A stretch of 29,339 bases of DNA, taken from positions 1 through 29,339 of the IMG/VR virus record IMGVR_UViG_3300047170_000117. One strand, given 5' to 3'. The translations under genes were made by a program, and so were the position numbers. Of the stretch, positions 1 through 29,339 are shown piece by piece; the stretch's first letter is position 1; each line of letters opens with the position of its first letter. Under the pieces are notes generated by a model. That model saw only the letters and a program-made list of their open reading frames with translations, ran no database searches and was not told the origin of the DNA. Source of the stretch: a virus.

Positions 1-142
1 CTACTGGCCGATCTGGCAGGCGGCGCTGCGCGCGCTCGACGCGCCGCTGCGGGCCAAGGGGATCGTGCGGGCGGCGATGCCGCGGCCGATCGCGGTGCGG
101 ACGGCGGCGGCGGAGCGCGGCGCGCGGATGGTCGAGCACTGA
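1..142 (+). CDS. C-terminal end of an unidentified phage structural protein (partial)
   Basis: An open frame enters from the left edge (codons start at base 2) and stops at TGA 140-142. About 46 residues are visible, ending in ARMVEH. The stop overlaps the next start codon as ATGA, so it belongs to the same translationally coupled late operon. Its place just before an HK97-gp10-like gene and a tail terminator suggests a head-tail connector or completion protein such as the Mu gp36 position. The visible piece is too short and has no motif that I can assign, so the function is inferred from position only. Confidence 0.6.
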   Translation, partial: YWPIWQAALRALDAPLRAKGIVRAAMPRPIAVRTAAAERGARMVEH

Positions 143-705
143 TGGACGGGCTGCGGATCACGGTCCAGGCCGGGCGGCTGGAACTCGACAAGAAGCACGT
201 GCGGACGGTGCTGCGGCGCGCGGGCAATGAGATCGCGGGCGCCGCGCGGTCGCTGATACGGCAGTCTGCGGGCAGTGGCCGGGTGTATTGGTATCACGGA
301 TCGAGCGGCGGGCATGGGCGCTACCGGGCATCGGCGCCGGGGCAGGCGCCGGTGTCGCTGTCGGGCAAGCTGGCGAGCTCGATCAAGGTGCTGCTGTTCC
401 GCAGCGGCGAGGGCGTCGCGGTGCGCGACGCGGTTTTCTACGCGTTGATGCTGGAAAAGGGCGCCAAGGGCGGCGGCGGCGACACCCGCGAACACAATCT
501 GCATTACGCGCGGACCGGCAGCGGCAAGCGCCGGATGAACAAATCCGCCATCGGGCAAACCCGTGTGCTGGCGCCGCGCCCGTTCCTGTCGATCGCACTG
601 GACCAACGCCGCGCGTCGCTGGAGCGGCGTGTCGGCGAGGCGATCAGCACCGGGCTGAAGATGCGGCGCGCCACGAAGCGGGAATTGAGGTCGGGGCAAA
701 CGTGA
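142..705 (+). CDS. HK97 gp10-like tail completion / head-tail joining protein
   Basis: The 187-residue product looks like the HK97 gp10 family of neck or tail-completion proteins, which cap the tail or join it to the head in the assembling virion. The family pattern is visible: a basic N-terminal helix, a central APGQAPVSLSGKLASSI segment (family form: aP.dtG.Lr.Si), then YALMLEKG and near the end LAPRPFLSIAL (family form: aRPFl.pAl). The start ATG overlaps the previous stop (ATGA) and the stop overlaps the next start (GTGA). The central insert rich in Gly around residues 110-116 is unusual but fits in frame. A Mu gpG-like role is the main alternative. Confidence 0.7.
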   Translation: MDGLRITVQAGRLELDKKHVRTVLRRAGNEIAGAARSLIRQSAGSGRVYWYHGSSGGHGRYRASAPGQAPVSLSGKLASSIKVLLFRSGEGVAVRDAVFYALMLEKGAKGGGGDTREHNLHYARTGSGKRRMNKSAIGQTRVLAPRPFLSIALDQRRASLERRVGEAISTGLKMRRATKRELRSGQT

Positions 706-872
706 GGCTCGCGCATCCCGCTGTCGAACTGGTTGCGCGGCTTGAGCGTGCCTGGACCAGCGATGCCATGGTTGCCCGCACGCGCGCCGAGATCGTCGTG
801 AAGGTGCTGCTCGAAGCGGGCTTGCTGTCCGGCGCATTCGCGGCCGAGGTCGAAAGCCCGCCCGCCGAATGA
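702..872 (+). CDS. Small hypothetical protein in the tail cluster (56 aa)
   Basis: A GTG start at 702 overlaps the preceding TGA (GTGA) and the TGA at 870-872 overlaps the next ATG (ATGA). This tight packing on both sides is the main support that the short frame is a real gene. The product is a mostly helical 56-residue protein with segments VELVARLERAW and IVVKVLLEAGLL. No domain is recognised. By position it would be a small neck or tail-completion accessory protein. Confidence 0.55.
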   Translation: MRLAHPAVELVARLERAWTSDAMVARTRAEIVVKVLLEAGLLSGAFAAEVESPPAE

Positions 873-1441
873 ACATCGATTCGGTGATCGCGCAGTTGCG
901 CTCGGTCGCCACGGTGTTTGGGCAGAACGTGGCCGGGGCGGCGACCTACGCCAACGGCGTGTCCGACCAGGTGTGGCTGCCTCGGCCGGCGGCCTATGTG
1001 CTGCCGCTTGATATGGATGGCGGGGACAACGAGAGCCAGACCGGGCTGTGGCAGATGGTTGCGCAGCGCATCAGCGTGGTGCTGGACATCGACAACAGCA
1101 TGGACCGGCGGGGGCAGGCTTCGGCCGCGCAGATCACCGATTTGTTTTACGCGGTGTGCTCGGCGATTCTGAACTGGCGGCCGGACTGGAATACCAGCAA
1201 CCCGACGAGCAACCGCGAGACGCGGGGTTTCCGTTTCGTGAGCGGTGAGATCCTGCTGATGGATCGCGCCCGGCTGCAATACCAACTGATTTTCGCGCTG
1301 GATATCACGATCACCGATCTGGACGGCTGGCAGTCGCCGTACGATCCGCTGATCGATGTGCGTGGCACGATTTCCGTGAACTCGGGCACCGTCGATGTCG
1401 GCGACCTGGTGATTTTCGACGCGCCGTTCGCGGCGCCCTGA
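869..1441 (+). CDS. Tail terminator-like protein (Mu gp37 position)
   Basis: The 190-residue product sits directly before the DUF2635 and sheath genes, which is where Mu encodes its tail terminator gp37. It has the mixed alpha/beta profile of terminators: an N-terminal helix starting MNIDSVIAQL, a strand with LPRPAAYVLPLD, QRISVVLDI, a helix ITDLFYAVCSAILNW, then FRFVSGEILLMDRARLQYQLIFAL. Such proteins form the ring that stops tube and sheath polymerisation and docks the tail on the head. The ATGA overlap couples it to the upstream gene. The assignment rests on synteny and this profile and not on a catalytic motif. Confidence 0.6.
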   Translation: MNIDSVIAQLRSVATVFGQNVAGAATYANGVSDQVWLPRPAAYVLPLDMDGGDNESQTGLWQMVAQRISVVLDIDNSMDRRGQASAAQITDLFYAVCSAILNWRPDWNTSNPTSNRETRGFRFVSGEILLMDRARLQYQLIFALDITITDLDGWQSPYDPLIDVRGTISVNSGTVDVGDLVIFDAPFAAP

Positions 1442-1463
1442 CCGCACTCCCTCGGAGAATTTC

Positions 1464-1706
1464 ATGTTCGTGAAGCCAGGCCCGAACCGGGCGCTGCCCG
1501 GCACGCTGCTGCGCGTGCGCATTCCGCACACGCTGGCGCTGCTGCCCGACACCGGGGCCGAGGTGCCGGAGAACGGTTTCTGGATCCAGCGGCTGAACCA
1601 GGGCGACGTGGTGCTGGCCGATGCGCCCGCCGCTGAAGCCGCCGCGCCCGCCGCTGAAGCCGCCGCGCCCGCCTTGGCAACGACGGCCGAGGGCGTGGTG
1701 ACGTGA
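1464..1706 (+). CDS. DUF2635 family protein (Mu gp38-like)
   Basis: The 80-residue product starts MFVKPGPNRALPGTLLRV and carries LLPDTGAEVPENGFWIQRL followed by GDVV. This matches the DUF2635 pattern (K-P..G..v..P....Lp..G..Vp....W.rRl..GDV) found in Mu gp38 just upstream of the sheath gene. A purine-rich RBS (ctcggag, 1450-1456) lies ahead of the ATG. The C-terminus is an Ala/Pro/Glu tail made by a duplicated 21-bp unit. The exact role in the tail is not established. The gene overlaps the sheath start by four bases (GTGA). Confidence 0.8.
   Translation: MFVKPGPNRALPGTLLRVRIPHTLALLPDTGAEVPENGFWIQRLNQGDVVLADAPAAEAAAPAAEAAAPALATTAEGVVT
1624..1674 (+). repeat. Two tandem 21-bp units coding an APAAEAA tail
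   Basis: The 21-bp unit gcgcccgccgctgaagccgcc occurs twice in a row, followed by its first 9 bases. It encodes APAAEAA repeated, then APA, at the C-terminus of the DUF2635 protein. Units are identical, which points to recent slippage or duplication. Confidence 0.9.
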
Positions 1707-3244
1707 GCGATTCCATCTACGTTCCGGGCTATCCGAGCAACAACCGGGTTCCGGGTGTTTTCGCATCGGTCGACGCGAGCAAGGCGAACACCGGCACGAT
1801 CAATCAGCGGTCGCTGTTGCTCGGGCAGATGCTGGCGAGCGGCACGGCGACGGCCGGCGTTGGCGTGATTTCCGCCGGCATCGGCGAGGCCCGCACGTCG
1901 TACGGTGTCGGGTCGCAGCTATCGATCATGGTGGAGCGCTATCGCGCGCTCGATCCGGTGGGCGAGCTGTGGTGCCTGCCGCTGGCCGACGCCAGTGGAT
2001 CGGCGGCGGCGACGGGCAGCATCGCGCTGGTCGGCCCGGCGACGGCGGCCGGCGTGATACCGCTGTATGTGAACGGCGCGTATATCCCGGTTGCGGTGAA
2101 TTCCGGCGACAGCGCGACCACGATCGGCGCCAACATGGCGACCGCGATCAACGGTTTCATCACCGCCGGCGGCAACCCGCTTGGCGTCACCGCCACGGCG
2201 GCGACCGGCACGGTGACGCTGACCGCCGCGAACAAGGGGTCGCTGGGCAATCAGGGCACCATCCTGTTGTCCTTCGGCGGCACGTCGCAGGGGCAGGGGC
2301 AGCCCGGCACGACGAACGTGGCGGGTGTGACCGCGACGGTCACGGCGTTTGCGGGCGGCACGACCGACCCGGTTGTCGCGACGGCGCTGGCGAGCCTGCC
2401 GGATCAGCCGTTTGATTTCATCTGCTGCCCGTACAGCGACACGACCTCGCTCAATTCGGTGCAGAGCTTCCTGGGCGATACGGCCGGACGATGGAACTGG
2501 TCGGTGCAGCTTTTCGGCGGTGCTTTCACCGCGCATGGTGGCACGCTGTCCGCGCGCACCACCTGGTCGACCATGCGCAATGACCAGCACGCGAGCGCGA
2601 TCGGCGCCTATGCCTCGCCGTCGCCGGACTGGCACTGGGCGGTGGATTACTGCGCGGCCTCGGCATACAGCCTGCGCACCGATCCGACGATCCCGATCGG
2701 CGGCCTGACCGCCGGCGTGGCGCTGAACGTGCTGGCGCCGGTGCTGGCCAACCGCGACAATTTCGCCTCGCGCCAGACGCTGCTGTTCGACGGCATGACG
2801 ACGTACAAGGTCGATAGCGCCGGCGTGGTGCATGTCGATCGCGCGATCACGACGTATCAGTTCAACGCGCAGAACTCGCCGGACAATTCGTATCTGTCGT
2901 TGAACGTGCCGTACCAGCTTATGGCGTATATCCGCGCCGTCGAGACGATGCTGGGCAGCAATTTCAACCAGGTGAAGTTGGTGGCGGATGGCAGCCGCAT
3001 CCCGCCCGGCTCGGGCATGGTGACGAGCCAGACGATCCTGTACTCGGTGATCGCGCAGTACAAGGCGATGTGCACCACGGGCTTGCCGGGCATTCCGGCG
3101 GGGCTGGTGCAGGAGCCGGACACTTTCGCCGCGAACGCGCAGGCGGAGAACGCCGGCGGCGGCATCGTGAAGCTGTTGCTGCCCGTGCTGCTGGGCAACC
3201 AGTTGATCGCCATCGCGATGAATGTGCAGTTCCAGCAGCCGTGA
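1703..3244 (+). CDS. Contractile tail sheath protein (Mu gpL-like)
   Basis: The 513-residue product is close in length to Mu gpL and begins SDSIYVPGYPSNNRVPGVFASVD, the typical opening of Mu-type sheath proteins (residues that cross-link neighbouring subunits). NQRSLLLGQMLASG follows, and the C-terminal third carries RTDPTIPIGGL, YKVDSAGVVHVDRAITTYQ and a VAIAMNVQFQ-type ending, all usual for the family. It polymerises around the tail tube and contracts on adsorption. The GTG start overlaps the previous stop. Residues about 110-225 form a Gly/Ala/Thr-rich insert that is probably the surface-exposed domain. A heptad array follows the stop, unlike the overlapping junctions upstream. Confidence 0.93.
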   Translation: MSDSIYVPGYPSNNRVPGVFASVDASKANTGTINQRSLLLGQMLASGTATAGVGVISAGIGEARTSYGVGSQLSIMVERYRALDPVGELWCLPLADASGSAAATGSIALVGPATAAGVIPLYVNGAYIPVAVNSGDSATTIGANMATAINGFITAGGNPLGVTATAATGTVTLTAANKGSLGNQGTILLSFGGTSQGQGQPGTTNVAGVTATVTAFAGGTTDPVVATALASLPDQPFDFICCPYSDTTSLNSVQSFLGDTAGRWNWSVQLFGGAFTAHGGTLSARTTWSTMRNDQHASAIGAYASPSPDWHWAVDYCAASAYSLRTDPTIPIGGLTAGVALNVLAPVLANRDNFASRQTLLFDGMTTYKVDSAGVVHVDRAITTYQFNAQNSPDNSYLSLNVPYQLMAYIRAVETMLGSNFNQVKLVADGSRIPPGSGMVTSQTILYSVIAQYKAMCTTGLPGIPAGLVQEPDTFAANAQAENAGGGIVKLLLPVLLGNQLIAIAMNVQFQQP

Positions 3245-3248
3245 GGGA

Positions 3249-3376
3249 GTGATCAGTGGTGACCAGTGATCGGTGACCAGTGATCAGTAGCAAGCAAGAG
3301 TTCGCTCGGATCGCCTTTCTTCCTACTGATCACTGGTCACTGATCACTGATCACCCGCAACGATCACCGATCACTG
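3249..3376. repeat. Heptad array 1: inverted-repeat array of ATCAC-core 7-bp units
   Basis: Left arm 3249-3290 has five GTGATCR-type heptads (two are the variant GTGACCA, with a 3-bp offset after the first). A spacer of about 32 bp follows (caagcaag ... ctttcttcc). Right arm 3323-3354 has four YGATCAC-type heptads (one TGGTCAC), and a further CGATCACCGATCAC pair lies at 3361-3374. The arms are complementary and the variant GTGACCA faces TGGTCAC in the second heptad from the loop, so pairing is kept. The array separates the sheath and tube genes. A short RBS (aggatt) lies between it and the tube ATG. Confidence 0.92.
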
Positions 3377-3390
3377 AATAGGATTCTCAA

Positions 3391-3768
3391 ATGAGCGGAA
3401 CCGCGTCGCGCCGGCTTGCCGGCATTGCGAGCCTGACGATCGACGGCGACGCGTGGGACGTTGTGTCCGATCTGGCGTGGCAATCGACTGTGGTTCAGCG
3501 CGAGACGTTGAAGGGCCAGACCCGGGTCGAGGGCTACAGCGAGATGCCGATGCAGGGGATGATTTCGGCCAAGCTGCGCGACCGGCCGGATGTCGCGGCG
3601 CAGACGCTGAACCTTATCACCAACAGCACGATCGTGGTGCTCCAGGCCAACGGCAAGACGATCTACGGCACCGGCATGTGGAGTGTCGAGTGCGGCGAAG
3701 TGAACACCCAGGAAGGGACGTTTTCGGTGAAATTCGAGGGGCCTGATGTCGATGAGAGCACCGTGTAA
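3391..3768 (+). CDS. Tail tube protein (Mu gpM-like)
   Basis: The 125-residue product matches the Mu-type tail tube family in size and in motifs: an N-terminal GIASLTIDGD followed by QRETLKGQTRVEGYSEMPM and a C-terminal VECGEVNTQEGTFSVKFEGP. These form the beta-sandwich rings that stack into the inner tube through which DNA passes. It lies right after the sheath gene, as in Mu. The RBS (aggatt, about 9 bases before ATG) comes after the heptad array, so translation starts independently of the sheath gene. The stop overlaps the chaperone start (TAATG). Confidence 0.9.
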   Translation: MSGTASRRLAGIASLTIDGDAWDVVSDLAWQSTVVQRETLKGQTRVEGYSEMPMQGMISAKLRDRPDVAAQTLNLITNSTIVVLQANGKTIYGTGMWSVECGEVNTQEGTFSVKFEGPDVDESTV

Positions 3769-4082
3769 TGGCGGAAACCGAGGCCGCGGGGCCGGAGGAC
3801 CAACTGGTGATCGAGATATCGCCGGCGCTGAGTTTCAAGGGCGGCGCGTACGACCAGTTGCGGCTGCATGAGCCGAGCGTGGGGCAGGTGCGCAAGGCGG
3901 AGGGCAGTTTGCGCAACGGCATTCACGCCGAAAGCCTCCGGGTGTACCATATCAATCTGATTGCGGCCGTATCGGGCTGGCCGGTGCCGGCGGTCGAGAT
4001 GATGCCGGTGACGAAGATGAACGAGGCGGCGAACTTTCTCGCGCGTTTTACGATGGCTGGTGCGGAAACTGGCGGGAGCTGA
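3768..4082 (+). CDS. Tail assembly chaperone (Mu gp41-like)
   Basis: The 104-residue product lies between tube and tape measure and has the profile of the gp41/gpE-type tail assembly chaperones: an N-terminal strand pair (LVIEISPALSFKGGAYDQLRLHEPSVGQV), then helices and a C-terminal segment MMPVTKMNEAANFLARF. These chaperones bind the tape measure and recruit tube subunits. The ATG overlaps the tube stop by one base. The -1 frame stays open through the end of this gene and 130 bases beyond, so a longer frameshifted form is likely (see the next entry). Confidence 0.8.
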   Translation: MAETEAAGPEDQLVIEISPALSFKGGAYDQLRLHEPSVGQVRKAEGSLRNGIHAESLRVYHINLIAAVSGWPVPAVEMMPVTKMNEAANFLARFTMAGAETGGS

Positions 4083-4213
4083 GTCCGCAGGTCGGGCGGT
4101 TTTTCGCGGATCCCGGCTGGGCTGAGGGGTTGACCGGCACCGCGCTGGTCTGGTGGGCCGAGAGGGCGAACAGCATGCTGGCCCAGGAGGCAAAGGCGCG
4201 TCGTGGCCGCTGA
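4049..4213 (+). CDS. Probable frameshift extension of the tail chaperone (-1 frame)
   Basis: In the -1 frame relative to the chaperone gene, a frame without stops reads YDGWCGNWRELSPQVGRFFA, then DPGWAEGL, then LVWWAERANSML, and ends at TGA 4211-4213, which overlaps the tape-measure GTG by 11 bases. W..eL followed by W...A is the usual look of the C-terminal half of long tail chaperones (lambda GT, P2 E+E'). I found no ATG, GTG or TTG in this frame between about 3938 and 4130, so access by ribosomal frameshift near the end of the chaperone gene is the natural explanation. I do not see a canonical X-XXY-YYZ heptamer. T-TTT-ACG at 4046-4052 is the nearest candidate. The start given is nominal. 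Confidence 0.55.
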   Translation, partial: YDGWCGNWRELSPQVGRFFADPGWAEGLTGTALVWWAERANSMLAQEAKARRGR

Positions 4214-6566
4214 GAAAAGCGGCGGCTTTTCGATCGTCGTCAAGCTTGTCGACCGTGCGTCGAAGCAGATCGACGCGGTGAACCGGCGGATCGCCGCGAT
4301 CCATGCGCCGGTGCTGCGCATGCAGCGCGCGATGGGCAAGTTCCTGGATGTGTCCGGGCTGCGCGCGGTCGGGCGTGGCTTTGGCAATATCGCGCGGCAC
4401 AGCCTGGAAGCGTTCCAGAGCCTGAGCCGGATGATCGCGCCGCTGGGGGTGATTACCGGGGCGCTGAGCGTGGCCGGCATCGTGCGGATGACCACGGCGT
4501 TCGGGCAGTTCGCGACGACGCTGCAGAACTCGGCGATTCGCGTGGGCATGTCGGCGACGCAGCTTTACACGTTGCAGAACGCCGCCCGGCTGACCGGCTT
4601 GTCGGCCGAGGATTTGACCGCCGGCATGACGACGCTTGGCACGACGATCACGGATGCGATCGGCGGGCGGAACGTCGAAGCGTCGATCTACGCCAATCAG
4701 CTTGGCGTGGCGCTGACCGATGTGACCGGGCATGCGCGCAAGACGACCGACGTGATGCCTGAGCTTGCCGACAAGATCGCCGGCATCCAGGATCCGTTTC
4801 TGCGGGCGCGCGTCGCGGCGGTGTTTTTCGGCGGCGCGGCTGAGAAGATGATGCCGTTCCTGCTGAAGGGATCGGCGGGGATCCACGAGTTTACCGAGGC
4901 CGCCCGCAAATACGGCTACGTCAGCGAACAGGGTGTGCGCGATGGGATCGCGCTTGGGATCAGCTACGGCAAGCTACAGCTTGCGGTCGAGGGTTTCGGC
5001 AACGCGATTTCCGAAAAACTGGCGCCGGTGCTCGGCCCGATCCTGGTGTGGATGGCGGATTGGATCGTCGCGAACCGTGCGTGGATCGCGACGTGGATCG
5101 GCGACAAGGTGGCGGAGCTGCGGGACTATCTGAAGTCGATCAACTGGGATCAGGTCGGCAAGGATATCAAATCCTGGGCGATCCGCGCGAAGGAAGTCGC
5201 GGACGAATTCGGCGGCATCAAGACGGTCGCGGAAGTCGTGGTGGGTTTCATCGCGACGAAGTGGCTGGCCGGGATGCTGAACCCGATCATACAGCTTACC
5301 GCCTCGATCGTGATGCTGATCCGGCTGCTTGCGGTCGGCCTGGTGATGGCTTTTCGGGCGGCTGAAAACGCCGCGCTCGCGCTGAATACGCGCCTGAACA
5401 TGAACCCGGCGTTTCGCACGCTGACGCTGCTGCTTGAGCTTTACGAAAAGATGGATACGCAGGGCGGCACGCCGCTGGGTGATCTGAAGCCGGACGATCC
5501 GCTGTGGAAGACGGTTCCGCCGGACGTGCAGAAGAACTACTCGAATTCGCCGTACAATCAGCCCGGCGGCCCTGGCGCGGATCGGTCCTGGTGGGACCGC
5601 AACATGCCGTCCTGGCTGGGCGGCGGTTACAATCCCGATGCGGGGCAGGCGCCGACGCCGGCGGGGAGCGCGGCGCCGTTGGGTTACGCGGTGCCGGCGG
5701 CGGGCCGCGGCGATATACGCGGTGAGATTGGGCCGGGCGGACCGGCGCCGAACCTGCGCAACAAGGCCGACCAGGATCGCGCGGCGATGATCCGCGACAG
5801 GTTCGCGCGGGATCTGGGTCTGACCAAGGATCAGGCCGCTGGCATCGTCAGTGGGCTGTGGCCGGAAAGCAGGCTGCAGGCGATCAACGAGCTGCACCCG
5901 CTGAAACCGGGCAGCCGGGGCGGCTTTGGCTGGGAACAGGCGACTGGCCCGCGCCGGGACGCGATGGAGCGATACGCCGCCGAGCAGAACCTGCCGCTCG
6001 CGTCGGACGAATTGCAATTTCGCTTCATCGAACACGAGTTGCAGACGAGCCAGGCGAAAGTACTGGCCGACATGCGGCGGCAACGAGGCGCGCTCGACTC
6101 AGCGAGGTCGTTTTTCCCCTTCGAGTCGGGCGGTGCGCCGTCCCTTGCTTGGACCGAGGGTGCACACATCGCGAACGCCGAGCTGATCGCCGGTCTGCCA
6201 AGCCCGCAGGGGCAACCTGGTCCGCAACCGGGACCGCAGGCGCAACCTGGGCCGCAACCGGGACCCGGACCGCAGCCGGGGCCTGGTCCGCAGCCCGGAC
6301 CGCAGGCGCCGGCCGTGCCGGTGGCGGGCAACGACAACGCGAGCAACGACAACCAGGTGGCGCCGCCCGCGGCCGCGCCGGCGGTGAACGTGGCGGGCGG
6401 CAGCGGGAGCCCGGATGCCGGGCAGACGACGACGGTGAAGGGGAGTGCGAACGTGAACGTGAATTTCCGCAATCCCCCGCCGGGTGTGACGACCTCGGCG
6501 AGCACCGAGGGCAATCTGTTTGGGCCGCCGCGGATCGGCATGTCGATGCCGGGGCGCGCGCCATAA
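4203..6566 (+). CDS. Tape measure protein with C-terminal lysozyme-like domain
   Basis: The 787-residue product sits in the tape-measure position and has the expected helical N-terminus (VVKLVDRASKQIDAVNRRI), a mid-protein hydrophobic stretch near residues 345-390 (IIQLTASIVMLIRLLAVGLV), and low-complexity linkers. It sets tail length and is ejected with the DNA. Residues about 529-630 resemble the phage tail lysozyme domain (LTKDQAAGIVSGLWPES, then GFGWEQATGPR and FIEHEL). Glu555 in WPES is the likely catalytic acid, which would let the tail tip cut peptidoglycan. Residues about 667-702 are a PGPQ-rich linker. The start is GTG and overlaps the frameshifted chaperone extension. The lysozyme call is weaker than the tape-measure call because the usual QW motif appears here as GWEQ. 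Confidence 0.85.
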   Translation: MAAEKSGGFSIVVKLVDRASKQIDAVNRRIAAIHAPVLRMQRAMGKFLDVSGLRAVGRGFGNIARHSLEAFQSLSRMIAPLGVITGALSVAGIVRMTTAFGQFATTLQNSAIRVGMSATQLYTLQNAARLTGLSAEDLTAGMTTLGTTITDAIGGRNVEASIYANQLGVALTDVTGHARKTTDVMPELADKIAGIQDPFLRARVAAVFFGGAAEKMMPFLLKGSAGIHEFTEAARKYGYVSEQGVRDGIALGISYGKLQLAVEGFGNAISEKLAPVLGPILVWMADWIVANRAWIATWIGDKVAELRDYLKSINWDQVGKDIKSWAIRAKEVADEFGGIKTVAEVVVGFIATKWLAGMLNPIIQLTASIVMLIRLLAVGLVMAFRAAENAALALNTRLNMNPAFRTLTLLLELYEKMDTQGGTPLGDLKPDDPLWKTVPPDVQKNYSNSPYNQPGGPGADRSWWDRNMPSWLGGGYNPDAGQAPTPAGSAAPLGYAVPAAGRGDIRGEIGPGGPAPNLRNKADQDRAAMIRDRFARDLGLTKDQAAGIVSGLWPESRLQAINELHPLKPGSRGGFGWEQATGPRRDAMERYAAEQNLPLASDELQFRFIEHELQTSQAKVLADMRRQRGALDSARSFFPFESGGAPSLAWTEGAHIANAELIAGLPSPQGQPGPQPGPQAQPGPQPGPGPQPGPGPQPGPQAPAVPVAGNDNASNDNQVAPPAAAPAVNVAGGSGSPDAGQTTTVKGSANVNVNFRNPPPGVTTSASTEGNLFGPPRIGMSMPGRAP

Positions 6567-6610
6567 GCGCCGCGACCGGTGGCGCCGGGCCGCGCGCGGT
6601 GATGCTTGCA

Positions 6611-6644
6611 CTCATGCATGCAAGCGTGCTTGCACGCGCATGAG
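6611..6644 (+). promoter_or_regulatory. Inverted repeat covering the gpN start codon
   Basis: CTCATGC-a-TGCAAGC is followed after GT by GCTTGCA-cgc-GCATGAG, which is its near-perfect inverse. The last ATGAG contains the ATG at 6640 of the DNA-circularisation gene, and there is no clear Shine-Dalgarno before it. In mRNA the start codon would lie in the stem, so translation may be restrained or coupled to upstream ribosomes. Another GCTTGCA lies at 6604-6610. Similar GCTTGCA/CATGC elements surround the parA start. Confidence 0.5.
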
Positions 6645-7605
6645 CGGGCTGATCGGCGGCATCGGCCGGGCGGCGGCCGTGGTGAACCAGGTGGGCGCGG
6701 TGGCGCGCAGCGTGGGCACGCTGGCGGGCGACGTCGGCAATCTGATCGCCAACGGGCCGTTCGGCCTGGGCGGCAGCTATGGCGCGATCGGCGCGGGGCT
6801 TGGGCCCTGGGCGGATGGGCTGCTGCCGGCGTCCTTCCGGGGCATTCCGTTCGCGGTGCGCACCGCGCCGATCAAGCGTGGCCGCAAGGTGGCGGTGCAC
6901 GAGTATCCGTTCCGCGACGATGTCTGGGTGGAGGACCTGGGGCGCGGCACGCGCGTGATTTCCTTCACCGGGTTTATCCTGGGCGACGATGTCTATGCGC
7001 AGCGCGACGCGCATGTGATGGCGGCCGAGACCGCCGGCCAGGGCACGCTGGTGCATCCGTCCCTGGGCAGCGTGCAGGCCTCGCTGGTCGAGTTTTCCGC
7101 GACCGAGCGGTTCGAGCTGGGCCGGGTCGTCGAACTCGAATTTTCGTTCATCCAGAGCGCGCAGAAGCAGCCGCAATACCCGACGACCGCGACCTCGACG
7201 CAGGCGGCGGCGACGACGGCGGCGACCGACGCGGATGCCGCCAGCGCCACCGGCTTTGCCGGGGTGGTGAGTTCGGTGCAGACCGGTGTTTCCGCCGTGC
7301 AGGCGGGCGTGCGGACGGCCGAGGCGTTCGGGGCCACGGCGATACGGCTGGTGGGCGATGCCTCCCGCGTGGTGGGGGCGGTGAAGGGCCTGGCGGGGGT
7401 GGTGGGCGGCGGGAGCTATTATGGCCGCTACAACGCCGGCTCTCTGACCGTGGCGCCGACGCTGGCCACGCCGGTGTCGAGCGCGCTGGGGCTGGTCGCA
7501 AGGACGGAGGCGGCCACGACGGGCCTGCTGTCCGCCTCGTTGGCCGCCACGACGGCCGTCTCGCGTGCCGCGGGTAGCCTGGGCAGCCTTGCGGCGGCTT
7601 TATAG
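6640..7605 (+). CDS. DNA circularisation protein, N-terminal part (Mu gpN-like)
   Basis: The 321-residue product contains the DNA_circ_N domain at about residues 65-175: FRGIPFAVRTAPIKRGRKVA, HEYPFRDD, VEDLGRG, then FTGFILGDD, HPSLGSVQ and RVVELEFSFIQ. In Mu, gpN belongs to the baseplate and is linked to DNA circularisation after injection. Mu gpN is about 490 residues. This gene stops after the Ala-rich linker at TAG 7603-7605, at the edge of heptad array 2. The missing C-terminal part is the next gene, in the same reading frame. I chose ATG 6640, because the frame upstream of it (to 6520) overlaps the tape-measure gene and encodes only Arg/Cys-rich sequence. Confidence 0.85.
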   Translation: MSGLIGGIGRAAAVVNQVGAVARSVGTLAGDVGNLIANGPFGLGGSYGAIGAGLGPWADGLLPASFRGIPFAVRTAPIKRGRKVAVHEYPFRDDVWVEDLGRGTRVISFTGFILGDDVYAQRDAHVMAAETAGQGTLVHPSLGSVQASLVEFSATERFELGRVVELEFSFIQSAQKQPQYPTTATSTQAAATTAATDADAASATGFAGVVSSVQTGVSAVQAGVRTAEAFGATAIRLVGDASRVVGAVKGLAGVVGGGSYYGRYNAGSLTVAPTLATPVSSALGLVARTEAATTGLLSASLAATTAVSRAAGSLGSLAAAL

Positions 7606-7713
7606 CGGTGATCGGTGATCAGTGACCGGTGATCAGGAGCAAGCACGGCATGCGCTGGTGTGCGTCGTTGCTTTCTTCCTTCCTGGCTACCGATCACTGA
7701 TCACTGATCACCG
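7606..7713. repeat. Heptad array 2: interrupts the gpN homologue
   Basis: Left arm 7606-7637 has four GTGAYCR heptads. The spacer (agcaagcac ... ttgctttcttcc) is about 50 bp. Right arm 7688-7713 has three YGATCAC heptads. The array begins directly after the TAG of the N-terminal gpN part and ends four bases before the ATG of the C-terminal part. Stop codons inside it (TGATC) close the frame that joins the two halves. No Shine-Dalgarno is visible between the array and the next ATG. Confidence 0.92.
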
Positions 7714-7716
7714 AAC

Positions 7717-8283
7717 ATGACCGCGGAGACCGATGCCCTGGCCGGTGGCGCTGTCGCGCTGGCGGAGGCGCTGCGGGCGGCGTGCAATGACCCGGCGGAC
7801 GCCATTCGGCTGCTTTCGGGTCTGGCGCGGTTTTTCCCCTCGATTCCGCCCGGCTCGGCGCCGATCGGCGAGGCGATGGCGGCGACGCAGACCGCCATGG
7901 CCGCGGTGTGCCGGCGCGCGGCGCTGACTTCGCTGGCGCGGGCGATCGCGGCGTATCAGCCGAGCAGCTACAACGACGCGCAGGCGGTGCTGGTGGCGGC
8001 CTGCGTGCTGTTCGATGCCGAGATCGAGGTGGCGGGCGACGCGGGGGACGGGCAGTCCTACCTGGCGCTGCGGGCGCTGCGCGGCGCGGTGGTGAACGAC
8101 ATGACCACGCGGGGGTCGGCGCTGCCGCAAATCGTGACGGTGGCGCGGCCGGCTTCCCTGCCGGCGCTGGCGCTGGCGTACCAGCTTTACGGCGATACGA
8201 CGCGCACCGACGATCTGATCGCGCGCGCCAACCCGATCCATCCGGCTTTCATGCCGACGAGCTTCGAGGCGCTGGCGTTTTGA
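7717..8283 (+). CDS. DNA circularisation protein, C-terminal part (Mu gpN-like)
   Basis: The 188-residue product looks like the C-terminal region of Mu-type gpN proteins: DPADAIRLLSGLARF, AALTSLARAIAAYQPSSYNDA, LRALRGAVVNDM, then LPALALAYQLYGDTTRTDDL and ARANPIHPAFMP, which is the typical ending (AyrlYgD..R.deiv.RN.i.HPgF). Together with the upstream part it gives about 509 residues, near the family length. The two parts share one reading frame and are separated by 111 bases of heptad array. It could act as a separately translated subunit that binds the N-terminal part, or be the remnant of a broken gene. The lack of an RBS argues for poor initiation. Confidence 0.75.
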   Translation: MTAETDALAGGAVALAEALRAACNDPADAIRLLSGLARFFPSIPPGSAPIGEAMAATQTAMAAVCRRAALTSLARAIAAYQPSSYNDAQAVLVAACVLFDAEIEVAGDAGDGQSYLALRALRGAVVNDMTTRGSALPQIVTVARPASLPALALAYQLYGDTTRTDDLIARANPIHPAFMPTSFEALAF

Positions 8284-9467
8284 GCGGCCTGACGACCGGA
8301 GCCGGAGCAGGCGCGGGCGCGGGTGCGACGGCCGCGCCGGACAACACGCTGACGTTGACGGTGAACAACCAGACCCTGACCGGCTGGGTTTCGGTGTCCG
8401 TGACGATGGGCATCGAGAGCGTGCCGAACGTGTTCGACATCGCGCTCACCGAGCGCTATCCCGGCCAGCAGGTGCTGATCCCCCGGCCTGGCGCGCCGTG
8501 CCAGGTGAAGATCGGCAACACCGTTGTCATCACCGGGTATATCGATACGACCAGCCTGAGCATTTCGCCGACCGCGCATACGGTGCGGGTGCAGGGTCGC
8601 GGCAAATGCGAGGATTTGGTCGATTGCTCGGCAGTGCTGCCGGGGATGACGATCAGCGCGGCCTCGACGCTGGCGCTGGCGCAGAAAGTGGCGGCGCCGT
8701 ACGGCATCACGGTGACCAGCCTTTGCGGGCCGGGGCCGATAATCCCGCAGTTCAACATCACGCTGGATGAGAAGCCGTTCGAGATTATCGAGCGCGTCGC
8801 GCGGTTTTCGCAGATGCTGGTGTACGAGGACCCGAGCGGCAATCTGGTGCTGGCGCAGGCCGCCACGAGCACGCATGCGAGCGGGTTCCGGCAGGGCGTG
8901 AATGTGCAGGCGGCTTCGGTGTCGTTTTCGATGGCCGAGCGGTTTTCCGATTACCTGCCGTCGTTGACCTCGATCGACAGTTTTTCGCAGACGCAGCCGG
9001 CCGGCGCGACGCCGCCGTTTTTCCTGCCGCGGGTCTACGACCCCGACGTGCCGCGCCTGCGGACGCTGATCGTGGTGTCCGAGCAGACGCAGAATGGCCA
9101 CTACATCGCGGAGGATCGCGCGCAGTGGGAGGCGAACCGGCGCTGGGGGCGGTCGCAGGTGGTGCGGCTGACCTGCGACAACTGGCGCGACAGCGCTGGC
9201 ACGCTATGGACACCGAATGCGCTGGTACGGATCGAGATACCGTCGATCCAGTGTGCGTCTGACGATTGGGTGATCGGACGGGTGACATTCCTGCGCGGTG
9301 CGGAGCGCGGCACGGTGGCGGACCTGGAAATCATGCCGAAACAGGCTTTCCTGCCGGAGCCGACGCCTTTGCAGGCGTTTGACTTCCAGCTTCAGAATGC
9401 GCTGCAAAAAGGCGCGGGTGCCGCGCCGGATGAAATCCCGGGTGTGACCGGAGGTCCGGGACCGTGA
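8280..9467 (+). CDS. Baseplate hub protein (Mu gpP-like)
   Basis: Reading from TTG 8280, which overlaps the previous stop (TTGA), gives 395 residues, close to Mu gpP (about 380). The Ala/Gly-rich N-terminus leads into TLTLTVNNQTLTGWVSVSV and MGIESVPNVFDIALTERYPG, then VQGRGKCEDLVDCSAV, FEIIERVARFSQMLVYEDP, and a C-terminal WTPNALVRIEIPSIQCASDD followed by DWVIGRVTFL and ADLEIMP. These are standard hub features (gpD/gp27-like fold). It forms the centre of the baseplate between tube and spike. Long upstream extensions of this frame overlap gpN and are not credible. The stop overlaps the gp45 start (GTGA). Confidence 0.85.
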   Translation: MSGLTTGAGAGAGAGATAAPDNTLTLTVNNQTLTGWVSVSVTMGIESVPNVFDIALTERYPGQQVLIPRPGAPCQVKIGNTVVITGYIDTTSLSISPTAHTVRVQGRGKCEDLVDCSAVLPGMTISAASTLALAQKVAAPYGITVTSLCGPGPIIPQFNITLDEKPFEIIERVARFSQMLVYEDPSGNLVLAQAATSTHASGFRQGVNVQAASVSFSMAERFSDYLPSLTSIDSFSQTQPAGATPPFFLPRVYDPDVPRLRTLIVVSEQTQNGHYIAEDRAQWEANRRWGRSQVVRLTCDNWRDSAGTLWTPNALVRIEIPSIQCASDDWVIGRVTFLRGAERGTVADLEIMPKQAFLPEPTPLQAFDFQLQNALQKGAGAAPDEIPGVTGGPGP

Positions 9468-9964
9468 CGGACGAGGTCGGCCGGACCTGGGGGCGCGTGC
9501 GGTCGATGATCGGCATCGGCCAGATCACGGCGATCAACGACAACGGTCCTGTGCAGATGGCGCAGGTGGAATTCGGCTATCTGGAACTGCGCGACAATAC
9601 GCCGGTGATCTATCATTTCGGGTTCGCGGCGAACCCGCCGGTGGGCAGCAATGTGCTGGCGAATTTCGTGGCGGGCGACCGGGGCAATGGCGTGGTGGCG
9701 GGGACCAACCACCAGGCGCTGCGCATGCGCGGCCTGGGGTCCGGCGAGTGCGCGATTTACGACAGTCTGGGACGCTCGGTTTACCTGTCGGCGGCGGGGA
9801 TCGTGGTGAATGGCAATGGCGGTCCGGTGAGCATCGCGAATGCCTCGACCGTGACGGTGACCGCGACCGCGCAGGTGGTGCTGAACGCGCCGACGGTGCA
9901 GGTGAACGGCAATCTTTCGGTGAGCGGCAATATCAACGCGACCGGCACGATCGCCGGGCACTGA
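9464..9964 (+). CDS. Baseplate spike protein (Mu gp45-like)
   Basis: The 166-residue product matches the Mu gp45 spike: an N-terminal OB-fold part (GQITAINDNGPVQMAQVEFG ... NPPVGSNVLANFVAGDRGNG), DSLGRSVYLSAAGIVV, then a repetitive beta-helix needle (TVTVTATAQVVLNAPTVQVN). It ends in an NINATGTIAGH tip, where the His may contribute to metal binding as in other spikes. The trimer pierces the outer membrane on contraction. The GTG start overlaps the gpP stop by four bases. Confidence 0.88.
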   Translation: MTDEVGRTWGRVRSMIGIGQITAINDNGPVQMAQVEFGYLELRDNTPVIYHFGFAANPPVGSNVLANFVAGDRGNGVVAGTNHQALRMRGLGSGECAIYDSLGRSVYLSAAGIVVNGNGGPVSIANASTVTVTATAQVVLNAPTVQVNGNLSVSGNINATGTIAGH

Positions 9965-9973
9965 GCCGATCCG

Positions 9974-10429
9974 ATGGACGTCGCGATCGTCTGGGACAGC
10001 GCCAATGCGCGCGGTGACTGGGATGTGTCGGGCGACGATCTGGCGCTTGGCCCGGATATCGAGTCGGCCGTGCTGGTGTCCTTGTTTACCGATCGGCGGG
10101 CGTCCGACGATTATGTGTTTCCCGATCGGAACGCGATCCCGGACCGGCGCGGGCATTGGACGGACACGTACGAGCCGTTCCTGATCGGGTCCCGGCTTTG
10201 GCAGTTGAACCGGTCGAAGAAGACCGATGCGACGACCTTGCTGGCGCAGGCGCAGGACATGTGCATCGAGGCGCTGCAATGGCTGATCGATGCCGGCGTG
10301 GTGGCGCGGATCGACGTGACGACGTTTTGGGCCTCGCCCGTCGCCATCGGGATTTTCATCGACGTGTGGAAGCCGGGGGCCTCGGCGGCCGTGCGGTTTG
10401 AATACCAGTGGGCGTGGGACGGTTTGTAG
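9974..10429 (+). CDS. Baseplate protein (Mu gp46-like)
   Basis: The 151-residue product has the gp46 family hallmarks: VAIVWDSANARGDWDV, ESAVLVSLFTDRRASDD, RRGHWTDTYEPFLIGSRLWQ, then LNRSKKTDATTLLAQAQDM and LQWLIDAGVVARI. Gp46 is a T4 gp25-like wedge component that links the baseplate to the first sheath ring. It sits between spike and gp47 as in Mu, and its TAG is directly followed by the gp47 ATG. Confidence 0.9.
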   Translation: MDVAIVWDSANARGDWDVSGDDLALGPDIESAVLVSLFTDRRASDDYVFPDRNAIPDRRGHWTDTYEPFLIGSRLWQLNRSKKTDATTLLAQAQDMCIEALQWLIDAGVVARIDVTTFWASPVAIGIFIDVWKPGASAAVRFEYQWAWDGL

Positions 10430-11602
10430 ATGCCCTATCCGCGCCCGACCCTGACCGAGCTGAAGGGTTCGGCGGTGGCCGATGTGAACAGCGCGGGCAT
10501 CGCCAACAGCGCCGGCGCGATGGTCGTGGGGTTGTTGCAGAAGGCGGTGCTGCGCATCATGGCCTATGTGCAGGCCGGGTTCGCTTTCCTGCACTACGAT
10601 TTCCTGGACTGGATCAGCCTGCAATCGGTGCCCTGGACCGCGACGGACGAATTCCTGGCGGGCTGGGGCAATCTGAAGGGTGTCGCGCAGGAAGACGCGA
10701 CGTTCGCGGCCGGCAGCGTGGCTTTTACTGTTGTGGCGCCGACGGATATTCCGGCCGGGACGGTGATCAACCGCTCGGCCGACGGATTCGCCTATGTCTC
10801 GACCGTCGATCAGGAAATCACCGGCGCCACCACGACGGCGACGGTGCCGATCGTCGCCTCGACCGCCGGTGCGGCGGGCAATTGCGATGCGGGCACGGTG
10901 TTCGCGCTGGCGGGCAGCATCGTTGGGGTGCAGTCGGTCGGCAGCGCTTCGACGGCGATAGCGGGTGGCGCGGATCAGGAGTTGGAGACCGACTACCGGA
11001 CGCGCGTGCTGGCCGAGTATGCCGCTCCGCCGCAGGGCGGCGACATGGACGACTACATCGAATGGGCCGAGCAGGTGGCCGGCGTGACGCGCGCCTGGAT
11101 CGCGCCGAATCTCGCGGGTGCCGGCTCGGTGACGGTTTTCATCATGCTGGACCTTGCCGAGGCGGCCTATGGCGGGTTTCCGCAGGGCAGCAACGGTGTG
11201 GCTTCTACCGAGACACGCGGTACGGCGGCGACCGGCGACCAGTTGAATGTGGCGAACTGGATTTTCCCGCTGCGGCCGACGACGGCGCTGGTTTACGTGA
11301 ACGCGCCGACGGCATCCCCGGTGAATTTCACGATCGCCAATCTGGGTTCGAACAACACTGGTCCGATGCAGGCCGCGATCGAGGCGGCGCTGGCGGACAT
11401 GTTCGTGCGCCTGGGAAATGTCGGCGGCACGGTCGACCCGACCAGCGGTGCCGCGTGGCCGGCGATCGACCCTTCCGCCTGGTATCAGGCGCTCGCGGCG
11501 ATCCCCGGCCTGACGCAATACACGGTGTCGGCGCCCAGCGCGCCGATCATGCCGGGCACGGGTGGGCTTTTGACTGTCGGTAGCTGCGTTTTCAGTGCGT
11601 GA
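10430..11602 (+). CDS. Baseplate J-like wedge protein (Mu gp47)
   Basis: The 390-residue product is a Baseplate_J family protein. It opens YPRPTLTELKGSAVADVNS and carries YDFLDWISLQSVPWTATDEFL, WGNLKGV, AGTVINRSADGFAYV, then EYAAPPQGGDMDDYIEWAEQ and AWIAPNLAGAGSVTVFIMLD. The GG..eDYi.Wa...p.V.rawv pattern is typical. It builds the arms of the wedge with gp46 and gp48. The ATG directly follows the gp46 stop. Heptad array 3 follows its own stop. Confidence 0.93.
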   Translation: MPYPRPTLTELKGSAVADVNSAGIANSAGAMVVGLLQKAVLRIMAYVQAGFAFLHYDFLDWISLQSVPWTATDEFLAGWGNLKGVAQEDATFAAGSVAFTVVAPTDIPAGTVINRSADGFAYVSTVDQEITGATTTATVPIVASTAGAAGNCDAGTVFALAGSIVGVQSVGSASTAIAGGADQELETDYRTRVLAEYAAPPQGGDMDDYIEWAEQVAGVTRAWIAPNLAGAGSVTVFIMLDLAEAAYGGFPQGSNGVASTETRGTAATGDQLNVANWIFPLRPTTALVYVNAPTASPVNFTIANLGSNNTGPMQAAIEAALADMFVRLGNVGGTVDPTSGAAWPAIDPSAWYQALAAIPGLTQYTVSAPSAPIMPGTGGLLTVGSCVFSA

Positions 11603-11610
11603 GTCAGATG

Positions 11611-11704
11611 GGTGATCGGTGATCGGTGATCGGTGATCGGGAGAAAGCAAGCTGCCATGCGCGGATCGCTTTTCTTGCTACTGATCACTGATCACTGATC
11701 ACTG
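11611..11704. repeat. Heptad array 3 between gp47 and gp48 genes
   Basis: Left arm 11611-11641 is four identical GTGATCG heptads in a row. The spacer is about 36 bp (agaaagcaagc ... cttttcttgc). Right arm 11678-11704 is three identical TGATCAC heptads plus a partial unit. The arms pair with G-T wobbles at the variable base. The array ends about 10 bases before the gp48 ATG, and I see no Shine-Dalgarno in between. Confidence 0.92.
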
Positions 11705-11714
11705 GCGATCGCCG

Positions 11715-12359
11715 ATGCCCGTCCCCGACTACACGCAGGCGGATTTCCTGGCGGCGTTCCAGGGGTTGCTGCCGACTGGCGCGGTGTGGCCGCGCGATGC
11801 GGATGCGGTGCAGACGCAGGCGGTGAATTCGCTGATGCCGACGTATGTCCGGCAGTTCCAGAGTTCGATGGGCTTGCTGGTCGATGCGTTCCCGGCGACG
11901 GCGGTGTTCCTGCTGGGCGAGTGGGAGAGTACGCTCGGGTTGCCGGACCCGTGCACGGTTGTGAGCCCGTCGCTGGAGCAGCGCCAGGCTGCCGTTGTCG
12001 CGAAGCTTATCGCGAGTGGCGGGCAGTCGATTCCGTATTTCGTGGCCTTCGCGGCGGCGCTCGGGTTTCCGATCACTGTCACCGAATTCCGGCCCTTTGC
12101 CGCCGATGATCCATGTGACCTGCCGGACTACGGCGACGCCTGGGCCTTCGCGTGGCAGGTGAACGCGCCGTCGGTCACGACATTCTATTTCTCGGCGGAC
12201 GAATCCGTGGCCGACGATCCGCTGGAAACCTATGACGGCACCGAGCTGGTTTGCCGGCTGACGCGGATCGCGCCCGCGCACACCACGCTGATGTTCAACT
12301 TCGACCTCGTCGCGATTTACGGGCTCAGTCTGTTCGATGGCGGGAGCGTGTACGGATGA
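11715..12359 (+). CDS. Tail wedge protein of the gp48/YmfQ family (DUF2313)
   Basis: The 214-residue product matches the DUF2313/YmfQ family (Mu gp48, P2 gpI-like): an N-terminal DYTQADFLAAFQGLLPTGAV with WPRD, FPATAVFLLGEWESTLGLPDP, QRQAAVVAKLIASGGQSIPY and FVAFAAALGF, then late aromatic strands (FAWQVNAPSVTTFYF) and LVCRLTRIAPAHTTLMF. It caps the wedge and docks fibres. It follows gp47 as in Mu, but with heptad array 3 in between and no obvious RBS. The TGA overlaps the fibre ATG (ATGA). Confidence 0.88.
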   Translation: MPVPDYTQADFLAAFQGLLPTGAVWPRDADAVQTQAVNSLMPTYVRQFQSSMGLLVDAFPATAVFLLGEWESTLGLPDPCTVVSPSLEQRQAAVVAKLIASGGQSIPYFVAFAAALGFPITVTEFRPFAADDPCDLPDYGDAWAFAWQVNAPSVTTFYFSADESVADDPLETYDGTELVCRLTRIAPAHTTLMFNFDLVAIYGLSLFDGGSVYG

Positions 12360-14005
12360 CCATCGAGACCGGCAGTCCGGTTCTGGCCTCGGACATCCTG
12401 GCCCTGATGCCGCTGTCCGGCGCCACCATGAACGGCCCGATAGCCATGGGATCCCATGCGCTGTCCGGATCGGCTGTTTCCTTTACCGGCGGCACGATCG
12501 ACGGCACCGTGATCGGCGGCACGACGGCCGGCGCGGTCACGGCGACAGTTCTCGCGCTGGGGAAGAGCTTTGCGTTGAGCGGCGTGACCGTCGCCAGCCA
12601 GCAGCCGCTCGCCATATCGGCGACCTATGCCGGTGCCGTTACGGATGCATCGTCCCGTTTGCTGAACAGCGTGCTCATCGCGGCGGATACGGTTACCGGG
12701 GCGCCGAGCGTTCACGGGTTCGACATCAACCACCAGTTCGGTGGCGGCAGCGGCGGGTATGGCAACCGCATCGGGATCGCCGCACTGGCCCACCACATCG
12801 GCCAGATGTCTGGGGGCGCCGGGTTTTTTACCGGTGGCGAGTTCAACGCCTGGAGCAGGGCCAACGCGGGCGGCACGGGCCTGACGCGCAACACCGCGCA
12901 GGGGATACTGACGGGCAGCAACCCGGTTATGAGGCTGCAAAGCGGCGCGACGTTTTTCAGTGCTGGCACCGGCGCGGAAATCGATTTTGCGGGTGAAACC
13001 GGCTCCAGCAGCAAGCTCGTTACCGGGCTGCTGATTGTCCCGCTGTCCACCCACGCCGTCGCCGGCGTGGACGGCCTTGACTCCGCTATTATCATCGGGG
13101 CGCAACAGGGTGCGACCGCCACGCTGCCCTATGGCCTTGTTTTCGGTTTCCAGCAGTCGCAATGGCCGTTCGATCCGTCGAACCCGTATGCGTCGCTGAT
13201 TACCGTGCAGAACGGTTTCAACCCGTCCGCCAATCCCCCGGTGATTGCGTGGGGCATCGACTATCTGCAATTGCAGGCCACGGCGGGCGTATTCCGCGCA
13301 CCGGGAACCAGCATCGATCCGGCCGGCAACTACCAGATCGGAACGGGCTACATCGAGCCGCAAGCCAGTGGCCTGGCCATCGACGTGATCGGGCAGATCG
13401 TCACGGGCGCCGCTGTCGCGACCGCCGGTTCCAATTATGCCGGCGGCGTGATTCTGAAAGACACGATCGGCGGCTTGTATCAGGTTGCCAGCCTGTCCGG
13501 GACCGGCGTGGCCAGCGTTACCATTTTGCAGAAGGCGGTCGCCAAGTCGCCGACGGCGACGGTTTCGACCACATGCGTGACGCCCAACGGCAGCGGCGAT
13601 TACGGCGCGGGCTGCACGCTTACCCTGACCTGGTCCGCCACGCGCACCGCGCTGTCCCTGAACCCGTCCGGCGGGCCGGTGAACTTTGGTGGCATCGCGG
13701 CGCGGCTTGGGATGGCGTCCTCGACGCCCACGACCGGCGGTGTCGTCGCGATCGGCGCCGGGATTTCCGATTACCGGATCCTGGGCGGCGGCACGCTCGC
13801 GGCGCTGAGCGTGGAGCTGCCCGCTGCGCCCGCCAATGGCCAGCCCGTGCGGGTGACATCGCAGGTCGCGATCACGGCGTTGACGGTGAAGGACAGCGCC
13901 GGATCGACGGCGGACATCCAGACCGGTCCGTCCAGCCTTACGGCGGGCGGCGGTTTCTCGGCGATCTGGAACCAGGCGGCTTCCGCCTGGTGGTGCGATC
14001 AGTAG
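12356..14005 (+). CDS. Tail fibre / virion structural protein (549 aa)
   Basis: The product is a beta-rich 549-residue protein in the tail-fibre position (after gp48, as Mu gpS). The ATG overlaps the gp48 stop. The N-terminus includes MNGPIAMGSHALSG and repeated GGTIDGTVIGGT turns, a common fibre-attachment style. Residues about 345-430 hold a module (IVTGAAVATAGSNYAGG ... LYQVASLSGTGVASVTI ... GCTLTLTWS) that recurs in the gene at 19484. The C-terminus (RVTSQVAITALTVKDSAGS ... GFSAIWNQAASAWWCDQ) is the usual short beta domain of phage fibre tips. Host-receptor binding is inferred from position. The final codons run into heptad array 4. Confidence 0.75.
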   Translation: MTIETGSPVLASDILALMPLSGATMNGPIAMGSHALSGSAVSFTGGTIDGTVIGGTTAGAVTATVLALGKSFALSGVTVASQQPLAISATYAGAVTDASSRLLNSVLIAADTVTGAPSVHGFDINHQFGGGSGGYGNRIGIAALAHHIGQMSGGAGFFTGGEFNAWSRANAGGTGLTRNTAQGILTGSNPVMRLQSGATFFSAGTGAEIDFAGETGSSSKLVTGLLIVPLSTHAVAGVDGLDSAIIIGAQQGATATLPYGLVFGFQQSQWPFDPSNPYASLITVQNGFNPSANPPVIAWGIDYLQLQATAGVFRAPGTSIDPAGNYQIGTGYIEPQASGLAIDVIGQIVTGAAVATAGSNYAGGVILKDTIGGLYQVASLSGTGVASVTILQKAVAKSPTATVSTTCVTPNGSGDYGAGCTLTLTWSATRTALSLNPSGGPVNFGGIAARLGMASSTPTTGGVVAIGAGISDYRILGGGTLAALSVELPAAPANGQPVRVTSQVAITALTVKDSAGSTADIQTGPSSLTAGGGFSAIWNQAASAWWCDQ

Positions 14006-14006
14006 C

Positions 14007-14101
14007 TACCGGTGATCGGTGGTCGGTGATCGGTAGCAAGCGCCACGCCCGCGCGGAACCTCGTTTCTTTCCCCTGATCACTGGTCACTGATCACTGATC
14101 G
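14007..14101. repeat. Heptad array 4 after the fibre gene
   Basis: Left arm 14007-14036 has three heptads (GTGATCG, GTGGTCG, GTGATCG) flanked by ctac and gtag. The spacer is about 36 bp (caagcgcc ... gtttctttcccc). Right arm 14073-14101 has four (TGATCAC, TGGTCAC, TGATCAC, TGATCGC). The variant heptad is again second from the loop on both arms. The fibre stop codon lies in a gatcagtag string that looks like part of the array. Confidence 0.9.
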
Positions 14102-14119
14102 CTTCTTAGGATTTACCGA

Positions 14120-14347
14120 ATGCCGCATTTTCGGATTTCGGCGCAGTTCGCGCATGCTTTGCTCCAGGTTTTGTCGGATCATCCGGCGGTCAAGGTGTTG
14201 CAGCACTTCCAGGTGCTGGAGATGCATGATGATCCGCCGCCGCCGCGGCCGGCACGCGCGCGGGCAGCGCGACCGAACGACGCCCAGCCGGCCGGCCCCG
14301 CCCAGCCGGCGGACCCCGCGCAGCCTGAAGTGGCAGACGCCGCCTGA
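14120..14347 (+). CDS. Small proline-rich hypothetical protein (75 aa)
   Basis: The ATG has an RBS (taggatt, ending about 6 bases upstream) located just after heptad array 4. The first half is helical (HFRISAQFAHALLQVLSDHP, then LQHFQVLEMHDD) and the second half is Pro/Ala-rich (PPPPRPARARA, PAGPAQPADPAQP). No known domain. It lies between two fibre genes and may be a small fibre or assembly accessory. An overlapping frame at 14154-14378 is less plausible because it has no RBS. Confidence 0.6.
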   Translation: MPHFRISAQFAHALLQVLSDHPAVKVLQHFQVLEMHDDPPPPRPARARAARPNDAQPAGPAQPADPAQPEVADAA

Positions 14348-14368
14348 TACGCGAGGGATCGTCGCGCC

Positions 14369-15379
14369 ATGGACCTGATCACCGATCCGACGGCTGACGC
14401 CACCGATCCCGGTGTGCCGTCGCTGACCGGCACCCGCGGGTATTTTACCGGTGGTACGCCGGGAATCACGGCCGCGACGCGGGTGCGCTACTGGTTCCTG
14501 AACATGGTCATGAAGGAGCTGCTGTACCTGCTGACGCAGGCCGGCATCACGCCTGATCCGACAAACGCCACGCAGGTTTTCCAGGCGATCCAGAAGCTGT
14601 GTCTCGTCAAGCTTACTGGCAATCTGAATGTCTACGTGACCGCGACGGGAAACGATTCGACGGGCAATGGCACCAGTGGCGCACCATTCGCGACGCTGCA
14701 GCGTGCCTACGACTATCTCGTTACGAGTGTACATATGAACGGCTTCGCCGCGGTGATCGACATTGGCGCGGGGACGTTCGCTGCCGTGGTGTGCGTGAGC
14801 AGCCCTGTCGGAATGACCGAAGCCAGCGCGATAACATTCCAGGGCCTCGGGTCGACGACGATCATCTCGTCCGTTACGAACGCCTGCTTTGGTGCGGCGA
14901 ACTGCGCAATTACCATCGCGGGATTGGAGCTGACCGCCGGCGGCTCGTCCGGTCCCTACAATTCGACGGGAATGTGCGTGGCGGCCTCGATAGGAGGTAC
15001 GATCACAATAGCTGCTGGCGTCATCTTCGGCACAGCCAGCAATGATCACATGCAGGCCTATGCTGGCGGCGTCATCGAGACGAACGGCGTTCCCTACACG
15101 ATTGTCGGGAGTGCGCAGGCCCATTTGACGTCCGGCGCTGGCGGCGTCATCAACACTGTCAACTCCACGGTGACGTTGGTGGGGACGCCGGCATTCTCGG
15201 TGGCCTTCGCGGAAACCGAGCCGGGCGGCGTTTTGAACGCATGGAACATGATTTTTTCCGGCTCGGCGACGGGGCCCAAGTTCAACAATGCCTATGCCGC
15301 GCTGATCAACACCAGCGGCGGCGGTATTAACTACTTTCCCGGAAATGCAGCGGGCAGCAATGCTGGGGAATACGTGTGA
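14369..15379 (+). CDS. Tail fibre protein with parallel beta-helix (336 aa)
   Basis: The N-terminus (VRYWFLNMVMKELLYLLTQA, then GITPDPTNATQVFQAIQKL) is a typical fibre-attachment segment. Residues about 85-330 look like a right-handed beta-helix of the kind in phage depolymerases: VYVTATGNDSTGNGTSGAPF, ATLQRAYDYL, VIDIGAGTF, then short turns (ASAITFQGLGSTTIIS, CAITIAGLELTAGG). The end (FNNAYAALINTSGGGINYFP followed by GNAAG) resembles the common fibre ending. It probably forms a trimeric receptor-binding or polysaccharide-degrading fibre. I see no catalytic residues that I can name. Confidence 0.75.
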   Translation: MDLITDPTADATDPGVPSLTGTRGYFTGGTPGITAATRVRYWFLNMVMKELLYLLTQAGITPDPTNATQVFQAIQKLCLVKLTGNLNVYVTATGNDSTGNGTSGAPFATLQRAYDYLVTSVHMNGFAAVIDIGAGTFAAVVCVSSPVGMTEASAITFQGLGSTTIISSVTNACFGAANCAITIAGLELTAGGSSGPYNSTGMCVAASIGGTITIAAGVIFGTASNDHMQAYAGGVIETNGVPYTIVGSAQAHLTSGAGGVINTVNSTVTLVGTPAFSVAFAETEPGGVLNAWNMIFSGSATGPKFNNAYAALINTSGGGINYFPGNAAGSNAGEYV

Positions 15380-15912
15380 GAAGTTATAACCCGGCGAACT
15401 GGTATTGGATCGTGGCGGGGGATACGACCCGCGCCTGGTCCTCGGCGGCCGCGGCCTATGTTCCGGTCAGCGACGCGACCTACGCGGCATGGCTGGCGGC
15501 CGGGTATGTCCCGACGCGCATCGGCAGCGAGGCGGACCTGCAAGGCGTGTTCGCGGCGCAATATCCGGCCGGCTGGCCGCCGACCTTGGTGCAACAGGCG
15601 CAGGCGGCGCTCGGCGCCGGGTTGACGATCGCGAGTGCGTCGGCGCCGGCGGTGAACGGCACCTATGCGGTGGACACCGGCGCGCAGGCGAATATCACCA
15701 GCACGATGCTTTATGTCGTGGTGCACTCGGCGTTTCCAGGCGGTGCCGCGACGATAAGCTGGGTGGACGTGGCGGGCGCGGTGCATGCGATGCCGTCGAT
15801 CGCGGTGTTCCAGGCATTCGCCACGGCGGTTGCCGATTATGTGGCGGCGCTGACCGAGATCGTCCTGACCGGCGCGGGCACGCTGCCGGCGGCCAGCGTG
15901 ACGATCGCGTAA
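15376..15912 (+). CDS. Fibre-associated protein with DUF4376-like region
   Basis: The GTG start overlaps the fibre stop (GTGTGA). The 178-residue product begins RSYNPANWYWIVAGDTTRAW with SSAAAAYVPVSDATYAAWLA, a style common in genes next to phage fibres. The second half (GLTIASASAPAVNGTYAVDT, then ISWVDVAGAVHAMPSIAVFQ and AFATAVADYVAAL) fits the DUF4376 / tail fibre assembly pattern. A fibre-folding chaperone or fibre component is likely. The coupling to the beta-helix gene suggests that the two act as a pair. Confidence 0.65.
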   Translation: MRSYNPANWYWIVAGDTTRAWSSAAAAYVPVSDATYAAWLAAGYVPTRIGSEADLQGVFAAQYPAGWPPTLVQQAQAALGAGLTIASASAPAVNGTYAVDTGAQANITSTMLYVVVHSAFPGGAATISWVDVAGAVHAMPSIAVFQAFATAVADYVAALTEIVLTGAGTLPAASVTIA

Positions 15913-15958
15913 CACTTTACGGATCGCTTGACAGTTTGAGCGCCGGGTCGCCGCGGCC

Positions 15959-16222
15959 GTGAGCGGCCTGGTGCTGGGGACGCGGGCCGGTTTCCTGGCC
16001 GATGTGCGCGCGGTGCTGATCGCCGCCGATGTGCGGGTGGCGCGGCTGACCGGCGATGCGGGGGCGTTTGCCCTGCCGGTTCCCGGGCCTGACAGCGGCA
16101 TCCTGGATTATTGCGCTTTTGGCTTGATGGATTTCCGGCCGGCGCCGGTGGCGCAGCCGTTTTCGAGCGCTGGCCTGTGCGTGTTCTGCACCTTCGGCCT
16201 GATGAATTTCCGACCGGCTTAG
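15959..16222 (+). CDS. Hypothetical 87-aa protein with duplicated FGLMDFRP motif
   Basis: The product starts at GTG 15959 (weak RBS). An N-terminal helical part (VLGTRAGFLADVRAVLIAAD) precedes a tail in which YCAFGLMDFRPAP and FCTFGLMNFRPA form two near-copies about 27 residues apart. No family is recognised. It is flanked by virion genes in the same direction, so it is probably a small virion protein. The gap from the previous gene (15913-15958) has nothing that I can name. Confidence 0.5.
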   Translation: MSGLVLGTRAGFLADVRAVLIAADVRVARLTGDAGAFALPVPGPDSGILDYCAFGLMDFRPAPVAQPFSSAGLCVFCTFGLMNFRPA

Positions 16223-16231
16223 GAGACGCGC

Positions 16232-17083
16232 ATGGCCGCTGGGCTGACGATTATCGTTGGCGCGGACGCCAGCACGCCGACGCGGATCGTGCTGCTGCTG
16301 GCGGGCAGCGACGGGACCAACGTGTCGCCGGGCCACACGCTGTTCGACATTAACGGCGTGCCGTTCGGGACCAGCGGCAACCCGATTTCGGCCTCGGACG
16401 CGGTTTCCGAGGCCGCACTGGGGACGCCGGCGGATGTTGCCTGGGCGGGCACCGGCACCAGCACGATCATCGCCGCGCTGAAGTCGCTGTACGGCCGGCT
16501 GGCGGGCACGCTGAGCGCCACGCTGACCGGGGCGCTGCCGGCGGGTGGCAATGCGATCGGGTCGGTGAGCGTGACCGGCACCGTGGCGGTGTCCGACAGT
16601 GCCGGCGAGGCGTCGCTGGCCACGGTTGCGACGCAGACCACGGCCTCGGCGGGGGCGACCGGCACGGCGGCGGATGCCGCTTACACGACCGGCGGCGGGT
16701 CCGTGATTGCCGTGCTGAAGGGCATTTTCGGCAAGCTGGCGGGGACGCTGGCGGTGACGGGCACCTTTTGGCAGACGACACAGCCGGTGACCGTATCGCC
16801 GTTCGGCGCGACCGATGGCAGCGCGACGATCACGGCGGGCGGGAGCGCGCAAAACCTGTTCGGCGGCACCACGCCGACGAACGGGTTCGGGGTCTACAAC
16901 CCCGACCCTTTGAATGATCTTTGGATATCCGATTCGACGACGGCCGCTGCCAACGGGCTGGGATCGATCAGGGTGGCCGCGAATGGCGGCGCCTTCGAGA
17001 CGGCGCTCGGCTACAAACCGCTTGGCATCGTATCGGTCTATGGCGGTACGACCAATCAGAAGATTACGGCGAAGCGCTGGTAA
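16232..17083 (+). CDS. Virion structural protein (283 aa)
   Basis: A good RBS (taggag) lies eight bases before the ATG. The product is Ala/Gly/Thr-rich and contains two related segments, one near residues 65-110 (TPADVAWAGTGTSTIIAALK SLYGRLAGTL) and one near 145-175 (TAADAAYTTGGGSVIAVLKG IFGKLAGTL). The C-terminal domain (ITAGGSAQNLFGGTTPTNGF, NPDPLNDLWISDS, ALGYKPLGIVSVYGGTTNQK) is of a type that I associate with alphaproteobacterial phage virion proteins. It probably decorates the fibre or baseplate. The TAA overlaps the next ATG. Confidence 0.6.
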   Translation: MAAGLTIIVGADASTPTRIVLLLAGSDGTNVSPGHTLFDINGVPFGTSGNPISASDAVSEAALGTPADVAWAGTGTSTIIAALKSLYGRLAGTLSATLTGALPAGGNAIGSVSVTGTVAVSDSAGEASLATVATQTTASAGATGTAADAAYTTGGGSVIAVLKGIFGKLAGTLAVTGTFWQTTQPVTVSPFGATDGSATITAGGSAQNLFGGTTPTNGFGVYNPDPLNDLWISDSTTAAANGLGSIRVAANGGAFETALGYKPLGIVSVYGGTTNQKITAKRW

Positions 17084-19449
17084 TGCCCAGTTCCGTCCCG
17101 CCGTTTTCCGCGCAGGGTTTGAGCGTTCCCAGCACCGCGACGTGGCGTGCCAACGTCGACAAGCTGGACGTTGCCAATCGCGCGCCGAAGGGTAGCGACT
17201 GGGCCGGCTACGCGGTCGGCGATCTGTGGCGCGCGCCGGCTGGCTGGTATCAGCTAAAGCGCGCCGGGAGTGCTACCACCCTGCCGCTTTGGGCGCAGCT
17301 TGCCTCGGGCGGTGAACTGCCCGGCGATGTGGTTACGGCGGCTGCCGTCTACGGCACGCGCCAGCTTGTCAGCAGCTACACCGGCGCGCTGTTCGACATC
17401 ACGCGGCTGTCCGACCTGACGGTGCTGTCGGTTGCGCAGCTTGGCCGGTCCGGCAAGCCGAATGTTTCGGCCATCGCGGCGTTCCTGTCCGGGACTGTGG
17501 GTTTCTTCACCAAGGTCTACGACCAGACCGGCAACGGGTATCACGCGACACAGACGGTGCTGGCCTGCGCGCCGGTTGTCGACCTGATTGACATTCAAAA
17601 CGGCTGTCCCTGGTTGACGTTCTGCAATTCCTATCGCGTTTATCAGTCCGGCCTCGGGACCTTTGGCGTCACCAGCTACTCCGGCACGGTGCTGACGATC
17701 ACGGGCGGCGTGCCGTCCTGGGTGGCGCCTGGCCAAGCGGTTGCCGCAACAAATATTCCCTACTACACCGCCGCCATCACTGCCACGGCTGTCAGCGGCC
17801 AGACGATTACCGTTGCGTCGGTGCCAAGCGGCGTCTCCGTTGGCATGGCCATCGGATGGAGCACTGCTTCGCTTTCCGTCGATGCCTTTGGGGCGCTGCC
17901 GGCGGGCGCCACGATCAGCGGTATTTCGGGCAATGTCATCACGGTTTCCGGCGCGACGCCGCCGGCCTTGACCACGAACGGCGTGACTTTGACGCTGTGC
18001 GTGCGCAACCTGATTACCGCTGTTACCGCGACGACAATCACCATCCAGGTGGCGCCGACCGGGACGCCGGGCGCGGTGACAATCGGGGTCCCGTCGGTGT
18101 GGCTAAATCTGCCGACCGGCCTGAGCGTGCCCTGGCAATCATCGGGGTTTGCCTTCGTCGCCAGGCCCGGCGGAAACGATATCCCGTCTTCCTGGCTTTG
18201 GCTCGGACAGCCGGCCACCTCCCAGGACAGTGGCAAAACCACTGGCGCCCTGAGCGGGTATGGTCTTTATAAGATCGGCACGACGACGCTGGATTGCTTG
18301 CGCGTTGTCGTCGGCAACGGTGCGACGGGCAACAACTATACCCAGCAGCACAGCGTGCCGGCGGCGGCCGACTTTTTTGCAGTCACGCAAAGCGGGACCA
18401 CCAATTCGTGGTGGGGTGGCCGCTATAGTGGATCGGCGACCCAGGGTGGAACATCCGCAGTCAGCTTACTCGGCGGTTCCTGGGGCTACAGCAATATGTA
18501 CGGGCCGCAGACGCGGTCTGGTGACGTTGAGTTTGCTGGTTTGATCGTCTATGGCGCCGCCCCCACGGCCGCGCAGATGACCAGCGTGCAGATCGCCTTC
18601 TACGATGCGTTTGGTATTAAGCCGCAGGGCCGCGTCAACGTCGGCTTGTGGGGTAGTTCCACCACGAACGGCCAGGGCAATTACAGTTCGCGGGCGACCG
18701 CGATGAAGCTGCTGCGCAGCCTGGAGGACACCGCGCCGCTGATCGCCCGGAACTGCGGCGACAGCAACACGATCGAGATTGGAAATACCGACGACTACAT
18801 CCTGAACGGTTATGACGCCAACGCGCCTTTGAATGTATGCGTCTACCACCCTGGCCTTGGCAACAGTATCCAGGCGCCCGACACCGGCGCGGCGGCATGG
18901 AATGCTGTTGTGGCTGGGATTGCCGCGCTGCGGACGATCGGGTTCGGCAAAATCGTTCTGATCGGTTCGGCTTCGCGGGGCACGTTCACGAGCGGCCAGT
19001 TGACCGAGTTCCGCAACGCCAAGGCGATGATGAACGGCCTGGCGCTGTCCTACGCCGACGCCTATGTGGATCTGGAGACCGACCCGGTTTTCGGTGCCGA
19101 CACGGCAATGACCGTGACGGCGGTTTCCGGCAACACCGTGACGGTGTCGGCGCTGTCGACCTATGCCGTCGCTGGGAACTATGTCCAATGGTCGGGGATG
19201 CCCTGGTCGATTGCGTCCGACACGGGCGCGGTTTCCATAAGCAGCATCTCGGGCCTTGTGCTCACGCTTTCGGCGGCGGCGACCGGCGTTGCCGTTGGCA
19301 GCACGATCGGCGCGATCAACCCGGCGCCGTGGACCACGCCTGGGGCTGCCTATTGGAACACCGATAATCAGCATTTTCATGACGCGGGCTATCAAGCCAT
19401 CAACGAGCTGACGCTGAATGCGATGCTGGCAAGCCTGATCCTGCCGTGA
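17083..19449 (+). CDS. Tail fibre with LamG/arabinofuranosidase-like and SGNH esterase domains
   Basis: The ATG at 17083 overlaps the previous TAA and gives 788 residues. Residues about 85-160 (YGTRQLVSSYTGALFDITRL, then FFTKVYDQTGNGYHATQ) resemble the arabinofuranosidase-B/LamG-like lectin part of phage fibres. The C-terminal third is an SGNH/GDSL hydrolase: VGLWGSSTTNG carries the block I serine (Ser526, with Ser replacing the usual Asp of GDS), HPGLGN may be block III, and DNQHFHDAGY gives Asp761 and His764 of block V. Such domains de-O-acetylate capsule or O-antigen during adsorption. Residues about 674-755 are a beta-rich insertion (AMTVTAVSGNTVTVSALS ...) inside the esterase domain. A related module lies near residues 205-310. 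Confidence 0.75.
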   Translation: MPSSVPPFSAQGLSVPSTATWRANVDKLDVANRAPKGSDWAGYAVGDLWRAPAGWYQLKRAGSATTLPLWAQLASGGELPGDVVTAAAVYGTRQLVSSYTGALFDITRLSDLTVLSVAQLGRSGKPNVSAIAAFLSGTVGFFTKVYDQTGNGYHATQTVLACAPVVDLIDIQNGCPWLTFCNSYRVYQSGLGTFGVTSYSGTVLTITGGVPSWVAPGQAVAATNIPYYTAAITATAVSGQTITVASVPSGVSVGMAIGWSTASLSVDAFGALPAGATISGISGNVITVSGATPPALTTNGVTLTLCVRNLITAVTATTITIQVAPTGTPGAVTIGVPSVWLNLPTGLSVPWQSSGFAFVARPGGNDIPSSWLWLGQPATSQDSGKTTGALSGYGLYKIGTTTLDCLRVVVGNGATGNNYTQQHSVPAAADFFAVTQSGTTNSWWGGRYSGSATQGGTSAVSLLGGSWGYSNMYGPQTRSGDVEFAGLIVYGAAPTAAQMTSVQIAFYDAFGIKPQGRVNVGLWGSSTTNGQGNYSSRATAMKLLRSLEDTAPLIARNCGDSNTIEIGNTDDYILNGYDANAPLNVCVYHPGLGNSIQAPDTGAAAWNAVVAGIAALRTIGFGKIVLIGSASRGTFTSGQLTEFRNAKAMMNGLALSYADAYVDLETDPVFGADTAMTVTAVSGNTVTVSALSTYAVAGNYVQWSGMPWSIASDTGAVSISSISGLVLTLSAAATGVAVGSTIGAINPAPWTTPGAAYWNTDNQHFHDAGYQAINELTLNAMLASLILP

Positions 19450-19483
19450 TGATCGCCGACGGCTGATTGCCGATGACGATGTC
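19450..19483. repeat. Degenerate heptad-like stretch
   Basis: gatcgccgacggctgattgccgatg between the SGNH fibre and the next gene resembles a decayed heptad arm. A similar decayed form (gatcaccgatggctgatagccga) lies at 26880-26903. The match is loose. Confidence 0.35.
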
Positions 19484-20074
19484 ATGAGCGGCTACCAGTC
19501 ACTCGCCCCACAGCCGCCGCGTCTTGGCGCGCGTGCGCCGGGCGACACCGATCCGGTGCTGCTGGATTGGACGGTGCAGCTCGGGGCCTATCAGATTGTG
19601 ACCGGCGCTGTCGTGCCGTCGGGCGGCGGTGGCAGCCTGTATGCGGTTGGCGACGCGCTGTACGGGCCGAACGGCAGCATCCTGGCTGTGGCATCGCTGG
19701 TTGGCTCGGCGGTGGCGACGGTGACGATCGTCAATGCCGGGCTGTGTCTTTCGACGACGGTGCCGGGCAACCCGGTCGCCACCACCACCAATCACGCGGG
19801 CGTCGGCGCCACGCTGGCGCTGACCTGGGGGGCGGCGGACACGATCGCCTCGGTGAGTTCCACGAACGTCGCGCGGGTGGATGGGGTTGCGATGGGCGCG
19901 GGCGATCTTTCGGTGACCGGGGCTTCGATCGTGAGTGCCGGGCTGGGGGTGATGCTGACGCTTTCGGGCGGGCAGGCGGGCGTGGATTACGTGATCGGCT
20001 GCACCATCGCGCGGGCGAGCGGGCCGGTGCTGACCCGGTCCGTGTTGCAGTTGGTGGTTTCGCCTTTGGGGTGA
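19484..20074 (+). CDS. Fibre-tail adaptor-like virion protein with inserted module
   Basis: The 196-residue product has the outline of the phage fibre-tail adaptor type: PGDTDPVLLDWTVQLG at the N-terminus, then ADTIASVSSTNV, GLGVMLTLSGGQAGVDYVIG and a final ARASGPVLTRSVLQLVV. Between these, residues about 36-122 form an insertion (IVTGAVVPSGGGG, then VASLVGSAVATVTIVNAG and GVGATLALTWG) that matches a module in the fibre protein at 12356. It would connect fibres to the baseplate. The ATG has only a weak RBS. Heptad array 5 follows the gene. Confidence 0.6.
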   Translation: MSGYQSLAPQPPRLGARAPGDTDPVLLDWTVQLGAYQIVTGAVVPSGGGGSLYAVGDALYGPNGSILAVASLVGSAVATVTIVNAGLCLSTTVPGNPVATTTNHAGVGATLALTWGAADTIASVSSTNVARVDGVAMGAGDLSVTGASIVSAGLGVMLTLSGGQAGVDYVIGCTIARASGPVLTRSVLQLVVSPLG

Positions 20075-20084
20075 GTCGGTAAGG

Positions 20085-20183
20085 GGGTGATCGGTGATCG
20101 GTGATCGGTGATCGGTAGAAAGAAAGTACAGCCGCGCATGCCCTGCTTACTACTGATCACTGGCAACTGATCACTGATCACCG
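20085..20183. repeat. Heptad array 5 before the lysis cassette
   Basis: Left arm 20085-20117 is four GTGATCG heptads, ending in gtag. The spacer is about 31 bp (aaagaaagt ... cctgctt). Right arm 20149-20183 has TGATCAC, TGGCAAC, TGATCAC and TGATCAC. The right arm ends at base 20183, directly against an in-frame ATG at 20184 that lacks an RBS. Confidence 0.92.
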
Positions 20184-20216
20184 ATGAGCGACTACCGGTA
20201 CGCTGATAGGAGACGC

Positions 20217-20822
20217 ATGGTCGACGATACGCCGCTGCAGGCGGCCGAGGCCTTGAACATGGCGCGGAATATCGGCACGCGCGATTATATCGATGTGAGC
20301 GTCAAGGGTTTGCGAAGTCTGTCGGATGAGCGGCTGGCTGCCCTTCGATCCTACATCGACATGCGCTTTGATGAATTCAGGGTTTGGCGTGAGCAGCGGA
20401 CGATTTACGTCGAGTCGATGCTTGAGGCGCGCGACAAGGATATTTTGTTGCAGTTTTCCTCGCGCGACAAGGCGCTGACGATTCAGGCGGTGGAATACGA
20501 GCGCCGGCTTGATCAGGCGAACCACAACAGCGAACGGCTGCACGAAATCGGCCTGACTTACGTGCGCAACGATCTGTACACCAAGGACGTGGACAGGCAG
20601 CGCGAGGAACGCAGGGCGCAGCAGGCCGCTTACGAAAAGGATTTGGACCGGTTTCGCGAGGAACGGCGGGAACAGCAGGCGCTGTCCGAGACCTTCCGGG
20701 TGGCGCAGGACATCGCAGAGAAGAGCAATCGGCGGTCGACCTTGCTGAGCCTTGTCGCGTCCGCGATCGCCGTAACCGGGATTATTGCGACCGTGTGCTT
20801 GCAGATCGTGGGGCATCGCTGA
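20217..20822 (+). CDS. Coiled-coil protein with C-terminal membrane anchor (lysis region)
   Basis: I chose ATG 20217 because it has an RBS (aggaga, 20208-20213). An in-frame ATG at 20184 abuts heptad array 5 and has none. The 201-residue product is highly charged and probably coiled-coil (YERRLDQANHNSERLHEIG, then DVDRQREERRAQQAAYEKDL), with one membrane helix at the C-terminus (STLLSLVASAIAVTGIIATV). This type is common beside phage holin and endolysin genes. A spanin-, antiholin- or lysis-control role is plausible but unproven. It would sit in the inner membrane with the coil in the cytoplasm or periplasm. Confidence 0.65.
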   Translation: MVDDTPLQAAEALNMARNIGTRDYIDVSVKGLRSLSDERLAALRSYIDMRFDEFRVWREQRTIYVESMLEARDKDILLQFSSRDKALTIQAVEYERRLDQANHNSERLHEIGLTYVRNDLYTKDVDRQREERRAQQAAYEKDLDRFREERREQQALSETFRVAQDIAEKSNRRSTLLSLVASAIAVTGIIATVCLQIVGHR

Positions 20823-20852
20823 TGCGGGTGGGCCCATCGACAGGAGAAAATC

Positions 20853-21434
20853 ATGGAATTGGCTGGTGCTGTTGCGATGAGCGTGTTCGACCAGTGCTTC
20901 GCCATCACGGTGGGCGAGGAGGGCGGCTTTGGCCGGGATCCGGCCGATGCCGGCAACTGGACCGGGGGCAGGGTTGGCGCCGGGGTTTGCAAGGGCACGA
21001 AGTTCGGGGTCTCGGCGGCGAGCTACCCGCAATTGGATATTGCCAATCTGACATTGGATGACGCGCGGGCGATTTACCGGCGGGATTACTTCGACCGGGT
21101 GCGTGGGGATGATTTGCCGGCGCCGCTGGCGCTGCTGGCGTTCGACGCGGCGGTGAACAACGGCGTCGGCATGGCGGTCCGGTGGCTCCAGACGGTCGCT
21201 GGCGTGGCGGAGGATGGCGATGTCGGGCCGCACACGATCGCGGGCGTGACGGCGGCGGCGGCGCGGCTGGGGGGTGCCCGGCTGTGCGCCGACTACATGG
21301 CGCTGCGGCTGGCGTTCATGACGCTGTTGCCGACCTGGAAGCTGTACGGCGCCAACGCGGCCACCGGCCGGCCGGAGGGCTGGGCGAGCCGGCTGTGCCT
21401 GCTGCCGTACCTGTCGACCACCATCACGGCCTGA
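20853..21434 (+). CDS. Endolysin, glycoside hydrolase family 108
   Basis: The 193-residue product is a GH108 muramidase. The catalytic part includes GEEGGFGRDPADAGNWTGG (family form EGG...DP.D.GG.T) with the likely catalytic Glu23, FGVSAASYPQLDIANLTLDD, then YRRDYFDRVRGDDLPAPLAL and FDAAVNNG. The C-terminal peptidoglycan-binding part carries AVRWLQTVAGVAEDGDVGPH. It cuts the glycan strands of the cell wall once the holin opens the membrane. No signal peptide is seen, so release depends on the holin. A strong RBS (caggag) precedes the ATG. Met9 is an alternative start. Confidence 0.88.
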   Translation: MELAGAVAMSVFDQCFAITVGEEGGFGRDPADAGNWTGGRVGAGVCKGTKFGVSAASYPQLDIANLTLDDARAIYRRDYFDRVRGDDLPAPLALLAFDAAVNNGVGMAVRWLQTVAGVAEDGDVGPHTIAGVTAAAARLGGARLCADYMALRLAFMTLLPTWKLYGANAATGRPEGWASRLCLLPYLSTTITA

Positions 21435-21446
21435 GAGGGCACTGCC

Positions 21447-22061
21447 ATGCTGCCGCTGATCCTGCCGCTTGCCTCGGCCATCGTGCCGGAGATCGGCAAA
21501 TGGCTGTTTCCGAGCAATCCCCGCAAAAACGAGGCCGAAAATGCCGTTTCCGGCGTTTTCGCGGCGGTGACGGGGGGTGACCCGGGCACGGCCGCCGGCG
21601 TGGCGGCGATCGGCGCCACACTGGCGCGCACGCCCGGGATGGCGGCGGAGCTGCAAGGCAAGCTGGCCGAGCTGCATGCCGCGATGCAGGCGGCGGCCGA
21701 CAAGGCGGAGCAGGACCAGCTTGCCGCGCGGCTGGCGGATGTGGCGAACGCGCGGGCCGCCACGGTGTCGCTGGCGGTGGCGCGCAGCCCGCTGGAATGG
21801 GCGGCGCCGGTGGTTTCGCTGGTGGTGACGCTGGGGTTTTTCCTGGTGCTGTGGCTGCTGATTACCGGGCGGGCCGGGGCGATGGACAGCGATGTGCGGG
21901 AGATCGTGCAGATCACGGTGGGCACGCTGGGTGGGGCGTTCGTGACCGTGGTGTCTTTCTGGGTCGGGTCGTCCCAGGGGTCGCGCGACAAGGACGGCAC
22001 GATCAGCGGGTTCGGGACTGCGCTGGCGAACAGCACGCCGGTGAAGCCGGGGGGCGCATAG
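21447..22061 (+). CDS. Holin of the 3-TM (phage/GTA) type
   Basis: The 204-residue product has a hydrophobic N-terminus (LPLILPLASAIVPEIGKWLF), an Ala-rich helical middle, and two membrane helices at about 117-140 (PVVSLVVTLGFFLVLWLLI) and 153-174 (IVQITVGTLGGAFVTVVSFW), followed by VGSSQGSRDKD. The ending YW.GSS.GS..K is typical of the holin family found in phages and gene transfer agents of alphaproteobacteria. It would form pores in the inner membrane to release the GH108 enzyme encoded just upstream (12-base gap). Confidence 0.8.
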   Translation: MLPLILPLASAIVPEIGKWLFPSNPRKNEAENAVSGVFAAVTGGDPGTAAGVAAIGATLARTPGMAAELQGKLAELHAAMQAAADKAEQDQLAARLADVANARAATVSLAVARSPLEWAAPVVSLVVTLGFFLVLWLLITGRAGAMDSDVREIVQITVGTLGGAFVTVVSFWVGSSQGSRDKDGTISGFGTALANSTPVKPGGA

Positions 22062-22062
22062 C

Positions 22063-22542
22063 ATGTCTCGGATGATGTGCTCGGGTGGGGACTTCGGGGA
22101 GCGCGTCGATGCGCTGTCGAAGCAGGCCGGAGGTGAATGCGTGTCGGTCGGTGGGGTGACGCTGGATATCGGTCGGTGCCAGTTGTCGGTCGGCGTTGGC
22201 GGTTCGGTTCGTTTGACCCTGATGGAGGTCCGGGTGCTGGAGGTTTTGATGCGTCGTGCGGGGCGCACGGTAACCAGGGTCCTGTTGATGGACACGCTGT
22301 ATGGTGGAATGGACGAACCCGAGGTGAAGATAATCGATGTGTACGCGTCCAGGCTCCGCAGTAAGCTTGTGCTTGCCGGCGGGACGCGGGGATTTATTAA
22401 GAATGTCTGGGGCATTGGTTACAGGGTTGAGGTGGCGCCGGAGACGGTGACGCGCACGTTCTCGGTTGAGCAATGGGAGGCGTTGCAGCGCATCGTTGGT
22501 GCGTCGCCCGGGGCCGAGCGTGAGATTCTGGGGAGTGTGTAG
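22063..22542 (+). CDS. CtrA-like winged-helix regulator without receiver domain
   Basis: The 159-residue product contains a Trans_reg_C (OmpR/PhoB-type) winged helix at about residues 28-123. The recognition part, LYGGMDEPEVKIIDVYASRL (79-98), followed by VWGIGYRVE (115-123), is very close to the alphaproteobacterial cell-cycle regulator CtrA (LYGGMDEPELKIIDV..., VWGRGYVL). There is no phospho-receiver domain; the N-terminus is only a short segment. It therefore probably binds CtrA-type sites without phosphorylation control. It is the last gene of the late operon, one base after the holin stop, and is followed by an intrinsic terminator. The last 35 residues are not part of the domain and are not recognised. 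Confidence 0.8.
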   Translation: MSRMMCSGGDFGERVDALSKQAGGECVSVGGVTLDIGRCQLSVGVGGSVRLTLMEVRVLEVLMRRAGRTVTRVLLMDTLYGGMDEPEVKIIDVYASRLRSKLVLAGGTRGFIKNVWGIGYRVEVAPETVTRTFSVEQWEALQRIVGASPGAEREILGSV

Positions 22543-22627
22543 CTCGTCCTGACGGGGGCGGTTGTAGGGCGGAGGCCGACGCGATAGGCTGATTCGCTAT
22601 CCGGCACACAATTCGACCGCACTGAAC

Positions 22628-22653
22628 GCCGCCCCACCCGGGGCGGCTTTTTT
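22628..22653 (+). terminator. Intrinsic terminator of the late operon
   Basis: A perfect 8-bp GC stem (GCCGCCCC / GGGGCGGC) with a 4-base loop is followed by six T residues (22648-22653). It lies 86 bases after the CtrA-like gene and before the parA region, so it ends the long + strand late transcript. The 85 bases between the gene and the stem hold nothing that I can name. Confidence 0.88.
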
Positions 22654-22697
22654 GATTCCGGGCGGGGCGTTCCGAAGCGGGTGCTGGCTTGCCTGCT

Positions 22698-22729
22698 CCT
22701 GATCACCGGTCACTGATCACCGATCACTG
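22698..22729. repeat. Heptad array 6 (single arm) upstream of parA
   Basis: Four heptads in a row (TGATCAC, CGGTCAC, TGATCAC, CGATCAC) in the right-arm orientation, without a left arm. They end about 25 bases before the parA start, where a promoter or operator is expected. Direct ATCAC-core heptads upstream of a ParA/RHH operon match the arrangement of omega-bound parS sites in pSM19035. Confidence 0.85.
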
Positions 22730-22732
22730 CTT

Positions 22733-22770
22733 GCATGCTTGAGAGCCGTCATGTATGCACTCAAACATGC
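22733..22770 (+). promoter_or_regulatory. Inverted repeat across the parA start
   Basis: GCATGCTTGAG (22733-22743) is the inverse of CTCAAACATGC (22760-22770) with one mismatch, around a 16-base loop. The loop contains ATG 22751 and the first two bases of ATG 22755, and the right arm contains ATG 22767, so the start region of parA lies within this element. AACATGCA at 22764-22771 recurs at the end of parA. It may be an operator or a translational control hairpin. Confidence 0.5.
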
Positions 22771-23429
22771 AAACCATCGCACTGATGTGCCAGAAGGGCG
22801 GCGCGGGCAAGACCACGCTGGCCATCCATCTCGCGGCGGAGGCGGCGGCGGCGGGGTTGCGGGTGCTGCTGCTCGACCTTGATCCGCAGGCGTCGGCGGC
22901 GCGCTGGGCCGACCGGCGGCGGCCTGGCGGCGGGGAGGGCGCTGGCGCGATCGACATCGATGTCGCGGTGGAGTCGCCGGTGCGGCTTGGGGCGGCGCTG
23001 GCGCAGGCGGGGCGGGAGGGCTACGGGCTGGTGGTGCTGGACACCGCGCCGCATGCCGATCAGGCGGCGTTGCAGGCGGCGCGGGCCGCCGACCTGGTGC
23101 TGGTGCCGGTGCGCTGCTCGATCCTGGATCTCGACGCCATGGGGGCCAGCCTGGACGTGTGCCAGTTGGCGCGGCGGCCGGCGGTGGTGGTGTTGAACGC
23201 CGCGCCGGTGCGGTCCCGCGTGGTGGCCGAGGCGGCCGAGGCGGTGGCGCGGATCGGCGGCGTGGTGCTGCCCACCGTGATCCGCGAGCGGGTGGCGCTG
23301 CGGCATTGCCTGGTGGACGGGCGGGTGGCGCGCGAGTTCGAGCCGGACGGCGCGGCGGCGCAGGAAGTGGCCGCGCTGTATGGTCACACATGCACACATG
23401 CAAACATGCATGCGCGGGAGGGCGTGTGA
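22755..23429 (+). CDS. parA: ParA-family partition ATPase
   Basis: The 224-residue product is a small ParA/MinD-type ATPase of plasmid partition type. It has the deviant Walker [10 protein letters not shown] at residues 13-21 (signature Lys14), VLLLDLDPQ at 37-45, and VVLDTAPH at 93-100. It lacks an N-terminal HTH, so transcriptional control would come from the RHH partner encoded next. ATG 22755 is used because gagag lies about nine bases upstream. The more usual ParA start MQTIAL (22767) is possible. The C-terminus ([14 protein letters not shown]) is encoded by an octamer repeat and is unlike the family. The TGA overlaps the next ATG. Confidence 0.88.
23387..23410 (+). repeat. Three tandem octamers at the 3' end of parA
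   Basis: CACATGCA, CACATGCA and AACATGCA run in tandem within the last codons of parA, 18 bases before the RHH gene start. The same AACATGCA occurs at the parA start. It may be a protein-binding site or simple slippage. Confidence 0.6.
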
Positions 23430-23725
23430 TGGCGCGCCGCCCGTCCTTGACCGACGCCGGGATTTCGCGGCCGAGCCGGGCCTTGCCGCCGCCGGCGCCG
23501 GTAACCGGGAGCGGCAGCCTGGCACCCAGCCGGCAGGGCAAGAAGGGTTTGCAGTTCTGGGTCGACGCGGAGGTGGCGACGCAGGTGCATGTGATGGGCG
23601 CCACCATGGGGCGGACCCTTCAGGACCTTTTGTCCGAGGCGCTGGCGGACTTGTTCGTGAAATACCAGCTGCCGCGGCTTGGCGCCGAGGAGCCGAAGCG
23701 GGCGGGGCGTCGTCCGGTGGGGTAG
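23429..23725 (+). CDS. Ribbon-helix-helix partition partner of ParA
   Basis: The 98-residue product has an unstructured basic/Pro-rich N-terminus (residues 1-37) and a ribbon-helix-helix domain at about 38-79: the strand KKGLQFWVDAE and two helices (VATQVHVMGATMG, then RTLQDLLSEALADLFVKYQL). This is the layout of small partition adaptors such as ParG and omega: a flexible N-terminus that stimulates the ATPase and an RHH that binds repeated DNA sites. It starts one base into the parA stop (TGATG), so the two form an operon. It would bind a repeated operator/centromere; the ATCAC heptad arrays are the obvious candidate (inference). A general antitoxin-like RHH is the alternative. Confidence 0.78.
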   Translation: MARRPSLTDAGISRPSRALPPPAPVTGSGSLAPSRQGKKGLQFWVDAEVATQVHVMGATMGRTLQDLLSEALADLFVKYQLPRLGAEEPKRAGRRPVG

Positions 23726-24190
23726 GTGGTGATGGGGGCAGGCGGGATGGGCAATCCGCATGCGGACGACATCGTCGGGTGGTCGGCGCGGCAGGCGATG
23801 CTGCTGCGTCGCCGCTCGGTGGGCGATTTCCGTGATGCCGGCGAGGTGGATTGGCTGAACATCGCCGAGGAAGTGGAACTGGCGTGGCGGAACGACGTCG
23901 ATCTGATCGAGGTTCCGTTGGTCCTTGCGCTGATGCGGATGGTTTCGGCGGTTGCGTTTCCGGCTGCGCGGGACGTGGAGAAATGGCTGGTCGACGCGCG
24001 TGCCGCACGGATCAGGGCGCGGCGGTGGTTTCGCGAACCGTTGCGGCCGAGGCTGGACGTGAGCCGGCTGTATCGGGATGCGCTGGAGGCGATGCCCGAG
24101 CGCGTCGAGGGGATGGAGGCGCTGCCGGTTTCGGCGACATGCCCGCTGACGTTGGATGAATTGCTGCTGCTGGGGGGCGAGGCGGCATGA
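23726..24190 (+). CDS. DUF29 family protein
   Basis: The frame opens at GTG 23726 directly after the RHH stop; ATG 23732 or ATG 23747 (MGNPHADD) is the more likely real start. The body fits DUF29: DIVGWSARQAMLLRRRSVG, VDWLNIAEEVELAWRNDVDL, LVLALMRMVSAVAFPAARD, ARIRARRWFREPLRPRLDV, SRLYRDALEAMP, and CPLTLDELL at the end. The usual HLLK..yqp stretch is changed (MRMVSAVAFPA). DUF29 proteins are common in alphaproteobacteria and cyanobacteria, often near mobile DNA, and have no settled function. It may belong to the parA transcript. Confidence 0.75.
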   Translation: MVMGAGGMGNPHADDIVGWSARQAMLLRRRSVGDFRDAGEVDWLNIAEEVELAWRNDVDLIEVPLVLALMRMVSAVAFPAARDVEKWLVDARAARIRARRWFREPLRPRLDVSRLYRDALEAMPERVEGMEALPVSATCPLTLDELLLLGGEAA

Positions 24191-24489
24191 GCGACGATCC
24201 GGTGCTTGCCGCGCTGGCCCGGTTGGAAGCCGGGCAGGCGTCGCTTCGTGGCGACCTGACGTTGCTTCGCGTTGAGCTGATGGAACGTATGGACCGCTTG
24301 CAGCACAGCGTCGATCTGGTGAAGGACGACGTTACGGTGAACTACGGGTCCGGCGATCGGGTGGAGCGGCTCGCCAGGTCCGCCACGGACGAGACGCGTG
24401 CGCTGGCCGAAGTGGTGCGCGCGATGCAGCGACAAATCGGCAAGCTGCGAACCGACCTGGAACAGCTTCGCGATGGGCGCGGGTCGTGA
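24187..24489 (+). CDS. Coiled-coil hypothetical protein (100 aa)
   Basis: The ATG overlaps the DUF29 stop (ATGA). The product is predicted helical and coiled-coil throughout (LAALARLEAGQASLRGDLTL, then LLRVELMERMDRLQHSVDLV and AMQRQIGKLRTDLEQLRDG). No membrane segment and no known domain. The tight packing suggests an operon with its neighbours. Its stop overlaps the next GTG. Confidence 0.7.
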   Translation: MSDDPVLAALARLEAGQASLRGDLTLLRVELMERMDRLQHSVDLVKDDVTVNYGSGDRVERLARSATDETRALAEVVRAMQRQIGKLRTDLEQLRDGRGS

Positions 24490-24893
24490 GCGGCGTTCCC
24501 ACCGCGCTGAAGGGTGGCGAGCCGGCGGGCCGGCCGAAGGCAGCGCGCGCGCCGCGCCGCAAGGCCGTGCGCGGGCGGCCGGGTGGTTTGCGGCCGGGCT
24601 GGGAGGAACAGCAACGCCGCGCGGCCCTGGCGGCGGGGCTGGCGGCCGAGGTGAACGGCTGGCGCGGCGACCCACGGCTGACGGCGTGGGAGGAAGAGTT
24701 TCTGACCGGCATCGCGCGTGATTTGCAGGCGCTGGGCGGGGAGGCGGTGCTGACGATGCGGCAGCGGGACAAGCTGGACGAGATCCTGGGTGGGCTGGCG
24801 CGGGCGCCGGCGGAGCCTGCCGAGACGGACGCGGATTTGGATGATTTCGACGCCGAGGTGTTTGCGGACGCGGACGCGGCGGATTTCGAGTGA
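24486..24893 (+). CDS. Hypothetical protein with WEEEFL...QRDKLDEIL segment
   Basis: The GTG start overlaps the previous stop (GTGA). The first 45 residues are basic and Arg/Ala/Gly-rich. Residues about 66-105 (LTAWEEEFLTGIARDLQALG, then LTMRQRDKLDEILGGL) form two helices of a style seen in small plasmid- and phage-borne proteins. The C-terminus is strongly acidic (ADLDDFDAEVFADADAADF). A basic head and acidic tail would suit a DNA-linked or DNA-mimic role, but this is speculative and no family is assigned. Confidence 0.65.
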   Translation: MSGVPTALKGGEPAGRPKAARAPRRKAVRGRPGGLRPGWEEQQRRAALAAGLAAEVNGWRGDPRLTAWEEEFLTGIARDLQALGGEAVLTMRQRDKLDEILGGLARAPAEPAETDADLDDFDAEVFADADAADFE

Positions 24894-24903
24894 GGTTGGC
24901 AGC

Positions 24904-25029
24904 ATGAGCGCCGCGAACGAACTGCCGCCGGCGCTTGCCTGGGATCCGCCTGATTGTGGCGATCTGTGGGAATTGATAGACGGCACGACGCGCGCCATGG
25001 CGTCCGCGGCGCCTCCGGATCGTTTATGA
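24904..25029 (+). CDS. Small hypothetical protein (41 aa)
   Basis: A short frame from ATG 24904 with an RBS-like gaggttgg nine bases ahead, in line with the preceding operon. The product (SAANELPPALAWDPPDCGDL then WELIDGTTRAM) is Trp/Pro/Asp-rich with no known domain. It ends 16 bases before the convergent brnA stop. Confidence 0.5.
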   Translation: MSAANELPPALAWDPPDCGDLWELIDGTTRAMASAAPPDRL

Positions 25030-25045
25030 TTGCGCGCTGCTACAC

Positions 25046-25357
25046 CTAGGGTTTCACCATCCGCCGCAGTGCCGCGTTCGCGCGCACCTGCCAGCCTGGC
25101 CCCGTCGCGCGCAACCCCTCGATAACGTCGCGATCCAGCCGCAGCGTTACTTGCGCCTTTGTCGGCTTCGCGCCAGGGCCGCGCACCCGCTTTGGTGCGG
25201 TGAGTTCGGTATACAGCGCAGGCGGCAGCACCTCCTTTGCCGGCCGTGCTCGCGCGAAATCCTCGGCCGTCCATTCGACGGTATCCGGATCGGCCTCGAT
25301 GCCGCGCTGGATCGCCGCTTCTTCGGCGTCGGTGTTTTGCCTAATTCTGCGCTTCAT
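25046..25357 (-). CDS. brnA: BrnA-type antitoxin
   Basis: The 103-residue product resembles BrnA antitoxins: a variable N-terminus that wraps the toxin (EEAAIQRGIEADPDTVEWTA, then EDFARARPAKEVLP) and a C-terminal ribbon-helix-helix (KAQVTLRLDRDVIEGLRATG, then WQVRANAALRRMV). It neutralises BrnT and represses the operon through the RHH. Its start lies 17 bases inside the end of brnT, so the pair is translationally coupled. Confidence 0.88.
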   Translation of the reverse strand: MKRRIRQNTDAEEAAIQRGIEADPDTVEWTAEDFARARPAKEVLPPALYTELTAPKRVRGPGAKPTKAQVTLRLDRDVIEGLRATGPGWQVRANAALRRMVKP

Positions 25358-25616
25358 AAGCCCTTATCTCCTTCCTGTTGGCCGGACGCAGGCTGATGAT
25401 CCAGGTCGCGTTGCGGCGGATGGTGAAAACCAACACATGCAGCCGATTGCCGATCAGCCCGTATGCCGCCAACCGGACCTCGCCGTAGTCGTGCCGCGTG
25501 TCGGCCTGCACCAGCGCGGTTGCCCACTCGAAGTTTTCCGCTACCGTGAAATCCAGCCCGTGTTTGGCAATGTTGCCGGCACATTTCGCTGGGTTCCAAT
25601 CGTTCGCCACAAGCAA
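25341..25616 (-). CDS. brnT: BrnT-type RNase toxin
   Basis: The 91-residue product fits the BrnT ribonuclease toxin family: DWNPAKCAGNIAKHGLDF (family: fewD..K...N..KHgv.F), ADTRHDYGEVRLAAYGLIGN and IISLRPANRKEIRAYE (family: iRiISaR.A...E...Y). It would cleave RNA and arrest growth when BrnA is lost, stabilising the element. The long frame begins at TTG 25616, but the GTG two codons later is equally likely, and a TTGACA / TACATT promoter would make the mRNA almost leaderless at that GTG. It precedes brnA, the usual brnT-brnA order. Confidence 0.88.
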   Translation of the reverse strand: MLVANDWNPAKCAGNIAKHGLDFTVAENFEWATALVQADTRHDYGEVRLAAYGLIGNRLHVLVFTIRRNATWIISLRPANRKEIRAYEAQN

Positions 25617-25630
25617 AATGTAGCTACATT
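25617..25630. promoter_or_regulatory. brnTA operator palindrome
   Basis: AATGTAGCTACATT is a perfect 14-bp palindrome directly ahead of the brnT start. It overlaps the predicted -10 box. BrnA-type RHH proteins repress their own promoter through such palindromes, so this is the likely operator. Confidence 0.7.
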
Positions 25631-25645
25631 ATAGTGCGCTGTCAA
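25617..25645 (-). promoter_or_regulatory. Putative brnT promoter
   Basis: On the - strand, a perfect TTGACA (25640-25645) is 17 bases from TACATT (25617-25622), giving a -35/-10 pair. A perfect TATAAT also lies at 25628-25633 but has no good -35 at normal spacing. Transcription would start at or near the brnT start codon. Confidence 0.5.
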
Positions 25646-25909
25646 TCGGATTGTAGTGCCAAAATACTTTTGCTGGATGGCAACCAGCCGCCGCAGGACT
25701 GGCTTGACGCGCTGGCCAGCGCCGACGCGGATCTTGCGGCCGGCCGAACCGCGCCATGGCCGGAAGCGCGTGCCCGCTTGCTGGCGAACCCGGGCGATAG
25801 CGCAGCCGAGCCGCCTTTGTTCCGGCTTACGCCCGACGATCGGGCGATGGCGGATGCGTTCGCGCGGGAGTGGCGGTCGAACCCGTTTTTTGAAGGCTGG
25901 GCTTGGTGA
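25634..25909 (+). CDS. Short antitoxin-like ORF, possibly a remnant
   Basis: The frame begins at GTG 25634, divergent from brnT, and gives 91 residues. QDWLDALASADADLAAGR, followed by PWPEARARLL, resembles the DWL.aL..s.adlaaGr pattern of some stand-alone antitoxins. The rest (LTPDDRAMADAFAREWRSNP) is not recognised. The start has no RBS and the end overlaps the convergent gene at 25827-26300 by 83 bases. It may be a truncated relic of a second toxin-antitoxin unit. Codon use matches a coding frame, but I am not sure that it is expressed. Confidence 0.4.
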   Translation: MRCQSDCSAKILLLDGNQPPQDWLDALASADADLAAGRTAPWPEARARLLANPGDSAAEPPLFRLTPDDRAMADAFAREWRSNPFFEGWAW

Positions 25910-26300
25910 ACGACAGCCAGCTTTTCCAGGATGTGTCCGTCCAGAGCAGGTCCCAGAGTGCCGCGTCGACTTCGGTTTCGTGCTGCTGTTCGGCCTGTTC
26001 CCAGGTCGCGCAGCGGACCAGGTAGGTGCGGCTTGGTTGTTCCAGCCAGACCATCGTCTCGAACACGTTCGGCGCGTCGTTGTCGGGGCTACTGTTGATG
26101 CCGCGGAACACGGTGGAGACGCGGCATTCGCCCGGCCCGATCGTGGTGTTGCCGATGCGGCGGCTGGCGATATCGGCGATCCCGAGATCGAACGCCTTGG
26201 CGCTGCATGGCACCGGGGTGCGGCCGTCGAGTTTGTAGTACATCGGCCGGCCGTGAATCGTGGGCACGTATTGGTCGGTGAAGGTGGGCTGGTCGCTCAA
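25827..26300 (-). CDS. Phage-associated hypothetical protein (157 aa)
   Basis: I chose TTG 26298-26300 because a strong Shine-Dalgarno (AGGGAGG, - strand, 26309-26315) lies eight bases upstream; the longer GTG start would fall inside a heptad array. The body (GRPMYYKLDGRTPVPCSAKA, then ECRVSTVFRGINSSPD, VFETMVWLEQPSRTYLVRCA and TWEQAEQQHE) matches a small protein family widespread in prophages (YY.LdG.tPVp ... rVSTVFLG.d ... lFETMvf ... Y.TW.eA..gH). The function is unknown to me. About 45 residues after that pattern are unusual and overlap the + strand ORF, as if the original stop had been lost. Confidence 0.7.
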   Translation of the reverse strand: MSDQPTFTDQYVPTIHGRPMYYKLDGRTPVPCSAKAFDLGIADIASRRIGNTTIGPGECRVSTVFRGINSSPDNDAPNVFETMVWLEQPSRTYLVRCATWEQAEQQHETEVDAALWDLLWTDTSWKSWLSFTKPSLQKTGSTATPARTHPPSPDRRA

Positions 26301-26311
26301 ACTCGCTGCCT

Positions 26312-26341
26312 CCCTGATCACCGATCGCTGATCACTGTATC
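26312..26341. repeat. Heptad array 7 (single arm) between two - strand genes
   Basis: TGATCAC, CGATCGC and TGATCAC followed by tgTATCAC form a single right-type arm. It begins within the Shine-Dalgarno region of the gene at 25827-26300 and supplies the stop codon of the gene at 26340-26861. Confidence 0.8.
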
Positions 26342-26861
26342 ACGCGCGGCCTTCGAGCAAGGCGCGGCGGTAGGATTCCAATTCCGCGACCAGGGCTTCG
26401 GTGCGGGCGAGGTCGGCGTCGGTGGTTTCGTCGCCGGGGTCGAGGCCGTTGGCGAGGATGGTGAACACGGATTGCGCGCCGGCGTAGTAGAAGCGTTTTG
26501 AATCCTGGCGCTGCTCCGGTGGCGCGTCGGGCGGCATGACGGCGCGGGCCAGCTTGGCGAAGCCGGCGGCCAGGGTGGCGGGCGGGTCGTCGTTGGGTCC
26601 GGTGTCGAGTTCGGTGGGCGGCGTGGGGTGGTCGGCGTGATCGTCGGCGATCCGCACCAGGGCCTTGGCGCCGACCATGAGCAGCGGGGCGATTTCCTCG
26701 GCGGTGGCGCCGTGGCCGATCAGGTGAAACCCGCCGTCGGTGTGCTGGGCGATCAGCACGGCGCGGGCGATGGTGCCGGAGCGGAGCAGCGCCTGGCACT
26801 GGCGCAACGACCGGTCGCGGTCGCTGCTGATCTGGATGCGTGACTGCGGTTGGTCGTTCAT
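26340..26861 (-). CDS. Hypothetical protein (173 aa)
   Basis: From ATG 26861, which overlaps the stop of the upstream gene (ATGA), the product is 173 residues. It has a basic start (RIQISSDRDRSLRQCQALLR), a middle with GGFHLIGHGATAEEIAPLLM then VGAKALVRIADDH, and a helical end (FYYAGAQSVFTILANGLDP, DADLARTEALVAELESYRRA). No family is recognised. The same frame stays open much further upstream, but that part is a GC-rich shadow of the genes at 26858-27862. Confidence 0.7.
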   Translation of the reverse strand: MNDQPQSRIQISSDRDRSLRQCQALLRSGTIARAVLIAQHTDGGFHLIGHGATAEEIAPLLMVGAKALVRIADDHADHPTPPTELDTGPNDDPPATLAAGFAKLARAVMPPDAPPEQRQDSKRFYYAGAQSVFTILANGLDPGDETTDADLARTEALVAELESYRRALLEGRA

Positions 26862-27115
26862 GGGTCGTTTGTCTTCCTGCTGATCACCGATGGCTGATAG
26901 CCGAATTCCGTCTCGGCGCCGGCCTGTGCGTCCAGCGCGGCGGAGAGGCCGGGCCACCAGGCGTCGATGTTGTCGCGGTGGATGGTGCGCAGGCTGTCGC
27001 GCGTATGGCCCAGGGCCGTGAGGAATACCAGCGCGGCGGCGGCGGCGCGGTCCGACAGCGGGGTGACGCGGGGGTGGGCGACCGGGCTGCCGCAGCATAG
27101 GCAATGCAGCGCCAT
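26858..27115 (-). CDS. Small protein with CxxC zinc-ribbon-like start (85 aa)
   Basis: The product begins MALHCLCCGSPVAHPRVTPL, a CxxC that may bind metal, though a second Cys/His pair is not obvious. Helical segments follow (DRAAAAALVFLTALGHTRDS, then IHRDNIDAWWPGL). Its C-terminal GYQPSVISR is encoded by a decayed heptad arm, so the repeat appears to have entered or extended the gene. It is coupled to the next gene by an ATGA overlap. Confidence 0.65.
   Translation of the reverse strand: MALHCLCCGSPVAHPRVTPLSDRAAAAALVFLTALGHTRDSLRTIHRDNIDAWWPGLSAALDAQAGAETEFGYQPSVISRKTNDP
26873..26903. repeat. Degenerate heptad arm inside a coding 3' end
   Basis: TGATCAC, CGATGGC and TGATAGC in series form a decayed right-type arm. 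It encodes part of the last dozen residues of the 85-aa protein. Confidence 0.55.
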
Positions 27116-27124
27116 GGGCGTGGC

Positions 27125-27349
27125 CTAGCCGCCTTTTTTCACGGGAAGGCTTGGGGCGGGACGGGGATGCGCGCTGCTGTTTTCCGCGAGCCATGCCTGC
27201 TCGGCCCGGCGGTTCCTTGCGGTCGCGGCCTTTAGCGCCGTGACGAGCTGCCGCGCGCGCAGGTTCCACCACCAATTGACGATGATGAAGCCGAGGTTGA
27301 CCGCGAAGAGGATGAGGTTTGTCTGGCTTACCAGCAGCACGGTCTGCAT
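27125..27349 (-). CDS. Small single-pass membrane protein (74 aa)
   Basis: The ATG has aggA directly upstream on the - strand. Residues about 8-28 form one membrane helix (NLILFAVNLGFIIVNWWWNL), followed by a basic helix (RARQLVTALKAATARNRR) and a Pro-rich, Lys-ending tail (PAPSLPVKKGG). It would sit in the inner membrane with a basic cytoplasmic tail. No family assigned. It lies 9 and 15 bases from its neighbours, so it is part of the - strand operon. Confidence 0.65.
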   Translation of the reverse strand: MQTVLLVSQTNLILFAVNLGFIIVNWWWNLRARQLVTALKAATARNRRAEQAWLAENSSAHPRPAPSLPVKKGG

Positions 27350-27364
27350 TCCTGTCGCGCCCGA

Positions 27365-27862
27365 TCAATGGGGTTTGCCGGCCGGCGGAACGCCGGGCGC
27401 CCCGGCGCGGATCGGTTGGACGATGTTGGTGACGGCGCCGCGCGGGGATTTGGTTTCGATCCAGACGCCGCAGCCGCCGATGCCGCCCTGGAATCCGAGT
27501 TCCTCGGCGATCAGCCAGACGGCGGCCGGGGAGGGCAGGGCGTCCGGCGCGCCGATGCCGACGGCGAGGTGTCGGCAGGGTCCGACCGTGTGGCCGGTTT
27601 CGATGGTGAGGGTGACCAGATAGCCGTTCGGCACGACGACGGTTTGCGCGGCGATCGCGGCGAGGTGGCGTGCCCGGCCCTCCGGCCAGGCCAGCGTGGC
27701 GGCGAGGGCGCTGATATCGATCGGGTGCGCGCTGGCGCGGCGGCGCAACCGGGTGAGGCGGGCGCGCTCGTCCCGCCCGATGACCAGCACGCGGTCGACC
27801 GGGCCGGGCCCTGGGCTGGCGGCCGTCGCGGGCGGTGGCTCGGCGGTGCGGTGGTCGGGCAT
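27365..27862 (-). CDS. Hypothetical protein (165 aa), first gene of the - strand operon
   Basis: The first ~22 residues are Pro-rich. The body reads VDRVLVIGRDERARLTRLRR, then ASAHPIDISALAATL, GYLVTLTIETGHTVGPCRHL and AVGIGAPDALPSPAAVWLIA, then EELGFQGGIGGCGVWIETK. The pattern is compatible with small proteins that I associate with alphaproteobacterial mobile elements, but I cannot name a family or function. It is followed by three closely spaced or overlapping genes and, after 39 bases, the gene at 25827. Confidence 0.65.
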   Translation of the reverse strand: MPDHRTAEPPPATAASPGPGPVDRVLVIGRDERARLTRLRRRASAHPIDISALAATLAWPEGRARHLAAIAAQTVVVPNGYLVTLTIETGHTVGPCRHLAVGIGAPDALPSPAAVWLIAEELGFQGGIGGCGVWIETKSPRGAVTNIVQPIRAGAPGVPPAGKPH

Positions 27863-27918
27863 GGGCGGTCACTCGGGCGAAGCGCGCACCGCAGTATGGC
27901 ATAGCCGGGGAGGCCGCG

Positions 27919-28035
27919 ATGGCGTGGGGCTGGATGCTGCTGCTGGCCCTGCTGGCGGGCCTGGCGCTGGGGACGTTTGCCTTGCCGGGCGAGGACCCGC
28001 ATGCGCGGGGTGGGCATTTGTCGTTCCAGCCGTAG
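27919..28035 (+). CDS. Very small membrane protein (38 aa)
   Basis: ATG 27919 has a strong RBS (ggggagg, ending about six bases before it). The product is a hydrophobic helix (WGWMLLLALLAGLALGTFAL) with a short polar tail (PGEDPHARGGHLSFQP). It is divergent from the - strand operon (56-base gap) and convergent with the secreted protein gene. It could be a small membrane regulator or an exported peptide. Confidence 0.6.
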   Translation: MAWGWMLLLALLAGLALGTFALPGEDPHARGGHLSFQP

Positions 28036-28056
28036 CGGGGGCGGCGTGCGCCGCGA

Positions 28057-28599
28057 TCAGCGCAGAGGCTGATAGGGTTGCGGCTGGGAGAGGGTCGCGC
28101 CGCTGAGGCACGCCTGCATCGCCGCGGTGGCGTCCGCGGCGCCGTCGAGCTTGGCCGTTAATGCGGGCGCTTCGTCGGTTTTTATGGTGAGCTCGGTCGC
28201 CGGCGACGTCGTAAGGCGTTCGATGAACTGTGCCGGATCCTCCATGAAAAAGTCGGAGCGGGACCATACCCTGGATCCAGCCATCGTGAAGTAGCCGCCG
28301 TCGTTGAAGGCGAGGATGACGTGATCGGGCACCGGCCGGTCCATGAGGGTGTTGCCATACCACACCGTTATTGTAATCGTCGCCTTCGTTCCCCGCTCCC
28401 GTCCGACCGTGAAGCTGCGGGGGATGCCGTGGACAGTGCCCCGGATGCCGATGCCGCACCAGAAGCCGCCGTCCGTGGTTGGGCCTTCCACCAGTGCCCA
28501 GGCGCCATAGGACGCGACCTGCTGCGGGTGGCCTTGGGCGAACGCCGTTATCGGGCTTGCCAGCAGGGCCAGGGTTGCAAACATCGTCGTCATTCGCAT
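28057..28599 (-). CDS. Secreted/periplasmic hypothetical protein (180 aa)
   Basis: From ATG 28599 the product begins with a Sec signal peptide (MRMTTMFATLALLASPITAF then AQG, cleavage probably after AFA). The mature part has SYGAWALVEGPTTDGGFWCG, WYGNTLMDRPVPDHVILAFN, DGGYFTMAGSRVWSRSDFFM and a C-terminal AAMQACLSG with a second Cys that may pair with Cys61 or so. The pattern (exported, beta-rich, two Cys) is like invasion-associated-locus-B-type or similar periplasmic proteins, but I do not assign it. It could alter the lysogen's envelope. A longer frame up to 28641 is possible but would place extra residues before the signal peptide. Confidence 0.7.
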   Translation of the reverse strand: MRMTTMFATLALLASPITAFAQGHPQQVASYGAWALVEGPTTDGGFWCGIGIRGTVHGIPRSFTVGRERGTKATITITVWYGNTLMDRPVPDHVILAFNDGGYFTMAGSRVWSRSDFFMEDPAQFIERLTTSPATELTIKTDEAPALTAKLDGAADATAAMQACLSGATLSQPQPYQPLR

Positions 28600-28880
28600 G
28601 GCTTTCGCGTCCCGCAACTGTAAGCGCGTAGTTTGCGGCACAGCGATTACCGATCGGTTGATGCGCGAGTTTCCACCTATGGGGCGGGGTAGCCGTGGTG
28701 CCGTTGCAACCGGTAATGCGGGCGAATTACCCGCGCACTCGTATCGGTATCCGGCGGGCAGGCGATCCAGCGCGGCCCGCCGATAAAATTTGAATTTCCG
28801 TCAAATTACGCTGTCGCGGACACACTTTTCAGACGGATCGCAAGTACGCTGGCGCCAAACCCGAATGAGGTGCTGGTGTC
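28600..28880. other. Intergenic control region before the integrase
   Basis: No gene is seen. It contains a small hairpin (GCGGG ... CCCGC, about 28716-28736) and an AT-rich island (28781-28810, aaaatttgaattt and caaatta) unlike the GC-rich surroundings. TAAAAT at 28784 could be a -10 but I see no matching -35. It is a reasonable place for integrase control sites. I cannot identify an attachment site from this window. Confidence 0.4.
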
Positions 28881-29339
28881 TTGACGTTACCCATACTTGC
28901 GTATGTGCATCGGCTTGTCGACGGTTCCGGGCGTGTGCGCCATTGCACGCGGCGCCGGGGTTATCCGCGTGTCGATTTGCCCGGCCTTCCTGGCTCGGTG
29001 GAATTCATGGCCGCCTATCTGGCCGCGATGGGCAGCGCACCCGCGCCCGGCGAAACGGCCGACGCCATCCCCGGCAGCCTGGCCGCGCTGGTGCGGAGCT
29101 ATTGCGCCAGTCCGGAGTACGGGCAGCTCGCCGCCGTGACGCGCGAGACGTACCGGAACCGCATGAACATGCTTTGCTGTTCGCATGGCAAGACGCCGGT
29201 GGCGGCGCTGTCGCGTGAGCAGGTGCGCGCGATCATGGGCGCCAAGGCGGCGACGCCGGCGATGGCCAATGGCTTGCTGAAGGTGCTGCGCATCCTGATG
29301 CGCCACGCGTTGGACGATGGCTGGCGGCGCGACGATCCG
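28881..29339 (+). CDS. int: Tyrosine recombinase / integrase (N-terminal part)
   Basis: The frame from TTG 28881 has a good Shine-Dalgarno (GAGGTG, 28867-28872) eight bases upstream and runs off the window. It begins LPILAYVHRLVDGSGRVRHC and RRRGYPRVDLPGLPGSVEFM, a typical N-terminus of alphaproteobacterial phage integrases (yvhr..DR.G..R.Y.RR.G....LPGlPGS.eF..AY). The core-binding domain follows: GSLAALVRSYCASPEYGQLA, then TRETYRNRMNML, PVAALSREQVRAIMGAKAAT and NGLLKVLRILMRHALDDGW. The catalytic R-H-R-Y residues lie beyond the window. Starting at ATG 29007 would remove the conserved first 42 residues. It would integrate the element by site-specific recombination, unlike Mu, which transposes. 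Confidence 0.88.
   Translation, partial: MTLPILAYVHRLVDGSGRVRHCTRRRGYPRVDLPGLPGSVEFMAAYLAAMGSAPAPGETADAIPGSLAALVRSYCASPEYGQLAAVTRETYRNRMNMLCCSHGKTPVAALSREQVRAIMGAKAATPAMANGLLKVLRILMRHALDDGWRRDDP

Follow-up and report, generated by a model that had tools for sequence, protein, structure and literature searches.

A conserved -1 frame extension beyond a tail assembly chaperone gene, and a T_TTT tetramer where relatives carry slip sites, mark the analysed window (a complete IMG/VR virus record of 29,339 bases) as most likely a further member of the known family of frameshifted tail chaperones (lambda G/GT, P2 E/E+E'), with a slip site that has no P-site half. A conserved frameshift in tail genes was reportedly described by Xu, Hendrix and Duda in 2004. 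We put the probability that a longer form of the chaperone is made in the window by a -1 slip near the gene end, at T_TTT in positions 4046-4049, at roughly 0.9. An earlier note on this DNA had offered the same frameshifted-chaperone reading, which is now supported by the position of T_TTT_ACG at the slip position of the relatives and by the conservation of the -1 peptide. The gene belongs to a Mu/P2-type contractile-tail cluster with the order sheath, tube, PF10109 tail assembly chaperone and tape measure, and the features that concern us are:

1703-3244, + strand: tail sheath gene (PF04984, phrog_165).
3391-3768, + strand: tail tube gene (PF10618 Tail_tube, E 2.2e-30).
3768-4082, + strand: tail assembly chaperone, zero frame, 104 aa, gp41/gpE/gpG-like (PF10109 Phage_TAC_7, E 2.3e-9; phrog_166).
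4046-4049, + strand: proposed slip tetramer T_TTT, in the zero-frame codons CGT TTT ACG, aligned with the slip sites of relatives.
4049-4213, + strand: -1 frame extension of 54 codons plus TGA, a P2 gpE'-like domain without its own start.
4050-4132, + strand: region scanned for a downstream stimulatory structure; no non-pseudoknot fold beyond shuffles.
4203-6566, + strand: tape measure gene with a GTG start (phrog_9570, E 3.1e-49; PF18013 lysozyme domain).

The description of PF10109 Phage_TAC_7 reads 'E, or 41 or 14'. The chaperone gene sits between those for the tube and the tape measure, and it is overlapped by an out-of-frame, startless extension that ends near the tape-measure start; both are traits by which the G/GT and E/E+E' chaperones are recognised. 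Between the sheath and tube genes (3313-3378), a GATCACTG-type unit is repeated in several near-copies.

Relative to the chaperone, no stop interrupts the -1 frame from 3872 until the TGA at 4211-4213. Read from TAC at 4049 it gives 54 residues, including NWREL and WWAERAN, and the tape-measure GTG at 4203 precedes its stop, for an overlap of 11 nt. The earlier note had described an extension of about 54 residues with W.eL and WWAERAN features that ends just inside the tape-measure gene and has no ATG, GTG or TTG nearby in its frame, and all of this holds: across 3872-4129 of the window none of these codons occurs in the -1 frame, and the earliest, TTG at 4130 and ATG at 4175, both fall within the conserved domain. 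Openness alone is weak evidence, since in simulations 39% of random coding sequence with the codon use of the tape measure also keeps 43 codons of the -1 frame open; in 9% of codon shuffles, a T_TTT turns up among the final 44 codons of the chaperone. That the frame is open by chance has nevertheless a negligible probability and is excluded for practical purposes, because the -1 peptide is conserved as a protein under purifying selection, as tblastn and a leave-clade-out profile indicate.

With tblastn the window peptide finds 17 matches at E <=1e-3 in the fetched loci: the best is L089 (56% identity, E 1.5e-18), and others include L090 (E 3.6e-9) and the Gluconacetobacter locus L009 (E 1.3e-8). 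Past the chaperone stop, comparison with L089 gives dN 0.32 and dS 1.65 (dN/dS about 0.2) and with L090 dN 0.41 and dS 1.24, ratios that are rough because dS is near saturation. A profile of 139 extensions, built without the window, L089, L090 and L091, ranks the ORF 3872-4213 first among the stop-to-stop ORFs of both window strands (E 4.4e-13; runner-up 0.93). Judged from these comparisons, the window extension is a real protein domain under purifying selection. In addition, a profile made from 40 extensions matches the gpE' extension of P2 (probability 96%, E 2.2e-9), and 15 of its 40 members match PF06528 Phage_P2_GpE at E <=0.1 (best 8.5e-6). Conservation as a protein and homology to a known extension are a further trait that marks the G/GT and E/E+E' chaperones.

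Relatives were not found in viral contigs with the chaperone alone or the tape measure alone, nor in genome contigs with the window's sheath alone; among named phages, the chaperone search matched only Acetobacter phage phiAP1 and Komagataeibacter phage phiKM1. With six aligned sheaths as the query, 80 loci from bacterial genomes and 80 viral contigs were obtained, and since these are the best 80 of 159 and the best 80 of 577 matches, our survey is a sample of the family. Among the matches listed, 155 of the 169 sequences analysed (L001-L168 plus the window) gave profile hits to both domains. Conservation of the -1 frame among relatives, named in the earlier note as a check, is borne out: the extension is open in -1 relation to the chaperone in 154 of these 155 loci, the single exception (+1/-2) being L085, which was excluded from the slip-site count. 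The figure of 154 is a favoured one, because the extension profile behind it was built from -1 peptides taken from these very loci; tblastn of the window peptide and the leave-clade-out profile are independent of that choice. The 14 sequences dropped because one or both domains were missing (L006, L011, L031, L068, L070, L092, L095, L101, L107, L122, L123, L139, L146 and L165) include Mu (L006), L011, which equals L107 in sequence and has a rearranged chaperone ORF, and several short fragments. At L011:5354-7042 the chaperone ORF reads through into roughly 350 in-frame residues of a different sequence, and the profile search found no extension, as if a deletion had taken out the tape-measure start. 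The phiAP1 chaperone (L001:2629-3279, 216 aa) looks like two tandem chaperone domains, and the window chaperone matches the C-terminal one. ORFs that lie between the tube and chaperone genes at L092:5509-5983 and L093:2092-2902 we take, by eye, to be homing endonuclease-like (GIY-YIG-like and HNH-like).

A conserved upstream start, which the earlier note had named as a finding that would speak against its reading, was looked for and is not seen in the family: among the matches listed, 97 of 154 loci have no ATG, GTG or TTG ahead of the domain in the frame of the extension. The lack of a conserved start describes the family as a whole; the distant, Burkholderiales-type L005 and L085 appear to have their own start. 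There the overlap of extension (L005:5624-5839, L085:5581-5826) and chaperone has no T run, and a GTG follows shortly after the chaperone stop, so that the extension may be a separate protein. For the window, we consider it quite improbable that the extension is a separate small protein made from a non-standard start or by reinitiation, with no frameshift. Such a protein could draw on ATC 3971 and CTG 3977 in the window's -1 frame, and L005 and L085 with their GTG offer a precedent, but the usual start codons are absent upstream of the domain in the window as in those 97 loci, the conserved block of the extension alignment starts exactly at the slip codon, and repeated-base sites recur at the slip position.

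The window overlap has no X_XXY_YYZ heptamer. Its sole T_TTT, at 4046-4049 in the context CTC GCG CGT TTT ACG ATG, sits in the alignment at the switch position where relatives have their slip sites. The earlier note had likewise seen no canonical heptamer and had pointed to T_TTT_ACG at 4046 as the nearest candidate; its description of the site as non-standard is right against the heptamer rule, and goes too far in that U_UU.U is a described -1 tetramer (PMC4066793) and 18 other survey loci have only T_TTT. Because the overlap is without a heptamer, we do not place the site in the heptamer class, in which both tRNAs re-pair; T_TTT has the form of the Z_ZZ.N class, a tetramer in the zero frame that permits cognate re-pairing of one tRNA. 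Among the matches listed, 134 of 154 loci carry an in-frame heptamer at the switch (74 TTTTTTN, 31 GGGTTTN, 15 CCCTTTN, 12 GGGAAAN and 2 AAATTTT), 19 including the window have a bare T_TTT (followed by CAG in 15, by ACC in 3 and by ACG in the window), and one, L005, has neither; removal of identical neighbourhoods leaves 143 sites, 126 with heptamers and 17 tetramer-only. We regard it as very improbable that the frame is shifted by transcriptional slippage on the T run rather than by the ribosome: many relatives do have at least six T (e.g. L001), but the run in the window is of four only, and the GGGAAAC and CCCTTTG sites of other relatives are without a long T run.

The window's nearest neighbours on the sheath tree, L089, L090 and L091, have GGGTTTT, TTTTTTA and GGGTTTT, respectively, and parsimony on this tree places a heptamer at the root, with five heptamer/no-heptamer changes (L005 counted as no heptamer). 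Since tree neighbours and root carry heptamers, the window site is most simply a heptamer minus its P-site half, with the TTT re-pairing kept. The fifteen loci that share GGT TTT CAG (L013, L014, L027, L037, L040, L041, L045, L069, L097, L118, L129, L137, L144, L149 and L166; named genomes among them include Paraburkholderia, Burkholderia and Pandoraea) apparently represent a separate heptamer loss. Alternatively, a heptamer might have been cut to a tetramer in this record through a base-calling error or by recent mutation, in which case the site shown would not be the working one. This explanation overlaps with the slip explanation, touches the slip site only, and is in our view unlikely. The closest relatives do have GGT before TTT where the window has CGT, and a second copy of the stretch was not found in viral contigs; on the other hand, the reading frames and the extension of the window are intact, and the 18 other tetramer-only loci come from other lineages.

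According to the proposed slip, most ribosomes would pass T_TTT and terminate at 4082 to give the 104-residue chaperone, and a minority would slip back one base, with tRNA-Phe moving from TTT 4047-4049 to the identical TTT 4046-4048 and pairing there again, and go on as RF-YDGW to the stop at 4211-4213. The tRNA-Phe would keep all its pairs after the -1 move; the CGT-decoding tRNA would face GCG, where re-pairing would be impossible. Two routes may be envisaged, a P-site tRNA that tolerates mismatches or a slip once translocation has brought Phe into the P site, and they would not be distinguishable, as both would yield RF-YDGW. Imperfect re-pairing is plausible because dnaX variants with single first-position mismatches, at a site other than that of the window, show substantial frameshifting (PMC6787027). 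We infer the occurrence and the rate of slippage in the window from homologous systems. In the lambda model the short form coats the tape measure and the fusion brings in the tube protein (PMC5009743); by analogy, the short form of the window would bind or coat the tape measure and the extension of the fusion would recruit the tube protein.

The window's slip site is shorter, and probably also weaker, than those of most relatives. All 16 Z_ZZ.N tetramers were measured in E. coli by Sharma and colleagues: A_AA.G ranked first, then U_UU.C and U_UU.U, and six tetramer motifs gave 0.26-5.6% frameshifting when a strong pseudoknot was present, whereas tetramers that had none hardly shifted at all (PMC4066793). 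The ratio of short to fused product quoted for lambda, 30:1 (PMC5009743), is one that a stimulated tetramer could attain. The slip explanation is weakest in that no stimulator was found, while the E. coli tetramers needed a strong one: in the window, downstream non-pseudoknot folds are no more stable than in shuffled sequence (z 0.17 over the first 60 nt past the site, 0.54 over 80 nt) and no SD-like 4-mer lies 10-21 nt upstream of the site. Such a 4-mer occurs in that position at 57 of the 143 survey sites among the matches listed. The family mean z just 3' of the site is -0.96, a signal that is not site-specific, as offsets 45 and 60 equal it and offset 180 nearly does. Possibly, though we are rather doubtful, the A-site half U_UUU can suffice: several lineages, the window included, would have lost the P-site half and would slip at a useful rate with no stimulator of the conventional kind; the next codon, the nascent chain or an unrecognised mRNA element might assist.

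With P2 gpE/gpE+E' the window shares the position between tube and tape measure, the -1 frame, an extension that ends just inside the tape-measure gene, and a homologous extension domain; the P2 record carries an annotated -1 frameshift at the corresponding position, where the site reads GGT TTT TTG. The two differ in that P2 has the heptamer T_TTT_TTG and the window only T_TTT, and in that the window's extension, one of the 40 profile members tested, does not match PF06528. In lambda the slip heptamer is G_GGA_AAG, unlike the T_TTT of the window. Lambda gpG/gpGT is likened by arrangement, as a tail chaperone with a minor -1 fusion required for tail assembly (PMC5009743). The Mu gp41 region has the same gene order, and the chaperone Pfam is named for gp41, but the Mu shift is of -2 (PMC5009743); its extension match in the surveyed loci is weak and in the +1/-2 frame. 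The Z_ZZ.N sites of the IS1 and IS3 families resemble the window's in that U_UU.U and U_UU.C are among the tetramers used, and a survey of insertion sequences counted 87 tetramers versus 403 heptamers (PMC4066793); they differ in that the genes are others and that the measured tetramers relied on a strong stimulator, none of which was found in the window. According to the authors of PRFect, most of the annotated frameshift overlaps in their phage set have no heptamer, and other motifs are proposed by them (PMC10885494).

In the portions of the literature on frameshifted tail chaperones available to us, we found no paper on the window's clade or on tetramer-only tail-chaperone sites. For the window alone, the result is ordinary phage biology with an unusual site. 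For the family, the survey brings about 150 more -1 extensions into a classic recoding system in which the extension is unannotated in all six of the annotated phage records with the -1 arrangement that were examined. It also offers, at a single conserved position, a naturally occurring range of slip sites (TTTTTTN, GGGTTTN, CCCTTTN, GGGAAAN, AAATTTT and bare T_TTT), with which the need for the re-pairing of each tRNA could be tested.
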